From Adhaeribacter swui (lineage in GTDB: Bacteria; Bacteroidota; Bacteroidia; Cytophagales; Hymenobacteraceae), in contig NZ_CP055156.1 of the NCBI RefSeq assembly GCF_014217805.1, forward strand, positions 3,168,585-3,232,584: 64,000 nucleotides of DNA, read 5' to 3'. The position numbers and the translations under genes are program-made. The stretch's first letter is position 1; each line of letters opens with the position of its first letter. This document shows positions 1 through 64,000 of this stretch, in pieces. The notes beneath the pieces were generated by a model. The model ran no database searches and had not been told where the DNA came from. It worked only from the letters and a program-made list of their open reading frames with translations.

Positions 1-1
1 G

Positions 2-1576
2 ATGGGGCTTTCTATTATGGCAACGCAGGCCAGCGCCATTACTTTTCTTTCTACGCCCGGCCAAGCCTACGAAGACGGCATGCGGTTTATTCAGTTTTAC
101 CTGGGTTTGCCCCTGGCCATGATTATTATTGCCGCTACCATAATCCCCAACTTTTACCGGCTAAAAGTTTATACCGCCTACGAATACCTCGAAAGCCGCT
201 TTGATTTAAAATGCCGTTTGCTGGCTGCTTTCTTGTTTTTGGTGCAGCGGGGCTTATCCACGGGCATTACCATTTACGCGCCTTCTATTATTTTTTCTAC
301 TATCCTGGGCTGGAACTTACAAATGACCATTCTGGTAATGGGCGTGCTGGTTACTATTTACACGGTTTCGGGCGGTACCCGGGCGGTAAGTGTTACGCAC
401 CAGCAGCAAATGGCGATTATGTTGTGCGGCATGGTGCTGGCGGGCGTTACGGTCATGTACCTTTTGCCCGAAAATATTTCTTTCGGCAAGGCGGTGCAGG
501 TAGCCGGCAAAATGGGTAAACTAAACCTGATTGATTTTAAACTGAATTGGGACGACCGTTATAATTTCTGGTCGGGGATGTTGGGTGGTTTGTTCGTGGC
601 TTTATCGTACTTCGGAGCCGATCAGTCGCAGGTAGGGCGTTATTTATCGGGCGAGTCTATTGCACAGAGTCGTTTGAGTGTGTTGTTTAACGGTTTATTA
701 AAAATTCCCATGCAGTTCCTGATTTTATTTATCGGGGTGTTGGTGTTTTTATTTTACCAGTTTCATCAGCCGCCGGTATTTTTTAATCAAGTAGAATTAA
801 ATAAAATAGAAGTCGCTGGGCAAGGACCTGCTTTAAAACAGTTAAAAGAAGAGTACACGGCTAATTTTAAAGAAAAACAGCAGCAGGTAAACCAATTAGT
901 AACCGCTCTTGAAAAAGAAGACAACGCCCGGATTGCCGCTACCCAGCAAGCGCTGGCTACCACCGAAGCGAATGGCAAAGCCATTCGGGGCCAAGTAGGT
1001 AAATTACTGCAGCAAGTAGACCCAAAAGGAGAAACCCGCGATACAGATTATGTTTTTATCACCTTTATTATTACCTATCTGCCCCACGGTTTAATTGGGT
1101 TGTTAATTGCCGTTATTTTTAGCGCCGGCATGTCGTCTACGGCAGCGGGGCTGAATTCTTTAGGTTCTACTACCGTCATCGATTTTTACAAACGCACTAT
1201 TAAACCGGAGGCTTCTTCGCGGCACTACGTTTTTATGTCCAAGATATTTACGGCGGCCTGGTCGGTGCTTGGGGTTTTGTTTGCGACTTTGGCTTCCCAA
1301 CTGGAGAATTTAATTCAGGCGGTAAACTTATTGGGCTCTTACTTTTACGGGCCTATTCTGGGAATATTTATCGCGGCTTTTTACGTAAAGTATATAAAGT
1401 CTAATGCGGTTTTCTGGGGCGCTCTATTAGCCGAAGCGGGTGTTGTTATTATTTCTCTTACCAGCGATATGGCTTATTTGTGGTGGAACCCAATTGGTTG
1501 TGGCTTGGTGTTACTATTTGGGTTTATCATTCAGTTTTTCTTAAATCAACAAGCGGCCCGCGCGATAAAAATTTAA
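2..1576 (+). CDS. Sodium:solute symporter (SSS family), 5'-truncated by window edge
   Basis: This is an inner-membrane transporter that couples sodium entry to solute uptake. The 524 visible residues hold about eleven hydrophobic helices. The stretch with the SIMATQASAITFLSTPGQ sequence near the start matches the second helix region of the family, and GMSSTAAGLNSLGSTT near residue 380 fits a later conserved helix. The family usually has about 550-580 residues, so the first helix and the true start probably lie before the window; the ATG at position 2 is only the first one visible. Residues 265-345 are a charged, Gln/Glu/Lys-rich, coiled-coil-like loop that interrupts the helices, as in several Bacteroidota members. 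The substrate cannot be told from sequence. An SDR gene follows 59 bp downstream on the same strand. Confidence 0.9.
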   Translation: MGLSIMATQASAITFLSTPGQAYEDGMRFIQFYLGLPLAMIIIAATIIPNFYRLKVYTAYEYLESRFDLKCRLLAAFLFLVQRGLSTGITIYAPSIIFSTILGWNLQMTILVMGVLVTIYTVSGGTRAVSVTHQQQMAIMLCGMVLAGVTVMYLLPENISFGKAVQVAGKMGKLNLIDFKLNWDDRYNFWSGMLGGLFVALSYFGADQSQVGRYLSGESIAQSRLSVLFNGLLKIPMQFLILFIGVLVFLFYQFHQPPVFFNQVELNKIEVAGQGPALKQLKEEYTANFKEKQQQVNQLVTALEKEDNARIAATQQALATTEANGKAIRGQVGKLLQQVDPKGETRDTDYVFITFIITYLPHGLIGLLIAVIFSAGMSSTAAGLNSLGSTTVIDFYKRTIKPEASSRHYVFMSKIFTAAWSVLGVLFATLASQLENLIQAVNLLGSYFYGPILGIFIAAFYVKYIKSNAVFWGALLAEAGVVIISLTSDMAYLWWNPIGCGLVLLFGFIIQFFLNQQAARAIKI

Positions 1577-1635
1577 AAATTTCGGCGTTTACCCAGGCTG
1601 CTTGCGTATGTACCCCAAACATTTGCTTATTCTGT

Positions 1636-2364
1636 ATGAACTACTACATAATCACAGGCACCAGTAAAGGCATTGGTAAAGCCCTGGCCGAAGCACTGCT
1701 GCAGAACGATCAAAATTACGTGTACGGTGTGTCGCGCAATTGTTCCATTACGCATCCGCGCTACCACCATCAGCCACTTAACTTATCGGATATTGTGGCT
1801 TTGGAAAATAACCTGCACAAAGTATTTCCGGTGTTAAAAGATGCCGAGAAAATAGTGTTGGTGAATAATGCCGGAGTAGTAGGAGAGGTGGCCTACATGG
1901 GCAGCCAATTAACCCACAATTTTGCCTACGTGTTCGACGTAAATGTAATGGCACCGGCTATTCTGACTAATACTTTTTTAAGCGCTTATCACTCCGAAGC
2001 CTGCCCCAAAATTATTCTGAATATTTCGTCGGGTGCTGGTAAGCGACCGGTAGATGGTTGGGCGGCTTATTGCGCTTCTAAAGCTGCTTTAGATATGCTC
2101 TCGTTAACGGTGCAGGAAGAACAAAAGCTGTTAAACAGCAATGTACGGGTTTTCTCTTTATCGCCGGGCGTAGTAGATACCGCCATGCAGGAACACCTGC
2201 GCCAAGCCGATGCCACCCAATTCAGCGAAGCCAAGCGCTTTCAGGAATTAAAAAACACGGGTCAATTATTGTCTCCTGAAGCAATAGCAACGAAAATAAC
2301 TAAACTGCTGGATCACTATGAGGAGTTTCTGGAGGTAGTGTTCCGGATAGATGCGATTGAATAA
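1636..2364 (+). CDS. SDR family oxidoreductase
   Basis: This is a classical short-chain dehydrogenase/reductase of 242 residues using NAD(P)H. The TGTSKGIG cofactor loop lies at residues 7-14, NNAG follows around residue 78, a catalytic Ser sits in the ISSGAG segment, and the YCASK motif supplies the catalytic Tyr and Lys. The ATG at 1636 is chosen because it places the nucleotide-binding strand (MNYYIITG) at the N-terminus; upstream in-frame codons overlap the symporter and encode nothing family-like. The general look is of the sepiapterin-reductase/benzil-reductase branch, but the substrate is unknown. It may share a transcript with the symporter 59 bp upstream. A strong hairpin terminator follows. 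Confidence 0.88.
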   Translation: MNYYIITGTSKGIGKALAEALLQNDQNYVYGVSRNCSITHPRYHHQPLNLSDIVALENNLHKVFPVLKDAEKIVLVNNAGVVGEVAYMGSQLTHNFAYVFDVNVMAPAILTNTFLSAYHSEACPKIILNISSGAGKRPVDGWAAYCASKAALDMLSLTVQEEQKLLNSNVRVFSLSPGVVDTAMQEHLRQADATQFSEAKRFQELKNTGQLLSPEAIATKITKLLDHYEEFLEVVFRIDAIE

Positions 2365-2432
2365 AGAATCATCTTACAGAATAAACTTTTTGATAGCTAC
2401 CACTTAAAAAGGTTTGAAATTGCACTACTATT

Positions 2433-2479
2433 TTATTAACAAAAAAGGCAGGTAATTTACCTGCCTTTTTTGTTAATAA
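2433..2479. terminator. Bidirectional rho-independent terminator
   Basis: A near-perfect inverted repeat (TTAACAAAAAAGGCAGGTAA and its complement) has A and T tracts on both sides, so it can end both the SDR gene on the plus strand and the SusD-like gene on the minus strand. The stem is about 22 bp with almost no loop. Confidence 0.85.
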
Positions 2480-2488
2480 AAGTTTTTA

Positions 2489-3967
2489 CTATTGTTTATC
2501 CCACCAAACTGGTACTTGTAACGCTTGTAAAAAAGCCGCTGGTACTTCAGCTGGAATATTTTCCGGGTTATACGATCTTTCGGAAGAAGGATAAGGGAAT
2601 CTAACCGGAATACTTTCAATTACCGGGCCTACTTCTAATTCGGTATCCGGATAGGTTTCGGTATTTAAAGGTAGGTTAGGGTAACCCGTTCTTCTAAAGT
2701 CGTTGTAAGACTCAAACTGCAGGTAATTAGCAATGTATTTTTCGGTCATTATTTGCTCATAAGCAGTTGCTGGCTGTAATACATTTGCTTCCTGGTAAGT
2801 AGCAATAGAAGCCGCACCAATGCCATACATGCTCATGGAAGCCGCAATACCTTCGTTATAAGCCGTAATTACGGCCGGAGTTACCGTATTTCCCGCTTTT
2901 AAAAATTCGGCTTCTGCCCGGATAAAAGGAACTTCAGCATACACTAACATGTATAAAGGCGCATCGGCTGCACTATAAAATTTACCAATAGCAGAATAGT
3001 TAGTAAGAGCCGTAGGAGTAGCATCGTTGGTAACTCCCACGTATTTACCTGCGTTAGCGCCGGCCGGAACCGGATCTACCTGGTATTCTAAGCGCGGATC
3101 ATTTTTAGAATTTAATAAATCCAGGTAGAAAACAGAAGGTTTGTAAGCGGTGCTCCATTTGCCGTCGATGGTGTATTGGTACCAAGGGTTTTCAGCGTTA
3201 GGGGCATTAACGTAATTAAACTTCGGCATTTCGTTGTTGCTGGTTAAAGCACCGGCATTTAATGCTTGTAAGGCTAAGTCGGCCTGGGTAGCGGCATTAT
3301 AACCGGGAGCATTAGATAAGCGCAGATAAAAACGAGCTTTTAAAGTTCGAGCCAGTTTTTGCCACATGGTCATGTCCCCGCCATAAATAAAGTCTTCGGC
3401 TCCGGGCTGAAGTCCGGTATCCTGGCCTGCTTCCGTAATTGCTTCATCCAATAACACCTGAATGCGCTTATAAATATCTTCCTGCTTATCGTAGGTAGGT
3501 TTGTTTACGCCTGCTTCTCCCTGAAATGCCTGGGATAAAGGGGCATCGCCAAAGGCATCTGTTACATAAGACATGTTCCAGGCCAGCATAATTTTAGCAA
3601 TAGCGCTGTAAGCCGGGTTACCGTTCTGATTGGCTTTTGCAATAAGCTCGGTACTGGTTTTCATAATATCGGTGTAAGAAGAATACCGCCAGAAGTTATC
3701 GGTTTCGTTGGGCGTTAAACGGTACTGGCCTTCGTGCGGACCAGTACCTGCATAAGCAATGTATTTAGTCCAGTTGGCAGAAATACGCACCGGAAAACCG
3801 CCCGCCACTTCGTACGAAAACGTACTCAAAATAGCTGGCAACATTAATTTTTCGGTTACCTCTTTTGGGGCATTGGGGTCGTAGTTAATGTCTAAGTAGT
3901 TCTCACAACTATAAAAAGTAGAAGAAAATACCGTTATAAATAGAAATAAATATATTTTTCTTTTCAT
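2489..3967 (-). CDS. SusD/RagB-family outer-membrane lipoprotein (SusD-like_2 type)
   Basis: This is a surface lipoprotein of 492 residues that would bind a nutrient and cap the SusC-like transporter encoded just upstream (15 bp gap, same operon). A signal peptide ends in a lipobox with Cys21 (TFYSC-ENYLDIN). The NYLDINYDPNAP segment after the Cys and the helical TPR-like body with TDAFGDAPLSQAF near residue 135 are typical of the SusD-like_2 group of SusD/RagB proteins, which often serve oligopeptides or unknown substrates as well as glycans. No glycosidase, peptidase or anti-sigma/SusR regulator lies beside it, so the ligand cannot be guessed. The start is the ATG directly before the signal peptide. 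Confidence 0.92.
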   Translation of the reverse strand: MKRKIYLFLFITVFSSTFYSCENYLDINYDPNAPKEVTEKLMLPAILSTFSYEVAGGFPVRISANWTKYIAYAGTGPHEGQYRLTPNETDNFWRYSSYTDIMKTSTELIAKANQNGNPAYSAIAKIMLAWNMSYVTDAFGDAPLSQAFQGEAGVNKPTYDKQEDIYKRIQVLLDEAITEAGQDTGLQPGAEDFIYGGDMTMWQKLARTLKARFYLRLSNAPGYNAATQADLALQALNAGALTSNNEMPKFNYVNAPNAENPWYQYTIDGKWSTAYKPSVFYLDLLNSKNDPRLEYQVDPVPAGANAGKYVGVTNDATPTALTNYSAIGKFYSAADAPLYMLVYAEVPFIRAEAEFLKAGNTVTPAVITAYNEGIAASMSMYGIGAASIATYQEANVLQPATAYEQIMTEKYIANYLQFESYNDFRRTGYPNLPLNTETYPDTELEVGPVIESIPVRFPYPSSERSYNPENIPAEVPAAFLQALQVPVWWDKQ

Positions 3968-3982
3968 GATGTACTCAGGTGA

Positions 3983-6900
3983 TTAAAATGAAATGTTTAC
4001 CCCAAAAGTGTAGCCTTTTGTAGAAGGAGTTACCGCGTGGTAGAAGCCTTGTGCATTGGTATTTCCTAACAAATTACCTTCGGGATCGCCGTAGCTGAAA
4101 TCGGTTTTGCGCCACAGGTTACGGCCGGTAGCCGAGAAGCTAAGCCCTTGGAAAGGAGTTTTAGCTAATAATGATTGCGGCAAGGCATAGCTTAAAGTAA
4201 CTTCTCTTAGTTTAATAAAGCTGCCATCTTCCACAAAATTCTCATCAATAGAGGAGTACCAGTTTAAGAAGTAATCCTGATCCCGTAGAACCGGGGTAGT
4301 GTTCGGCGAGCCATCTTCTTTCACGCCATCATACACGATGGTGGTATTTCTTTGCTCGGTAACTTTAGCGGTACCATAGAACGTAGAATAGAATAAGTCC
4401 ATGTTCATGATATCGCCACCTTTACGGGCATCAAACAGCACCGATAAAGATAAACCTTTGTAGGTAAAGGTGTTTCTTAAACCACCTGCCCATTTGGGAG
4501 TAGCATTACCAATGGGGCCTAATTCATCGGCTAACATGGGTAATCCATCGTCATCAATTACTAGTTTGCCATCTTCGTTGCGTTTAAAACCTTGTCCCCA
4601 GATAACGCCATAGCCATAGTTTCTATCAGCCCGGATTTGTGGCGATTCAAAACCACCCAGGAAAATATTATCTACCCCTTCGGCAATGGATTTAAGTTTA
4701 TACCGGTTTTTACCGTAGTTAAATTGAATATCCCAGGTAAAATCTTTTACTGTAATTGGGGTAGCCAAAACAGTTAATTCAATACCCCGGTTCTGGATTT
4801 CACCAGCGTTAATTACCCGGCTCACAAAACCTGTAGAAGAACTAATCTCTTGTTCTAAAATCTGAGATTTACTTACCTTGTCATACAAAGAAACATCTAC
4901 CCCTAACCGATTTTTTAAAAATTTCAAATCGGCGCCAATTTCTTTCTCGGTTACAATTTCCGGAATTAATCGGTTATTGGTTAATAAGGTATTGGTCTGG
5001 AAAGCATTTACACCTTGGTACGGGAAGAGAATATTACCTCTTTGGCCGTCGCCCGGATTTGCTTGCAGGTAAGTCTGGTTGGTTAGGTATTCTTCTGCAT
5101 CGTTACCGGCCTGGGCGTAAGATACCCGCAATTTACCGTAAGGGAAGTAAGTGTTATTAGCCAAACCAAGAACTTCGGTGAAAACAAAACCTACTGAAAC
5201 AGATGGATAGAAATAAGAGTTTCTGCCGGCTGGTAAAGTAGAAGACCAGTCGTTACGGGCAGTTAAATTTAAAAATAAATAATTTTTGTAATCTAATGTA
5301 GCGCTACCATAAAGACCGATCAATCTTCTTTCAGAATCAGTTTGGAAAGGTTTGTTTGATTCGGTATTGGTTATATCGTAGAAACCGGGTTGCCCTAAGT
5401 TAAAACCTTGCATGGTCCGGTTGGTGTACTTCCGTTGATTGATGTTATGCCCGATTAAGGCGTTTAATACCCAATCATCGCCAAAGTTTTTGTTGGCGGT
5501 TAAAACGAGGTCGTTATTAACCTGGGTTCTTTTAATCAACGACTCGTACATCCGGCCGTTAGGTACCGAAATAGTACCAATATTTACGTGTTCGCGTTGG
5601 TTTTCGGTGTAAGTATCTAAACCAACCCGGTTGGTAAGTTTTAACCAGGGTAAAATCTCTAAAGTAGCTTCGTTGGTAGCAATAATCCGGTCTACAGTAG
5701 TAGGCATGGTAGAATTGCGGGTAAGCCAAAACGGATTGTTGAAACCAGTTTCGTTCGTCCAGCTCCGGTTGCCAGCTTCGTCGTAAGCGGCTTTATTGTC
5801 AAAGCTGATAGGCGCAAAATTTAAAGAGTAAAGGTACGATCTTTTGGTATTTCCCTCGGGCATTCTTTGGTTATCGGAATTAATGTAGTTTACCGAAGTA
5901 CTTACATTAAACTTTTCGCTTACCTGCGATGTAAAGTTGGCTTTTAAGCTATTGCGGGTAAAAGTGTTATTAGGCACAATACCCTGCTGATTTAAGTTAG
6001 AGTAAGTTAATATGTAAGTAGATTTTTCGCCACCTCCGCTTAAGGATATAGAGTTATTCCATACCCGGCCAGTCCGGTAAAAATCTTTTCTCGGGTCAAA
6101 AACACGGGGCATGCCAATAGAATCAATCACAGCTTGGTCAACGGAATCGCGGTGAGGGCCCCAACTGGTTGTTCCTTGTGTAGCGCCATTCGGCGTTTGT
6201 GCATAGCCACCCTCACCTAAAGGCAAACCATTCCGGTACATACCATTCAATCCTTGTAAATATTTATTTTGATAACCCTTGGTAATGGCATCATCAAAAG
6301 CTACGTTCGAGGAGATATCAACCCGGGGATACTTCCGGTTAGCCTGTTTTTGCCCTTTTTTAGTGGTAATTAAAATAACACCAAAGGCGCCTCTCGAACC
6401 ATACAAAGCAGTAGCAGAAGCACCTTTTAAAACGGTTACGTTTTCGATAATGTTAGGGTCAATGTCGATACCGCGGTTGCCGGCATAGCCACTAAATAAA
6501 GCGCTTTCGGTGGCTTCGCCAATACCCCGGTTGGTACTGTTATCAATCGGAATACCATCTACCACAAAAAGCGGTTGGTTGTTACCGGTTAAAGAGGTAT
6601 TTCCTCTGATTACAATCCGGGAAGAAGATCCTGCCTGACCGCCAGAGTTGTTAATCTGTACCCCGGCTACTTTACCCGCCAGTGCGTTTACAATGTTAGG
6701 CTCCCGGGAAGTTAAGATTTGCTCCGGGGCAACATTCTGTGCCGCATAGCCCAAAGTTCTTTTTTCCCGTTCTACCCCCAAAGCAGTTACTACCACCTCA
6801 TTTAACTGTGTTACGTCGGTAGCTAAGTTTACATCAATAGTGTTGGAGTTGCCAATGGGGCGCTCTGTGGTTGTGTAACCAATAAAGCTGAAAACTAAAG

Positions 6901-7108
6901 TGGTACCGCTGGCCGGAACCGTTAAGCTATAGTTTCCATCGGCATTCGTAGCGGTACCAACCTGGGTGCCCTTTACTACAACCGTTACGCCCGGAAGTCC
7001 CTGGCTCGTAGAGCCATCGGTCACTTTGCCGGTGATTGTCCTGTCTTGCGCCATAACCTGCTGGAAAAAGGCCACAAGAAGAAGACTAAGTGATAAAAAT
7101 CTTTTCAT
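3983..7108 (-). CDS. SusC/RagA-family TonB-linked outer-membrane transporter
   Basis: This is a 1041-residue TonB-dependent outer-membrane transporter. A signal peptide (cleavage after VMAQ, residue 21) precedes a carboxypeptidase-regulatory-like beta domain (residues 23-100, ITGKVTDGSTSQGLPGVTV). A TonB-box-like segment (QLNEVVVTALG, about residues 101-111) is followed by the plug with NALAGKVAGVQI and ALYGSRGAFGVILITTKKG, then the 22-strand barrel, and the chain ends with Phe as barrel proteins do. It is first in an operon with the SusD-like gene. It is clearly related to the second SusC at 8788-12033, so the two systems may come from an old duplication. The window has no nearby sigma/anti-sigma pair. 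Confidence 0.95.
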   Translation of the reverse strand: MKRFLSLSLLLVAFFQQVMAQDRTITGKVTDGSTSQGLPGVTVVVKGTQVGTATNADGNYSLTVPASGTTLVFSFIGYTTTERPIGNSNTIDVNLATDVTQLNEVVVTALGVEREKRTLGYAAQNVAPEQILTSREPNIVNALAGKVAGVQINNSGGQAGSSSRIVIRGNTSLTGNNQPLFVVDGIPIDNSTNRGIGEATESALFSGYAGNRGIDIDPNIIENVTVLKGASATALYGSRGAFGVILITTKKGQKQANRKYPRVDISSNVAFDDAITKGYQNKYLQGLNGMYRNGLPLGEGGYAQTPNGATQGTTSWGPHRDSVDQAVIDSIGMPRVFDPRKDFYRTGRVWNNSISLSGGGEKSTYILTYSNLNQQGIVPNNTFTRNSLKANFTSQVSEKFNVSTSVNYINSDNQRMPEGNTKRSYLYSLNFAPISFDNKAAYDEAGNRSWTNETGFNNPFWLTRNSTMPTTVDRIIATNEATLEILPWLKLTNRVGLDTYTENQREHVNIGTISVPNGRMYESLIKRTQVNNDLVLTANKNFGDDWVLNALIGHNINQRKYTNRTMQGFNLGQPGFYDITNTESNKPFQTDSERRLIGLYGSATLDYKNYLFLNLTARNDWSSTLPAGRNSYFYPSVSVGFVFTEVLGLANNTYFPYGKLRVSYAQAGNDAEEYLTNQTYLQANPGDGQRGNILFPYQGVNAFQTNTLLTNNRLIPEIVTEKEIGADLKFLKNRLGVDVSLYDKVSKSQILEQEISSSTGFVSRVINAGEIQNRGIELTVLATPITVKDFTWDIQFNYGKNRYKLKSIAEGVDNIFLGGFESPQIRADRNYGYGVIWGQGFKRNEDGKLVIDDDGLPMLADELGPIGNATPKWAGGLRNTFTYKGLSLSVLFDARKGGDIMNMDLFYSTFYGTAKVTEQRNTTIVYDGVKEDGSPNTTPVLRDQDYFLNWYSSIDENFVEDGSFIKLREVTLSYALPQSLLAKTPFQGLSFSATGRNLWRKTDFSYGDPEGNLLGNTNAQGFYHAVTPSTKGYTFGVNISF

Positions 7109-7291
7109 TTGTGATAATTTGTGATTAAAATAATTTTATGGTACAATTTACTTAAAACTGGCCGAAAACAAAAGATTTTAGATTTGTATCTTTGTTTTGG
7201 AGGCACGCGTGTTCTGATTTGAGTAGTTTACTATGTACGTAAGGTTTTGTTGCTATTACGTTTAAATTCAGTAAATTAGTGTAATATTTTT

Positions 7292-7322
7292 AAAAAAAAA
7301 GGCGAACCATGGTTCGCCTTTT
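7292..7322 (-). terminator. Rho-independent terminator of second SusC/SusD operon
   Basis: The 18-base palindrome GGCGAACCATGGTTCGCC is flanked by nine A and several T residues. It lies 22 bp past the end of the SusD-like gene on the minus strand and can work in both directions. Confidence 0.85.
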
Positions 7323-7344
7323 CTACTCGATAGGTTTGTGTGAT

Positions 7345-8775
7345 TTATAACTTATCCCAGAATATACGGGAGGTTACTACATCGCCGCCCATCGCCGAAG
7401 CTGCAGCTGCGTAATTAGTAGTATTTAAGTTTGCTTCCGTAGTTGGGTAAGGTAAGCGTAATGGAATTTCGGAAATAGCAGCTGCTGGTTTTACCAGGTT
7501 AGGAGCATCTAATCTTCTCCATTCGGTCCAGGCCTGAGTAGGCTGGCTGTATAAAGCTATCCATTTTTGAGTACCGATTTTCTGTTTCCAGTCGCCGGCA
7601 GCGGTATTGTAAGCCACCGCTGATTTTTCTAAATAAGTAGCTGCATCAGCTGCAGAACCACCCCATTCAGTGATTGAAGCAGTAACAGCAGCATTATAAT
7701 GTGCTTCTGCTGTTCCAGCCACGGCAAAGCCTCTTTCTACTGCTTCTGCTAACAGAAACTCCACTTCAGAGTAAGTTAATAACATACCTGGTAAAGTAGG
7801 ATTTTCCAAGGCTGCACCAGGGGTAGAGTTGTTGGTTGCGCTATTAGGAGTACCGGCAGTTCCGCCTTTAAAGTTAGAGCTACCAGCTACCGGCTTAAAG
7901 TAAATAGGTAATCTTGGGTCGTTGGTAGCCAGCATAGGGTCGATTAAGGTGCTAGCGCCCACAAAGTCAGACCGGCCACTTTGCACCAATGACTCATACA
8001 ACTGGTTGCGGTTTGGCAAGGCAGATAAGTAAGTAATCTTGGCATTTTCCGCATTGGAAGTAATTACATTAGGCGCTGCTGCTTCTACCATTGTTTTAGC
8101 TTTAGCCGCATCTACATCGGCTAAAGTCATGCCTAAGCGTAACTTCAATGAGTTGGCAAACTTTAGCCAGTTTGCTACGTTGCCGTTGTAGTACAAATCA
8201 CCGGTGCCTAAACCACTTGCAGATGCATCAAACATGCCGATGGCTTTATCTAGACGAGTGGTTAAATCCGCGAAAATAGCGGCATCGTCGTCAAATTTAG
8301 GCAAAACGTTATCTGCGTTTAAAGCTTCGGTGTAAGGAATATCACCAAAAGTGTTTACCAACACCGACCAAGCGTAAACTTCCAGTACTTCAATGGCCGC
8401 CAGTTGATTCGCTTTTACTTTTGGATCTAAAACGGCATCTGCTGTTACCAGTTTTTTACCTTCATTTAAATCGCTTAATACGTCCCGGTACAACGGATCC
8501 CAGAAGAACCGGTTGATAGACCGGGTTTCGATTACAAACTGGCTTTCGTCGGGGTAGGTAGTTGCTGCCCAATGTTGCACATAAAACCGGAATGGGTTAA
8601 TGTTATAATCAGGTGTATTAATGGTATTGGCTAATACCCGCTGGGCGTTGCTTACTAAACTAACGGCAGGTACCGTAGTGGCAGCTTTTGGGTTTAAATT
8701 ATCATAATCATCCAAATCTTTGCATGATGTGGCGAACATCATAGCCGGGATGCATAATAAAAGTATTTTTTTCAT
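7345..8775 (-). CDS. SusD/RagB-family outer-membrane lipoprotein, second pair
   Basis: This is a 476-residue SusD-like lipoprotein paired with the SusC gene that ends 12 bp upstream. The signal peptide ends in a lipobox with Cys18 (MFATSC-KDLDDYDNLNPKA). The body has the SusD-like_2 pattern, including NTFGDIPYTEALN around residue 145 and an EVEFLLAEAVERG helix near residue 333. It is shorter and only distantly like the SusD at 2489-3967, so the two pairs probably bind different ligands. It would sit on the outer leaflet of the outer membrane as the lid of the transporter. The ligand is unknown; no degradative gene is linked. Confidence 0.92.
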   Translation of the reverse strand: MKKILLLCIPAMMFATSCKDLDDYDNLNPKAATTVPAVSLVSNAQRVLANTINTPDYNINPFRFYVQHWAATTYPDESQFVIETRSINRFFWDPLYRDVLSDLNEGKKLVTADAVLDPKVKANQLAAIEVLEVYAWSVLVNTFGDIPYTEALNADNVLPKFDDDAAIFADLTTRLDKAIGMFDASASGLGTGDLYYNGNVANWLKFANSLKLRLGMTLADVDAAKAKTMVEAAAPNVITSNAENAKITYLSALPNRNQLYESLVQSGRSDFVGASTLIDPMLATNDPRLPIYFKPVAGSSNFKGGTAGTPNSATNNSTPGAALENPTLPGMLLTYSEVEFLLAEAVERGFAVAGTAEAHYNAAVTASITEWGGSAADAATYLEKSAVAYNTAAGDWKQKIGTQKWIALYSQPTQAWTEWRRLDAPNLVKPAAAISEIPLRLPYPTTEANLNTTNYAAAASAMGGDVVTSRIFWDKL

Positions 8776-8787
8776 TTTATATCTTAA

Positions 8788-11700
8788 TTAAAATCTAAAT
8801 CTTAAGTTAACACCAATGTTACGGGTAGTTGGGTAAGAACCAGACATGTAGCCTTGGCCGTAGTTACCAGAACCTAAGTTATCTTCTGGGTCAGCATAAG
8901 GTACGTGTTTTTTAATGATCCATAAGTTTCTACCAGTTAAAGAGAAATCAACTCCTTTAAACGGTTTTAAGCGGCTGATAACATTAGCAGGCAGCGAATA
9001 CGTTAAAGTAGCTTCTCTTAATTTAATAAATCCGGCATCGTACACGTGCATTTGGCGCGGTTGGTTATAGCCGTATACCCCTTCGGTGTTATCAATCCGG
9101 ATATCATTGCGGGTACCATCTTCTTTTACACCGTCGAAGATAATTCCACCACCTTCACCCACTGGAGTACGGGAAGGATTGCCTAAGTCGTTATTACCGG
9201 CAGTTTCGGGGTACATACCAGTACCATAACCGTAGTAAGTATCCAGGTTAAACAATTGGCCACCATGGCGAACATCTAACAGGAAGTACAAAGATAAACC
9301 TTTATATTCTAAAGTGTTAGAAATACCACCTATCCAGCTTGGGTTTGGATCAGCAATTTCGGTAGTAGATGGCGATTGTAAATACAAACCGTTAGAACCA
9401 ACTACTTTTTCGCCGTTAGCATTGTAAACATAACCAGTACCACGAAGCATACCAAAAGGACGGCCTTTAGTAGCGTTAGAAGAAACACCTCCTTGGTAAG
9501 TAGAAATTACTAAGTTTTCTGTTCCTTCGGCTAAAGAAATAACTTGGTTACGGTTACGGGTCCAGTTCGCATTTAAAGTCCATGAGAAGTTATCATTCTT
9601 GATAGGGTTAACAAAAGCAGTAACTTCAAAGCCTTTATTTTCTACTTCACCGGAATTTACGTAAGCAAAGTTAAAACCGCTGGTAGTAGATACCTGAATA
9701 GGAATAATCTGGTCTACAGTAGAGGCTTTGTAATAAGTAACATCAAAACCAACGCGGTTTGTTAAGAAAGACATTTCTAAACCTGCCTCAAAACTTTTAG
9801 TTCTTTCGGGTTTCAGGTTTGGATTGTTTCTGGTGTTAGTAAGAGAGAACAACGGAATAGAACCATAGCTACCTACCGATGGACGAGTAGAGCTGTTGAT
9901 TTCCTGATCTTGTTTACCGTACACGTTGTAAATAGAGTAGACCGGAGCATCGCTACCTACTTCTGCGTAGTTTACGCGTACTTTACCGTAAGATAACCAC
10001 GGTGAATCTTTATATAATTCAGAGAAAACAAAGCTACCAGCTACTGAAGGATAGTAGTAAATGTTATTTCCTTTTGGTAAAGTGGAAGATTGGTCTCTAC
10101 GGGCAGTTAAATCTAAGAAGGCTAGTTCTTTGTAACCAAAAGTAGCGCTGGCAAAGTAACCATCAACACCCCATCTCTGATCGGTTTCAAAAGGAGGGTT
10201 TAATGGGTTTACTGAGTTAGATAAAGAGTAAATACGTGGTACTACCAGACCGCCATTGGTTTGTGCAAAAATGGTGTTAATCATTTGTCTGCGGTAGTTA
10301 GCACCTAATAAACCTTTAAAGCTGAAATCTTCGGTAATGTTTTTATCGAAGTTCGCAATCAGGTCGTAGTTTGCTTCGCGGGAAGTGCGGTTATAGCGGG
10401 AGTAAAATGCCGTACCGGTGCTACCTACAGCGTTTCTTTCTTCTTGTAATTCATCGTAAGAATCAAGGGTAACCCGACCCATTACGTTAAACCAATCGGT
10501 GAATTTGTAAGTAGCCATAATGTTACCAAAATAGTGGTAACGTTCGTCGTTTTCGTAGTTTTCGTAACGTACCCAGTATGGGTTGTCTGAGTAAATTGGA
10601 CGTAAATCTGTAGCGCTACGTGGGTTCCAGGTAATATTTTGTTGGTTCCGGTTGTAAGCGTCTTTTAATTCTTTTAGGTCAACGTTGGTTTGAAACCACT
10701 GACGGAATTGCTGCATGGGGTTCCAAGAGTCGTAACCGGTACCATAACGGCCTAAACCATCAATTTTAGTAAAGTTAATGTTAGCGCTGGTAGTTAACTT
10801 TGGTGTTAAATTTAATGCACCAGCAAAGTTTACCATGTTTTTGTTGATCTTGCTATTAGGCAGAATACCTTTATCAGAAGTATTGGTATAGCCTAATTTA
10901 AAAGTTCCGGTTTCGCTGCCACCATCAATGGTAACGTTATTGTTAAAACCTACTGCATCCCGCAAGAAATAGCTAGGGCCATTTTTAGCGGCTGTCCACG
11001 GAGTTTTTTGAGCGTAAGTAGGGGAAGTTGGATCTAAGGAGTTCCACTGGTAAACTAATAAATTCGGGTCAAAAGCTGCTCCATAGGAAGCATCTTCGGT
11101 AAATGGAACGTACAAGCCAGGCTGGAAACCTGGACGGTTATATTGTTGGAAGTACTCGTCTTCGTTAGGGCCGTAATAAGCACCGTAGCCAGCGCCATAT
11201 TTATCCTGGTATTTAACAAAAGTGCTTTTATCCACAAAACCCATGGTAGCACCTGTATTCAGGGTTACGTTTACATTACCTTTTCTGCCTTTTTTGGTAG
11301 TAATTAAAATTACACCGTTAGATGCCCGCGAACCATACAACGCGGTAGCAGCAGCACCTTTTAAAACACTAACAGAGGCAATATCATCGGGGTTAACGTC
11401 AGCACCTACGTTACCGTAGTCGTAACCACCACGGCCGGTATACTGGTCAGATGTATTGGTGTTGGCATTACTAATTGGCACACCGTCTACTACAAATAAA
11501 GCCTGGTTGTTACCGTACAAAGATTTAGTACCCCGGATAACCACGTTGGTAGAACCACCCAGGTTATTGTTTTGCTTAATGTTAACGCCAGATACTTTAC
11601 CAGCCAGAGAGTTTACAAAGTTAGGGTTACGTGCTTTGGTAACATCAGCACCTTCTACCTGGGTAGCGGCATAAGGTAAAGAGTTACGGGTTCTTTCTAC

Positions 11701-12033
11701 CCCCAAAGCGGTTACCACTACTTCGTTCAACTGGCGGGTATCAGAAGCCAACGTAACATTAATGGTTGTTGAAGCTCCAATTGGCAATTCCTGTGTGGTG
11801 TAACCAATAAAGCTAAATACTAACGTACCAGTAGCTGGTACGTCTAATGCATAATTGCCCTCCGTATCGGTGGCAGTACCCGTTGAAGTACCTTTCACCA
11901 GTACGGTTACGCCTGGTAAGCCCTGGTTCGACGCTGCGTCGATAACCCGACCCGAAATTCTCTTATCCTGTGCTAAAACAGTTTGAAAAAGTGTTAGCAC
12001 AAAAAGAAAATTCATCAGTAGAATTTTTTTCAT
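8788..12033 (-). CDS. SusC/RagA-family TonB-linked outer-membrane transporter, second pair
   Basis: This is a 1081-residue TonB-dependent outer-membrane transporter. The signal peptide ends near TVLAQ (residue 22). A carboxypeptidase-regulatory-like domain (ISGRVIDAASNQGLPGVTV, residues 25-100) is followed by QLNEVVVTALGVER, then the plug (SLAGKVSGVNI; ALYGSRASNGVILITTKKG) and the beta-barrel, which ends FRFRF. It leads an operon with the SusD-like gene 12 bp downstream. The regulatory-like domain and TonB-box region closely match those of the other SusC in the window, while the barrel differs, as expected for paralogues with different substrates. A 481-bp A/T-rich region lies upstream and must hold its promoter. 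Confidence 0.95.
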   Translation of the reverse strand: MKKILLMNFLFVLTLFQTVLAQDKRISGRVIDAASNQGLPGVTVLVKGTSTGTATDTEGNYALDVPATGTLVFSFIGYTTQELPIGASTTINVTLASDTRQLNEVVVTALGVERTRNSLPYAATQVEGADVTKARNPNFVNSLAGKVSGVNIKQNNNLGGSTNVVIRGTKSLYGNNQALFVVDGVPISNANTNTSDQYTGRGGYDYGNVGADVNPDDIASVSVLKGAAATALYGSRASNGVILITTKKGRKGNVNVTLNTGATMGFVDKSTFVKYQDKYGAGYGAYYGPNEDEYFQQYNRPGFQPGLYVPFTEDASYGAAFDPNLLVYQWNSLDPTSPTYAQKTPWTAAKNGPSYFLRDAVGFNNNVTIDGGSETGTFKLGYTNTSDKGILPNSKINKNMVNFAGALNLTPKLTTSANINFTKIDGLGRYGTGYDSWNPMQQFRQWFQTNVDLKELKDAYNRNQQNITWNPRSATDLRPIYSDNPYWVRYENYENDERYHYFGNIMATYKFTDWFNVMGRVTLDSYDELQEERNAVGSTGTAFYSRYNRTSREANYDLIANFDKNITEDFSFKGLLGANYRRQMINTIFAQTNGGLVVPRIYSLSNSVNPLNPPFETDQRWGVDGYFASATFGYKELAFLDLTARRDQSSTLPKGNNIYYYPSVAGSFVFSELYKDSPWLSYGKVRVNYAEVGSDAPVYSIYNVYGKQDQEINSSTRPSVGSYGSIPLFSLTNTRNNPNLKPERTKSFEAGLEMSFLTNRVGFDVTYYKASTVDQIIPIQVSTTSGFNFAYVNSGEVENKGFEVTAFVNPIKNDNFSWTLNANWTRNRNQVISLAEGTENLVISTYQGGVSSNATKGRPFGMLRGTGYVYNANGEKVVGSNGLYLQSPSTTEIADPNPSWIGGISNTLEYKGLSLYFLLDVRHGGQLFNLDTYYGYGTGMYPETAGNNDLGNPSRTPVGEGGGIIFDGVKEDGTRNDIRIDNTEGVYGYNQPRQMHVYDAGFIKLREATLTYSLPANVISRLKPFKGVDFSLTGRNLWIIKKHVPYADPEDNLGSGNYGQGYMSGSYPTTRNIGVNLRFRF

Positions 12034-12514
12034 TTTGTTGGTTTTAGTTTGGTTTTTTGTAAAAAAATATAAAAACTATGTTCAATTTTAAAGATTTTCA
12101 ACGAATTAACAAAATCATAACATTCCATAGTTTGCAGTGTTATATACGTGTATCTAGTAACAAGGATTCTAAGTTGCTGAAATTTAGTAGTTTGTGAAAT
12201 AAAGGAGATTTTGGCTTAGCAGAAAAAAATTAAAAATTGTAAAATATTTTTTGCCTTTTTAATTAAAATAAATTTGCCTTATTTTTTAAATTTTAAATAT
12301 TATCGTTTAAAAGGGTAAGAATTGAAAATATTTTAAAAAAATATATTCTACATTGAATATCCTGTAACCGCCAAGCATCTTAGCATTGCTATAAAAAATA
12401 GGCTTCCGAAGAAGCCTATTTTCCAATTTAAATTTGAATTTGTACTATACCAATGCTTGATTAAGTTTAGTTAATTGAAATAAGGGATGAATTTAATTAA
12501 TACTATTTAAATAT
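12034..12514. other. Intergenic A/T-rich region upstream of SusC
   Basis: This 481-bp stretch carries no credible gene. It holds the presumed upstream control region of the second SusC/SusD operon (minus strand) and, near 12393-12422, the terminator of prfB. I could not find a convincing TAnnTTTG element for SusC here. The rest is low-complexity A/T with no repeat I can match elsewhere in the window. Confidence 0.5.
12393..12422 (-). terminator. Rho-independent terminator downstream of prfB
   Basis: A ten-base-pair stem (AATAGGCTTC-CGAA-GAAGCCTATT) is followed by a T tract on the minus strand, about 95 bp past the prfB stop codon. Confidence 0.75.
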
Positions 12515-13592
12515 TTAACTCTGCATCAGGAAAGCTTTAATGTATTCATCCAAATCGCCGTCCAAAACCGTTTGTACATCGGTACGTTCTACCCCGGTTC
12601 TAATGTCTTTTATTAATTTATAGGGGTGCAAAACATAGTTTCGAATTTGGGAGCCAAAATCAATGCGTTTTTTGGTGCTTTCGAGTTTGTCCCGTTCTTC
12701 GTTGCGTTTATCTACTTCTATCTGGTACAAACGCGAGCGCAGCATGTTAATAGCGTGTTCTTTGTTCATGAGCTGCGAGCGTTCTATCTGGCACTCGATA
12801 ATAATGCCGGATGGTTTATGCTTTAAACGCACGGCAGTTTCTACTTTATTCACGTTCTGACCGCCCGCTCCACCCGACCGGAAAGTATCCCATTCAATAT
12901 CGGCCATGTTAATATCAATCTGAATGGTGTCATCTACCAAGGGGTAGGCAAATACCGAGGCGAAAGACGTATGCCGCCGTCCGCCGGAATCGAAAGGAGA
13001 AATGCGAACTAACCGGTGTACCCCAATTTCAGATTTTAAATAACCGTAGGCAAAGTCCCCGTTTATTTCTAAAGTAGCTGATTTAATACCGGCTCCGTCG
13101 CCAGCCTGATAGTTTAACTGGCGTACCTGGTAGCGGTGGCTTTCGGCCCACATAATGTACATACGCATCAACATTTCGGCCCAATCCTGGCTTTCGGTGC
13201 CACCTGCTCCGGGGTTAATTTCCAGAATGGCACTGAGCTGGTCTTCTTCGTTGCTGAGCATGCGCTTAAACTCCAGTTGCTCTACCAAAGCCTGAGTATC
13301 AGTAAACTCGCGGGTTATATCTTCCGGCGAAACGTCCCCTTCTTTGTAAAAATCAAATAATACTTCCAGGTCAGCGAGCCGGGTAGCTACTTCCTCAAAC
13401 TGGTCGGTCCAGATTTTAACGGATTTTATTTCTTTTAAGGTAGCTTCGGCTTTTTTTGAATCGTCCCAAAAGCCAGGGGCTGTAGTTTGTTCTTCGGCTT
13501 CGGCTACTTCCGCTTTCTTGGTATCGTAGTCAAAGATACCTCCTCAAGGCATCAACGCGGGCCTTTAAATCTTTTATTTGTTCGGTGGTCAT
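12515..13592 (-). CDS. prfB: Peptide chain release factor 2, with programmed +1 frameshift
   Basis: Release factor 2 ends translation at UGA and UAA. The reading frame is split: 20 codons from the ATG at 13592 end with CTT (13535-13533) and an in-frame TGA (13532-13530). Skipping the T at 13532 gives GAC and continues in the +1 frame to 12515, for 358 residues in total. The slip site is the classical one: AGGAGG TAT CTT TGA C, where AGGAGG acts as an internal Shine-Dalgarno spur. This lets RF2 regulate its own synthesis. In the full protein SPF (stop-codon recognition, RF2 type) lies at about 198-200 and the catalytic GGQ at about 243-245; PGFWDD near residue 38 is typical of the RF2 N-domain. 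A simple ORF call would miss the first 101 residues. The frame change is regulated recoding and gives no ground for calling a pseudogene. Confidence 0.96.
13525..13548 (-). promoter_or_regulatory. prfB +1 recoding site
   Basis: On the minus strand the order is AGGAGG, TAT, CTT, TGA, C. The six-base anti-rRNA sequence lies three bases before the CTT slip codon, the same spacing as in Escherichia coli prfB. When RF2 is scarce, the ribosome pauses at TGA and slips one base forward on CTT/UUU. The perfect AGGAGG stands out in a genome whose starts otherwise lack Shine-Dalgarno sites. Confidence 0.93.
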
Positions 13593-13684
13593 GGTTAAGT
13601 TAAACGTTTTAGGTAGTAAGTTTTACGGATAAAAATGAAAAATTTTAAAAAATTAAGAAAGGTAGATACGAGGGTAGGAACCAT

Positions 13685-13740
13685 AAAAAAGTTGTAAGCC
13701 GTAAATGGTAGCCTTTACTTACCAACTTACGGCTTACAAC
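13685..13740 (-). terminator. Rho-independent terminator of ilvE
   Basis: The 14-base arms GTTGTAAGCCGTAA and TTACGGCTTACAAC (13691-13704 and 13727-13740) are perfect complements separated by 22 bases, followed on the minus strand by TTTTTT. The hairpin sits between ilvE and prfB and separates them as transcription units. Confidence 0.8.
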
Positions 13741-13762
13741 TTATTATTTAAAATCTAGAAAT

Positions 13763-14827
13763 CTAGAGCTGTACCATCCAATGATGAGTATCGGTTTTTT
13801 TACCGGTCCGGATATCATCCAACAACTGGGCCAACAGCGGCGAGTATTTGCGCTCACTAACCGGCGGTAAATCAAAATCCTGACCTTGATAGCCAATAGT
13901 TACAATCTGCGAAACTACCGCCGCCGTGCCGCAGCCAAAAGCTTCCTGTAAAGTACCTTGATTAATAGCATCCATTACTTCGGCCACAGATACTTTGCGC
14001 TCTTCTACGGGTATGCCCTGGTCTTTGGCCAACTGCAATATGCTGTCGCGGGTAATGCCTGCTAAAATGGAAGTACTTAAAGCCGGGGTTACCAAAGTAC
14101 CGTTAATTACAAACATTAAATTCATAGTGCCCGATTCTTCGAAGTATTCGTGGGTTTTACCATCGGTCCAGAGTAACTGGTGGTAACCTGCTTCCAAGGC
14201 TTTTTGCGCCGGCAGCAAAGACCCTGCGTAATTGCCCGCCGCTTTAGAAAAACCAAAGCCTCCCTCTACGGAGCGTACGTAAGTTTCTTCTACTTTAACC
14301 CGTAATGGCGCCGAATAGTAGGCGTTAACCGGACAAGTAATAATGGCAAAACGGTATTCGGTAGCTGGGCGTACGCCCAGAAACTCGCCGGTTGCAAACA
14401 TAAACGGCCGAATGTATAAAGCGCTACCAGCCACCGCAGGAATCCAATCGGCATCGAGGCGCAGTAATTCCGTTAGACCTTGCATGTACAGTTCTTCGGG
14501 CAAGGTGGGCATGCACAAGCGTTCCGCCGATAGATTCAGCCGTTCTAAATTAGCCAGCGGCCGGAAAATGGAAATGTCGCCTTGCTCATTTTTGTAAGCT
14601 TTTAAACCTTCAAAAATAGCTTGGCCGTAGTGCAACGCCGGATTAGCCGGGCTTAAGCTAAAGTTGCCGAATGGAACAATGGTAGGCGTTTGCCACTCCC
14701 CGTTAGCGTAATCAATAACGAGCATGTGGTCAGAAAACACGGCTCCAAAATCGAGATTATTAAAATCTACGGCCGATAACCGGGAGTTAGCTGTTTTCTG
14801 TATCTGAATGGTTTGGGTATCGAGCAT
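13763..14827 (-). CDS. ilvE: Branched-chain amino acid aminotransferase
   Basis: This class IV PLP-dependent aminotransferase moves the amino group between glutamate and leucine, isoleucine or valine in the cytoplasm. With the ATG at 14827 it has 354 residues; a TTG two codons earlier is less likely. GFGFSKAAGNYAGSL holds the PLP lysine (about residue 195), and HYGQAIFEGLKAY (about 66-78), EYFEESGTMNLMFV and ILAGITRDSIL are hallmarks of the long (about 350-residue) BCAT form. It stands alone here, away from other ilv/leu genes. A TACTTTTG element (14911-14918 on the minus strand) is a possible -7 promoter box. Confidence 0.95.
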   Translation of the reverse strand: MLDTQTIQIQKTANSRLSAVDFNNLDFGAVFSDHMLVIDYANGEWQTPTIVPFGNFSLSPANPALHYGQAIFEGLKAYKNEQGDISIFRPLANLERLNLSAERLCMPTLPEELYMQGLTELLRLDADWIPAVAGSALYIRPFMFATGEFLGVRPATEYRFAIITCPVNAYYSAPLRVKVEETYVRSVEGGFGFSKAAGNYAGSLLPAQKALEAGYHQLLWTDGKTHEYFEESGTMNLMFVINGTLVTPALSTSILAGITRDSILQLAKDQGIPVEERKVSVAEVMDAINQGTLQEAFGCGTAAVVSQIVTIGYQGQDFDLPPVSERKYSPLLAQLLDDIRTGKKTDTHHWMVQL

Positions 14828-14910
14828 AAACAAAAAAGTAAAAATTTAAAAAAACGGTAATTCGAAATCTAAAAAGAATAGTTTCTTCTTTATATAACGC
14901 GTAACTGGAG

Positions 14911-14918
14911 CAAAAGTA
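14911..14918 (-). promoter_or_regulatory. Possible Bacteroidota -7 promoter box of ilvE
   Basis: TACTTTTG on the minus strand fits the TAnnTTTG -7 box of the primary Bacteroidota sigma factor, about 85 bp before the ilvE ATG. I do not see a well-spaced TTTG at -33, so support is modest. Confidence 0.4.
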
Positions 14919-15010
14919 ATAATTTTTTTGCCAATAAGTTGATTTTAGCAGAATTACCTGATCGGAAGTAGTAAAAAGGAAACGGAATGAAGCGCCTAGA
15001 TTTTAAAAAA

Positions 15011-15559
15011 TTACAAACGCGGCTTCCAGGGAATTTCTTCAGTTTGCAGATCCTGGGCCATTTGCCGACTTAGCACAAATAAATAATCTGAAAGCCGGTT
15101 AAGGTACTTGATTATGAGAGGCTCTACTAACGATTCTTCCTGCAAAGAGATAACCAGGCGTTCGGCGCGGCGGCAAACACATCGGGCTACGTGGCAGAAC
15201 GAAACAGCCGGATGCCCCCCGGGCAGAATAAATGCCCGCAACGGTGGAAGTACGGCATCCATTTTATCCATTTCTTCTTCCAGCAAACGCACATCGGTTT
15301 CGTGTAAATCGGGCACTTTGCGGGTAGGTTTGTCGGGGTCGGAGGCCAACGAAGCTCCAATGGTAAATAATCGGTCTTGTATTTCCTGCAGCAGCTCTTT
15401 GCGGTTTTGGTTTACCGGCTGGTCGCGCACTAAACCCAGGTAAGAGTTTAGTTCATCTACGGTGCCGTAAGAATCAATGCGCAGGTGCGATTTTTTTACC
15501 CGCGTGCCGCCAATTAAGCTGGTTAAGCCTTCGTCGCCGGTTTTGGTGTATATTTTCAT
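15011..15559 (-). CDS. PduO-type cob(I)alamin adenosyltransferase
   Basis: This 182-residue cytoplasmic enzyme transfers the adenosyl group of ATP to cob(I)alamin to give adenosylcobalamin, the cofactor of methylmalonyl-CoA mutase and related enzymes. The N-terminal KTGDEGLTSLIGGTRVKKSHLRI is the ATP-binding segment of the PduO fold, DSYGTVDELNSYLG follows, and VCRRAERL (around residue 130) carries the catalytic Arg region. Length is normal. It lies about 57 bp upstream of nothing obviously related; the ABC ATPase gene precedes it on the same strand by 56 bp, so they may be cotranscribed. Confidence 0.93.
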   Translation of the reverse strand: MKIYTKTGDEGLTSLIGGTRVKKSHLRIDSYGTVDELNSYLGLVRDQPVNQNRKELLQEIQDRLFTIGASLASDPDKPTRKVPDLHETDVRLLEEEMDKMDAVLPPLRAFILPGGHPAVSFCHVARCVCRRAERLVISLQEESLVEPLIIKYLNRLSDYLFVLSRQMAQDLQTEEIPWKPRL

Positions 15560-15615
15560 GAGGAAAAGATCAAATTTTAAAATTCCGGCCGAAAAGGTGT
15601 CCTTAAGCTAAATCG

Positions 15616-16329
15616 TTAAACCGGCATGGAATGACGAACTACTTCGGTGTTAATTTCATCCGATTCAATTAATCCGTCGCGGAGGCGCACAATCCGGTGC
15701 GCGTATTTGGCTATGTCTTCTTCGTGGGTAACCATAATAATGGTATTACCTTTAGCATGGAGGTTCTCAAAAAGCTCCATAATCTCGTAAGAAGTTTTGG
15801 TGTCCAAGTTACCGGTGGGCTCATCGGCCAGGATAATGCTGGGATCGTTTACCAAAGCCCGGGCAATAGCTACCCGCTGGCGCTGCCCCCCCGATAATTC
15901 GTTGGGTTTATGCTTGGCCCGCGGCCCTAAACCTACACTTTCCAGCGCCCGCAAGGCTTTTTCTTCCCGGGCACTTTTGCCGTAGCCCGCGTAAATCAGG
16001 GGTAAACTTACGTTATCTAAAGAGGTAGAGCGCGGCAGCAAGTTAAACGTTTGAAAAACAAAGCCGATTTCTTTGTTCCGGATTTCCGCCAGCTCGTTAT
16101 CGGTCATGTTACTTACATCCTTGCCGTTTAATATGTACTGGCCGCCGGAAGGCGTATCTAAACAGCCCACAATGTTCATGAGCGTAGATTTACCCGAACC
16201 CGAAGGGCCCATAAACGCCACGTACTCGCCCCGGTTAATCTCAATAGATACACTTTTTAGCGCATGTATGGTTTCGCTACCCATCCGGTAAACCCGGGAT
16301 ATGTCTTTAGTTTGAATAATGATACTCAT
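15616..16329 (-). CDS. ABC transporter ATP-binding protein (LolD/MacB family)
   Basis: This is a 237-residue ATPase subunit of an ABC exporter or mechanotransmission complex. Walker A is GPSGSGKST (about residues 41-49), the signature is [15 protein letters not shown], Walker B is [12 protein letters not shown], and the H-loop is [20 protein letters not shown] after Walker A is typical of the LolD/MacB/FtsE group, which moves lipoproteins, antibiotics or peptides with the help of a FtsX-like permease. No permease gene lies next to it, so its partner must be encoded elsewhere. The start is the ATG directly before [13 protein letters not shown]. Confidence 0.93.
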
Positions 16330-16454
16330 AGATCGTGGAAGTTAACCTAATACATAACGCCATGTGGCTACTGTAACGTGTAACCAAAAGCAAGCATTGT
16401 AGTTTAAACCGCTCATTTCCTGATTTTAAAATTTTAAAAAATAACCTTAAGGGG

Positions 16455-19400
16455 TTAGTTCCAATCCGGAAAAGACTCTTGTTTTTCTTTTAGTTTTTGC
16501 TCGTAGTTGCTGCGAAATATAGCATACTCCTCCGGACTTAGCAAGCTTTTTAACTCTTCGGCGGCGGTTTGCGCAAAATCAATAAAACCTAGTTTAAGGC
16601 TGGTAAAAACGTAAGCCTGGTACAAACGCGCCGAAAACGGATTGTATTTAATACTGCTCAAAAGCAATTCGTAAGCCTGATTATCGTTTTTCTGAGCCTG
16701 GCTAAAGTAATTGGCGGCAGCCAGAACGGCATCTTCCTGGTAAATTAAAGCTTGCGGAACTTGCCGGTACAAAGCAGCGGCTTGTTTGGGATTAATTTTT
16801 TCTGCGGCAACGGCTTGGAAAAACAATTTTTCGTTCTGGTGAGCCAAAGACAATCGCAGCTCCGGTACTAGTTTGTTTAACTCCGCCGTATTTCTTTGTT
16901 TAACCAGAATGGTAGCTTGTAACCGATTTAACTCCGGGGTAATGCTTTTATCTTTTTGGGCCAAGGCCAAGGCCGTTTTTGTAGTTTGGGCCGCCGCATT
17001 TAGGTTATTAGTCTGAATGTAATGCTGCGCCAGTTCGGCTTGCGCCAAGGCTTTAAATTTACCAGCCGATAAGGTATTAATCACCTTTTCAAATTCCGGG
17101 GTGGTTAGCTCGGGGCGATACAACGTGAGGTACGCTACTTTTAAAGAATCAGAAGCGGTAAGTACACTGCTGGTAGTTAAATTTAAAACATTAGCCAGGA
17201 AACTTGCCTGGGCTTTTTCTGCCGGATCGGTTAAATTGTTGCTGGCTTCTTGGGCAGCGGCATAAGCCGTGTTTTTATCGGGGGTATGTGCTAAAGCGTA
17301 CAAATAAGGCAATTCCGCTTCGGGTAAACGCCGCTCGCGGGCTTTTTGAAAATAACTGGCTGCTGCCGGATATAGTTTTTGCTCCATCAGCCAGGTACCA
17401 ATTAAATAATAGTAGTAACCGGCCGTACTTTCCGAAGCCAATGCCTGGTTCTCGAGGGTGTTGCGGGCTGCGTAAATCTGGCCTGAATAAAATTGCGCCA
17501 GGGCTTTTAATAAAATTAAGTTCTCTTGGTAAGGCGCATTGCCCGGCAGTTTAATTAATTGATCTAGCTGTTTTACTGTTTGCGGAGTAGCTTTAATTAT
17601 ATTTTGTAATGTACGGTGGTAGTAAAGGGCAAATTCTGAAGCCGAAAATGCTTTTAGCGTTAGTTCGGCTGAGGTGGGGGCGGGTGCCGGTTTTTCCTGT
17701 AAGATTTGCAGTAAAGTTAAATTGCTTTTTAAAGCCGGCTCATTGCTTTGTTCCCCGGTTTGTTCAGCCACGGCTAAAGCTTGTTGGGGATCGCTGTTTT
17801 TTAAAAAAAATGCTAACCGGTTACTTTGTACCAAATCTTTGTATTTACCCGAGGCGGCTTGCAGCGCCTGATTGTAAAAATAGGCCGTAGAATCCGAAAG
17901 GGTAGTGGTTTCGTAGAGCAAAGCTTTATTATTAAGCAAAGCCGGGCTATTGGGAATCGCCTGTAACCCTTGATTCAGCAAAAACAAATGGTTGAAAAAA
18001 TCTTTTTTATCGGTTTGGGTAGCCGCCATCCGGACGTAAAGTTTCTCGTTTGGTCCGCCGGCTAAGCCATCCTTAAGTAAGTTAATTTCGGCGGTGGTGT
18101 AGGTGCGTTCCCGGTAAAGGCCGGCCAAAGCATACGTTGATTTTACGTTGTGGTGGCTGTAAATGGTACCTTCGGTGTAAAAGCGTTCGGCGAGTAAATT
18201 GTTGCTGGCGGCTTTGTAAAAATCGCCCAGGTAGTTGTAATAACCTGCTTCGGCTTTGTGGTACACGCTAAACGTAGATCGGAAAATAAGGGCCAGCAAC
18301 AGCATGCTGCCCATAATATACACCGTAAAAAAAGGAATTTGCTTGGGGTCGAACACCACTTTGTACACCGCTAACCGCTGTTGAATTAACTTGTAAAAAT
18401 TAAGTAGGATGTACAGGAAAAACAAAAAACCGTAAGCCAAGTGGGTGTAAACAATTACATCGGTAAAGGCCGATATGAGGGGCGTATTAGCCGTAGCAAA
18501 AGCATAACCAATGGTGAGTAAGCAATTAATAGCCAGCACCAGGTACAAGTAGGCAACCCCATTTTTAAAAGTAAAATACCGTTGGTATTGTATTTCGCGC
18601 CGTTGCCAGCCCCAGTAGCCGGCAATAATAGAAAGCAAAAGAATAATAAACGGATCGACGTAGTAAAAATCCAGTTGAATAATATCGGCGTTTTTTAAAT
18701 AAAGCAGTAGTAAGTTTGCAAGGTACAACAGCCCGATTAATACAAAATGCCACAAGCCAAAGCGCCGTTGCGGCGAAGGTCCTTGGGTATTAATCCAAAG
18801 CAGGCCATGAATATTTTCAAAAGCAATTAAAAAAATAAACAAGCCGCTGGCTACAAAAGCTGCTAAACTGCTGTAATTTACCAATTGCATAGCCGATAAA
18901 GTTGCCGAATACTGCGACTGATTGCCGATAATAATTGCGATCAAACCCAGCAGAACGCAAAACACCAGAAACCGGATGGCTAGCTTTACCCGGGTAAAAA
19001 AAGCCTGGAACCCGTAACTCACCAGTACCAGTACCCCCAGTACTATTACTAATAAAATCTGATTGTATTCCTGGTTAAGGCGCAGTAAATCAAAGTTAAA
19101 GGTGGCCAGGTATATCATGGCCAACGCCATACAAATAATATAAGGCCACCGCGAAAAGGCACTGATAATGGTAAAGTATACCGCTAAGGCTAAGCTCAGA
19201 ATAGCCAGAAAAACACTTGCCAGTTCCGGTTGGAGCACGGGCAAACCCACATCAAAGCGTTCTGAGACTAAAAAGCCGGTGATAGGAATTTGAAAAGATT
19301 GGTAAAGACTGTTAAACCGGGTGAGCGTAGCCGAAACAGGAAACAATTCCGCTTCGGGTTGCCAGGGCATAACCCGGTCGCTGCCGGTAAAATAGTGGAA

Positions 19401-19499
19401 TATAGCCATTGCCAGGGCAGCTATACTCAAAACAACCAGTAAGTATAAAAGAAAAGGGCCGCCTTTACGCCGGCCGCCCAGTAGATTTTGTTCTGCCAT
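16455..19499 (-). CDS. Large membrane protein with C-terminal TPR region
   Basis: I do not recognise a named family. The 1014-residue protein begins with a short basic tail and has about ten or eleven hydrophobic helices in residues 15-405, with a last one around MGSMLLLALIFRSTF. From about residue 415 to the end it is a soluble, Ala/Leu/Tyr-rich region with TPR-like helical pairs (for example AERFYTEGTIYSHHN, ALLNNKALLYE, AASYFQKARERRLPEAELPYLYALAH). Such a layout suggests a membrane-anchored scaffold, perhaps for envelope or cell-division proteins; this is inference. It starts 16 bp after gatC, so it is probably in one operon with gatC and the plsC-like gene. Confidence 0.8.
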   Translation of the reverse strand: MAEQNLLGGRRKGGPFLLYLLVVLSIAALAMAIFHYFTGSDRVMPWQPEAELFPVSATLTRFNSLYQSFQIPITGFLVSERFDVGLPVLQPELASVFLAILSLALAVYFTIISAFSRWPYIICMALAMIYLATFNFDLLRLNQEYNQILLVIVLGVLVLVSYGFQAFFTRVKLAIRFLVFCVLLGLIAIIIGNQSQYSATLSAMQLVNYSSLAAFVASGLFIFLIAFENIHGLLWINTQGPSPQRRFGLWHFVLIGLLYLANLLLLYLKNADIIQLDFYYVDPFIILLLSIIAGYWGWQRREIQYQRYFTFKNGVAYLYLVLAINCLLTIGYAFATANTPLISAFTDVIVYTHLAYGFLFFLYILLNFYKLIQQRLAVYKVVFDPKQIPFFTVYIMGSMLLLALIFRSTFSVYHKAEAGYYNYLGDFYKAASNNLLAERFYTEGTIYSHHNVKSTYALAGLYRERTYTTAEINLLKDGLAGGPNEKLYVRMAATQTDKKDFFNHLFLLNQGLQAIPNSPALLNNKALLYETTTLSDSTAYFYNQALQAASGKYKDLVQSNRLAFFLKNSDPQQALAVAEQTGEQSNEPALKSNLTLLQILQEKPAPAPTSAELTLKAFSASEFALYYHRTLQNIIKATPQTVKQLDQLIKLPGNAPYQENLILLKALAQFYSGQIYAARNTLENQALASESTAGYYYYLIGTWLMEQKLYPAAASYFQKARERRLPEAELPYLYALAHTPDKNTAYAAAQEASNNLTDPAEKAQASFLANVLNLTTSSVLTASDSLKVAYLTLYRPELTTPEFEKVINTLSAGKFKALAQAELAQHYIQTNNLNAAAQTTKTALALAQKDKSITPELNRLQATILVKQRNTAELNKLVPELRLSLAHQNEKLFFQAVAAEKINPKQAAALYRQVPQALIYQEDAVLAAANYFSQAQKNDNQAYELLLSSIKYNPFSARLYQAYVFTSLKLGFIDFAQTAAEELKSLLSPEEYAIFRSNYEQKLKEKQESFPDWN

Positions 19500-19515
19500 T
19501 TAGGGATTTAAACGC

Positions 19516-19803
19516 TTAGTCTAACACTTTGGGTACTCTAAAATAGTCAGAATCTTTGCGCGGCGCATTTTTCAGGCCTTCATCGTGGGTAATAATGGTT
19601 TTTGCCACATCGGGGCGCAACACATTTACTTCTTCGCTCATGTGCAGCAGCGGCTCTACGGCCGAGGTATCCAGTTCGCGCAGTTTTTCCATCCAATCCA
19701 GAATTTTATTCAGGTCCTGCAGCATTTCCTGTTCTTTGGTTGGGTCAAATTCCAGACGGGCTAAATGTGCTAACTTCCGGATCGTTTGTATATCGGTGCT
19801 CAT
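19516..19803 (-). CDS. gatC: Asp-tRNA(Asn)/Glu-tRNA(Gln) amidotransferase subunit C
   Basis: GatC is the small stabilising subunit of the GatCAB amidotransferase, which converts mischarged Glu-tRNA(Gln) and Asp-tRNA(Asn) to the correct amides. The 95-residue length is normal. IRKLAHLARLEF (residues 8-19), LNKILDWMEKLRELDTSAVEPL (31-52) and LRPDV near residue 62 are characteristic. The ATG at 19803 gives the expected N-terminus. The first 59 bases of the gene also encode the last 19 residues of the upstream plsC-like gene in another frame, so the two are translationally coupled. gatA and gatB are not in the window. Confidence 0.95.
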   Translation of the reverse strand: MSTDIQTIRKLAHLARLEFDPTKEQEMLQDLNKILDWMEKLRELDTSAVEPLLHMSEEVNVLRPDVAKTIITHDEGLKNAPRKDSDYFRVPKVLD

Positions 19804-20548
19804 AATGGTTATGTAAACTTAAATCGGCTTGAATTATATTAAATACTTTATTTTTTAAATTTTCTAAATCGGCCAAAGTTAATCCAACCGTAGAAATCGG
19901 TTCAAAAAAGGTGATTTTTAAAGGGTGCCACTTCACAATAAATTTACCATCTACGTCGGGTAAAAAAATGTGATTGTAAGGCATAGAAACCGGTACAATG
20001 GGCACCTGCTTTTCGATGGCTAATTTAAAAGGCCCGTCTTTAAAGGGCAACATATCGTAGCCGGCATTTTCCGAAATGGTGCCTTCCGGAAAAATTACCA
20101 CCGAACGACCTTGATCAATGGTGCGCCCCGATTGAATATACGATTTAGCCCGGCTTACGGCACTTCTGCGATCGACGGAGATATACAACTTATTGTAAAT
20201 AGGCCCCCATAGCGGCACTTTGGCCAGTGAGCTTTTGCCCACAAAATTTAAATAACCGGGCACGCTGTTTAACAGCAACGGAATATCGATGTAGGAGCTG
20301 TGATTGGGGGTATAAATATAGGGCGTGTTGCGGTTAAGCTTGGTTTTACGGATAATGGTAAGGGGCAAGCCGTACATGCGCAATTGCGTAAAAGACCAGA
20401 AACGGTTTAAATTATGCGCGTACCGGTACCAGCGAGGCTTCTGGATAAATACCCAAAACAAAGGATACATTAGAAAGAACGGAAGCACAAACCAGATAAC
20501 ACACCAGCCCGCGTAAATTGCCCGTACTATTTTAACCAGCAGCTTCAT
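19745..20548 (-). CDS. 1-acyl-sn-glycerol-3-phosphate acyltransferase family protein (PlsC-like)
   Basis: This is a 267-residue membrane acyltransferase that would add the second acyl chain to lysophosphatidic acid. A hydrophobic N-terminal segment (residues 10-35) precedes the acyltransferase domain. NHSSYID (about residues 80-86) is the H(x4)D catalytic motif and FPEGT (about 154-158) is the phosphate-binding motif; IVPVSM near residue 188 is the fourth family motif. Its 3' end overlaps gatC by 59 bp in a different frame, so the C-terminal NDPEVSTFSPSGI tail is encoded inside gatC. The overlap is long for two conserved genes and implies one transcript. Confidence 0.92.
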   Translation of the reverse strand: MKLLVKIVRAIYAGWCVIWFVLPFFLMYPLFWVFIQKPRWYRYAHNLNRFWSFTQLRMYGLPLTIIRKTKLNRNTPYIYTPNHSSYIDIPLLLNSVPGYLNFVGKSSLAKVPLWGPIYNKLYISVDRRSAVSRAKSYIQSGRTIDQGRSVVIFPEGTISENAGYDMLPFKDGPFKLAIEKQVPIVPVSMPYNHIFLPDVDGKFIVKWHPLKITFFEPISTVGLTLADLENLKNKVFNIIQADLSLHNHYEHRYTNDPEVSTFSPSGI

Positions 20549-20693
20549 GAAGGCAAAAGTACAAATATTCGGTTTAAGTTCACGGTTGGGGTGTATTTTT
20601 CCATTAACTGTTAACGCAGTAACACCAATTTTTAAAATTTTAAATAATTGTAAATCTCAAATCCTCGTTCGGTTATAGGTGGCTCAATTTACA

Positions 20694-21248
20694 TTATTTC
20701 ACCTGATTAATAATTTTATCGGCTTTTAAAATGCCGGCAATACTTAAGCCATCGGTAATTTCGCCGTCCATAACCATGCGTACCGCCTCGCTTAAAGGTA
20801 CTTTTTTGATTACCAACTCTTCGGTTTCTTCGTGTTCCATTTCGCCAGCGGTTAAATTTTGGGCTAGGTACAAATAACCAAATTCGCTGGTAACGGAGTT
20901 TGACGTGTGAATGCGGCCCAGGTTAGTCCAGGTAGCGGCGGTAAAACCGGTTTCTTCTTTTAATTCCCGCTTCGCCGATTCCAGGGCATCAATGCCGTGC
21001 GGGCCGCCGCCTTCCGGTATTTCCCAGGAGTACTCGTTTAAGGGATAGCGGTATTGGCCCACCAAATACGTATTGCCTTCCGCATCGATGGGCACTACGC
21101 CAATGGCCATATTTTTAAAATCTACTACGCCGTAAATGCCGCGGCCGCCTTTAGGGTTAATTACCTGGTCTTCGCGCAGGCTTAGCCAGGGGTTTTCGTA
21201 AATAGGCTTGCTTGATAGGGTAGTCCAGGGGTTTTCGTGTTCGTTCAT
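20694..21248 (-). CDS. Nudix hydrolase (ADP-ribose pyrophosphatase-like)
   Basis: This is a 184-residue Nudix enzyme, probably cleaving ADP-ribose or another nucleoside diphosphate sugar in the cytoplasm. The Nudix helix ends in RELKEETGF (about residues 93-101), which carries the metal-binding glutamates, preceded by EIPEGGG. In my alignment the first Glu of the GX5EX7REUXEEXGU pattern is replaced by Ile (GPHGIDALESAK). This position is less critical than the REUXEE core, so activity is still likely. VGQYRYPLNEYSWEIPEGGG is typical of the ADPRase branch. It stands alone on its strand; upstream the DNA has degenerate short direct repeats. Confidence 0.9.
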   Translation of the reverse strand: MNEHENPWTTLSSKPIYENPWLSLREDQVINPKGGRGIYGVVDFKNMAIGVVPIDAEGNTYLVGQYRYPLNEYSWEIPEGGGPHGIDALESAKRELKEETGFTAATWTNLGRIHTSNSVTSEFGYLYLAQNLTAGEMEHEETEELVIKKVPLSEAVRMVMDGEITDGLSIAGILKADKIINQVK

Positions 21249-21249
21249 A

Positions 21250-21292
21250 GTTAAGTTGCAGGTGGCAAGTTACAGGTTGCAAGTTAGAAAAG
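21250..21292. repeat. Short degenerate direct repeats upstream of the Nudix gene
   Basis: Variants of the unit GCAAGTTACAGGTT (GTTGCAGGTG, GCAAGTTACAGGTT, GCAAGTTAG) follow one another in the 40 bases before the Nudix start codon. A possibly related degenerate run with TCTAATATCT occurs at 21330-21355 and at 41615-41640. They look like the low-complexity intergenic repeats common in Bacteroidota; a function is not evident. Confidence 0.4.
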
Positions 21293-21370
21293 TTAAAATT
21301 TAAAAAATGAGCATTCCGTTAATTACGCAGAAGTCCAATATCTAATATCTTGATAGTTATTTCTTTTTAC

Positions 21371-22162
21371 TTAAATGGTGGTATAATGCCGGCGCAACCA
21401 TTCGCTTAAACCATTCAAGCCCGGAAACAATACACGCTCGGTAATATTCGCCTGGTCCAATTTATCGCGGATTTCCCACTTTAACCGGGCCGGAATAATT
21501 ATCCGGAAATACAAATCGGGCCGTTCTTCCAACCAATCGCTGAGTAAAGCTGTGGCGCTCGACATCATCGAAAACAAAGCAAACTGGTGCACAATGCGGC
21601 CGTCTAAAGAAGGCGGCTCCAGAAACAAAACGTAATCTTCTTCCTGAAAAGCGGTTAATTCTTTTAAAGAACTGCATACGGGCTCCAGTACTTCGGGCGT
21701 AAAAACGTTAGAACCTTCGGCTGATATGGCATCTTTTAAGACCGGCGGCAGATGTGCGTTTGACTTTACGTAGTTTACGCACCAGATTACGGCATCGGTA
21801 TCGTAGTTAAGTAAGTTATTGGTGGCAAAATGCAAAGCTACAAACGGCGAGTACGTCCAGTCGAGGAGGCGAGTGGGCAAACCGTGGTGTTGGGCTACGG
21901 CTAGCCAGTTCCAAAGCGAATTGCCGGGAGCCGCGTCGCGGTGTGCGTATTTCCGGAAGTTGCGGAGTAAGTGCGGTTCCAGTTTCGGGTAATCGCCGCC
22001 CAGCCGGATTAAACTGGTTGATAATTCGAAATCTTTATTCCACATGCCCCGGTACACATAAGACGACCGGTAGCGGTTTATTTTATCGTCCCAGGAATCG
22101 TGAAACAGCGCGTTTTGTAATTCTTCCCATGATTTTACCAGAATATCATTATCCATCCGCAT
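21371..22162 (-). CDS. FRG-domain protein
   Basis: This 263-residue protein carries the FRG domain, named for a conserved Phe/Arg/Gly motif, here as VYRGMW near residue 37. The second hallmark, QHHGLPTRLLDWTYSPFVALHFA (about residues 90-113), is very well kept. The biochemical role of FRG domains is not established; they occur alone and in mobile or defence-associated gene sets. No signal peptide or membrane helix is seen, so it is cytoplasmic. ATGs at 22162 and 22156 are both possible starts. It lies alone between a Nudix gene and a divergent sugar transporter operon, with no other defence gene nearby. Confidence 0.88.
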   Translation of the reverse strand: MRMDNDILVKSWEELQNALFHDSWDDKINRYRSSYVYRGMWNKDFELSTSLIRLGGDYPKLEPHLLRNFRKYAHRDAAPGNSLWNWLAVAQHHGLPTRLLDWTYSPFVALHFATNNLLNYDTDAVIWCVNYVKSNAHLPPVLKDAISAEGSNVFTPEVLEPVCSSLKELTAFQEEDYVLFLEPPSLDGRIVHQFALFSMMSSATALLSDWLEERPDLYFRIIIPARLKWEIRDKLDQANITERVLFPGLNGLSEWLRRHYTTI

Positions 22163-22537
22163 ATGTTAAAGCCGCATTAAGTTTTCTGTCCCGTATACGC
22201 GAACCCGGCAAATTGTATGTTAAAAATTAAGCTCTAACCCAATTTTGAAATAAAGCCGAGCCAGCGAGTAAAATGCGGGAGTGTAAAATTAGGAAGTCTG
22301 GTGGCGCCAATCTGCCCGGCAATAAAAAATGGCCGAATCGTTTTAATAAAAATTTATTTTCCTATTTTCACCACGCGATGAGCTGGGTTTAAACAAGACT
22401 GTCCCATTTTAATTAATAAAATAATGGTTTCTGATCTTGCTCAAAATTGTAAGGAATAAGGCTGATTTTTAAAATTTTGCTATTCTGCCCCGTGGCTTAT
22501 AAAAGGTGCTCCTAAGGTTTAATAATTAATATTTAAA
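22163..22537. other. Divergent intergenic region before sugar ABC operon
   Basis: This 375-bp region separates the minus-strand FRG gene from the plus-strand sugar transporter operon and should hold promoters for both. I see no convincing TAnnTTTG box and no regulator gene adjacent. The 60 bp before the binding-protein start are A/T-rich with TAATAATTAATATTTAAA just before the ATG, the usual leader type here. Confidence 0.45.
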
Positions 22538-23578
22538 ATGATCATTAATCGAAACAATTTTTTTAAAAAAACACTGGTTTTGGGCCTGATGGCCGTTACA
22601 ACCGCTTTTACTGCCTGTAACAATAATTCGTCTTCTACCCAGGAAAGTGGTAGCGCCTCCAGTGCAGCTTCGGGCGAACAGTTAAAAATAGCCGTTATTC
22701 CCAAAGGGGCCACCCACACGTACTGGAAAAGCGCGCACGCCGGCGCCATGAAAGCCGCTAAAGAACTGGGCAATGTAGAGGTAATCTGGCAAGGGCCGCA
22801 AAAAGAAGACGACCGGCAAATGCAGATACAAGTGGTGCAAAATTTTATTAGCCGGGGCGTTGATGGCATTGTATTGGCCCCCCTGGACGAGCGTAGTTTG
22901 GTGCCGCCGGTAAAAGCCGCCATTAAGAGAAAAATTCCGGTGGTGATATTCGACTCCGACCTGGCCGCTAAAGATTACGCCAGCTACATTGCTACCGATA
23001 ACTTTGCCGGTGGTAAATTATGCGCCAAACGCATGGCCGAACTAACCGGCGGTAAAGGCAATATTATTTTGTTGCGCTACAGCGAAGGCTCCGCCAGCAC
23101 CCACGCCCGCGAAGAAGGCTTTTTGGCCGGCATGAAAGAATATGCCCCTAACGCTAAAATTGTTTCGTCGAACCAATATGCGGGTGCCACCATGGAAAAA
23201 GCGTTTCAAGCATCGCAGAACTTACTCAACCGCTTTGCTACTGTAGACGGGGTTTTCTGCCCGAATGAATCGTCTACGCAAGGCATGCTGCGGGCTTTGC
23301 AAACTGCCGGTAAAGTCGGTAAAGTTAAATTAGTCGGCTTTGATTCTAACGAAACTTTGGTATCTGCGCTTAATCAGGGCACTATTCAGGGTTTAGCCTT
23401 GCAAGATCCGTTTAACATGGGCTATTTAGGCGTTAAAACCGCAGTAGCCGTTATTAAAGGCGAAAAATTTGAAAAACTGGTAGATACCGGCATTTCGATG
23501 GCAACAAAAGAAAACATTAACGACCCGGCCATTAAAGCCCTCCTTACGCCCGATTTAAAAACCTGGCTGAACGAATAA
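22538..23578 (+). CDS. Sugar ABC transporter substrate-binding lipoprotein (RbsB-like)
   Basis: This is a periplasmic binding protein of the ribose/xylose/galactose class (PBP type 1), 346 residues. The signal peptide ends with a lipobox at Cys27 (TAFTAC-NNNSS), so it is membrane-anchored, unlike the soluble Escherichia coli RbsB. The mature part starts with KIAVIPKGATHTYWKSAHAGAMKAAKEL, and later VDGIVLAPLDERSL, VVIFDSDL and KVKLVGFDSNE are landmarks of the family. It is the first gene of a three-gene operon with a double ATPase (103 bp gap) and a permease. The sugar is not certain; neighbouring enzymes suggest a pentose, deoxy sugar or sugar acid. Confidence 0.93.
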   Translation: MIINRNNFFKKTLVLGLMAVTTAFTACNNNSSSTQESGSASSAASGEQLKIAVIPKGATHTYWKSAHAGAMKAAKELGNVEVIWQGPQKEDDRQMQIQVVQNFISRGVDGIVLAPLDERSLVPPVKAAIKRKIPVVIFDSDLAAKDYASYIATDNFAGGKLCAKRMAELTGGKGNIILLRYSEGSASTHAREEGFLAGMKEYAPNAKIVSSNQYAGATMEKAFQASQNLLNRFATVDGVFCPNESSTQGMLRALQTAGKVGKVKLVGFDSNETLVSALNQGTIQGLALQDPFNMGYLGVKTAVAVIKGEKFEKLVDTGISMATKENINDPAIKALLTPDLKTWLNE

Positions 23579-23681
23579 GGGATAGATCATAGTCCATGGC
23601 TGATGGTTCACGGAAAATAATTGGGTAGTTAGCTTGGGTGTAGAACATTCTAGTAAGTTTTTACTTAAAATTTAAAAATTC

Positions 23682-25178
23682 TTGCTGCTCTCTTTAGAAA
23701 ATATAAGCAAAAGCTTTGGTCCGGTAAAGGCGTTAAAAAACGTGAGTTTACAAGTGGGGCAAGGCGAAGTGCACGCTTTAATCGGGGAAAACGGGGCCGG
23801 TAAAAGTACGCTCATGAAAATTTTGAGCGGCGCTTATACGCCCGATGGTGGTACCATGCATTTAGCCGGCCAGCCGTATGCGCCGACTTCCCCGGCGGCG
23901 GGCCGTAATTCCGGCATTGCCATGATTTACCAGGAACTCACGCTGGCGCCGCATTTATCCATCGAAGAAAACATTATGCTGGGGCTGGAACGCTCGTCGT
24001 TTGGGTTTGTGCAAAAAGAACGGCAACGGGTAAAAGAAGCGTTAAACTGGCTCGGGCAAGGCCATCTGGATATGGACATGCCGGTGAGCCGGTTAAGTTT
24101 GGGTAAACAACAACTCGTGGAAATTGCCCGTGCTCTGGTAATCGATTCCCGGATTGTAATTCTGGACGAGCCCACCAGTTCTTTAACCGCCGAAGATGCC
24201 CAGGCTTTGTTTGGCGTAATCCGGAAATTAAAAGAAAATAACATCTCAGTTATCTACATCAGCCACTTTCTGGAAGAAGTAATGGAAATTGCTGACCGGT
24301 ATACCGTAATCCGGGACGGCGAATCCATTACGTCCGGTAATGTGGCCGAGGTAACTATTCCGGAAATTATCCGACACATGATTGGCCGCTCCGTCGAAGA
24401 TTTGTACCCCCAAATTCCGCACGAAATTGGCGAGCCGGTACTTACAGTAGATAAATTGGTGACCTTGCCTTATTGTAAAGAAGTGTCGTTTACGTTGCGG
24501 CGCGGCGAAATTTTGGGTATTTCGGGCCTGGTGGGTGCGGGGCGTTCCGAAACCATCCGCAGTGTTTTTGGGCTAGAATTGGTGAAGAACGGACAAGTAC
24601 AAATTAAAAATCACCCGGAATTGAACGCAGTATACCTGAATCCGGGCAAAGCTTTGGCCTCGGACCTGGATTTACTCAGCGAAAACCGGAAAGAAGAAGG
24701 TCTGGCATTAAACTTATCGGTAGCGGCTAATATTACCTTATCGGCGCTTAAAAAATACAGCAGGTTTGGTATATTAAATTTAAAAAAAGAATACGATACG
24801 GCGGCGGAGTGGTCGGAGAAAATGCGCATTAAATGCCGCGATCCGAAACAAGCCATTGGTAGTTTATCGGGCGGAAACCAACAGAAGGCATGCATTGCCC
24901 GGTTACTGCACCACGACAGTGATATTTTTTTCCTCGACGAACCTACCCGGGGCATTGATGTAGGCAGTAAAGCCGAAATTTACCGCTTGATTCAAACTTT
25001 AGCAGCAGCTGGCAAAGCCATTGTGGTGGTGAGTTCTTATTTACCGGAATTATTGGGCGTATGCGATACCTTAGCCGTGATGTACCGCGGGCAAATGTCG
25101 GAGGTAAAGCCGATACCCGCCTGGACTGAGCACGACATTATGTTATACGCTACTTCCGGAGCTGGCGTGGGTGCTTGA
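23682..25178 (+). CDS. Sugar ABC transporter ATP-binding protein (RbsA-like, two ATPase domains)
   Basis: This is a 498-residue ATPase with two fused nucleotide-binding domains, as in RbsA, XylG and MglA. Domain 1 has Walker A GENGAGKST (residues 36-44), LSLGKQQLVEIARAL and ILDEPTSSL. Domain 2 has the degenerate P-loop GLVGAGRSE (about 282-290) and LSGGNQQKACIARLL with FLDEPTRGIDVG, the normal pattern for this family. The start is a TTG at 23682; an in-frame TAA at 23673 leaves no room for an upstream ATG, and the TTG is followed directly by the family N-terminus. It energises import of the sugar bound by the upstream lipoprotein. Confidence 0.94.
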   Translation: MLLSLENISKSFGPVKALKNVSLQVGQGEVHALIGENGAGKSTLMKILSGAYTPDGGTMHLAGQPYAPTSPAAGRNSGIAMIYQELTLAPHLSIEENIMLGLERSSFGFVQKERQRVKEALNWLGQGHLDMDMPVSRLSLGKQQLVEIARALVIDSRIVILDEPTSSLTAEDAQALFGVIRKLKENNISVIYISHFLEEVMEIADRYTVIRDGESITSGNVAEVTIPEIIRHMIGRSVEDLYPQIPHEIGEPVLTVDKLVTLPYCKEVSFTLRRGEILGISGLVGAGRSETIRSVFGLELVKNGQVQIKNHPELNAVYLNPGKALASDLDLLSENRKEEGLALNLSVAANITLSALKKYSRFGILNLKKEYDTAAEWSEKMRIKCRDPKQAIGSLSGGNQQKACIARLLHHDSDIFFLDEPTRGIDVGSKAEIYRLIQTLAAAGKAIVVVSSYLPELLGVCDTLAVMYRGQMSEVKPIPAWTEHDIMLYATSGAGVGA

Positions 25179-25277
25179 GCTGTAAAGTAAAACTAAACTT
25201 GCTCTTACCTAAAAATTAATTAATTGCTTATCAAGCAAGCGCAGAATTTTCGTACTGGTGCCTATTATTTTTAAAAA

Positions 25278-26252
25278 ATGAATAAAGTTTTAGCCAAGTT
25301 CGGGCCTTTTTTCGGGCTTTTGTTTGTAATTATTCTCTTCACTATTCTTTGTCCGCCGCAGTTTAACTCCTTCGACAATGTAAAAACCATTCTTACGCAA
25401 AGCGTTATTGTGGGCATTGCCGCTTTCGGCATGACCATGATTATTATTTCGGGTGGTATCGATTTAAGTGTAGGTTCGCAAATTGCTTTGGGAACCGTGG
25501 TAATTGCTACGGTTATAAACCTGGGCGCAGGCCCCGATGCTACGGAGGTAAGCGGAATGGTGGCTTTTATGGCGGCTTTGGCGGCAATTGCGGCTTGTGC
25601 GTTGTGCGGCTTAATTATTGGCTCGTTTATCGCAAAGTTTAACATTGTACCCTTTATTGTAACGCTGGGTATGATGCAAATTGCCCGCGGCGTAGCCAAA
25701 TGGATTGCGAAAGAACAAACCATCAGTTCGCCGCCCAACGGCTTGCAGGATTTGATGCTCCTGGACCCGGAACCCTCCTGGTTAATTTTTGCCCCGGGCG
25801 TTTGGATTACATTGCTGTTATTTGCGGTGCTGGCCATTATTTTAAAATATACCGTATTCGGTCGGCACATTTTCGCGATTGGCTCTAATGAACTGACCGC
25901 CCGGCTTTGCGGCATTAAAGTAAATTTTAATAAAGCCTTGATTTATACCATCAGCGCTTTGTTTACCGGTATTGCTTCGGTGATGCAGTACAGTAATTTA
26001 ACAGTAGGCGACCCAACGGCCGCAAACGGCATGGAGCTCGATATTATTGCCGCCGTAGTAATTGGCGGTGGATCTTTAAGCGGTGGGGAAGGCAGCGCTT
26101 TAGGTTCTATTATTGGCGCTTTAATTATGGCGGTATTGCGCAATGGCTGCAACATGCTTGGTTTGCCCAACTACGTGCAGGAAATTATCATCGGGTTTAT
26201 AATCGTGGGCGCCGTTTTAGTCGACCGTTTAAAACACCGGGTCAGCGCTTAA
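25278..26252 (+). CDS. Sugar ABC transporter permease (RbsC-like)
   Basis: This is the inner-membrane permease of the ribose/xylose-type importer, 324 residues with about eight to ten hydrophobic helices. IIISGGIDLSVGSQIALGTV (about residues 55-74) is the most conserved segment of the BPD_transp_2 family, and AAVVIGGGSLSGGEGSALGSIIGA near residue 253 is the second landmark. It ends with a hydrophobic segment and short basic tail (VDRLKHRVSA). It is the last gene of the operon; a long stem-loop terminator follows at 26329-26375. Confidence 0.95.
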   Translation: MNKVLAKFGPFFGLLFVIILFTILCPPQFNSFDNVKTILTQSVIVGIAAFGMTMIIISGGIDLSVGSQIALGTVVIATVINLGAGPDATEVSGMVAFMAALAAIAACALCGLIIGSFIAKFNIVPFIVTLGMMQIARGVAKWIAKEQTISSPPNGLQDLMLLDPEPSWLIFAPGVWITLLLFAVLAIILKYTVFGRHIFAIGSNELTARLCGIKVNFNKALIYTISALFTGIASVMQYSNLTVGDPTAANGMELDIIAAVVIGGGSLSGGEGSALGSIIGALIMAVLRNGCNMLGLPNYVQEIIIGFIIVGAVLVDRLKHRVSA

Positions 26253-26328
26253 TTTTTTAAAAATTTCTTTTTTGAGTGAAGCACTAGTCGCAATGCGCCT
26301 TTACTAAAGTTGCTTTGGCAGTAAACTA

Positions 26329-26375
26329 AAAGCCCATTTAGAGTCAATGATCATCATTCCCTCTGGATGGGCTTT
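26329..26375 (+). terminator. Terminator of the sugar ABC operon
   Basis: Arms AAAGCCCATTTAGAG and CTCTGGATGGGCTTT pair over 15 positions with two G-T wobbles, followed by CTAATTTTTA. It lies 77 bp past the permease stop. Confidence 0.75.
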
Positions 26376-26448
26376 CTAATTTTTAAAAATTTCTTTTGTT
26401 GTGTTTATACTACATAGGAAGAAGCAGTTGCTATTGCTGTTTTTCGTT

Positions 26449-26629
26449 GGAGCCTTTTCAAGCCTCCATGCTGTGGTGCTATCTAGCTTGCTGACTTCAA
26501 GTTTTGCCTCATGGCCGGCGGGCCTCGTTTAGCTATTTCGCACTCGCTAGCCTTCCTTTCCTCGACTGCGTCTGCGGAATTTTGCTGCGCAAAACCGGAA
26601 CCCTAGCAGGTGCTCAACAGCCAAACTGG
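26449..26629 (-). repeat. 181-bp structured repeat, copy A
   Basis: Read on the minus strand from CCAGTTTGG (26629) to GGCTCC (26449), this copy aligns without any gap to 61394-61574, with 142 of 181 positions identical by hand count. Fully shared blocks include ATTCCGCAGACG, GTCGAGGAAAGGAAG, AAACGAGGCCCGCCGGCCA and GAGGCAAAACTT. Hairpin 1 is TTTTGC-GCA-GCAAAA and terminal hairpin 2 is GGAGGCTT-GAA-AAGGCTCC (one G-G mismatch). In the other copy the same positions form different but paired sequences. It could be a structured RNA, a small non-autonomous mobile repeat, or a structured terminator; no open reading frame is kept. Confidence 0.85.
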
Positions 26630-26911
26630 GATCGGTTGGGAGTAGCTCCTGTTTAATCCGGAAGAAAGGAAAGTCGTAGCTTAATGTAGCTAACACCAGT
26701 TTAGCCCTTTAGTTGTGCTTAGAGTTAGCGCAGCGCTCTAAGCACTTATCTCGGATTGGCGAAATAGGATAGGGCATTCGGATAAAGGCCAATCAGGAGA
26801 TTGGCTGAACGAAAAATGGGTAGAGACCGCTAACGCGAACTCTACCCATAACTATCAAATCTGCCTAAAACGGCACTTATTCAAAATTTTAAAATTTTAA
26901 AAATTATATAA

Positions 26912-28489
26912 TTAAATTTTCTCCTGGGTTTGTTTTCCGTTAACGTTGCGCCAGATGCCCAAAGGATTATCGTTTTTCAGTTCCGCCGGGAGTATGGTAT
27001 CCGGGAAATCCTGGTAACAAACCGGGCGGCTGAAGCGGTAAATAGCGGCGGTACCCACCGAAGTGCTGCGGGAATCAGTGGTAGCTGGGAATGGGCCGCC
27101 GTGCACCATCGAAGCACAAACTTCCACTCCTGTTGGGAAACCGTTAATGAGTAAACGGCCTACTTTCCGTTCCAGAACATGAATCAAATCGGCGTAATCT
27201 TCTAAATCGGCGGGTGTGGCTTGCAAGGTAGCGGTTAAATGCCCGTGCAAACCGTGCGCAATTTCTAGCAATTCGTCTTTGCTGTTAGCCGAAATATAAA
27301 CCGTTGACGGGCCAAATACTTCTTCGCCAATTTCCGGGTTGGCCAAAAATGTAGCGGCATCGGTTTGTAAGAAATGCGGGGTGCCGCCGCAAACGCTATC
27401 GTTTACAATGCCTTTTGCTAATACCGAAATACCTGCGGTTTCGGTGAGCCGGGCAATTCCCGCATCGAATGCTTTTTTAATGCCCGGTGTGAGCATGGTG
27501 CCGGAGGCTAAGCTGGAAAAAGCTTCGGTGGTTTTATTTACAAATTGATCGGCTTCTGCAGATTTTTGAGCTACTACTAAACCCGGATTGGTGCAAAACT
27601 GGCCTACGCCTAAAGTTACCGAAGCGGCTACTCCTTGGGCCAGATTATCGGCTCGCTCTTGCAGGGCGCCGGGTAAAATAAATACCGGATTGGTGCTGCC
27701 CATTTCGGCGTAAACCGGAATCGGTTCTGGGCGGCGGTTGGCGGCATCAAAGATAGCTTTGCCACCGCGGTAAGAGCCGGTAAAACCAATGGCTTTGATT
27801 AACGGATGTTCCACAATGGCCATCCCTACGGCCGTTGATTCGCCGTGTACCATGGCAAATACACCGTCCGGCATATTAGTAGCCTTAGCGGCGCGCAAAA
27901 TAGCTTCCGCGATTAACTGCGACGTGCCCGGATGCGCCGGATGACCCTTTACAACTACTGTACAACCCGCGGCCAATGCCGAAGCCGTATCGCCGCCCGC
28001 AACTGAAAAGGCCAACGGGAAATTACTGGCACCAAAAATTCCTACCGGGCCCAAAGCAATGTTCATGCGCCGGATATCGGATTTAGGTAAAGGTTGCCGA
28101 TCGGGGATGGCCGTATCAATGGTGGCATTTACCCAGGAACCTTCGCGGAGTAAAGCGGCAAACAAATTTAATTGACCTACCGTACGGCCACGTTCGCCCT
28201 GCAACCGGGCCGCTGGTAAACCCGATTCTTCCTGCACCAGAGTTAGAAGAGGATCGCCCAAGGCCATAATTTCTTCCCCGATTTTCTGCAGAAAGTCGGC
28301 GCGTTCGGCACCGGATTTTTTACGGTAGATCGTAAACGCTTTTTCGGCTTGTTCTATGGCCGCCGCAATTTCTTCCGGCGTGCTTTCGGTAAATTCCTGC
28401 GCCAGGTATTCGCCTTTGGCGGGATTAAAGCCCCGGAAAGTTTTAGGCTTTGCGGAAGCAGCATCTGCCAGCATTTCGTTATTTGTCAT
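26912..28489 (-). CDS. Aldehyde dehydrogenase, alpha-ketoglutaric semialdehyde dehydrogenase type
   Basis: This is a 525-residue NAD(P)-dependent aldehyde dehydrogenase. The catalytic Cys is in GVGQFCTNPG (about residue 300) and the catalytic Glu region is PVYAEMGSTNPVF (about 258-270). The short N-terminal approach, GPVGIFGASNFPLAFSVAGGDTASALAAGC, and the EMGSTNP motif are typical of the KGSADH group, which oxidises 2-oxoglutarate semialdehyde to 2-oxoglutarate in oxidative pentose, hydroxyproline or glucarate breakdown. It follows the fumarylacetoacetase-fold gene by 49 bp, and such pairs carry the last two steps of the Weimberg pathway. The pathway role is inferred from this pairing and from the facing sugar transporter. 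Confidence 0.92.
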   Translation of the reverse strand: MTNNEMLADAASAKPKTFRGFNPAKGEYLAQEFTESTPEEIAAAIEQAEKAFTIYRKKSGAERADFLQKIGEEIMALGDPLLTLVQEESGLPAARLQGERGRTVGQLNLFAALLREGSWVNATIDTAIPDRQPLPKSDIRRMNIALGPVGIFGASNFPLAFSVAGGDTASALAAGCTVVVKGHPAHPGTSQLIAEAILRAAKATNMPDGVFAMVHGESTAVGMAIVEHPLIKAIGFTGSYRGGKAIFDAANRRPEPIPVYAEMGSTNPVFILPGALQERADNLAQGVAASVTLGVGQFCTNPGLVVAQKSAEADQFVNKTTEAFSSLASGTMLTPGIKKAFDAGIARLTETAGISVLAKGIVNDSVCGGTPHFLQTDAATFLANPEIGEEVFGPSTVYISANSKDELLEIAHGLHGHLTATLQATPADLEDYADLIHVLERKVGRLLINGFPTGVEVCASMVHGGPFPATTDSRSTSVGTAAIYRFSRPVCYQDFPDTILPAELKNDNPLGIWRNVNGKQTQEKI

Positions 28490-28538
28490 TTTTTTATTTT
28501 TAAAAATTTAAATTCGGCAGCAGTAAAGTCTACTTCAT

Positions 28539-29375
28539 TTATCGTACGTAATTCACTAAAGTTCCTATCGGATCAATGCTAATCCGGATCTCGTCGCCAC
28601 TTTTTAAGGTAAAATCGTTAGGTGGTACTATGCCAGTACCGGTCATGAGGTACGCGCCGTAACCAAAGCTGCACTCCCGGAATAAAAACTCGACAAGTTC
28701 CTGGTGCGAACGTTTAATTTGGTTGATGCTGATGGTATCGGAAAATACAGTTTTTTCTTTCCGGAGAATTTCTAAAGTAATATTGCCTTCTTTATTAATC
28801 TCGGTGTCGGTGAGGTACAAGCATGGGCCAATAGCAGCGCTGTTGTCGTAGGTTTTGGCTTGCGGCAAGTACAAGGGGTTTTCGCCTTCAATGCTGCGCG
28901 AGCTCATATCGTTACCGATGGTGTAACCGGCAATCTGGCCTTTGCTGTTAATGAAAAGCGTTAATTCGGGTTCCGGCACATCCCAGGTAGAGTCTTTGCG
29001 AATATGTACCGTGCCTAGGTGGCCTACCGTGCGGGCGGCGGTAGCTTTAAAAAATATTTCGGGCCGTTCGGCATCGTAAACTTTATCGTAAAAATCGCCG
29101 CCTCCGGCATCTTTCGATTCTTCCATGCGCGCATTTTTGCTGCGGTAATACGTAACGCCCGCCGCCCAAATTTCCTGGCGCACAATCGGCACTAGTAACT
29201 CTTCTTCTAACAATTTGGCGCCGTTGGCTTCCGGGCGAAGCCGGCTGATTTCATCTTTTAATACCTGGTACAAATTTTCCTGGTTAATAAACTTATCCCA
29301 GTCGGTATCCTGCGAAAGGTAAAAATTTTGATCTTCTTCGATGAGGATGCCGGTTTTAAGCCGATATAATTTCAT
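28539..29375 (-). CDS. Fumarylacetoacetate hydrolase-family protein (probable 2-keto-3-deoxy sugar acid dehydratase)
   Basis: With the ATG at 29375 the protein has 278 residues (MKLYRLKTGILIEED); a start 16 codons upstream would add a hydrophobic tail not expected in the family. The FAH fold is shown by VPEPELTLFIN, GYTIGNDMSSRSIEGENPLYLPQAK and GPCLYL, with Glu residues that bind the divalent metal, and by GTGIVPPNDFTLKSGDEI near the end. Members next to KGSADH genes act as 2-keto-3-deoxy-pentonate dehydratases giving 2-oxoglutarate semialdehyde. It is first in a two-gene operon. Other FAH reactions (hydrolysis of a C-C bond) cannot be excluded from sequence. Confidence 0.88.
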   Translation of the reverse strand: MKLYRLKTGILIEEDQNFYLSQDTDWDKFINQENLYQVLKDEISRLRPEANGAKLLEEELLVPIVRQEIWAAGVTYYRSKNARMEESKDAGGGDFYDKVYDAERPEIFFKATAARTVGHLGTVHIRKDSTWDVPEPELTLFINSKGQIAGYTIGNDMSSRSIEGENPLYLPQAKTYDNSAAIGPCLYLTDTEINKEGNITLEILRKEKTVFSDTISINQIKRSHQELVEFLFRECSFGYGAYLMTGTGIVPPNDFTLKSGDEIRISIDPIGTLVNYVR

Positions 29376-29835
29376 AGTAGTTATTGTTAAAAGTACATAA
29401 ACCTTTAAATATAATAGGAGCAATTGAAAAATGGGTGGTTTGAAAGAAAAAATTAAGCGCTTTTGTAAAATTCTTTTAGCTGGGCGTCAGCTATTTTACG
29501 GAGTTGCCGCTCATTTTTTAATACCCAGGCTTGCCGTAGTTAAAAGGTAAGGCTTAAGGTCGGAAAATTACTGAAGATTAAACTCTATTTTGCCGGTTTG
29601 TAGTGGGTAATTTACTTAAATTTTAAAAACTGGAGTTGCCCCGGGTAGAAAACCTTTTCATGGTTTTACGAAAAGATTACGGTTAATCTAACCCGGAAAT
29701 TGCTAAAATGTTTTTAATAACTCAGCTACCAATACAGAATTAAGTTTAGGATAATATTAAACCGGAGGTAATAAAAAAGCCGTCGTTTAGGTAACGACGG
29801 CTGTATGGCTGAAAAGATCAGGTTTTTTAAAATTT
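29376..29835. other. Intergenic region between FAH-family gene and helicase gene
   Basis: This 460-bp stretch holds the leader of the FAH-family operon and, at its far end, the helicase terminator (29773-29802). I see no credible gene, no tRNA and no repeat shared with other places in the window. The sequence is mixed in composition and includes direct GTTGCC words, so a decayed gene cannot be ruled out. Confidence 0.4.
29773..29802 (-). terminator. Rho-independent terminator of DEAD-box helicase gene
   Basis: Perfect ten-base arms AGCCGTCGTT and AACGACGGCT enclose TAGGT, followed by TTTTTTATT on the minus strand, 34 bp past the helicase stop codon. Confidence 0.85.
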
Positions 29836-31092
29836 TTAATTTTTGGCTTTGGCCGGGGCACCCCATCGGCGATTAGATTTTTTAAAATTGTTATTGTTTC
29901 GGGAGTTTCCGGTGCGGGTTTGCGTGGGCGGCGCTAAAGTAGGATTGGCGGCCGGTACCATCGGGTAAGGATGGTCGTGTACTACCGGAATGGTTTTGGC
30001 AATTAACTTATTAATATCGCGTAAATACGGTTGTTCTTCGGCGTCGCAGAAAGACCAGGCAATGCCGTTAGCGCCCGCCCGGCCGGTACGGCCAATCCGG
30101 TGCACGTACGTTTCGGGTACGTTGGGTAATTCAAAGTTTATTACGTGCGTTAGTTCTTCTACGTCGATGCCGCGGGCGGCAATATCGGTAGCTACCAACA
30201 CCCGGGTTTGGCGGTTTTTAAAATTAGTTAAAGCACGTTGGCGGGCATTCTGCGATTTGTTGCCATGAATGGCTTCGGCGCCAATACCAGCCCGGTTTAA
30301 GTCTTTGGCTACCCGGTCGGCACCATGTTTGGTGCGGGTAAATATCAACGCGGTTTCTATGGAAGAATCGGCTAACAGGTGCAGCAACAAAGGCTTTTTA
30401 TCGTTTTTCTCGACGTAATACACCGCTTGTTCAATGGTTTGTGCCGTCGACGAAACCGGGGTAACTTCTACTTTCACCGGATTTACCAGAATAGTGTCGG
30501 CTAATTTGGTGATTTCGGGCGGCATGGTGGCCGAGAAGAATAAAGATTGCCTTTTGGCTGGAAGTTTGGTAATTACTTTTTTAACGTCGTGCACAAAACC
30601 CATGTCCAGCATGCGGTCGGCTTCGTCCAGCACAAACAAAGTTAAATGCTGCAAACTAATAAAACCCTGGTTCATTAAATCGAGCAAACGGCCTGGGGTA
30701 GCAATTAAAATATCCACTCCGGCGCGTAACGCATCGGTTTGGGCTTTTTGCGGTACGCCACCAAAAATAACCCGGTGCCGCAAATTGGTATGGCGGCCGT
30801 AAGCTTCAAAACTTTCGCCAATTTGAATGGCCAGCTCGCGGGTAGGCGTTAAAATTAAGGCTTTAATGGGCCGGTAACTTTTAGTTGGCTTTTGCTGGTT
30901 ATGCAGCAGTTGAATAATCGGAATGGCAAACGCAGCCGTTTTGCCGGTGCCAGTTTGGGCACAACCCAGCAAATCTTGTTGGTTTAAAACAACGGGTATG
31001 GATCTTTCCTGAATGGGAGTGGGATGCGTATATCCTTCGGTTTGGAGCGCTTTTAAAATAGGCTCAATTATTTGTAAATCGGAAAATAACAT
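29836..31092 (-). CDS. DEAD/DEAH-box ATP-dependent RNA helicase (RhlE-type)
   Basis: This is a 418-residue RNA helicase of the RhlE/CsdA group, acting in ribosome assembly or RNA decay. The ATG at 31092 gives the expected N-terminus ([16 protein letters not shown] with the Q motif [10 protein letters not shown]); a TTG 15 codons upstream is less likely. Motifs in order are [10 protein letters not shown] (I), PTRELAIQI (Ia), [21 protein letters not shown] (II), FFSATMP (III), [20 protein letters not shown] and [10 protein letters not shown] (VI). The C-terminal tail is basic and Asn-rich ([15 protein letters not shown]), as is usual for binding RNA. The 5' leader has two small hairpins at 31174-31206. 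Confidence 0.94.
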
Positions 31093-31265
31093 TCTTGTTT
31101 TTTGGTAAGCCAGGGTAATTTTTAAATTTTTTATCAATCACCGGCTTAGATGAAAGTATTGGAAAATGAAAAATAGACTAATAAGTGTCTATGCTCATAA
31201 GCATAGTTTTAGGTAGATGGTTCAATTTAGGGTAGAACAGGTGAAACATGGGGCAATCTACAAAT

Positions 31266-31297
31266 AAAAAAGGTAGATTAGAGAATCTACCTTTTTT
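31266..31297 (-). terminator. Rho-independent terminator of small lipoprotein gene
   Basis: Arms AAAAAAGGTAGATT and AATCTACCTTTTTT around AGAG form a strong symmetric hairpin about 20 bp past the lipoprotein stop codon. Confidence 0.85.
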
Positions 31298-31318
31298 ACT
31301 CGTGTAATATTATAGAAC

Positions 31319-31810
31319 TTATTTGTTCGTATTCCAGGCTTCGTATTGTTGCGTGCCAATATCCTGGCTAAATACTTTCCGGAGGCTTACCTTTTTATCT
31401 TCTTTAATTTCTACGTTCGTGTAAGTATAAGCCAGGCTACCTTTCTGATCAGATTTATTAATAAACACATAAACCAGGTACTTGCCCGTTTCTACTTTTT
31501 CCCGCATGTTAATGCCAATAGCGCCGTATTCGGCACTCACATACTTATTCGTATTTTTATCTAAAATGCGGCCCAGGTATATTTCAGAGCCAGAAGAAGT
31601 TAAATCTAAATTCCGGTTATCTGTTTTCCACATCCAAATGGTACACTGAATGGGAGTATTGGTGGTTTGACCGGTAGCTGGATCCGCAGAAATTTTAAAA
31701 AATCCTAGATCAATGTCGCCGGTTGGAATAGGCTTTACTTCATCATCTTTTTTGCAGCCGCCAAATACCAGTAAAGTTAAAAGGGTGAGAACGGAAAGTA
31801 AATTTTTCAT
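31319..31810 (-). CDS. Predicted lipoprotein of unknown function
   Basis: I do not recognise this 163-residue protein. A signal peptide ends in a lipobox with Cys19 (LVFGGC-KKDDEVKP), so it is a lipoprotein of the envelope; the KKDDE after Cys could favour surface exposure by the Bacteroidota lipoprotein export rule, though the exact signal differs among groups. The rest is beta-rich (IDLGFFKISAD, CTIWMWKTDNRNL, KYLVYVFINKSDQKGSLAYTYTNVEI) and looks like a single beta-sandwich. It is monocistronic with its own terminator. Confidence 0.75.
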   Translation of the reverse strand: MKNLLSVLTLLTLLVFGGCKKDDEVKPIPTGDIDLGFFKISADPATGQTTNTPIQCTIWMWKTDNRNLDLTSSGSEIYLGRILDKNTNKYVSAEYGAIGINMREKVETGKYLVYVFINKSDQKGSLAYTYTNVEIKEDKKVSLRKVFSQDIGTQQYEAWNTNK

Positions 31811-32136
31811 AAGGGTTTAAAATTAAAGTAATCATACTACGCTGCACCGGAACAATATTGTTAATGCAGAATATTTTATTTATTCAGTAAAAACCATGCC
31901 AACTACTGTCCAGAAAAAGAATAGTATCTTGATTAAACCTAATGGGGTATAATTAAAGTTCAATCTAATGAACGTGACCCCAGGGTAATTAACGAGGCGA
32001 AAAAAGCAGGAAAAATGCCGAAGTAAGTGGAGTATAATTAAAAAACGGGGCAACAAAATTTTAAAAATTGCTGTTGTCCCGTTCTTATCAAAGTGCCAGT
32101 AGGTGCTTTAGGTAGTTAAAAAGCTAAATAAAAGTT
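31811..32136. other. Intergenic region with one terminator-like hairpin
   Basis: No gene is evident in these 326 bp. A hairpin at 32044-32083 (twelve-base arms AACGGGGCAACA/TGTTGTCCCGTT with one wobble, and a T tract on the minus strand) probably ends the small acidic gene that follows. The remainder is A/T-rich leader DNA of the lipoprotein gene. Confidence 0.5.
32044..32083 (-). terminator. Rho-independent terminator of small acidic protein gene
   Basis: Twelve-base arms with one G-T wobble enclose a 16-base A/T loop, followed on the minus strand by TTTTTAATT. Confidence 0.65.
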
Positions 32137-32379
32137 TTATTTAGTCCGGAGATTGTTGGCGGTGCTGCCGTCCAGTTGTTCGGCGTCCCACTCGTTTTCG
32201 GCGCCCACGTTACCCGCCTGTTCTTTTCCTTCGTATTCCCGGTCAAAAACATCGGTATTGGTTTGGTTGCTTTGCAGCGGGTCCAGGTGATCGTTGGAAA
32301 TTACGTTACTTTCGTCGGTGTTCGTAATGAGTTCGTTATCTGCGGGTGGTTGTACGGGTTCGGTTTTGTTCGTTTCCAT
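32137..32379 (-). CDS. Small acidic disordered protein
   Basis: This 80-residue protein is rich in Asn, Asp, Glu and Gln with almost no hydrophobic residues (METNKTEPVQPPADNELITNT), so it is probably intrinsically disordered and cytoplasmic. The family is not recognised. Reasons to keep it are a clean ATG after an A/T-rich leader, a terminator just downstream, codon use like its neighbours, and the presence of a similar small acidic protein at 45975-46157. It could act as a charge-rich chaperone-like or stress protein; this is speculation. Confidence 0.55.
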   Translation of the reverse strand: METNKTEPVQPPADNELITNTDESNVISNDHLDPLQSNQTNTDVFDREYEGKEQAGNVGAENEWDAEQLDGSTANNLRTK

Positions 32380-32490
32380 AAAAAGCTTTTTCTTTCTTTT
32401 TACGGGAAAACAACAGAACCGGCGAAGTTTATCCCGGATTCTTCAGCGAAAGTAGTTTTAACTGAAGCTGAATGAGGTGCTTCAGCTTGC

Positions 32491-33792
32491 TTATTCTTTG
32501 GCCGTATTCGCTTCGGAGCGTAACGAAACGTTGCCCGAAACCAGGATTTTACCGCCTTTTTTAATGGTGGCAATGGCATTATCTATTTTATAGCCTTTGT
32601 TTTGAAACTCAGCCCGGTGTAGTTCTAATACATCAATGGCTTTTTGGCGTTGGTTGCGGGCCAGCAACGGTTGCACTTTTAACAAAAGCACTTTTAACGC
32701 CTGGTCGGTGGGAGCGGCTAATTTTAAATAGGCGTCTACCTGGTCGTCTTTAAAACCCTGAAAATTATTTAAAATCATGTTTAACCCGAAAGTAGCCAGC
32801 TCTACGTCGTTTTGCACGTCGTTTTTATAAGGGTAATCGGGGTACTTGGTTAAAAATTGGGTGTATACTTCGGGGTCGCCGCTTTCGGTGTATAAAATAT
32901 AAATCTTGTTCCAAGCTTCGTATATCTTTTTACTGTTCGGGTATTTTTGAATGTACCGCTCGTATTCCGGAATAGAAGGAAAGGACGTGTACTTGGCAAA
33001 AATACTGTCTTCGGCAATTTTTACGAACTTACTATCGGGGTAGTTATCAATGTAAGCTTCGTAGCTGGTTTCGGTATCGTCGGCGGTTAAATGTTTAAAT
33101 AAAGCTACTTCGTACTTTTCCTTGGCCTCTTCTATGTAAGGACTTTCGGGGTAATTATCGATAAAAAACTTATAGGCTTTATAATCTTTCGATTCAGTGG
33201 CTTTGGTGTAAATTAACTTGTCGTACTTTTTTTTAACCGCTTCTTTGTTCTTGGAATTAGGGTATTTTTTTAAAAATTCGCTGTAAGCTTTATCGGTGTT
33301 TTCGCGGATGGTTTCTTCAAAGGCCAAGTCCTCTTTTAACTGTTCTGCTTTATCGAGGTAAACCGAGGTTTTATGCACATCCATGTATTCTTGCAAAGCA
33401 TCCAAGTCTTTTTGCTCGGCTACCTGCACAAAAGCTACCGAATCGATCAGGGTTTGTTGGTTGGCAATGGCCTGCTCATCAATTTTTAATTTGCTCAACT
33501 TTTTTTTAGTTTTATCGCTGGCCATTGGGTAGGCGCCCCGGGCATCAATAATGTGCACGTATGCTTTTTCTAAGTCGCGGGCGGCAAATTCGGGTAGACT
33601 CAGCAACTTGCTTAAACCATATAAAGCCGCAACATCGTCGGGGTTTTTAGCCAGTGCCTGGTTAAAAATTGTTAAAGCTTTATCGTAATTCTTCTTTTCC
33701 AGGGCTTTCAGGCCATCGTCGTAGGCTTGCGCTTGTCCGGCAAAACCAGTAATCAAAAAACAGAAAAAAGAAAAACGTAAAAAGGCGCGCAT
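32491..33792 (-). CDS. Exported tetratricopeptide-repeat protein
   Basis: A 433-residue periplasmic protein with a signal peptide (cleavage near GQAQA, residue 23). Residues 24-60 form one TPR (GLKALEKKNYDKALTIFNQALAKNPDDVAALYGLSKLL). From about residue 150 to 310 there are at least five repeats of a shorter helical unit of about 35 residues built on the pattern Y..FL.KYPNS.....A (FLKKYPNSKNKEA, FIDNYPESPYIEEA, YIDNYPDSKFVKIA, YIQKYPNSKKIYEA, FLTKYPDYPYKND). Such arrays are typical of envelope scaffolds in Bacteroidota, but I cannot name a partner. The gene is monocistronic. Confidence 0.82.
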   Translation of the reverse strand: MRAFLRFSFFCFLITGFAGQAQAYDDGLKALEKKNYDKALTIFNQALAKNPDDVAALYGLSKLLSLPEFAARDLEKAYVHIIDARGAYPMASDKTKKKLSKLKIDEQAIANQQTLIDSVAFVQVAEQKDLDALQEYMDVHKTSVYLDKAEQLKEDLAFEETIRENTDKAYSEFLKKYPNSKNKEAVKKKYDKLIYTKATESKDYKAYKFFIDNYPESPYIEEAKEKYEVALFKHLTADDTETSYEAYIDNYPDSKFVKIAEDSIFAKYTSFPSIPEYERYIQKYPNSKKIYEAWNKIYILYTESGDPEVYTQFLTKYPDYPYKNDVQNDVELATFGLNMILNNFQGFKDDQVDAYLKLAAPTDQALKVLLLKVQPLLARNQRQKAIDVLELHRAEFQNKGYKIDNAIATIKKGGKILVSGNVSLRSEANTAKE

Positions 33793-34006
33793 GGAGGAAT
33801 TTAAAAATTGACGGTTACTAAATTAAAAATATAATCTATTAATTTACAAACCAAAATTGGTAAATGGTTCTGGTTGTTTATTTATTACTGTTAAAAGTAA
33901 CTATTGGTTTTATGCTGAAACAAAAATCAGAGCGGTTTTATATAACTAAATGCCAATAGTTTAGTAATTCTGGATAAACCTGATTTTTTAAATTTTTCTG
34001 AATCTG

Positions 34007-34348
34007 ATGCCCGTACAAACTTACCATACTGCTCCCGTAGAAAATATTGCGCCCGGGGTAACCCGCCGCTTGGTTTACACGCCCCATTTAATGACGGTAA
34101 TTCTTGATTTTAGCAATGGCCCACAAACCGAGCCTGATCCTTTTCATGCCCACCCGCACGAGCAAACTTGCTACGTGGCCTCCGGCGAAGTACTTTTTAT
34201 GGCAGAAGGGGAGGAACCAGCGCATTTACGGGCCGGCGATGTATTTTACGTGCCCGCCAACCAAAAACATTGCATTCAATTATTAACGGAGCAAGCACGG
34301 TTGGTAGATTCTTTTACGCCCATCCGCACGGATTTTTTAAAAAATTAA
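34007..34348 (+). CDS. Small cupin-domain protein
   Basis: This 113-residue single-domain cupin has the metal-site motif HAHPHEQTCYVASGEVLFMAEGE (two His and one Glu from about residue 47) and the second cupin motif PANQKHCI. It fits a small beta-barrel that binds a metal and a sugar, acid or other small ligand. The exact role is unknown. The VOC gene lies 24 bp further on the opposite strand, so they are convergent. Confidence 0.85.
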   Translation: MPVQTYHTAPVENIAPGVTRRLVYTPHLMTVILDFSNGPQTEPDPFHAHPHEQTCYVASGEVLFMAEGEEPAHLRAGDVFYVPANQKHCIQLLTEQARLVDSFTPIRTDFLKN

Positions 34349-34372
34349 AAATTAAACCAACATGGTCTTAAC

Positions 34373-34744
34373 TCAATCCGGCAGTTCGGTAAATTCCAGT
34401 ACATGGCCATCCGGGTCGGTCAGGAAAATTTGCCACATACCATCGGGGCGTTTTTTAGGGCCCATAAAAGTTAAGCCAGCAGCGCGTAAGTGTTCTTCGG
34501 TTTCTTTAATAGTTGCTACTTTTAAGGCAAAATGATTGCCCCGGTGATGGCTGTGCACCGCTAATGCACGATCGCCGATTAAATGCAATTCCTGGTGCGG
34601 ACCCAAGGCAAACCAGGCTCCTGGAAAATCAAAGGCCGGGCGGGGCAAAGCACGAAAACCCAGTAACTCGCCGTAAAAACGACAACTAACCGCCACATCC
34701 TGCACGTGCAGGGCCACATGATTTAACTCCAAAACAGTAAGCAT
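34373..34744 (-). CDS. VOC-family protein (glyoxalase/dioxygenase-like)
   Basis: This 123-residue protein is one vicinal-oxygen-chelate domain. LNHVALHVQDVAVSCRFYGELLGF begins the first beta-alpha-beta unit with a metal His, NHFALKVATI supplies the second His, and TDPDGHVLEF the Glu ligand. The family includes glyoxalase I, fosfomycin-resistance enzymes and extradiol dioxygenases; the substrate cannot be assigned. Start at the only ATG before the domain. Confidence 0.88.
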   Translation of the reverse strand: MLTVLELNHVALHVQDVAVSCRFYGELLGFRALPRPAFDFPGAWFALGPHQELHLIGDRALAVHSHHRGNHFALKVATIKETEEHLRAAGLTFMGPKKRPDGMWQIFLTDPDGHVLEFTELPD

Positions 34745-34868
34745 ACGTAAAATCAGATTAGGTTAAAAGGCGAAATTTAGCAAAAGAGAAAATAGTATTT
34801 AATTAGACGGCTACGATAAATGTACTTTTTTGCAATTGGGCTAAGCTGGTAAATAAATAGCTGAAGCG

Positions 34869-37010
34869 TTAAAATCGCACCCGGATGCCTGGACCCAGAA
34901 AGTAAAACCAAGGATCGGTCTTTTTAGAAATAAAGTAGCCACCACCCAAATACAACGGAAAAGTAAGTTTAGAATCGCGGGTAGTGGGGTAGATGGCGCC
35001 AATAATTACAGCGCCAATGTCGCGGTCTACGTCGGGGCTGCTGCTAAAGTTAAAAGCGTTTAGCGCCAGGAAACCAGCGCCAACTTTATATGGCCGGTAA
35101 CGGGCAATTTTTTCCGGATGATAAAAACTCATCTGGGCAATCATGGCCATGGAAATACCCCCTAAATCGCCGTACCCCGATTCGCCTTGCTTCTTCACGA
35201 GTAAACCCGCCGGAAACGACACATCAATATCAAACTTGGTTCGCCGGCGAAGCACTAAATCCATTTTTTTTACAATGCCTTCGCCGCCGTATTTGTCTTT
35301 ATCGTGCCGGATCGTAATCTCAATCCGCGACCATTCGTCTAAATCGTAGGTTTTTCGGCCCAGAATATTGTTTAAACTAATGTCGCCGAGCGTGCAATCT
35401 TTACCGCCGTAAAAAGCATAACGCGGCGAATTTTCGCCAGGGCAAATCACAATGTCCTCAATTCGCCGCTGGTCAATCAGGTCGTTGCGGCTATTGGTTA
35501 CCCGGATATCAATGTCTAAATATTGGCGACCGTACAAAGTTGCATCGCGGTCGATGATGCTGGGGTTAAACGAAAAAACCACGTCTTTTAAAACCCGATC
35601 GTGAAACAAAGGCCCATCTACCACCGCGGCTACTACCCGCGATTGGTCGCCGTAGTTTATGGATATAAAATCAAAAGTACGGGGTCGCTGGTATTCGCGC
35701 ACAGTTAAGGCAAAATTGGTATTAATGGCCCGGTTGTAAATGCCAATGCGTTTGCGTTTAATGTTTAAGGGCACTTCTAATTTATACACCCGTGCGGTTT
35801 CGGTGCGCAGCGACGAATCCGAAGTAATATCAGTTAAGTCGTCGAATTGAAAACGGGCTTTGTGTAATCCCTCGCCTTCGATGCGCAGGTTAATAATTTC
35901 GCCGGGGTTTACGGTTAAGTTATTTGTCCAGTCGCCGCCTTCGTGCAGAACCAGAATGTTTTTTACGGTGGTATTGGGCGTTATCGAGAAGTTGGTAATA
36001 AACTTAGTTTGGTCGCCATCTTTAATGTACAAATACCCTTCAGAAATCCGATGATAATTATAAACCCGCAGCCAGCAAAGCACTCGGTTATTAGTAACGG
36101 TATTGCGCGTAAATAATTCGGCAATTAATACGCCGCCGGGTTGTTCCTGGTCTTCGATGCGGTAGGTTTTCTGGAGGTTAATGGCCCAGTTATTTTCAAT
36201 CATTACTTCCACACCTTTGGTGCGGGCTACTTCATCAGAAGTAATTTCTTTTTTATCAATGTTAATAAATTTCAGGCGACTGGCTTTTACCGTAAACGTT
36301 TTTTGAATAACGGGCAAATGGTATTGCGGCTTTTGGTATTTGTTTAAAGTGGGTTTATTGGTTTGTAGTTGCAAATTTAAAATTTTGCTTCCTAAGGCGT
36401 TGGGCATTATGTGCAAGCGCAACGTACCATTGCTTTCGGATAAACGATAGTCCAGCCCATCGCTTTTTACCCAGTCGGTTTGTAGCCGTATGTTTTTTAA
36501 ATTGTTGGTAGTTAGTTCAAAAGTTTTCTCTTCGCCCACATACAAATCGGTATCGTTGCTCGTAAATTGCACGGTGGTATTGGTTACCGGAAGAAGCTTA
36601 ATTACTTCTACCCGGGGCGGAGCCGCAGTGGTATCCTGAATGGAAAAAGTAAAGTTTAAAAACTGCGAAGTCGTTAAATTTTTAAATTTAACCTTAACTT
36701 TAAAATACTGGTCATTCACGTTTACTACCGAATCCAGAAGGTTGTAGTCAGCGGAGTTGGCCAGCGAAAGATTATAAATGGCCGCCATGTTTTTGGCGTA
36801 TAAGTTTACTTCGGCAATTTCGTCGTCGTTGTCGTAAGTAAATGCCATTTGCGGTTCGCCGTTGGCGTAAATCGTGTTTTGGCTGCGGCTGTAAACGGTA
36901 GTATCTACTTTTAAAACTACCTCGTTAAAAGCGGAATTTTGCGCGTAGCCGGGCAGCAAGCTCCCCAACCACAGCAAGAACAAGAATAGTATACGTTTTT
37001 CCGAAGGCAT
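34869..37010 (-). CDS. Large exported beta-rich protein of unknown function
   Basis: I do not recognise this 713-residue protein. The signal peptide ends near PGYAQ (residue 23). The body is almost all predicted beta strand, with Ig-like stretches (for example VGEEKTFELTTNNLKNIRLQ, VNPGEIINLRIEGEGLHKARF). The last 130 residues (FPAGLLVKKQG..., GVGFLALNAF-like strands, LTFPLYLGGGYFISKK) end in the terminal sequence FYFLGPGIRVRF, which looks like an outer-membrane beta segment with a C-terminal Phe. It could be an outer-membrane or gliding/secretion-associated protein; this is inference. It is monocistronic. Confidence 0.75.
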   Translation of the reverse strand: MPSEKRILFLFLLWLGSLLPGYAQNSAFNEVVLKVDTTVYSRSQNTIYANGEPQMAFTYDNDDEIAEVNLYAKNMAAIYNLSLANSADYNLLDSVVNVNDQYFKVKVKFKNLTTSQFLNFTFSIQDTTAAPPRVEVIKLLPVTNTTVQFTSNDTDLYVGEEKTFELTTNNLKNIRLQTDWVKSDGLDYRLSESNGTLRLHIMPNALGSKILNLQLQTNKPTLNKYQKPQYHLPVIQKTFTVKASRLKFINIDKKEITSDEVARTKGVEVMIENNWAINLQKTYRIEDQEQPGGVLIAELFTRNTVTNNRVLCWLRVYNYHRISEGYLYIKDGDQTKFITNFSITPNTTVKNILVLHEGGDWTNNLTVNPGEIINLRIEGEGLHKARFQFDDLTDITSDSSLRTETARVYKLEVPLNIKRKRIGIYNRAINTNFALTVREYQRPRTFDFISINYGDQSRVVAAVVDGPLFHDRVLKDVVFSFNPSIIDRDATLYGRQYLDIDIRVTNSRNDLIDQRRIEDIVICPGENSPRYAFYGGKDCTLGDISLNNILGRKTYDLDEWSRIEITIRHDKDKYGGEGIVKKMDLVLRRRTKFDIDVSFPAGLLVKKQGESGYGDLGGISMAMIAQMSFYHPEKIARYRPYKVGAGFLALNAFNFSSSPDVDRDIGAVIIGAIYPTTRDSKLTFPLYLGGGYFISKKTDPWFYFLGPGIRVRF

Positions 37011-37215
37011 TTACTTTAAAAAATACAAAATTTAAAAAAGGAGCTAAGTACTGTATTCCGAAATAGCTTTTTAAAAATAATCAATTCTCCTGCACCTGTT
37101 CCTGCAAACAGTAAAGGTAATAGTAAAACCCAATAGAGAAGAATAGCACTAAGGATATATTTTAACTATATCCGGAATTGAAGCGCTAGAGCTAAAGGCA
37201 GAAAATTATTTTTAG

Positions 37216-37223
37216 TAGTTTTG
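37216..37223 (+). promoter_or_regulatory. Possible -7 promoter box of pyrF
   Basis: TAGTTTTG matches TAnnTTTG and lies 31 bp before the pyrF ATG. A well-spaced TTTG/TTG at -33 is not clear, so only the -7 box is supported. Confidence 0.4.
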
Positions 37224-37254
37224 TCCACCTGCTGTTATTTTAACTTTAGCCCCC

Positions 37255-38088
37255 ATGACCAAAGAGGAATTATTTACCCAGATTAAAAAAAAACAATCGT
37301 ATTTATGCGTGGGTCTGGATACTGATTTGAAAAGAATTCCGGCGCACCTGCTCGATACCGAAGACCCGGTATTTGAATTTAATCGCCAAATAATTGATGC
37401 CACCGCCGATTTATGCGTGGCCTATAAACCCAATATTGCTTTTTATGAAGCCTTAGGCCCAAAAGGCTGGATAAGTCTGGAAAAAACCTTAAACTATATA
37501 CCTCAAGATATATTTACCATTGCCGATGCCAAACGCGGCGATATCGGCAATACTTCGGAACTATATGCCCGGGCGTTTTTTGAAAATTTAACTTTTGACT
37601 CGATTACCGTAGCGCCTTACATGGGCGAAGATTCGGTGAAGCCATTTTTGCTGCAAGCGGGCAAATGGGTAATCTTGCTGGCGCTCACCTCTAACCCCGG
37701 CAGTGCCGATTTTCAATTGCTGCAAACCGACGACGGCACCGCCGATTACTCCCGCTGCCTGTTCGAGAATGTACTGGAAACCAGCAAAGCGTGGGCTACC
37801 GATGAACAGCTTATGTACGTAGTAGGCGCTACCCGCCCGGATTTTATACAGCGCGTGCGCGACATCGTGCCGCATCACTTTTTACTGGTGCCAGGGGTAG
37901 GAGCTCAGGGCGGCAGTTTGGCCGAAATATCACGCTTAGGCATGAACCCGCATTGCGGTTTATTGGTTAACTCGTCGCGTAACATCATATACGCATCCTC
38001 AGGTACTGATTTTGCCGAGCAAGCCCGTTCGGCGGCTTTATTGGTGCAACAAGAAATGGCCGGTTATTTAAATCAATATTTGGGGTAG
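37255..38088 (+). CDS. pyrF: Orotidine-5'-phosphate decarboxylase
   Basis: PyrF removes the carboxyl group of OMP to give UMP, the last step of de novo pyrimidine synthesis. The 277-residue length and the motif [21 protein letters not shown] (about residues 92-112), with the Asp-Lys-Asp catalytic set, mark the type 2 (longer) PyrF family used by Bacteroidota and actinobacteria. [14 protein letters not shown] near the start and [11 protein letters not shown] near residue 210 are further landmarks. The ATG lies 31 bp after a promoter-like box; the DUF2851 gene follows after 48 bp. Confidence 0.95.
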
Positions 38089-38136
38089 CGTAAAAACTGG
38101 TTATACATCCAATTTTTAAAAATTTAAGCTGTTGCC

Positions 38137-39444
38137 GTGAAATCAACCAATCTTTTTAAAGAAGATTTTCTGCATTATGTGTGGCAGCAACAATATTTTG
38201 ATAAAACCGGTTTAGTTACTACTCAAAACAAGGCCGTGGTGGTGCTAAAACCCGGTTATTATAACACTGATGCCGGCCCGGATTTTACGAATGCCCGCCT
38301 GCGGATTGGCTCCGAAGAATGGAATGGCAGCGTTGAAATACACGTATTTGCCTCGGACTGGGAAAAACACACGCACCAAAACGACCCGAAATACAACCAG
38401 GTAGTTTTACACGTAGTCTGGGATAACGACAAACCGGTACATCGGGCTGATGGAAGTGAAATTCCAACGTTAGCATTACGCGGGCGTGTTCCGCTACATT
38501 TAATTAATACTTACCAGCAATTTTTAACTAACCGCCACGAAATTCCGTGCCGGCCTTTTGCCCCCGAAGTACCTAGTTTGATTAAAACCAGCATGCAGGA
38601 ACGCGTCCGGATGGAACGTCTCGACGAAAAAGCCGGTCGGGTATTAGCCTTGCTGGCGCAAACGGGAAATAACTGGGAGGAAACTTGTTATGCCTGGCTG
38701 CTGAGTAACTTTGGTTTTAAAATTAACCAGGTAGGTATGCAGCGATTGGCCGCTCTGTTACCATATGCGGTGTTGCGTCGCCACCAACACCACTTACCAA
38801 CTCTCGAAGCCTTAATTTTGGGGCAAGCCGGATTTTTAAATTTAGATACGCCAGACGAATACGTGCGGCCGTTACAGCAGGAATTTAAATACTTGAGGCA
38901 CAAATACAGTTTGGCTCCCGGTCTGCACCGAGCAGATTGGAATTTTTTGCGGCTGCGGCCGGCTAATTTTCCGCCGGTACGTTTGGCTCAGTTTGCCGCC
39001 TTGTTGCATCAGCACGTGCATTTGTTTTCGGATTTGCTGGCGGCTAATTCTTTTAAAGAGTGGCAAGCTTATTTCGAGGCAAAACCATCCGCTTACTGGC
39101 AAAATCACGTTATTCCGGGCCAAGAATCTACCCGGGCACCAAAAGGAATGGGTAAAAGCAGCATTGACTTGTTATTGATAAATGCGGTAGCGCCTTTACT
39201 GGTAGCATACGGAAGATACAAAAACGACGAAGTTTACGTGGACAAAGCCATTGCTTTACTGGAACAGTTACCTCCGGAAGATAACCGCATTACCCGCTTG
39301 TACACCGATTTAGATTTCTACCATAAAACAGCCGCCGATTCGCAGGCCTTGCTGCAGTTAAACCAGCATTACTGCGTGCCCCGGCAATGTTTGCATTGCC
39401 GCATCGGTAATTATATTTTAAAACAAAATCCGTTAGCCCAATGA
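38137..39444 (+). CDS. DUF2851-family protein
   Basis: This 435-residue protein belongs to a conserved Bacteroidota family of unknown function (DUF2851). Diagnostic parts are FLHYVWQQQYFD near the start, NTDAGPDFTNARLRIG and WNGSVEIHVFASDWEKHTH (about residues 45-85), and a C-terminal CVPRQCLHCRIGNYIL with three Cys in a CX4CX2C arrangement that could bind metal. The start is GTG at 38137; an in-frame TAA at 38125 excludes any upstream start. The stop overlaps the next gene's ATG by four bases, so the two are translationally coupled. Confidence 0.88.
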   Translation: MKSTNLFKEDFLHYVWQQQYFDKTGLVTTQNKAVVVLKPGYYNTDAGPDFTNARLRIGSEEWNGSVEIHVFASDWEKHTHQNDPKYNQVVLHVVWDNDKPVHRADGSEIPTLALRGRVPLHLINTYQQFLTNRHEIPCRPFAPEVPSLIKTSMQERVRMERLDEKAGRVLALLAQTGNNWEETCYAWLLSNFGFKINQVGMQRLAALLPYAVLRRHQHHLPTLEALILGQAGFLNLDTPDEYVRPLQQEFKYLRHKYSLAPGLHRADWNFLRLRPANFPPVRLAQFAALLHQHVHLFSDLLAANSFKEWQAYFEAKPSAYWQNHVIPGQESTRAPKGMGKSSIDLLLINAVAPLLVAYGRYKNDEVYVDKAIALLEQLPPEDNRITRLYTDLDFYHKTAADSQALLQLNQHYCVPRQCLHCRIGNYILKQNPLAQ

Positions 39445-40745
39445 ATTTACTATATCTGTTGGGCAACCTGCTGCTGTTGGGCGGGCTTGTTTTTGTTTTA
39501 TGGCGATCGGCTAAGCCTAATTTTTTAAAGATTTTCTTTTGGCCGGCCATAATTTTAAAAGTAGGAGCGGGGTTGCTGGTAGGGTGGTTATACCAGCATT
39601 ATTTAAGCGGTGGCGATACGTTTGTATACCAGCAGCAGGCCGAAATATTGAATGCTTACGCCTTGCAGGAGCCTAAAAACTACCTGCATTTTATTTTCAC
39701 CGGCGAATATCCTAGCGAATACTTGTACAATGCCATGCGTTTTAGAGGGTATTCTAACTCTTTTTTTATAGTGCTGTTACTGCATTTTTTTAATTTTATC
39801 ACGCATAACAGTTATTACCTGAATAGCCTTTATTTTTCGCTGTTTAGTTTTTGGGGATGCTGGCAGCTTACCAAAGCTTTAACGCAACTATTTCCGGATA
39901 CCAAAGTGGCGGCGGCTTTTGCTTTTTTATTTTTTCCGACTGTTGTTTTCTGGACTTCGGGGGTGTTAAAAGAAAGTATTCTTGTGGGCAGTTGTGCTTT
40001 ACTCCTGGCAGCTACCTTGCGCTTACTTTATCAAGTAAATACAACATTTGCCTCGCTGCTAATGTTGGTAGTGGGGGCTTATTTTTGCTTTAAAATTAGG
40101 TTTTATTTTGCGGTGGCTTATTTTCCTTTGCTGGCCAGCTTTGCCTTGCTCCAGCACTTCGGGCGAAAAATGCATTTTTCAGAAAGTAAAAAGCTGGTTT
40201 TTTACGGGGTTGCTTTGTTGGTGTTAGGTATTATGGCTTCGTTCTTACACGAAGCAGTTACGCCCGAGTACTTTTTTAAAGAAATGATAAAAAGCTACGA
40301 GATGACCCGGGCTATGACAACCCGGGAAGCTTATATTCATTTACCCGACCTGCAACCCACTTACCAAAGTTTAATTTACTACGCCCCAAAAGCAATCAGC
40401 AGCGTTTTATTCCGGCCTTTTATAGGCGAAATCAACACCCCAGCCTATTTTTTAGCTGGCCTGGAAAATCTACTCGTACTAATAATAACCCTATCGGCTT
40501 TGTTTACTTTTCGGAGAAGCCTACCGACGCTACCATCTACCCTGGTGCTTTCGCTGCTTATTTATTCATTGGTGGTGGCGGCTTTAATTGGTTATTCCAC
40601 GGCTAATCTGGGTTCGGTAAGCCGGTACAAAGTAGCTTTTATGCCGTTTTTGCTATACGTATTGTTACAAACCGGCCTGAATCAAAAAATAATGAACTGG
40701 CTGGGAAAAAGGTTTATCCACTGTTTTATCTCAGATTCAGTTTAA
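39441..40745 (+). CDS. Multi-spanning membrane protein of unknown function
   Basis: This 434-residue protein has about ten hydrophobic helices and no signal peptide. NLLYLLGNLLLLGGLVFVLW forms the first helix, and loops such as YLSGGDTFVYQQQAEILNAY and LKESILVGSCALLLAATLRL recall polyprenyl-phosphate-dependent glycosyltransferases or oligosaccharide polymerases; this is a weak resemblance and no catalytic motif is certain. It overlaps the DUF2851 gene by ATGA. A promoter between it and the acyltransferase gene ends the operon here. Confidence 0.75.
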   Translation: MNLLYLLGNLLLLGGLVFVLWRSAKPNFLKIFFWPAIILKVGAGLLVGWLYQHYLSGGDTFVYQQQAEILNAYALQEPKNYLHFIFTGEYPSEYLYNAMRFRGYSNSFFIVLLLHFFNFITHNSYYLNSLYFSLFSFWGCWQLTKALTQLFPDTKVAAAFAFLFFPTVVFWTSGVLKESILVGSCALLLAATLRLLYQVNTTFASLLMLVVGAYFCFKIRFYFAVAYFPLLASFALLQHFGRKMHFSESKKLVFYGVALLVLGIMASFLHEAVTPEYFFKEMIKSYEMTRAMTTREAYIHLPDLQPTYQSLIYYAPKAISSVLFRPFIGEINTPAYFLAGLENLLVLIITLSALFTFRRSLPTLPSTLVLSLLIYSLVVAALIGYSTANLGSVSRYKVAFMPFLLYVLLQTGLNQKIMNWLGKRFIHCFISDSV

Positions 40746-40753
40746 AACCAGCA

Positions 40754-40784
40754 TTGCAAGCCGCCCCGGAAAGCTGTACCTTTG
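40754..40784 (+). promoter_or_regulatory. Bacteroidota-type promoter before hexapeptide acyltransferase
   Basis: TTG at 40754-40756 and TACCTTTG at 40777-40784, with a 20-base spacer, fit the -33/-7 consensus of the primary sigma factor. The transcript would start near 40790, close to a 21-codon open frame (40788-40853), leaving a leader of about 80 bases before the acyltransferase ATG. Confidence 0.65.
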
Positions 40785-40868
40785 CAGATGAAAGTTAAAC
40801 TGGTTGGAGGTGGTGCAAACCAATCTTTGCTTCCGTATAACTTACAACATTAAACTTTTTAGTAACCT

Positions 40869-41501
40869 ATGCAGAATCCTGTAATTATTCTCGGCGCTCA
40901 GAAACTGGGTACCGCGGCTCTCGATATTTTTCAAAGTAACAACGTAATTGTGTATTGCTTCCTGGACGACGAAGTAAAGTTGCACCAAACCGAAGTAAAC
41001 AACATTACAGTAATGGGTACCACCGACGACCCGGAATTTTTAAAAATTTTAGGTAAAAAGTGCGAAGTGTTTGTAGCTGCCGAAGAAACTGCCACCCGCA
41101 AAAGCTTAATTAATTTACTTAAAGACGAATACCAGGCTACCCCGGTAAACGCCATCCATAAATTTACGGCCGTATCCGAAAACGCCTGGTTGGGTCACGG
41201 GAATTTAATTAACGCCGGAGCCGTAATTAACGCCAATGCCCGCATCAATAACTATTGCATTATTCAATCACGTGCCCTGATTGAATCCGGCGCGGAGCTG
41301 GCCGATTTCGTGCAGGTAGGAGCCGGTGCTATTGTAAGTGCCGACGTAACCGTAGAAGAAGGTGCCTTTATTGGGGCTGGAGCGGTAATAGTAGCTGGTA
41401 TTAAAATCGGTAAAAAAGCCCGTGTAGGTGCTGGTGCCGTAGTAGTAGCCGATGTGCCCGCCAACCAAACTGTTTTCGGTAATCCGGCACAAAAAGTATA
41501 A
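40869..41501 (+). CDS. NeuD/PglD-like acyltransferase with hexapeptide repeats
   Basis: A 210-residue sugar O- or N-acyltransferase. The N-terminal half (PVIILGAQKLGTAALDIF, residues 4-21) is the Rossmann-like PglD N domain, and the second half is a left-handed beta helix of hexapeptide repeats (NAGAVINANARINNYCIIQSRALIE, VGAGAIVSADVTVEEGAFIGAGAVI). FGNPAQKV at the end matches the family. Such enzymes acetylate UDP-sugars or sialic acid precursors for surface polysaccharides, with acetyl-CoA as donor. No other surface-sugar gene is adjacent except possibly the membrane protein before it. Confidence 0.88.
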   Translation: MQNPVIILGAQKLGTAALDIFQSNNVIVYCFLDDEVKLHQTEVNNITVMGTTDDPEFLKILGKKCEVFVAAEETATRKSLINLLKDEYQATPVNAIHKFTAVSENAWLGHGNLINAGAVINANARINNYCIIQSRALIESGAELADFVQVGAGAIVSADVTVEEGAFIGAGAVIVAGIKIGKKARVGAGAVVVADVPANQTVFGNPAQKV

Positions 41502-41530
41502 AACCGTTGTTTACGCAAGCAGTTAAGCTG

Positions 41531-41562
41531 TTTGAAAAACTGTTGTTTGCACCTTAACTTTG
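41531..41562 (+). promoter_or_regulatory. Bacteroidota-type promoter of trhO
   Basis: TTTG at 41531-41534 and TAACTTTG at 41555-41562 are separated by 20 bases, an excellent match to the TTTG/TAnnTTTG pair. The leader to the trhO ATG would be about 100 bases. Confidence 0.7.
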
Positions 41563-41672
41563 CATAATTTAAAAGGATGTAGATGGAAGCAAATTTTTAA
41601 AATTTTGTCTAACATCCAACGTCTAATATCTATCATCTAAAAAAATACACTCGGTCTGAAACCAAGCTTTGT

Positions 41673-42626
41673 ATGAAAGATTATTCTGTATTACTGTATT
41701 ACTGTTACACTCCTATTGCTGATCCGGAAGCTTTCCGGGAAGAACATCACCGGCTGTGCTTATCTTTAAATTTGCGGGGCCGCATTATTGTAGCCGCCGA
41801 AGGCTTGAACGGCACGGTATCGGGTTTGCGGGAAGACTGCGAAAAGTACATGGAAACGGTTAAAGCCGATCCGCGGTTTGCCAGAATTGACTTTAAAGTA
41901 GATGCCTCGGATAAGCACACTTTTGCCAAACTGCACGTGCGCCACAAACCAGAAATCGTGCACAGCAAACTGCACCACATCGACCCGAATAAACGCACCG
42001 GCATTCACCTGGAACCGCTGGAATTTAAAAAAATGAAAGACCAGGACGATGTAGTGGTACTGGATGTACGCTCGGATTATGAGCATTCGGTAGGTCGATT
42101 TAAAAATTCCGTTACCTTACCCATCGAGAACTTCCGCGACTTTCCGGAGAAGATTGATGAGTTAAAAGAAAAATACAAAGACAAAAAAATACTGACCTAC
42201 TGCACCGGCGGTATTAAATGCGAAAAAGCCAGCGCTTTTTTATTGGACCAAGGTTTCGAGAACGTGTACCAGTTACACGGGGGCATTATTAAATACGGTT
42301 TTGAAGCCGATGGCGAAGATTTTGAAGGCAAATGCTACGTATTCGATAACCGCTTAACCGTAGACGTAAACAAAGTAAATCCTACGGTAATTTCTACGTG
42401 CTACGTGTGCGGCACAACCAGCGACCGCATGGTAAACTGCGCGAACCCGGAGTGTAACATTCACGTGGCCATGTGCGAAGCCTGCGGCGAAACCATGCAC
42501 GGCGCTTGCTCTGATACCTGTAAAGAGCACCCCAAAGTACGACCTTACAATGGCACGGGATATTACCAAAAAGAATTAAACGGCTATAACCCGCTCAAAG
42601 GTTTAAAGCGCGCCAAAGCCAATTAA
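41673..42626 (+). CDS. trhO: tRNA uridine(34) hydroxylase / rhodanese-related protein
   Basis: TrhO (formerly YceA) hydroxylates uridine 34 of certain tRNAs to 5-hydroxyuridine with molecular oxygen. The 317-residue protein has the N-terminal acylphosphatase-like domain (residues 1-110, RGRIIVAAEGLNGTVSG) and a rhodanese domain with the active loop YCTGGIKCEKAS, whose Cys177 and Cys183 are the key residues. The C-terminus carries a Cys-rich zinc-binding-like tail (CYVCGTTSDRMVNCANPEC, CEACGETMHGACSDTC). Length and order match the family. It has its own promoter. Confidence 0.94.
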   Translation: MKDYSVLLYYCYTPIADPEAFREEHHRLCLSLNLRGRIIVAAEGLNGTVSGLREDCEKYMETVKADPRFARIDFKVDASDKHTFAKLHVRHKPEIVHSKLHHIDPNKRTGIHLEPLEFKKMKDQDDVVVLDVRSDYEHSVGRFKNSVTLPIENFRDFPEKIDELKEKYKDKKILTYCTGGIKCEKASAFLLDQGFENVYQLHGGIIKYGFEADGEDFEGKCYVFDNRLTVDVNKVNPTVISTCYVCGTTSDRMVNCANPECNIHVAMCEACGETMHGACSDTCKEHPKVRPYNGTGYYQKELNGYNPLKGLKRAKAN

Positions 42627-42750
42627 AATTTTAAAAATTTAAAATTCTAATAACCCGGTAACCCGAAAAAGTTATCGGGTTTTATTTTTTATAAACACAA
42701 ATTGCATCTGCGCGTACTTTTACCCAACAAACACCTTTAAACAGAAAGCT

Positions 42751-43623
42751 ATGCCTATTGCCGAATCAGAATTAATCTTGAACCCGGATGGAAGCGTGTA
42801 CCATTTAAATTTGCTGCCCGAGCATATATCCGACACTATTTTAACTGTAGGCGACCCGGAGCGGGTGCCGCGCATCAGTAAATATTTTGATTCTATTGAA
42901 GTGCAAATTGCCAAACGCGAATTTGTAACCCATACCGGCTACTACAAAGGCAAACGGCTTACGGTATTATCTACGGGCATGGGTACCGATAACGTGGAAA
43001 TTGTGATGAACGAGTTAGATGCGCTGGTAAATATAGATCTGGTAACCCGCGAAATAAACGAGGAACATATTCCTTTAAATATTATTCGGTTGGGTACCTC
43101 GGGCGCTTTGCAGGAATCTATCCCAATAGGTAGTTTGCTGGTAAGCGAGTACGCCGTAGGCCTGGATACGCTCATGCAGTTTTACCCCTTGGTGCAAACC
43201 GGTTACGAAAACACGATTAGCAGCGCTTTGCAGGAAAATTTGCAACTCAGCTTTCAGCCGTACTGCGTGCGGGGTTCGGATATTTTGCGGGAGCAATTAG
43301 CGCACGATTACGTGGCGGGCAACACCTTAACCTGTCCGGGTTTTTACGCCCCGCAAGGTCGGGTACTGCGCCTGGATTTAAAAGACAGCGAACTGATTAA
43401 TAACTTTAACCGCTTTAACGTAGAAGATTTCTGGCTTACTAACTTTGAAATGGAAACGGCGGGTTATTACGCTTTAGGTCGCATGCTGGGTCATGAAGTA
43501 GTATCGCTCAATGCCATTATCGTAAACCGGATAACCAAGCAGTTTGACTACAACGCCGACCAAACCATTGAAACCATGATTGTGCAAACCCTGGATCGGA
43601 TAGCCGCTATTGCCAAAGCATAA
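42751..43623 (+). CDS. Nucleoside phosphorylase (uridine phosphorylase-like)
   Basis: This 290-residue cytoplasmic enzyme cleaves a nucleoside with phosphate to base and ribose-1-phosphate. TVGDPERVPRISKYFDS (about residues 31-47) is the phosphate-binding GDPxR motif, LSTGMGTDNVEIVMNEL (about 73-89) and IRLGTSGALQESIPIGSLLVS follow, and the chain ends with the NFEMETAGYYALGRMLGH segment that holds the ribose-binding Glu-Met-Glu. It belongs to the PNP/UDP family; a uridine specificity is likely but not proven. A strong terminator follows. Confidence 0.9.
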   Translation: MPIAESELILNPDGSVYHLNLLPEHISDTILTVGDPERVPRISKYFDSIEVQIAKREFVTHTGYYKGKRLTVLSTGMGTDNVEIVMNELDALVNIDLVTREINEEHIPLNIIRLGTSGALQESIPIGSLLVSEYAVGLDTLMQFYPLVQTGYENTISSALQENLQLSFQPYCVRGSDILREQLAHDYVAGNTLTCPGFYAPQGRVLRLDLKDSELINNFNRFNVEDFWLTNFEMETAGYYALGRMLGHEVVSLNAIIVNRITKQFDYNADQTIETMIVQTLDRIAAIAKA

Positions 43624-43645
43624 TTAATAAAGATAGGGCTAATAC

Positions 43646-43685
43646 AAAGCAAAAAGGGGCAACGGTAGTTGCCCCTTTTTGCTTT
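43646..43685 (+). terminator. Rho-independent terminator of nucleoside phosphorylase gene
   Basis: Eighteen-base perfect arms (AAAGCAAAAAGGGGCAAC and complement) around a GGTA loop, 23 bp past the stop codon. Confidence 0.88.
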
Positions 43686-43781
43686 ACTTGTTTTGGTGCT
43701 TGGTTGGTTTTTACCGGATAAATGTAAGCGATTATTAGTTGAAGTAAACCGCTGAAAATTAAAATTTTAAAAAATTAATAA

Positions 43782-44081
43782 TTAAATATGTTCAATGCTG
43801 ATAATACACCGCACCGGCATTACTGTGCCGGATTTTAACGTAACAAAATCCTGGTCGTAGGCCCAAATGGTAGTTTCAACCCTTTTTACGTCGCCGGTTT
43901 CCGTTTGAAACAATATATTTACTTTACCGTGGTACTCATTGCCCAAATGTGCCGCCCATTTTAAATCGTGCAGGCGTTTTACTTTTTCAATTTTATCCGT
44001 AAGAACATCTTCGTGCGCAAACTTTAGCTGAGGAATGTCTTCTTTATCAACTAAATGCGGGTGCAGGTGGCTTGTTTCCAT
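43782..44081 (-). CDS. Conserved hypothetical protein
   Basis: I do not recognise a domain in this 99-residue protein. It is soluble, with an Ile/Lys-rich helix (EDVLTDKIEKVKRLHDLKWAAHLG) followed by beta strands that end VRCIISIEHI (KVNILFQTETGDVKRVETTIWAYDQDF, LKSGTVMPV). The strand pattern resembles small regulatory beta barrels such as SH3- or Tudor-like folds. The single-gene setting, an A/T-rich leader and normal codon use support a real gene. Confidence 0.7.
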   Translation of the reverse strand: METSHLHPHLVDKEDIPQLKFAHEDVLTDKIEKVKRLHDLKWAAHLGNEYHGKVNILFQTETGDVKRVETTIWAYDQDFVTLKSGTVMPVRCIISIEHI

Positions 44082-44251
44082 AATCCAGTATTAATGTGTG
44101 TTAGGTTGTATCAAGATAACGTTTTCCGGAAAATGGAAATATATAATAATTAAATATTTTCCGGAATCAGTTACACATATATACCGATTAAGGCTGCAAA
44201 TGTTAGTAATTTAAATAAACGATTGATTAAAATATTGAAAATGAAGTAAAA

Positions 44252-44272
44252 AGCCAGATAATTAATCCGGCT
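44252..44272 (-). terminator. Terminator of acyl-CoA reductase gene
   Basis: An eight-base stem with one mismatch (AGCCGGAT/ATCTGGCT on the minus strand) is followed by TTTTTACTT, 24 bp past the stop. Confidence 0.55.
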
Positions 44273-44295
44273 CTTATTTTTTAAATTTTTAAAAT

Positions 44296-45330
44296 TTAAG
44301 AAGCTTCCGGCAAGTGGTCCAGACTCAGCAGAAAAGCCAAGGTATCTACGTTATCGGCGTACTGATTTACCGTAGGGCATTGCGCCTCGCCAAAAGGTAC
44401 GCTGTTTTCGTACCAGCCCAAAGCCGAAACTACGCATTGAATTTTATCGCCCTGAGCCGCCAGCTTTTGTTTTAAATCTTTCTGGTCTTGGTAATACTCC
44501 AGGTGCACCACCGAAATCGGCGAAACCAGTTGCTTGTTTTCGGTGAGTAATAAAAAGCCGTTATCAAAGTGTGGCGTTTGGTTTACGAGCAAAATAGAGC
44601 GGTTATAATCGTAATTGTTGGCGTATTTGTGGTGGTGCATCACCCATTTAAATGGCTCCAGCGATTTTAATAAAGTATCTACGGTAAAACCTTCCGGTAC
44701 CAGCATTTTAGATACGTTGCGGCAACCCAAGCCATAATACTGAAAAATATCATTGCCCAGCTTGGCTAATTCTTCGGGGCTCTCAAAACCGGTTAAAACT
44801 GCCACGCTGCTGCGATTCCGGCGAATAATGTGCGGTTTTTTAGCAAAATAATATTCAAAATACCGGGCGGTATTATCGCTGCCTGTGGCAATTACGGCAT
44901 CTACGTCTTTTAAAAGATCTACAAACAAAACAAAATCTTTAAAATCGGGTTCTATGCTTATTAATTGTTGCACGAGCCATTTTGGTAAAAAAGTATCTTC
45001 GGAGCTGAGTTTCGCGTAGAGGTAATTACCGCTTAAAAGTACGGTGAGCAAATCGTGGAAACCCACTAACGGAATATTGCCGGCCATAACCACGCCAACT
45101 TTGCGGGGTTGTACCGTAGTAGTTACCGGATAGTTGGCTAACCAGGCGCGTAGCTGCGCCTCGTTTAACTGCGACGCAATACTTGTAAGCGCTTGTTGCA
45201 CATTGGGTTCATCGAACCAGGCATTGTACCGGCGGGCTTGTTGGGCCAGCTCTTGTACCTGGTCTGGCGAAAGGGATTGCAGTTGCTGGCCTAATTTAAT
45301 AAAAGCCTGCAAACGATTTTCTAAAGTCAT
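44296..45330 (-). CDS. LuxC-family acyl-CoA reductase
   Basis: This 344-residue protein belongs to the LuxC acyl-CoA reductase family, related to aldehyde dehydrogenases; it would reduce an acyl-CoA or acyl group to the aldehyde with NADPH. VGVVMAGNIPLVGFHDLL (about residues 78-95) and the likely active Cys in YYGLGCRNVSK (about residue 203) are the main landmarks. A single copy next to a divergent 2[4Fe-4S] ferredoxin gene is a recurrent Bacteroidota arrangement. There is no light-producing luxAB set. Its natural substrate is unknown. Confidence 0.88.
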   Translation of the reverse strand: MTLENRLQAFIKLGQQLQSLSPDQVQELAQQARRYNAWFDEPNVQQALTSIASQLNEAQLRAWLANYPVTTTVQPRKVGVVMAGNIPLVGFHDLLTVLLSGNYLYAKLSSEDTFLPKWLVQQLISIEPDFKDFVLFVDLLKDVDAVIATGSDNTARYFEYYFAKKPHIIRRNRSSVAVLTGFESPEELAKLGNDIFQYYGLGCRNVSKMLVPEGFTVDTLLKSLEPFKWVMHHHKYANNYDYNRSILLVNQTPHFDNGFLLLTENKQLVSPISVVHLEYYQDQKDLKQKLAAQGDKIQCVVSALGWYENSVPFGEAQCPTVNQYADNVDTLAFLLSLDHLPEAS

Positions 45331-45454
45331 TATTATTTATTATTGACGAATTTCGAATTAAACCGGAAAAGTATTGAATGATATTACGGATTGTTCTAAT
45401 TTTACCGGCGTTTAGATTTACAAAATTATATAAAAATTAACAGAAGACACGATT

Positions 45455-45805
45455 ATGGCTATAATGATCACCGACGAATGTATTAATTGTGGTGCGTGCG
45501 AGCCAGAATGCCCCAACACCGCTATTTACGAAGGCGGTGTGCAATGGACCTGGGGAGGCGGTACTTCTTTAACCGAAGTCGAAATTGACGGCGGCGAAGT
45601 AGTGGCCGGCAATGCACCACAACCTGCTATTTCTGACGAATATTACTACATAGTTTCCGATAAATGTACCGAGTGTATGGGCTTTCACGAAGAACCGCAG
45701 TGTGCGGCCGTTTGCCCCGTAGATTGCTGCGTTGATGACCCGGACTACCGGGAAAGCGAGGAAGACTTGTTAGCGAAAAAAGACTGGCTGCACGCTGCCG
45801 GTTAA
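45455..45805 (+). CDS. 2[4Fe-4S] ferredoxin
   Basis: This 116-residue electron carrier has two iron-sulfur motifs: [12 protein letters not shown] (CX2CX2CX3CP) near residues 9-20, and [18 protein letters not shown] (CX2CX8CX3CP) near residues 67-84, whose enlarged second loop and C-terminal helical extension mark the Allochromatium vinosum-type ferredoxin. A 30-residue beta insertion ([14 protein letters not shown]) between the motifs is the usual Bacteroidota form. The gene is divergent from the acyl-CoA reductase gene with 124 bp between starts. Confidence 0.94.
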
Positions 45806-45820
45806 TAAAAATATTTATTT

Positions 45821-45861
45821 AAAACAGAAAAGCCCGTTTATTAAGCGGGCTTTTCTGTTTT
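45821..45861 (+). terminator. Rho-independent terminator of ferredoxin gene
   Basis: The long inverted repeat AAAACAGAAAAGCCCG and its complement, with a TTTTCTGTTTT tail, lies 15 bp after the ferredoxin stop codon. Confidence 0.88.
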
Positions 45862-45974
45862 ATAACTTTTAGGTTTATTCTGCATTTAAGCGAGGCAATC
45901 TGGTAAATGGCTTAAACTTTTTACCCGGAAAACGAGTAAAATTTAAAAAATACAAAATTTTAAACGCGAATACC

Positions 45975-46157
45975 ATGGCAGAAGAAAATAAAAAAGGCAA
46001 AACAATAACCGACGATCAAGGCGATGAATTTACCTTTGACCAAACCGCCGAATCGACGGAAGATGATTTGGAAGTACTGGATGTAACCAACGAAGAAGAG
46101 AAAAAATCAGGCACCGTTACCGACCAGGAACGGCAAGCTTCCTTCGAAATGGATTAA
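45975..46157 (+). CDS. Small acidic protein
   Basis: A 60-residue, strongly acidic, probably disordered protein (MAEENKKGKTITDDQGDEFTF) with repeated TxxD/E patterns. It is not a recognised family. It has an A/T-rich leader typical of genes in this window and a clean ATG. It resembles in composition, but not clearly in sequence, the small acidic protein at 32137-32379. Confidence 0.55.
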   Translation: MAEENKKGKTITDDQGDEFTFDQTAESTEDDLEVLDVTNEEEKKSGTVTDQERQASFEMD

Positions 46158-46249
46158 CTATTGTATTTTAAGTTTAAGGTAGTTATAGCTGCTTAGAAAG
46201 AATAAATTTTAAAAATTTTTAAACTGGTTTAATAATCACCGGTTAATAT

Positions 46250-46771
46250 TTATTTTCTGGTGATTTTAAACCAATAATGCGGTGTCCCTTCGTAAATAAA
46301 AGTCTCGGAACATGTAAAACCTACTTTTTCTAAAATGTTCTTGGAGGCCAGGTTCCGGGTATCGGCCATGGCGTATATTTTGGTTAGTTGCAGGGTAGTA
46401 AACCCGTAATGCAAGCTGGCGCGGGCTGCTTCGGTGGCAAAACCTTGGTGCCAGTATGCTGGCAGCAGCCGGTAACCTAAGTCATAATAATTCACGTGCT
46501 GGTTAATGGGCGTAGTAATCAGCTTTAAGCCCGCCCAACCCATAAAATTTCCGGTAGCTTTTTCGAGCATGGCCCAGCGGCCAATTCCATTATCCTGGTA
46601 TTGCTGCCGGATTAGTGCAATAGTTTGTTGGGCCTCCGCCCAACTTGTAATAGGTTTATTGCCTAAATAAGTTTGTACTTCCGGGTCGGCATCTAAAGCA
46701 AACATTCCAGCTTCATCGGTGGGTAAAAGTTCCCTCAAAACTAACCTTTCAGTTTCTATAAAAAATGGCAT
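46250..46771 (-). CDS. GNAT-family N-acetyltransferase (RimJ/RimL-like)
   Basis: This 173-residue enzyme would transfer an acetyl group from acetyl-CoA to an amine or protein N-terminus. The N-terminal FFIETERLVLRELLPTDEAGMFAL and the acetyl-CoA loop YRLLPAYWHQGFATEAARASLHYGF (about residues 110-135), then AMADTRNLASKNILEKVGF, are typical of the RimJ/RimL branch. The substrate is unknown. It is monocistronic. Confidence 0.9.
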   Translation of the reverse strand: MPFFIETERLVLRELLPTDEAGMFALDADPEVQTYLGNKPITSWAEAQQTIALIRQQYQDNGIGRWAMLEKATGNFMGWAGLKLITTPINQHVNYYDLGYRLLPAYWHQGFATEAARASLHYGFTTLQLTKIYAMADTRNLASKNILEKVGFTCSETFIYEGTPHYWFKITRK

Positions 46772-47295
46772 GTACGTAAATAAAGTATTTTTTAAATTTT
46801 AATTATTTCTTCAATCCAGAGTCAGAATTTAAAACTATACAAACTGATAAAAACTTCACAAACACAACAAGCCGTTCCGGTTTTAACCAGTGGGTGGTTC
46901 CAGGAATTTCTAAAACTGCCTTGATGCGTTAATATCCATTAATATAGCCAGACTTGAGCCTGTTAAACTTCCATCAGGCGAAAAAAATAACCAGAAAGTT
47001 TACCGATTTTTTCCTGCTTTTTACCGGTAATTCCGGCAATGTCGTCTGCTTGCTACTTGTGCCCGGTTTTTCGAACTTATATATTCGGAACAAATACGCG
47101 AAACGTTGGTTAAAAATGTATCTATTAGCTTTTTAGCAGTTTAAAATTAAGTTGGTTTAAGCATGATTAAATTGAAATAATTTAAAAAAATAACCCGCGG
47201 ATAGTTATTCTGAAGTTTAAAACAATGCTCGTCCGGGTAACAGCGTTCCCCGTATAGAGAATGTTTAGTGTATCACATTAAAGGGAAATTTATAT
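46772..47295. other. Divergent intergenic region before TelA operon
   Basis: A 524-bp region without a credible gene; a 60-codon open frame at 46954-47136 starts with TTG and lacks any familiar feature. It separates the minus-strand acetyltransferase gene from the plus-strand TelA operon. I found no clear TAnnTTTG box close to the operon start, so its promoter may be of another type. Confidence 0.45.
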
Positions 47296-47739
47296 ATGGG
47301 ATTTGGTATGTTTTGGTTATTTATTTTAGGAGCTTTATTGGGTTATATTTATGGATATCACATCCGTCCGAAGAAACGCTTGCGGCAAGCCGTGCGCGAA
47401 GTACGCGAAAGATGCGTCGCGGCTTTAGAAGAAGGCAACCGGGGAGTTTACAAAACTGTGGTTTCGGACAATAATCAAAAATCGTCGGAGCTGGTAGTAG
47501 AAGTAAAAGAACTGGCAGTTACGCAGAGCGGCCAGGTAAAAGTGCAGTACTTAAGTGCCTACTACAAAAATCCGGAATTCCGGACCCGTAAAGGAGAAGC
47601 TTTATTGCGGGAAGTACAAGGTTTATTGGGTGATTACCTGCCTTTAAACGAAATTGAGTGGTATGAAACCAACGAAAGGCACGAAAACATAAAAAAATAC
47701 TTAAATTCCGTTACCTTAACACATTACAACCTACTTTGA
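47296..47739 (+). CDS. Membrane-anchored protein of unknown function, first gene of TelA operon
   Basis: A 147-residue protein with one N-terminal membrane helix (FGMFWLFILGALLGYIYGYHI, residues 3-23), then a basic segment (RPKKRLRQAVREVRERC) and a soluble alpha/beta domain (KVQYLSAYYKNPEFRTRKGEALLREVQGLLGDYLP). The family is not recognised. The basic residues after the helix predict that the soluble domain faces the cytoplasm. It is followed by the telA-like gene after 10 bp, and the four genes to 49832 form one operon. Confidence 0.75.
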   Translation: MGFGMFWLFILGALLGYIYGYHIRPKKRLRQAVREVRERCVAALEEGNRGVYKTVVSDNNQKSSELVVEVKELAVTQSGQVKVQYLSAYYKNPEFRTRKGEALLREVQGLLGDYLPLNEIEWYETNERHENIKKYLNSVTLTHYNLL

Positions 47740-47749
47740 CCTTAAACCT

Positions 47750-48835
47750 ATGGAAGAAAACAATATATCAATCGCCGATAACAAGGAATTAGTCCAGCAA
47801 AAAGCCTTAGCGCTTTCGCAAACCATTGATCCTACTAAACCCGAAAGCCTGAGTAACTTTGGGGTAGAAACCCAACGCAAACTGGGTAATTACTCCAACG
47901 AGCTGCTTACCAAGGTAAAAGCCAAAGATTCCGGCGACGTAGGCGAAGCTATCAACGAGTTGTTGGGTCAAATTAACATGATTAAGGTAGACGAAACCGA
48001 GAAACCCGGTTTTTTCTCGCGTTTACCTTTTGTGAATAAAATTGCCGATAAAACCAAGAAAATAGCCAGCCAGTACAACTCCATCTCCGAAAACGTAGAC
48101 GATGTAGTAGTAAAGCTGGAAAAAACCCGGCAGAGCGTACTCAAAGATTCTACCAGCCTGGAAGTAATGTTTAAGCAGGCCGTAGATTATATTTATGAAG
48201 TGCGGGCAGTGATTGCGGCTGGCCTCATGAAAATTGAAGAAATTGAAACCGAGCTGATCCCGAAGCTGCAAGCCGAGGTAGAAAACAGCAACCAGGACGA
48301 AATTGCCGTGCAGCGCCTCAGCGACATGATCGGGTTTAAAGAACGCCTGGAGAAGAAGGTACACGATTTCCGGTTATCACACACTATTGCCACGCAATCT
48401 ATGCCGCAAATCCGGATGATTCAGACCACCAACGATGTGCTGGCGCAGAAAATCCAGAACTCGATTGTAACGGTTATACCGGTTTGGCGGCAGCAGGTAG
48501 CCATTGCGCTGGGCCTGGAAAAACAACGTAAAGCCCTGGAAATTCAGAAAAAAGTAACCGATACCACCAACGAAATGCTGTTGAAAAACGCGCAGCTTTT
48601 AAAAACCAACGTGGTAACGGCCGCCCAGGAAAATGAACGAGGCATTGTGGACGTAGAAACCCTGAAAAAAGTAAACCGCGACATGGTAGAAACATTGGAT
48701 GCGGTTATTAAAATTTCGGAAGAAGGCAGCCGCAAAAGAACCGAAGCCGTGAAAGAATTAGCTGCCGTGCAGGAAGAACTAAACCGCAAAGTGATTGGCA
48801 GTTTCGGTAAATCGAAACAAATTGAAATAGAATAA
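47750..48835 (+). CDS. TelA-family toxic anion resistance protein
   Basis: A 361-residue, all-helical, cytoplasmic protein of the TelA/YceH family, which was named for tellurite resistance but whose biochemical role is unclear. Landmarks are PGFFSRLPFVNKIADKTKKIASQYNS-like segment at about residues 84-110, KAVDYIYEVRAVIAAGLMKIEEIETELIPKL-like helix near 143-171, and VIPVWRQQVAIALGLEKQRKALEIQKKV near 244-271. In other bacteria it stands with TerD/TerC or XpaC genes; here none of these is present. Its partners are three unassigned small proteins. Confidence 0.9.
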   Translation: MEENNISIADNKELVQQKALALSQTIDPTKPESLSNFGVETQRKLGNYSNELLTKVKAKDSGDVGEAINELLGQINMIKVDETEKPGFFSRLPFVNKIADKTKKIASQYNSISENVDDVVVKLEKTRQSVLKDSTSLEVMFKQAVDYIYEVRAVIAAGLMKIEEIETELIPKLQAEVENSNQDEIAVQRLSDMIGFKERLEKKVHDFRLSHTIATQSMPQIRMIQTTNDVLAQKIQNSIVTVIPVWRQQVAIALGLEKQRKALEIQKKVTDTTNEMLLKNAQLLKTNVVTAAQENERGIVDVETLKKVNRDMVETLDAVIKISEEGSRKRTEAVKELAAVQEELNRKVIGSFGKSKQIEIE

Positions 48836-49017
48836 TGGCAACGGCACCCAAATACCGTGCTGAGGAAAAAGAGAATAGCGTCCTGACGGAAGAGCAGGAC
48901 CTTATTCTGGATATGTACATTCAAAAATTAGATGCATATTTCGAAAGTTTAAAAGAATCGGAAAAAATACAGGTAGAAATCGAAACGCTGCATCTGAAAA
49001 GAATACTTACTAAATGA
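48835..49017 (+). CDS. Small helical protein, third gene of TelA operon
   Basis: This 60-residue protein is charged and helical (LTEEQDLILDMYIQKLDAYFESL), probably a coiled-coil adaptor. Its ATG overlaps the telA stop codon (TAATG) and its own TGA overlaps the next ATG (ATGA), so it is translated in step with both neighbours. That tight coupling is the main evidence that it is real. No known family is seen. Confidence 0.72.
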   Translation: MATAPKYRAEEKENSVLTEEQDLILDMYIQKLDAYFESLKESEKIQVEIETLHLKRILTK

Positions 49018-49832
49018 TACAATTTATGCGGTCTCTTTTTAGCTGGGGAGATGCAACGGATAACCGGACCGTGGTGGGAGCACCAGTGGACGTAGATTTA
49101 AAAGCCGTAGCCCTAATTAAAAACTCCAACGACCGCTTAACCGAATTAAGCCAGTTAGTAAACCGCTATACCGGCACGCCGCACGAAGCTAAGCTGAAAG
49201 CCGTTCACGAAAAAACGAAAAAAATCCACGCGTACCTGGTAGAAAAGAAAAGGGTACATGAACTGGAAATTTTTCACCTGCAAAATACCGAGCATTTTAT
49301 TAATACGTTCCGCATTATCCTGGAGGCTTACCAAAAGGAGCAGGAAGAAAGTAATAGCAGAGCCAACCGGTCTGCTAAACCGGGAGGCTTGCCCGAAAAA
49401 TCAAAATTTATTAAAAACAAGCAAAACCAGGAAACTTACCGTAGTCTGGAATTGGTGAAACCGGTAGCCATGCCGGAATCTTTGTTTCAAAGCAACCGGT
49501 TGGCGCCGGTGCCGCAGTTAAACGTACCCAGTATTTCTATCAATACCTTTGCCACTATTACCTATTACAAAGAAGACGCCGACGAAAACCTGATTGCCCG
49601 CGAAATTGGCTTTACCTCCACCGACTTAGAAAAGGCCGCTTTTTTGCAGCACGTTACGGCTTGTTTGGGTATCCGGGGTATTGCGTACATGGGCAATGCT
49701 TTGGTTTCTATTGCAAATAACAATGGCTCGCAGCCTACCGGTTTAGTGCCTATCATTCATTGGGAAGGATTTTTGTACGCCCTTAACTTAAACGATTACC
49801 GCCTGTTCCCGGTCCAGATTAACCGGCGATAA
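49014..49832 (+). CDS. Protein of unknown function, last gene of TelA operon
   Basis: A 272-residue cytoplasmic protein I cannot assign. Residues 28-120 are helical and charged (LKAVALIKNSNDRLTELSQL, KIHAYLVEKKRVHELEIFHL), residues 120-160 form a basic, Pro/Asn-rich linker, and the last 100 residues make an alpha/beta domain (SINTFATITYYKEDADENL, EIGFTSTDLEKAAFLQHV, VPIIHWEGFLYALNL). The ATG overlaps the previous stop by four bases. With its neighbours it forms a candidate TelA-centred complex. Confidence 0.75.
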   Translation: MIQFMRSLFSWGDATDNRTVVGAPVDVDLKAVALIKNSNDRLTELSQLVNRYTGTPHEAKLKAVHEKTKKIHAYLVEKKRVHELEIFHLQNTEHFINTFRIILEAYQKEQEESNSRANRSAKPGGLPEKSKFIKNKQNQETYRSLELVKPVAMPESLFQSNRLAPVPQLNVPSISINTFATITYYKEDADENLIAREIGFTSTDLEKAAFLQHVTACLGIRGIAYMGNALVSIANNNGSQPTGLVPIIHWEGFLYALNLNDYRLFPVQINRR

Positions 49833-50071
49833 TGTCTGAATTTTAAAAATTTAAGCCGTTTTAACGCTTGTTTTAACATGCTCCTTCGGCTTTTCTTCTG
49901 GAAAGAATACGTAAAACGCAAATTTATAAATTCGGCTACCTGGCGGTGATTCAGTAAGTTATAGCTATCTTTAAACCAAATATAATGTTAAGAAAGTAGC
50001 ATTTTAAAGCCCATTTACGTAAATTTAAACGAATATACCCACAGGGTTATCGCTTATTTAGGATCAACGCA

Positions 50072-50707
50072 ATGAAACATACTTTTTTATTACTTTGCTT
50101 TTTAAGTTGGAGTTGGGCTGGTTTGGCTCAAACAACTAATGCGCAGCCCACCGAACTAAACAGTGCGCCTCCGGCAATAGAAACTCCGGTTATAACGCCG
50201 CCTGTTGTTACCAATGCTACTAAAGATTTATCCGTAAAGCCGGCCCGCAAAGTTTCTTATGGTTTATCTATGGGTACGCAGTATAGCCCACTGCTCGGCA
50301 CCGCTACTTACCTGGAGCCCAGCGTGCTGGTACCCATTACCAAGCGGTTTAGCGGCTTTGCTTCCGTGAGTATGATTTCGGCTTTTAATACGTACCCCAA
50401 CCGGTTCGGGCAAGATAATGCTGCTGCCCTGAATAATCGCTGGAGCCAGCATTACATCGTGCACGCTGGGGGCAATTACCTGGTAAACGACCGTTTAAAT
50501 TTAACCGGTAGCGTTTGGCGCGATTTATCTAAAAACCCTGGCTTAAGACCGGTTAATTTGTTAATGCCCGGCGGCAGCAACGGCATGTCTATCCGGGCGA
50601 GCTACAAAGTAACCGATAACTTTTCGGTTTCGGGTGGTTTGCGTTACTCTAACGGCAATGCCTACCAAAACAGTTGGTATAATCCGGCTTCCTCGTTTGG
50701 TTATTAA
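50072..50707 (+). CDS. Predicted outer-membrane beta-barrel protein
   Basis: A 211-residue exported protein: the signal peptide ends near AGLAQ (residue 20), a Pro/Thr-rich linker covers residues 21-55, and the rest shows amphipathic beta strands with turns (VSYGLSMGTQYSPLLGTATYLEPSVLVPITKRFSGFASVSMI), as in small eight-stranded barrels. The end SASFGY-like sequence terminates in an aromatic residue. No family name can be given. A very strong terminator follows at 50727-50766. Confidence 0.75.
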   Translation: MKHTFLLLCFLSWSWAGLAQTTNAQPTELNSAPPAIETPVITPPVVTNATKDLSVKPARKVSYGLSMGTQYSPLLGTATYLEPSVLVPITKRFSGFASVSMISAFNTYPNRFGQDNAAALNNRWSQHYIVHAGGNYLVNDRLNLTGSVWRDLSKNPGLRPVNLLMPGGSNGMSIRASYKVTDNFSVSGGLRYSNGNAYQNSWYNPASSFGY

Positions 50708-50726
50708 TAGTTTAGGTTAAGTCGCA

Positions 50727-50766
50727 ACAAAAAGCCCGGTATTTTAAAATACCGGGCTTTTTGTTG
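50727..50766. terminator. Bidirectional rho-independent terminator
   Basis: Arms AACAAAAAGCCCGGTATTTT and complement form an almost perfect palindrome between the convergent outer-membrane protein gene (plus) and cupin gene (minus). Confidence 0.88.
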
Positions 50767-50804
50767 TTAAAAAAAACATAGTAGCAGTTGTTTATGTATG
50801 GTTT

Positions 50805-51272
50805 CTATTCAAACGAATAGTCAGGTGGATACGTGTCGTACTTAAGTTGAATTTCCCGGAACGTATTCGGATCGAGCGGTTTTCCATCTGTAAAAGCCGT
50901 TTCCAATTCGTCATAGTAATTTTCAAAACCTCCGGGAGTATCAATTGCCAGTAATCTTACTGCCGAGTCGCTTTTGTTGGAAAAGGCATGGACAACGTAT
51001 TTGGGAATAAAAATAAAGTCCCCTTTTACCAAAGTCATTTCTTTACCATTTACTTCAACGCTAAGTACTCCTTCCAAAACATACCAGGCATGTTCGTAAT
51101 TCCGGTGTTTATGCGACGGAGGCCCGGGAAAGTTGGGAGGTAAATCATATTCGGTTATTGAAAACTTGTTATTAGTTCTCTCACTAAACAATTTTAAAAA
51201 TAGCCTGGAGGTACCAACTTTTATTTCTCTACCCTCTCCGGAATTTAATATAAGTGCCTCGTTTATTTCCAT
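50805..51272 (-). CDS. Cupin-domain protein
   Basis: A 155-residue single-domain cupin with the metal motif PPSHKHRNYEHAWYVLEG (His and Glu ligands near residues 53-64) and the second motif FIFIPKYVVHAFSN. It resembles small quercetinase-like or redox-related cupins; the ligand is unknown. The minus-strand aldo/keto reductase and Crp/Fnr genes lie upstream but are separated by 181 bp that contain an 11-bp inverted repeat, so cotranscription is doubtful. Confidence 0.85.
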   Translation of the reverse strand: MEINEALILNSGEGREIKVGTSRLFLKLFSERTNNKFSITEYDLPPNFPGPPSHKHRNYEHAWYVLEGVLSVEVNGKEMTLVKGDFIFIPKYVVHAFSNKSDSAVRLLAIDTPGGFENYYDELETAFTDGKPLDPNTFREIQLKYDTYPPDYSFE

Positions 51273-51311
51273 CTTACTTTATTAATGCTTGAGCTTTAAA
51301 TAATTGCTAAC

Positions 51312-51408
51312 CGTTCGGGCGGGATTTTTTGCACTAAACTTGAAGTGAAGAACCAAAGCTTAAATATAGTAAAAAGCGTTAAACGAAGCACTTCGTACCG
51401 CCCGAACG
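51312..51408. repeat. 97-bp element with 11-bp inverted ends
   Basis: CGTTCGGGCGG (51312-51322) and CCGCCCGAACG (51398-51408) are perfect complements. A smaller inner hairpin CGAAG-CA-CTTCG lies at 51384-51395. The sequence outside the arms, GCTAAC on the left and TTGTTA on the right, gives an overall shape that recalls an integron attC site or a MITE-type intergenic repeat. It could also be only a long-looped terminator for the aldo/keto reductase gene. Confidence 0.5.
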
Positions 51409-51453
51409 CCAAGCCCTTGTTACCAGCCGTATTTCTGTTGGTTGTTCCCTTGT

Positions 51454-52434
<981 letters not shown>

Positions 52435-52483
52435 TCATTTTAAGTTTAACAGCGTAAAGGTTGTTCAATAAAAAATGAAGGCA

Positions 52484-52499
52484 TTTGCCATTTGGCAAA
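52484..52499 (-). promoter_or_regulatory. Candidate Crp/Fnr operator before aldo/keto reductase
   Basis: TTTGCCATTTGGCAAA is a perfect palindrome of seven-base arms with a TT centre. It lies 56 bp before the aldo/keto reductase start codon and recurs in nearly identical form upstream of the regulator gene at 53111-53126. The size and symmetry suit a dimeric Crp/Fnr-family protein. Confidence 0.6.
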
Positions 52500-52507
52500 A
52501 AGTGATT

Positions 52508-53077
52508 TCAGCGGATATTTTTTCTTATTCTGCTTAAAGAAGATTGGGTGATTCCCAAATAAGAAGCAATGTAGGACAAAGGTACCCGGTTTATTAATGT
52601 CGGAAATTTTTGAATAAAATCAAGATAGCGTTCCGTTCCGTCTTGCGAAATTAATTCGCTTCTACGGGTTATTTTTTCGCTGTGGTATTTCGCTACTATT
52701 TTTTGTAGAATAGTATCCCAACCAATAATGGTTTCGGAGATTTCTTTCCAGTCTTTTTTTGAAAAAACAACCAGTTTGCAATCCGTAATGGCTGACAGGT
52801 ATTCCGAAGGCGTATACAGTTCGTCGATCGTATTTCCCGATAAAATCAAATGGTTTTCGTCGATAAAGTAACGGGTAATTTCTTCGCCCTTGTTGTTATA
52901 ATAAGAAACACGAAGAACACCATCAGTAAGAAAGCCAATTTGTTTAACTGTTTTTCCTGCTTCCCAATAAAAGTCGTCTGTGTGCAGTTCTATTTCCGTC
53001 GCCTTGCTTTTAATAAGGTCAATTTGCTGTTTGTTTAAATTGCCAAACTGTAAAATGTATTCTATAAATTTCTCCAT
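52508..53077 (-). CDS. Crp/Fnr-family transcriptional regulator
   Basis: A 189-residue regulator with an N-terminal cyclic-nucleotide-binding-like beta barrel (FLTDGVLRVSYYNNKGEEIT, about residues 48-67) and a C-terminal winged helix with VPLSYIASYLGITQSSLSRIRKN (about 162-184) as recognition helix. There are no Cys clusters of the Fnr type and no obvious cAMP-binding Arg/Ser set, so the effector is unknown. It is small, as is common for Bacteroidota relatives. Two palindromic sites flank the gene, which suggests autoregulation and control of the downstream aldo/keto reductase. Confidence 0.9.
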   Translation of the reverse strand: MEKFIEYILQFGNLNKQQIDLIKSKATEIELHTDDFYWEAGKTVKQIGFLTDGVLRVSYYNNKGEEITRYFIDENHLILSGNTIDELYTPSEYLSAITDCKLVVFSKKDWKEISETIIGWDTILQKIVAKYHSEKITRRSELISQDGTERYLDFIQKFPTLINRVPLSYIASYLGITQSSLSRIRKNIR

Positions 53078-53110
53078 TTGGCAAAGTTAGAAATCGTGGT
53101 CTGTTTGAGA

Positions 53111-53126
53111 TTTGTCATTTGGCAAA
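53111..53126 (-). promoter_or_regulatory. Candidate Crp/Fnr operator before the regulator gene
   Basis: TTTGTCATTTGGCAAA differs from the site before the aldo/keto reductase at one base, and the AAAGG after it is close to the AAAGT there. It lies 34 bp before the regulator's ATG. A half-site, TTTGGCAAA, also spans the start codon region at 53077-53085. Confidence 0.6.
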
Positions 53127-53207
53127 AAGGGCCGGGCTTCTATGGTTTATCGGAAATGGCTGGAAACGTGTTCTGCTAGTATGAGCAACGCGTAGTCGAA
53201 GCATAAA

Positions 53208-53303
53208 CTAGGGACTGTGTTGTATTTTGTCTTTTTTTATTCTTAAACCTGTAAAGACCGAAATGATTAAAAGCAATACTAAAGTTAATGATATGCCGAG
53301 TAA
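53208..53303 (-). other. In-frame extension after TAG encoding a membrane helix
   Basis: Directly after the TAG at 53306-53304, the same frame stays open for 31 codons. It begins LLGISLTLVLLLIISVFTG, a clear transmembrane helix, then the basic tail LRIKKDKIQHSP and a stop. This suggests that the preceding coiled-coil gene once ended in, or under readthrough still makes, a C-terminal membrane anchor. No ATG precedes the helix in the extension. Confidence 0.55.
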
Positions 53304-53486
53304 CTAGTTTTTAGTATTACTTAGCTCTTCTATCGCATTATTCAATTCATTTATTTTTGCCTTTGCCACTCCTAAATCTCGTTCTGCTACGCTTTTTTCA
53401 ATAATTAAAGTAGCTCTTTTTTCTGCACCATAGTCCTTGGTAAGTCGCCTAAGTTCTTCAATCTCACTTAAGTTAACTTCTTCCAT
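53304..53486 (-). CDS. Small coiled-coil protein cut by an in-frame TAG
   Basis: The first reading frame from the ATG at 53486 gives 60 residues, almost all predicted coiled coil (SEIEELRRLTKDYGAEKRAT, KAKINELNNAIEELSNTKN); a start 16 codons upstream is possible but adds an unrelated tail. The TAG at its end is followed in frame by a membrane helix (53303-53208). It may be a nonsense-truncated gene, a readthrough gene, or two parts of an old one. The family is unknown. Confidence 0.55.
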   Translation of the reverse strand: MEEVNLSEIEELRRLTKDYGAEKRATLIIEKSVAERDLGVAKAKINELNNAIEELSNTKN

Positions 53487-53553
53487 TTGATTCTTTAAAA
53501 AGGTACCGGTGAACAGGCTATGTAGGAGTACCAAGCTGAGATTACTGCAAATA

Positions 53554-53587
53554 CAAAAAGGCTACCATTGGTAAGGCAGCCTTTTTG
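53554..53587 (-). terminator. Rho-independent terminator of T9SS-sorted protein gene
   Basis: Perfect ten-base arms CAAAAAGGCT and AGCCTTTTTG with an inner ACC/GGT pair, 21 bp past the stop codon of the large minus-strand gene. Confidence 0.85.
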
Positions 53588-53607
53588 TAAATTTTTAAAA
53601 AATTAGC

Positions 53608-56574
53608 CTAGCGGATAAACAAGCGGGTTTGTTTTTCCCCGGAAGCAGCGGTAGCGCGCAAAATGTAAACACCTGGATTTAAGTTTTTTTCCGGACTTAT
53701 ATCGGTACTGGCCGTACCTTCGTGGTTAGCAGTAATAAGTGCCGAGTAAATAGGTAAACCGGCTAAGTCGTATAAAGTAAGGGTAATTTCTTCGTGGGGG
53801 GTAAAGTTCTTCGCTTCCGCAAAAATAGCGTCTTCGGTAGTGGGGTTCGGATATACCTCCAGCGATTTTTCTTTTACCTCCGTAACTGCCGAGGCTACCA
53901 TTTCTGTAGCCGCACTACTGCTGGTTTGGACGGGTTTTAACAAAGTTATCCGGGGCTTGCCGTTGCCGTTGCCATCGTAGTACTCCGATAAGTATATGTT
54001 GCCGGTTTTAGGATCTTCGGTTAAGTCCAGGGGGTTGGCAAATGGCCGCCGGAAACCCGGAACCTTGATACCTTCGGTTGCCTTTACTATATTTTTGCTG
54101 GTGCCGCCCGGTTCCAGTACCATAATGTCGTCGCCTCCGCTAAAGCGGCATACCAAGAGCCTGCCTTTAAGCTTGCCGCCAAAAGCATTGCTGCGGTATT
54201 CGATTACTCCATTCGGCGACATATTTAAACCAAAATCAAAAGCCCAGCCGCGGTAGTTCGGTTCTTTTTGCGTGCCTACCCGGTAACCAAAGGTTTGGCC
54301 ATTGGCTTTCCAGACTACTTCGCCAGGATCGGTGCCCGAGGTGGGGTTGCCGCCGTTTAAAATGTATTCTTTTCGTAAAATATTCGGGTGGCCGTAATAA
54401 CCGCCTTTTACTACCCGGAACAAATAATCGTTTTGGGTGTCGCGTACATTCGTAATAGCCGGAATAGTAGACCCGTTGTAAGTAGTGCCATCGGCCCGCT
54501 TGGCTCCCGATGCTAAAGCCGGAATATTACCACCCGCCGCCGAACCGTTGGCTGGTACGTATAGTTGGCCGTTGGTATGCCACACCAGGTCAAAAGCGTT
54601 ACGGATGCCGGTAGCGTAAATAGTTAAAGCTGCACTGCTGGCGTAGGGGTTGTAATTGCCGCCATCCTGGGTTTTAACGTTTATAGGTAAGCTTTGCCGC
54701 TGCGCTTTGGCAATATCTAAGCGCAACAGGGAGCCCGATAACAACCTTTCGGGCCGGTTACCCCAGGCACCATCCGCTGCCCCCATGGCCGAATTGCTGC
54801 CCTGCGGAAAATAAAGGGCTTTGTCGGGCCCAAAAGCAAGGCTGTTGGTAGAATGGTCTTTGTACGAACGCGGCAAATTAATGACATAATCTTTTATCGA
54901 AATATTAGAGGGCTTATTGAGTACAATCCGGGAAATTTTGCCGGACCAATCGGGAGCATTCACAAAAAGCGGCGACGAATGGCTGATCCAGGCTACCAGA
55001 TTGCTGCTGGTTGCGGCCGGATCGAAGCACAACCCAATTAACAAGCGCCGCGACGACCCAAAAGGAGAAATGGTAACGTGATTGGTAATGGTACCATCAG
55101 ATTTTATATCCCAACGTTCAATTTTACCAGCCGAGGTAGTGGCGTACAGGCGATGATCCGGGCCTACCACCAGTGTTGTGAAACCATTGGCGCCAAACGA
55201 ATTGGTAATCAGTGTTTTTTCGGTAAAAGCAATGCCTTCTGAACTGCCCGGGCTGGCGCCGCTGGTCGAGAATCGGGAAGTAAACGGAATAAAAGCGTTA
55301 CCCTTATCATCTTTCACCTGGTCCGTAATATGAAATTCGTAAACCGTGTTTCGGGCCAATGTGGCGGATAAGGTAATGGCATCGCCGGCCGCTGAAGAGT
55401 TAACAGCTGTGCCACCCACCTGGGTTTTAGAACCGGTGCTGCTTATTTTAAATAATTTTACCGTGGCAGTATTTACGGTTTTTCCGTTGATGGCATTGCC
55501 GCCCGGATACTCTAAATCCACGGAAATAGATTTGTCCAGGGCCACGTTGGTGGCGCCATCGGCCGGGCGTACGGCGCTCGCATAAGGTCTTTTATTTACT
55601 ACGCTACCACCGGGCTTAATTACTACCAGGTACGTGTTTTTAGAACCCACCGCCGGGCTGGCCAGGTTGCCCCCTAATTTAACGGTACCGACCGGATACC
55701 TTTTTTGGTAGACCTGTAAAAAGCTGATGCGGGGATCGTTAATACCAATCCGATCGGCGGTTTTTTCCCAAGTACTGAGCCAGGCCGGCAGTTTGGTGGC
55801 TAATGGATCGTAGGCTACGTAAACGGTAGCCGTTTTATTAACGGAAAAAGAAAGCACCGAAGTAGCCGTTACGTACTTATCATCGTTGGGGGTTTTTATA
55901 AACAAAGCATTGTTCAGGGTAGTGGGTACCGAAGTAATCTGGTAATTCCGGTCGGTATAAAAAACGGTGCCTTTGGTTAATTGGCCTAACTTGTAACTGT
56001 TGCCTGTAGTAGCTTTTACGTTAGTTACCAAAGAGCTGCTAGGTGGTGGAGTACTGCTTTTTATGGTAAAGTTTAGCGTTAAAGAAGTTCCGGCAGTACC
56101 GGTACCATCCTGGTTAGAATAAGGGGTAGCGGTTAAGGTGTATTTGCCCGGTTCGGGAGTCCAGGAGTAATAATTGCCTTCATTTTCGCCAAAAACCGCA
56201 TATGGCGCTGTGCTTTCGACGTGCGTACGCGAAGCAGCCCCCGATAAAGTAAAGCGCACACTTCCTACTTCGGCCGGGGAGGTATTAGCCCGGATGTTTA
56301 GGTTATTGGTGGCCAAGGTAGCCAGGTCTATGGTAGCGTTGTTCGTAATTGTTCGGATGGTACTCTCGTTATCGGCATTGATTAGCGAGAAGCTGGTAAT
56401 CTGATCCTCAGCTAAGGTTTTCGCCATTGATTTAAAAGAACTTTCTTTGTTAGGCGAAGGAGTTAATAGCGGAGCCGCATGTATATTGGTTTGACCAGTA
56501 AGTAAAACCAGAAAAAAGATAGCTGGTACGCGAAAGAAAATACGAAAGCAATAAAAAGTATAAAGTCTTTTCAT
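53608..56574 (-). CDS. Secreted glucose/sorbosone dehydrogenase-like protein with T9SS sorting domain
   Basis: A 988-residue exported protein. The signal peptide ends near NIHAAP (residue 34). Residues 95-170 are beta-rich (AEVGSVRFTLSGAASRTHVE), residues about 330-440 form an Ig-like domain (PADGATNVALDKSISVDLEY), and about 450-890 is a beta propeller of the sorbosone/glucose dehydrogenase class (FGPDKALYFPQGSNS, YATGIRNAFDLVWHTNGQLY, ...NIYLSEYYDGNGNGK). The last 80 residues (EVYPNPTTEDAIF, TLYDLAGLPIYS, NLNPGVYILRATAASGEKQT) are the type IX secretion type A sorting domain, so the protein is exported to the cell surface or medium. PQQ dependence is likely for such propellers but not proven. 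Confidence 0.88.
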   Translation of the reverse strand: MKRLYTFYCFRIFFRVPAIFFLVLLTGQTNIHAAPLLTPSPNKESSFKSMAKTLAEDQITSFSLINADNESTIRTITNNATIDLATLATNNLNIRANTSPAEVGSVRFTLSGAASRTHVESTAPYAVFGENEGNYYSWTPEPGKYTLTATPYSNQDGTGTAGTSLTLNFTIKSSTPPPSSSLVTNVKATTGNSYKLGQLTKGTVFYTDRNYQITSVPTTLNNALFIKTPNDDKYVTATSVLSFSVNKTATVYVAYDPLATKLPAWLSTWEKTADRIGINDPRISFLQVYQKRYPVGTVKLGGNLASPAVGSKNTYLVVIKPGGSVVNKRPYASAVRPADGATNVALDKSISVDLEYPGGNAINGKTVNTATVKLFKISSTGSKTQVGGTAVNSSAAGDAITLSATLARNTVYEFHITDQVKDDKGNAFIPFTSRFSTSGASPGSSEGIAFTEKTLITNSFGANGFTTLVVGPDHRLYATTSAGKIERWDIKSDGTITNHVTISPFGSSRRLLIGLCFDPAATSSNLVAWISHSSPLFVNAPDWSGKISRIVLNKPSNISIKDYVINLPRSYKDHSTNSLAFGPDKALYFPQGSNSAMGAADGAWGNRPERLLSGSLLRLDIAKAQRQSLPINVKTQDGGNYNPYASSAALTIYATGIRNAFDLVWHTNGQLYVPANGSAAGGNIPALASGAKRADGTTYNGSTIPAITNVRDTQNDYLFRVVKGGYYGHPNILRKEYILNGGNPTSGTDPGEVVWKANGQTFGYRVGTQKEPNYRGWAFDFGLNMSPNGVIEYRSNAFGGKLKGRLLVCRFSGGDDIMVLEPGGTSKNIVKATEGIKVPGFRRPFANPLDLTEDPKTGNIYLSEYYDGNGNGKPRITLLKPVQTSSSAATEMVASAVTEVKEKSLEVYPNPTTEDAIFAEAKNFTPHEEITLTLYDLAGLPIYSALITANHEGTASTDISPEKNLNPGVYILRATAASGEKQTRLFIR

Positions 56575-57708
56575 CTTCTTAATTTTTACGGTTTAATCAC
56601 AATCTTTAATAAACCCAATTCTAAAATTTTAAAAAATAAAGCAGGGGAATACCGCCGGCATAGCCGGTTTCGGCAAAAGGGTAGGTAATAATAAAAGGCG
56701 GTAGTTGGGTTAAGTGGTAATTCCGCATTTAATAAAAGGCGCAGTTTTACACCAGCTAGCTAAATTTTAAAAATTTAGAAGCAGTTTAGAAATACGGCTT
56801 GCGCCCGAAAAGCTAAAAAACAGAGCTTGAATTTTTTAAATTTAGAAAATACAGAGTGCGGAATGCTTAACCAGGAATATTGTATCTTAAGAATTAAGTA
56901 CAACAGAATGGGGGATTGATATTTTTATTCATAACGGTAAAGCTTAATTTAAACGTAAGAATTACTCAAAATACTCTTCCCTAATAAGTTGGTTTAGCGC
57001 GTTATTTCAAAGTTTGTAATAGCACCACTTTCTTTGAAGTAGAAAAAGCAAACACAAACTTTAGGGTTGCCCGCGGCATTATTCCACAGCGCCTTCAGCA
57101 AATTTTAAGATCCGGAATGGGTTTGTAATTCCGGCAGATCAGGCAAAGGCAAATAAAATAAGACACCGACTTTTCTGGTTCTTTAAAATGGAAGTAATGA
57201 GAACCTGCCAGATTTTCTGATTTCTTGAAATCCGGAGTACCAGGAGGAGCAGCCAGAAGAATAAACTGTTTTAAACCACAGTTTTACCAGGGAGCATTTA
57301 ATAGCTTAGATAATAGAATTAATTTACTAAAAACGTAATCTGTTAATTGCGCTTATTGTTTGGTTCATATTTCTGTAAAAAGATGCGTACAGAAAATAGT
57401 AACCGCCAGGTTAACATTATACTAGCCTTAAGGGTAATTATTCCGGAAAAATAAAGTCTGCAAAGCTGAATCAACAACTGCAATATAATATAAAATTATT
57501 TTGATTATACAAAAATTAATTTAAATTTTTATATAAATCAAGCTGGTAATTTTTACGCATCCTGGTTAATACTGGTTTGGTATTTTATGCAAATGCTATA
57601 TCGATTTTTTAGTTCTGGTTTACTTTACAATAAGACTTAACCAAGATTGTCTTTTTTTTTAAATTTATTTATTTTGGTTTTGTTATAAGTGGTTGTTTGT
57701 GAATGAGT
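56575..57708. other. 1.1-kb intergenic region with no recognised gene
   Basis: The longest gene-free stretch of the window lies between the T9SS-sorted protein gene and the glycosidase-like gene. No gene, tRNA, terminator or repeat matching other places was recognised. One 60-codon open stretch on the minus strand, with no start codon, spans about 57100-57280 and could be a decayed gene. The 300 bp next to 57708 are A/T-rich. Confidence 0.5.
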
Positions 57709-59907
57709 TTATGCTAAATCCAAGGCGATAATTTCGTGGGCAGCTAATTGATTTACCTGTAAGCTCACCACATTATTTTTAAATTTATACCCAGGTTTTT
57801 GCCCGCTCAAAAGCAACTTTACTCCTGCTAATTTTTTATTTTCCGGAACCCTGATTTTTACCTGTGCATTTACCGGTATCAGCTCTCGGAAGGGTGCTTT
57901 GAGCATCATGGGGTTGGTAAGGTTTACTAAATGCACGGTCATAGAGCTTTTTTGCTGCCAGGTAGTTACATCAATAATGCCCGGGCCCTTTACTTCCACC
58001 AGAGGTTCTTCGTTTAATGCCCACCGGAACGTATTACGCAGCAATTTGCCGTGGTCGGAGCTCAGGTATTGCCAAAAGGTCCGGTCGATGTCGCCGGGAA
58101 AGTAGGCTACGCGGCCTTGGCCTATTTCGCGCAGGTACAGTTCGCGGGTATCGGTATCGGGTTGGCGGGGGTACAAGTCTTCCATGGGCAAATCGGGGTA
58201 GGTGGGAACTAATGTAACCGGACTCGGGAAGGTAGTTTTGGGGTTTACCTGTACCTGGTGCGTTCCGTTTATAATTTGGTAGGCATCTTCCAAGTCTTTT
58301 AAAACCGGGTGAAACTTACCAGTGGTGGCATCGCTTTTTAAACGCAGGTAGCTGTTTTTCATGGGTCCTTCTACTTTTTTAGCGTAGCTGACCCCAAATA
58401 CATCGGCCAGGCCAAAATCCGGTTGTTCTTTGCCCGTTTCGTCGTAGAGCGAAGTTTCGTAAGTAGCTATCAGGCTGCCGCCATTGTTTACAAATTGTCG
58501 CAATTGGTCGCATTGCTTTTTTGATAAAAACGCGATGTTAGACAGAATTAGTAATTTAAATGGTTTTAACGTGGCAGCATCCAGTAATTGGTCATTCACC
58601 ATTTCAAAAGGCAGACGGTCTTCGATGAGCGCGTGGTAAATACCATTGCCATGATCGGCAAAGTTTTTCTGCCAGGCTTTTTCGCCGTAATTCTTAGAAG
58701 TTTGCTCGGAATATACCACGCCCACGCGAGCCAGTGGAGCGGTGTTGCGCAGGTATTTTTCGCTTTTGTAATAACCCTGGTATAATTGCTCTACCGTAGT
58801 AAGCCAGCGTTTATCATGTACTTCGCCGCCGAATTTTACAAAACACGGCAGTAAACCATTAGCCGTACCTTCCGATACCCAAATTTTTATTTCGTTGTTA
58901 TCTTGCACCGAAGCTTTCCAGCGATATTGTTCTTCGATGCCCACGCCAAAAATACCTACCTGGTGTTTCATGCCCATGGTGGCCCGCAACTCTTTAGCGT
59001 GTTTGCCATTCGACCACGGCGGAATGGAGCCGGTGCGCTGCTGCTGGTCGGCGAAAAAGAAATCGGATTGTTTACCGGTAGCCAGCTTATCCGGGAAGCC
59101 ATTCGGAATAAAACGGGAGGTGGGTTTTTGTTTCCGGATTTCGCTGTCCCATAAAAACCAGAGTTCCCGTAAGCGTTCAGTACGCCAGGTAATGTATTTG
59201 CGGTAAGCCGGACTGTTTTTGTCGCCGGGAGCCATGGCGGTGCTATTATTTACCGCAATGGTAGGAGGGAGGTCGTAGCCCGAGTATGCCTTAAAGCTGG
59301 GTTTGCAGTGCTCGCAGTAGCATATGCCGTGGCCCGACCAGCGATTCGAGAAAATAGCGTCGGGTTGGTAGCGGGTCATTATCTCCTGGTTTACCTGCTT
59401 CATAAAGTCAAAATTATAAGGCCCGAGAGCGCAGGTTACCCATAAGTCCGGGTTGGCCCAGTGCCGCCGTTTTTCACCGTTCTCGTTCGTATGAATCCAG
59501 TCGGGGTGGGTTTCATATACTTTTTGCCGGGCGGCATGTGGGTCGGTGCGCAAAATAATCGACATGTTCATTTTGCGGCAGCCCTCTACCATGTATCCGA
59601 GCATGTCTTTATCTTTCAGCCAAGCGCTCCGGTAATGCAGCGGAATTTGAGTCGGGTAAAAAGCTACGCTGCCGCCGGCGCTTAACAAAACCCCATCCAG
59701 GTGCAATTTTTTAAAATAAGCCAGCCAAAAATCCGGATCGTATTTCTCCGGGTCGGTTTCCACGAAGGCAATCTGGGCCCAACGCATGGAGCGGTCGAAC
59801 CAGGGCAATTCTTTCGGCTGCATTATTTCGGCCAGGGCGGCTTTACTGGCTAAAGCGTAAGCGCCGCCCACAACGGCAGTGGTTTTAATAAAACTTCTTC
59901 GGTGCAT
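57709..59907 (-). CDS. Tat-exported glycoside-hydrolase-like protein (GHL6/beta-galactosidase-trimerisation type)
   Basis: With the ATG at 59907 the protein has 732 residues and begins MHRRSFIKTTAVVGGAYALA, a twin-arginine signal peptide; an alternative GTG lies 12 codons upstream. Residues about 40-380 look like a TIM barrel (DPEKYDPDFWLAYFKKLHLDGVLLSAGG, HPDWIHTNENGEKRRH, YQPDAIFSNRWSGHG), matching the hypothetical glycosyl hydrolase 6 group, and residues about 400-620 have a flavodoxin-like fold of the trimerisation domain (LILSNIAFLSKKQCDQLRQF). The substrate is unknown. It is exported folded to the periplasm. Confidence 0.82.
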   Translation of the reverse strand: MHRRSFIKTTAVVGGAYALASKAALAEIMQPKELPWFDRSMRWAQIAFVETDPEKYDPDFWLAYFKKLHLDGVLLSAGGSVAFYPTQIPLHYRSAWLKDKDMLGYMVEGCRKMNMSIILRTDPHAARQKVYETHPDWIHTNENGEKRRHWANPDLWVTCALGPYNFDFMKQVNQEIMTRYQPDAIFSNRWSGHGICYCEHCKPSFKAYSGYDLPPTIAVNNSTAMAPGDKNSPAYRKYITWRTERLRELWFLWDSEIRKQKPTSRFIPNGFPDKLATGKQSDFFFADQQQRTGSIPPWSNGKHAKELRATMGMKHQVGIFGVGIEEQYRWKASVQDNNEIKIWVSEGTANGLLPCFVKFGGEVHDKRWLTTVEQLYQGYYKSEKYLRNTAPLARVGVVYSEQTSKNYGEKAWQKNFADHGNGIYHALIEDRLPFEMVNDQLLDAATLKPFKLLILSNIAFLSKKQCDQLRQFVNNGGSLIATYETSLYDETGKEQPDFGLADVFGVSYAKKVEGPMKNSYLRLKSDATTGKFHPVLKDLEDAYQIINGTHQVQVNPKTTFPSPVTLVPTYPDLPMEDLYPRQPDTDTRELYLREIGQGRVAYFPGDIDRTFWQYLSSDHGKLLRNTFRWALNEEPLVEVKGPGIIDVTTWQQKSSMTVHLVNLTNPMMLKAPFRELIPVNAQVKIRVPENKKLAGVKLLLSGQKPGYKFKNNVVSLQVNQLAAHEIIALDLA

Positions 59908-60138
59908 AAAGGGCAAACTATTTGGCAAAAGACTATTTCGCACCCTAAGTATACACTATAGCGGGCAATAAAAATACTTTTCGCCGGTATAATCCCGCTC
60001 TAAATTTTTTGCAGGTATAGAACGCTGAATTTTTACGGCAATCTATCTATTTTTAGAACCGTACAAGCTTGGAGGGAAAAGGGTGAGTAGACAAATGCGA
60101 AGCCCACCAAAATTTTAAAAAATTAAAAAATTACAACA

Positions 60139-61125
60139 ATGCAATACCGGAAATTAGGAAATAATGAGCAGCTATCGGCCATTGGGCTGGGTTGCATGAG
60201 TATGAGCCACGCGTACGGGGTGCCCGACGATGTAGAGTCCGTTGCCACGCTGCACCACGCCCTGGACTTAGGTATTAACTTTTGGGATACCGCCGATGTG
60301 TACGGCAGCGGTAAAAACGAGGAATTAATCTCGAAGGTGTTGGTCCCTAACCGGGATAAGATTTTTATTGCCACCAAGTTTGGTTTTACCCAGGATGCCA
60401 GCGGCAATATGATTTTTAACGGTTCACCGGCATACATGCGGCATGCCGTAGAAGCCAGTTTAAAACGATTAAAAATCGATACCATTGACTTGTACTACGC
60501 CCACCGCATCGACCCGAACGTGCCCGTGGAAGAGATGGTAGGCGCTATGGCCGAACTGGTAAAAGAAGGCAAGGTGCGTTATTTAGGTTTATCCGAAGCA
60601 TCGGTAAGTTCAATCAAAAAAGCCCACGCGGTACACCCGATCAGTGCCGTGCAAAGCGAATATTCTTTGCTAACCCGCGACGTAGAGAATAATGTATTAC
60701 CCGCCTGTAAAGAGTTAGGGATCACCTTTGTGCCTTTTAGCCCACTGGCCCGGGGTTTAATGACAAATACCTTAAACTTAAGCGAATTACCCGATACGGA
60801 CTTCCGTAAAAAGCTGCCGCGCTACCAGCAAGAGTACCAGGACAACAACCAAAAACTAGCCGCTGCCTTCGCCGATTTAGCTTACCAGATTGGTTGCTCC
60901 CCCGCGCAATTGGCTCTAGCCTGGGTACTGGCGCAAGGCGAAAACATTATCCCCATACCGGGCACCAAAAAACGCGGCAAACTAACCGACAACGCCGGCA
61001 GCGTTGACGTAAAATTAACCAATCAAAACCTGCAGCAAATCGAGGCATTACTAGCCCAATACCCCAACACCGGCAACCGCTACGACGCAGCCAGCGAGAA
61101 AATGGTAGACCGGGATGGTAGGTAG
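60139..61125 (+). CDS. Aldo/keto reductase
   Basis: A 328-residue NADPH-dependent reductase with the full catalytic set: Asp and Tyr in NFWDTADVYGSGKNE (about residues 49-63), Lys in IFIATKFGF, and His in LYYAHRIDP. IPIPGTKKRGKLTDN near residue 275 marks the cofactor pocket. It is a close paralogue in type of the reductase at 51454-52428 but has its own promoter region. It is divergent from the glycosidase-like gene and convergent with the FAD oxidoreductase gene. Confidence 0.92.
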   Translation: MQYRKLGNNEQLSAIGLGCMSMSHAYGVPDDVESVATLHHALDLGINFWDTADVYGSGKNEELISKVLVPNRDKIFIATKFGFTQDASGNMIFNGSPAYMRHAVEASLKRLKIDTIDLYYAHRIDPNVPVEEMVGAMAELVKEGKVRYLGLSEASVSSIKKAHAVHPISAVQSEYSLLTRDVENNVLPACKELGITFVPFSPLARGLMTNTLNLSELPDTDFRKKLPRYQQEYQDNNQKLAAAFADLAYQIGCSPAQLALAWVLAQGENIIPIPGTKKRGKLTDNAGSVDVKLTNQNLQQIEALLAQYPNTGNRYDAASEKMVDRDGR

Positions 61126-61768
61126 TTGTTGGTTGTTCAGGTTTTAAAGCTTGAGAAATTTAATGATATGATGGTTTATTGATATAAAGGATTATAGCCT
61201 GATTTAGTATTTGTCAGGTACTTAGTCTATAACTAGATGGAAGCAGTTAAAAACCTAAAGCAAGTACTTCTGACTTAAGTTGATGATAGTTTATTGCGAA
61301 TTAAAAGTACGAGCTGCAAGCTCGCACTAGCGGGATAGGAAAAATTTTAAAAAATAGTTGCCTAAAATAAAACAGTAACTACAAGCAAAGACTCCAGTTT
61401 GGCTCTAGAGGGCCTTCTAAGGTTCCGGTGTGGCAAAGCCACATTCCGCAGACGGAGTCGAGGAAAGGAAGCTTAGACCGCCCGAAAGAACCAAACGAGG
61501 CCCGCCGGCCACGAGGCAAAACTTAAAGCTTACGAGTTAGATAGCACCAAAGCATAGAAACTTAAAAAGTTTCTAAGTAAGTACGGTAGAACTAGCCTAT
61601 AATACTATTATAATAGCTTTAGCAGCTTCGTAAAGCAGATGCGGGTTCCGGCTTTTAGCCGGAGTAAAGTCAGAGACTTTAACTTATAAGTGGGCCCAAG
61701 TTTTCAAAATTGCGCCAGTTAAATAAAATTCTTTACCCAAGTCATACAATTGCTAAAATTTAAAAAAA
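61126..61768. other. 643-bp convergent intergenic region with structured repeat and hairpins
   Basis: There is no gene here. It holds a small hairpin at 61310-61324 (CGAGCT-GCA-AGCTCG), copy B of the 181-bp structured repeat (61394-61574), a 12-base palindrome CTATTATAATAG near 61605, and two perfect hairpins at 61648-61662 (CCGGCT-TTT-AGCCGG) and 61666-61680 (AAAGTC-AGA-GACTTT). The flanking genes converge on this region, as they do around copy A. Confidence 0.8.
61394..61574 (+). repeat. 181-bp structured repeat, copy B
   Basis: This copy aligns without gaps to the minus strand of 26449-26629. Hairpin 1 is TGTGGC-AAA-GCCACA, where copy A has TTTTGC-GCA-GCAAAA: two T-A pairs have become G-C pairs. 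Hairpin 2 is AGAAACTT-AAA-AAGTTTCT, where copy A has GGAGGCTT-GAA-AAGGCTCC; two G-C pairs have become A-T and one mismatch has become a pair. The core from AAACGAGGCCCG to CAAAACTT (+61492 to 61523) is nearly unchanged. No reading frame is conserved. Confidence 0.85.
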
Positions 61769-63457
61769 TTAAAAATTAGAACCGGGCTTAGCCAAAACCT
61801 GTTTATCCTGCATTAACCGCGCTTTAAGCACCGTATAATCCACATCCTGTACTGCTTGTTTTTTATCAATGGCCTGCGCAGCCGCGGTGGTGGCACTTTG
61901 GCCCAGAATCATGAAAACTGGTTCCATACGGATAGAGCCGTAAGCAATGTGCGAACTGGATAAACAAACCGGCACCAGTAAGTTCTGGCATTCCTGCTTT
62001 TTCGGGACAATAGCGCCGTAGCCAATCTGGTAAGGCTCTTTTAAATGTACGCCAATGTCGCCTTCGTTTTGCACGTAGCCGTCGGGTTTTACGTAACGTT
62101 GGATGTTGTGCGAATCCAAAGAATAAGAACCCATGCCCACAGGGTTATTTACCGGCTTTTTACCCATGGTTTCGTTTTCTGTCATCACGTAGTCGCTTAT
62201 CATGCGGCGGGCTTCGCGCACGTAAATTTGGTGCGGCCAGTTGCCGTTATCTTTAAACTCATCCTTGGCCAAACCCCAGGTATTCAATTCTTTTTGCAAA
62301 TCGGCCGGAATTCTTGGGTCGGTGGCCATAAAGTAGAGTAAGCCTTTCTGGTAATTTTCGTGGGCTTTAATTATTTCCCGGCGGCGTTCGTAGCTGGCTT
62401 CGGGGTAGTCGTAGTTCATGCCGATGTAATCCGTACTGACCGGGCCGTGGTTGTTGGTGTCGGTTTTGCGGTTTGGAATCGGGTCGAATTTTTGAAACAA
62501 TTCCCGCCAACCGGAGTCAAAAACCCGCACCAGCAATTCGTACTGCGCCGGGTCGTAGTTGTCGGGTTTAGGAAAGGGAACCCGGTTATCCGGGTGATTA
62601 CTCAAGCACATCCGGAAATTATAAGCCTGCACTTTGTTATCGCCCTGCCCTTTTTCGCCCGGACTATCCGGTGATATTAACGGCAACAAACCACTTGCCG
62701 GGTTACCCGGAATTTTATACGGGTCGATGTTTTTCTTAAAATAATGATCGTGGTGCAACACGCCGGTCTGGATGCCGTTGTATTGTTCGCCGTAGACCGA
62801 GTTGGCTTCGCGGCCCACGTGGTAACTCACACCCGCTGTAGCCATTAAATCGCCTTCGTAGGTAGCATCAATAAATATTTTACCTTGGTACGTTTTTCCG
62901 CTCAGCGTTTTGATGGAAGTAATTTTACCATTTTGCTTAACCAAGCCGTTTTCCCGGTCGAGCCATTCGTCGCGGTAAACGGGTATTTTATTTTCTTTTA
63001 CAAAATCCTCGAAAACGGCTTCGGCCGCGTGCGGTTCAAAAATCCACATGGTGCGGTCGGCGCCGTCCATGGCGGGCGTGCCCTGGCCTTTATTGCCGTA
63101 CTCTTCTTTTTTCTGCCAGGCCCAAGCCTCGGGTTGCTGGTAATGCCGGTAAATGCGTTGGTAAAATTCGCGGGCAATGCCGCCAATTACTTCTTTTTTG
63201 CCGGTATCGGTAAAGCCTAAACCACCGGCCGCCAATCCGCCTAAATGCTTGTCCGGCGAAACCACAATCACGCTTTTGCCCAACCGGGTAGCTTGCACCG
63301 CTGCCGCTACTGCCGAAGAAGTACCCCCGTACACGATAATATCGGCTTTCAACTCATTCTCTGAGTTACCGGAAATGCTTTTACCGGAGCGACCGGCGCA
63401 GGAAAATAAACTAAAACCAATCAGCAGCCAGGCCGCCAGCCATTTTTGGGTTTTCAT
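61769..63457 (-). CDS. FAD-dependent oxidoreductase, lipoprotein
   Basis: A 562-residue protein of the FAD_oxidored family. A signal peptide ends in a lipobox with Cys20 (FSLFSC-AGRSG), so it is anchored in the envelope. The dinucleotide-binding segment ADIIVYGGTSSAVAAAVQA (about residues 38-56) has Ser/Ala in place of the usual last Gly, as in other family members. TGKIFIDATYEGDLMATAG (about 193-211) and the C-terminal GQSATTAAAQAIDKKQAVQDV are family landmarks. Members occur near polysaccharide-degrading genes; the substrate is unknown. Its start is the ATG directly before the signal peptide. Confidence 0.88.
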   Translation of the reverse strand: MKTQKWLAAWLLIGFSLFSCAGRSGKSISGNSENELKADIIVYGGTSSAVAAAVQATRLGKSVIVVSPDKHLGGLAAGGLGFTDTGKKEVIGGIAREFYQRIYRHYQQPEAWAWQKKEEYGNKGQGTPAMDGADRTMWIFEPHAAEAVFEDFVKENKIPVYRDEWLDRENGLVKQNGKITSIKTLSGKTYQGKIFIDATYEGDLMATAGVSYHVGREANSVYGEQYNGIQTGVLHHDHYFKKNIDPYKIPGNPASGLLPLISPDSPGEKGQGDNKVQAYNFRMCLSNHPDNRVPFPKPDNYDPAQYELLVRVFDSGWRELFQKFDPIPNRKTDTNNHGPVSTDYIGMNYDYPEASYERRREIIKAHENYQKGLLYFMATDPRIPADLQKELNTWGLAKDEFKDNGNWPHQIYVREARRMISDYVMTENETMGKKPVNNPVGMGSYSLDSHNIQRYVKPDGYVQNEGDIGVHLKEPYQIGYGAIVPKKQECQNLLVPVCLSSSHIAYGSIRMEPVFMILGQSATTAAAQAIDKKQAVQDVDYTVLKARLMQDKQVLAKPGSNF

Positions 63458-63605
63458 GCCTCGTTTATTTAGAAAAAAAAGAATAGATCTAAACCGGTAA
63501 TATTCCCTAATTTTTTCCGGAAAGGTTAAAGTTTTAAATTTAATATTATCCGGCGCTTCTAATTAGAGTATAATTTAAAAATTTTAAAAATTTATTCTGT
63601 ACTGC

Positions 63606-64000
63606 ATGATACAACGCCAGGTATATCGCATGCCCCAAGCGGGGTCTATCAATCATTTAAAACTGCAAACCGAAGCCTTGGCTTCGCCGAAAGCCGACGA
63701 AGTGTGCGTGGCGGTAAAAGCGATTGGGTTAAACTTTGCCGATGTTTTTGCCATGCAAGGATTGTACAGCGCTACGCCCAAAGGTTCTTTTGTGCCGGGT
63801 TTAGAATATTCTGGTGAAATAATAGCGGTGGGAGAGGCGGTAACCAACTGGCAGGTGGGCGATAAAGTAATGGGCGTAACCAAGTTCGGTGGGTACGCGT
63901 CGCACCTGAATAGCCATTACCGGTACGTGGTGCCGCTGCCCGAAGGCTGGAGCTTTGCCGAGGGAGCCGGTTTTCTGGTGCAGGGCCTCACGGCCTATTA
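63606..64000 (+). CDS. Medium-chain dehydrogenase (quinone oxidoreductase-like), 3'-truncated by window edge
   Basis: The frame from the ATG at 63606 stays open to the end of the window (131 residues). It reads MIQRQVYRMPQAGSINHLKL, then VKAIGLNFADVFAMQGLY (about residues 38-55), FVPGLEYSGEIIAVGEAV (about 63-80) and GDKVMGVTKFGGYASHL, the N-terminal GroES-like domain of the zinc-independent quinone oxidoreductase/VAT-1 branch of medium-chain dehydrogenases. The NADPH-binding half would follow beyond 64000. It is divergent from the FAD oxidoreductase gene by 148 bp. Confidence 0.88.
   Translation, partial: MIQRQVYRMPQAGSINHLKLQTEALASPKADEVCVAVKAIGLNFADVFAMQGLYSATPKGSFVPGLEYSGEIIAVGEAVTNWQVGDKVMGVTKFGGYASHLNSHYRYVVPLPEGWSFAEGAGFLVQGLTAY

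Follow-up and report, generated by a model that had tools for sequence, protein, structure and literature searches.

Two copies of a folded repeat in the window

The window, a stretch of 64,000 nucleotides of contig NZ_CP055156.1 from Adhaeribacter swui (GCF_014217805.1, here called the own genome), contains two copies of a repeat, copy A on the minus strand at 26449–26629 and copy B on the plus strand at 61394–61574. These positions delimit the 181-bp stretch over which the first-pass annotation had aligned the copies without gaps, with 142 identities. Our recount reproduced 142/181, and when copy B was placed without gaps at every position of either strand of the window, the next-best placement gave 76 identities (mean 45.2, s.d. 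5.9). The hairpin numbered 1 in that annotation (P4 in Table 1) is present and differs between the two copies by two compensatory pairs. Two compensatory pairs were likewise found in the terminal hairpin, as had been described, but a third difference there is uncompensated, being A-T in copy B and G opposite G in copy A.

The repeat unit exceeds 181 bp. Model R1, a covariance model built from 30 own-genome copies, spans the full arms given in Table 1. Judged by conservation among 110 arms, the unit starts at approximately AAAAGC.GTAGCTAA and ends at approximately CTCCAAAGAANAAC, and the 'long' arms continue with a downstream module. This module is present after copy B, for which no partner arm was found; the possible partner arm of copy A is broken by another palindromic repeat. 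The palindromic repeat GTGCTTAGAGTTAGCGCAGCGCTCTAAGCAC ... GCCAATC...GATTGGC is nested beside copy A (window 26700–26870) and recurs within the L204 spacer, there as two inverted units; a blastn search of the 20 Y1 loci treated below found no match to it at E 1e-3. Past the arms with a downstream module (window 61615–61725; L136, L141, L147, L150 and L157), a second, weak tandem R1 match of 11.6–38.5 bits was observed, and some copies with the module repeat the terminal hairpin 3′ of it.

Table 1. Features of the repeat in the window
Feature	Position	Strand	Remarks
Copy B, full arm	61373..61581	+ (predicted RNA strand)	R1 222.7 bits; ends refined on 110 arms
P1, 5′ strand (partner 61489–61496)	61397..61404	+	Helix 1: both-side changes in 6/8 pairs
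P1, 3′ strand	61489..61496	+	Copy B has one A opposite C
P4 hairpin TGTGGC-AAA-GCCACA	61430..61444	+	Hairpin 1 of the first-pass annotation
P6 hairpin GGCC-CGCC-GGCC	61499..61510	+	99.6% of cells paired
Pseudoknot, loop strand GCC	61504..61506	+	
Pseudoknot, tail strand GGC	61515..61517	+	
3′-terminal hairpin AGAAACTT-AAA-AAGTTTCT	61556..61574	+	Both-side changes among 30 own-genome copies
Downstream module with further hairpins	61615..61725	+	Follows part of the arms ('long' arms)
Copy A, full arm	26442..26651	− (predicted RNA strand)	R1 224.1 bits
Candidate partner arm for copy A, divergent and decayed	26674..26818	+	R1 12.5 bits, E 0.024; weak

Conservation of the fold and the pseudoknot

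Read as RNA, each arm (approximately 210–220 bp) has a long interrupted stem, P1-P2-P3, with the apical hairpins P4 and P5, followed by the GGCC hairpin P6, whose loop pairs with the strand just 3′ of it to give a pseudoknot; arms of the window's genus also have a 3′-terminal hairpin. This structure was assessed on a core set for which 70 of 88 matches were kept: nine were short and nine more were removed as listed duplicates, L081 and L101 among them although neither is a duplicate in that set. Alignment A7 holds 62 of the 70 cores and was built with MAFFT without structure. The eight cores left out (L160:1364, L039, L083, L084, L204:1955, L118:1364, L193 and L170:1338) had inserts or replaced helices or were otherwise awkward, and their omission can only flatter the A7 figures; L039, L083, L084 and L193 were included in alignment A8 and in the 30-sequence pseudoknot check described below.

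Standard pairs made up 94.4% of the A7 cells over 36 pairs, including the 3-bp pseudoknot, a result that is partly a fit because the structure was drawn after the sequences had been viewed and because eight of the 70 cores were omitted. Changes on both sides were detected in 28/36 pairs (396 cells), and the covariation score was 0.483, compared with 0.153 after shuffling. None of 500 shuffles reached any of five measures, and sliding the partners by 1–3 columns reduced the paired cells from 94.4% to 27–47%; on these two controls, the selection on a folded single strand proposed in the first-pass annotation is supported. Covariation was also present within the 30 own-genome copies. A further alignment, which was fitted to the model and so leans the model's way, showed covariation too.

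The pseudoknot (helix 7) was paired in 89.2% of its A7 cells. Of 30 sequences with loci outside A7, 28 form a pseudoknot of 3 bp or more, compared with a mean of 21.2 for shuffled tails (p 0.0002). Two of the 30, L212 and L213, share their sites with A7 members, and four are left-out cores seen earlier. The two misses, L322 and L325, come from a different family. Changes in the loop are matched in the tail, with CGCC accompanied by GGC, TCCC by GGG, TCGC by GCG, TCTC by GAGA and ATGC by GCAT.

The G-U cells of A7 outnumber the A-C cells by 45 to 12 in well-kept pairs and by 58 to 27 in all pairs; in the slid controls the ratio of G-U to A-C was 0.4 to 1.8. Alignment A8 gave 72 G-U and 7 A-C, a figure that leans on the model. 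The G-U excess marks the strand that reads outward. Together with the sense bias at tandem sites (see below), it suggests RNA rather than DNA; a fold of single-stranded DNA also tolerates G-T pairs.

Copy number and arrangement of arms in the A. swui genome

The element proposed in the first-pass annotation proved to have many further copies: at least 128 R1 matches in 84 clusters were detected in the 6.2-Mb own genome when 150 of 1741 candidates were scored at E up to 0.1, part of these matches being antisense echoes of palindromic stretches. The outcome that the first-pass annotation had named as refuting its proposal was not observed: there are further genomic copies, the larger alignments covary, and Rfam gave no match at gathering score. 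At approximately 70 bits or more, 106 arms were present in 80 clusters (arms were used down to 71 bits), two clusters (three arms) and two small fragments having been left out. The order of the matches of at least 150 bp was minus-plus in 30/84 clusters, one of them with overlapping matches, and plus-minus in none. The paired arms thus lie head to head: their 5′ ends face each other, separated by an AT-rich spacer that varies, and each arm reads outward. A head-to-head pair was also seen outside the window's genus, with 73 bp between the matches (L310:1310–1629).

Two inverted arms round a short spacer, as in these 30 or so clusters, could represent a MITE of a DDE-type insertion sequence, with the arms as its long terminal inverted repeats, and the arms resemble MITEs in being non-autonomous and dispersed with two-armed forms. 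We regard this origin as very unlikely. Most arms are single, with one arm only above the cut of approximately 70 bits in 55/80 clusters, some of which have a weak partner; the spacers, among those listed, are mostly dissimilar by eye; and the strand-specific fold of the arms is under selection. Target duplications were visible in none of 24 pairs, where the longest exact flank repeat was 7, as in mispaired controls.

The one candidate for a parent encountered here, an insertion sequence beside arms in genome G002, has its own ends. It encodes a 451-aa transposase with 22 matched places, 12 of which have an arm a few hundred bases off, and we take the element to be IS4/Tn5-like (Pfam PF14706, 20.3 bits, below the cut-off of 24). 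The full copy examined (L238:2600–4040) has its own termini (GCTACGATTAGGACAC...) and a duplication of the 13-mer CCCTAAATTAGGG within the spacer palindrome, and in L242 the palindrome, one base different, occurs without the insertion sequence. On these grounds the element was rejected as the autonomous parent of the arms, the spacer being its target. It sits in the arm-spacer palindrome in either orientation (L238; L195, L196, L197 and L203).

In arms L123, L131, L142, L146, L168, L170 and L118, the long stem has a CTCCTCCCCTGTTTTTAGGGGAGG hairpin repeat in place of one of its sides. At L121:1523–2710 a serine-hydrolase-like gene, probably the single PF00144 match, is flanked by a fragmentary arm and a full one.

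Distribution over genomes and presence at orthologous sites

Model R1 matched 21/59 genomes, the own genome included, all in one taxonomic family and in 4/27 genera; genera g4 and g5 were among those without a match. Five genomes of three other genera contained at least 64, 96, 56, 17 and 16 copies (150 candidates scored per genome). The cross-genus model R2 matched 36/390 genomes of the order, again including the own genome, of which 27 belong to the home family and nine to three other families (E 1.7e-6 to 2.6e-10). Since nine candidates were scored per genome in the R2 search, nine is the ceiling for home-family copy numbers under that model; the counts outside the family, one copy per genome and two in one case, lie below it.

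Exact matches to the 18-base core quoted in the first-pass annotation were found in 17 stretches, six of which were tested with R1. Two Adhaeribacter aerolatus loci matched the model, and four Hymenobacter stretches with the exact core gave no R1 match. The core alone is misleading as a family marker. A blastn search with copy B at E 1e-3 found nothing in collections of plasmids and phages, and a search of viral contigs with one degenerate pattern gave 0 matches.

The first-pass annotation had suggested a look for empty sites in related strains. In the orthologous regions of other species, R2 detects no arm at site A in three species or at site B in one. The region orthologous to site A measures 169 bp between the flanking genes in G005 and approximately 237 bp in G003, and it is longer in G006, with approximately 1.1 kb of unrelated sequence; that of site B in G003 measures approximately 314 bp, and G003 carries an arm beyond the gene that flanks site B on the left. 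The sequences bordering the orthologous sites have diverged too far for a clean junction to be read, so that the differences may also reflect loss.

Gene context of the arms

The copies are intergenic, lie mostly on the 3′ side of genes and avoid promoter regions. The orientation of the arms relative to their neighbours is given in Table 2.

Table 2. Orientation of arms relative to flanking genes
Set	Tandem sense	Tandem antisense	Convergent	Divergent
Own genome, 55 one-arm clusters	26	6	22	1
Other genera and families, 46 arms	19	6	20	1
Other species of the window's genus, 16 arms	8	2	4	2

Convergent sites carry no orientation information, and the orientation test therefore consists of the tandem counts only (26:6, 19:6 and 8:2), of which the last is too small to count alone. 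For the two sets from outside the own genome, eight duplicate loci and one edge locus were dropped, and the pairs at L078 and L310 were counted per arm. The upstream gene lies on the strand of the arm in 48/55 own-genome cases, a figure in which convergent sites are mixed in. The flanks of the 80 own-genome clusters are convergent in 34 cases, tandem in 41 and divergent in four, and one cluster has no left gene.

A terminator-like hairpin was found in the first 250 nt from the stop codon of the upstream gene towards the arm in 31/48 cases, compared with 10 in mononucleotide shuffles, and in the 150 nt 3′ of the arm in 6/48, compared with 5.4, the finder used being lax and the stretches compared differing in length (250 and 150 nt). 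A second finder placed a hairpin before the arm in 29 of the same 48 single arms and, for arm pairs, on 13/33 gene sides, the latter count standing without a shuffled control. The distance from terminator to arm varies. More than half of the single arms thus lie past a terminator and are more than a 3′ terminus of the upstream mRNA.

These contexts bear on the proposal that the arm is a resident regulatory or stabilizing RNA, either in mRNA 3′ regions or as an independent small RNA, which was duplicated often in one family and is not itself mobile. The sense bias at tandem sites agrees with it, as do the three loci examined among the nine genomes outside the home family (L322, L324 and L325), which are single sense copies between co-directional genes, the same downstream gene recurring in two species. 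We take this gene to be Gfo/Idh-like; in a third species the gene 5′ of the arm is presumably MoxR-like. For one or two copies in distant families, a resident RNA gene fits as well as a mobile one. In the own genome, however, the arms occupy over 80 sites, the sites vary between species, and the upstream genes share no family: among 48 of them, any Pfam family occurs at most twice, and no constant gene partner was found. We rate a resident, non-mobile RNA as unlikely.

Comparison with known repeats, RNAs and mobilizing proteins

The first-pass annotation had known of no described family with this core. This held for Rfam 15, which gave 0 matches over the window at gathering score, and for the open-licence papers searched, in which we found no description of a repeat or RNA of this kind. 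Permissive Rfam searches returned matches far below the gathering scores: at copy B, RT-17 (E 3.5) and, on the opposite strand, RT-8 (E 0.11), BSnc120 (E 0.92) touching the end of the L204 arm, and MIR8562 (E 0.78) antisense in L322. The arms resemble the structured RNAs of Rfam (such as HEARO, RAGATH and riboswitches) in their covarying helices and pseudoknot, but they differ in the lack of a gathering-score match, in the copy number of up to more than 100 in the home family and in having no constant gene partner. Group IIC introns are RNA-type elements that lie on the sense side past terminators, and in this they resemble the arms; the distance between arm and terminator, however, is not constant, and no Rfam intron match (domain V/VI) was found at 61200–61800 with E up to 10.

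REP, BIME and REPIN sequences are high-copy and intergenic, form inverted pairs and lie near gene 3′ ends, and the arms share all of these properties. The arms differ from them in their length of approximately 210 bp, in their multi-helix fold with pseudoknot and in not adjoining Y1 genes (20 loci). They could nevertheless be DNA repeats of the REP/REPIN type that a RAYT transposase (TnpA-REP, Y1 HuH), perhaps of the Bacteroidetes subclass 2.6, moves in single-stranded form. Y1 proteins, a family that also takes in IS200-type proteins, were present in 11/12 genomes, and the frames at six of the 20 Y1 loci (L256, L257, L260, L267, L268 and L271) have the form NH[LV]H ... WQ ... YIH[NQ]NP; seven of the 20 have no frame with [ND]HxH. 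This is the signature listed for subclass 2.6, and 'atypical secondary structures' are reported to flank the genes of that subclass, with copies elsewhere in the genome (PMC6006769). The arm, however, is at least five times the length of a REP, the unit of which measures 20–40 bp (PMC3733652). None of the 20 Y1 loci (of 36 places listed) had an arm within approximately 1.5 kb (E up to 1), where approximately one was expected by chance from the arm density of the own genome, and G008, with at least 64 arms, had no Y1 match at E 1e-4. We consider movement by a RAYT unlikely.

The size, the pseudoknot and the multi-copy habit of the arms are similar to those of the omega RNAs of TnpB and IscB, and stand-alone guide RNAs of such nucleases might be suspected. 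The TnpB domain PF07282 was detected in 0/12 genomes, with the control positive in 6/14, and no Rfam family matched at gathering score; for IscB, RRXRR was found in 0/12 genomes, but its control was silent too, so that IscB may yet be present. We rate guide RNAs of this type as highly improbable.

A proposed mobile repeat encoding a folded RNA

We favour, with somewhat more belief than doubt, the reading that the arms are folded RNAs encoded in a non-autonomous mobile repeat that has spread between genes. The repeat itself is most likely mobile and non-autonomous. A putative trans-acting machinery would recognize the folded single strand and would insert copies intergenically, chiefly 3′ of genes, often as two arms placed head to head and reading outward. 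Among the partners looked for (TnpB, IscB, RAYT and the IS4/Tn5-like element), no mobilizer was found. The comparisons above show the fold and its pseudoknot, the numbers and approximate ends of the copies, their head-to-head order, their gene context and their presence or absence from species to species. Transcription of the strand, its action as RNA and the movement of copies, as opposed to gain and loss by other means, are inferred from these.

A more specific version, which we rate as quite unlikely, is a SINE-like retro-mobile RNA derived from an older single-copy RNA that is still present in other families of the order. The pseudoknotted RNA would then be transcribed, bound by a putative trans-acting enzyme and copied back into DNA, with insertion in sense on the 3′ side of genes, often past terminators, and without target duplication.

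Most of the high-copy repeats known from bacteria are simple palindromes or remnants of transposons. The fold of the present repeat is conserved, strand-specific and pseudoknotted, and it covaries even among the copies of a single genome; beyond the home family, the order has relatives in one or two copies per genome. Intergenic repeats of high copy number are a known kind, and so are structured RNAs; a combination of the two in this form is undescribed as far as the sources searched here extend. A real RNA seems to have been spread as a mobile repeat, with approximately a hundred copies scattered over the own genome and its shape kept over several genera. The repeat offers a system for asking how a structured RNA turns mobile, which enzyme moves the copies and whether the RNA still works.

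The copies at L322, L324 and L325, outside the home family, have a shorter apical part without P4 and P5. In genus g3 (L207–L214), the arm is preceded, at a distance of approximately 100 bp, by a conserved stretch that contains the palindrome GGACAGGTCGCGACCTGTCC.
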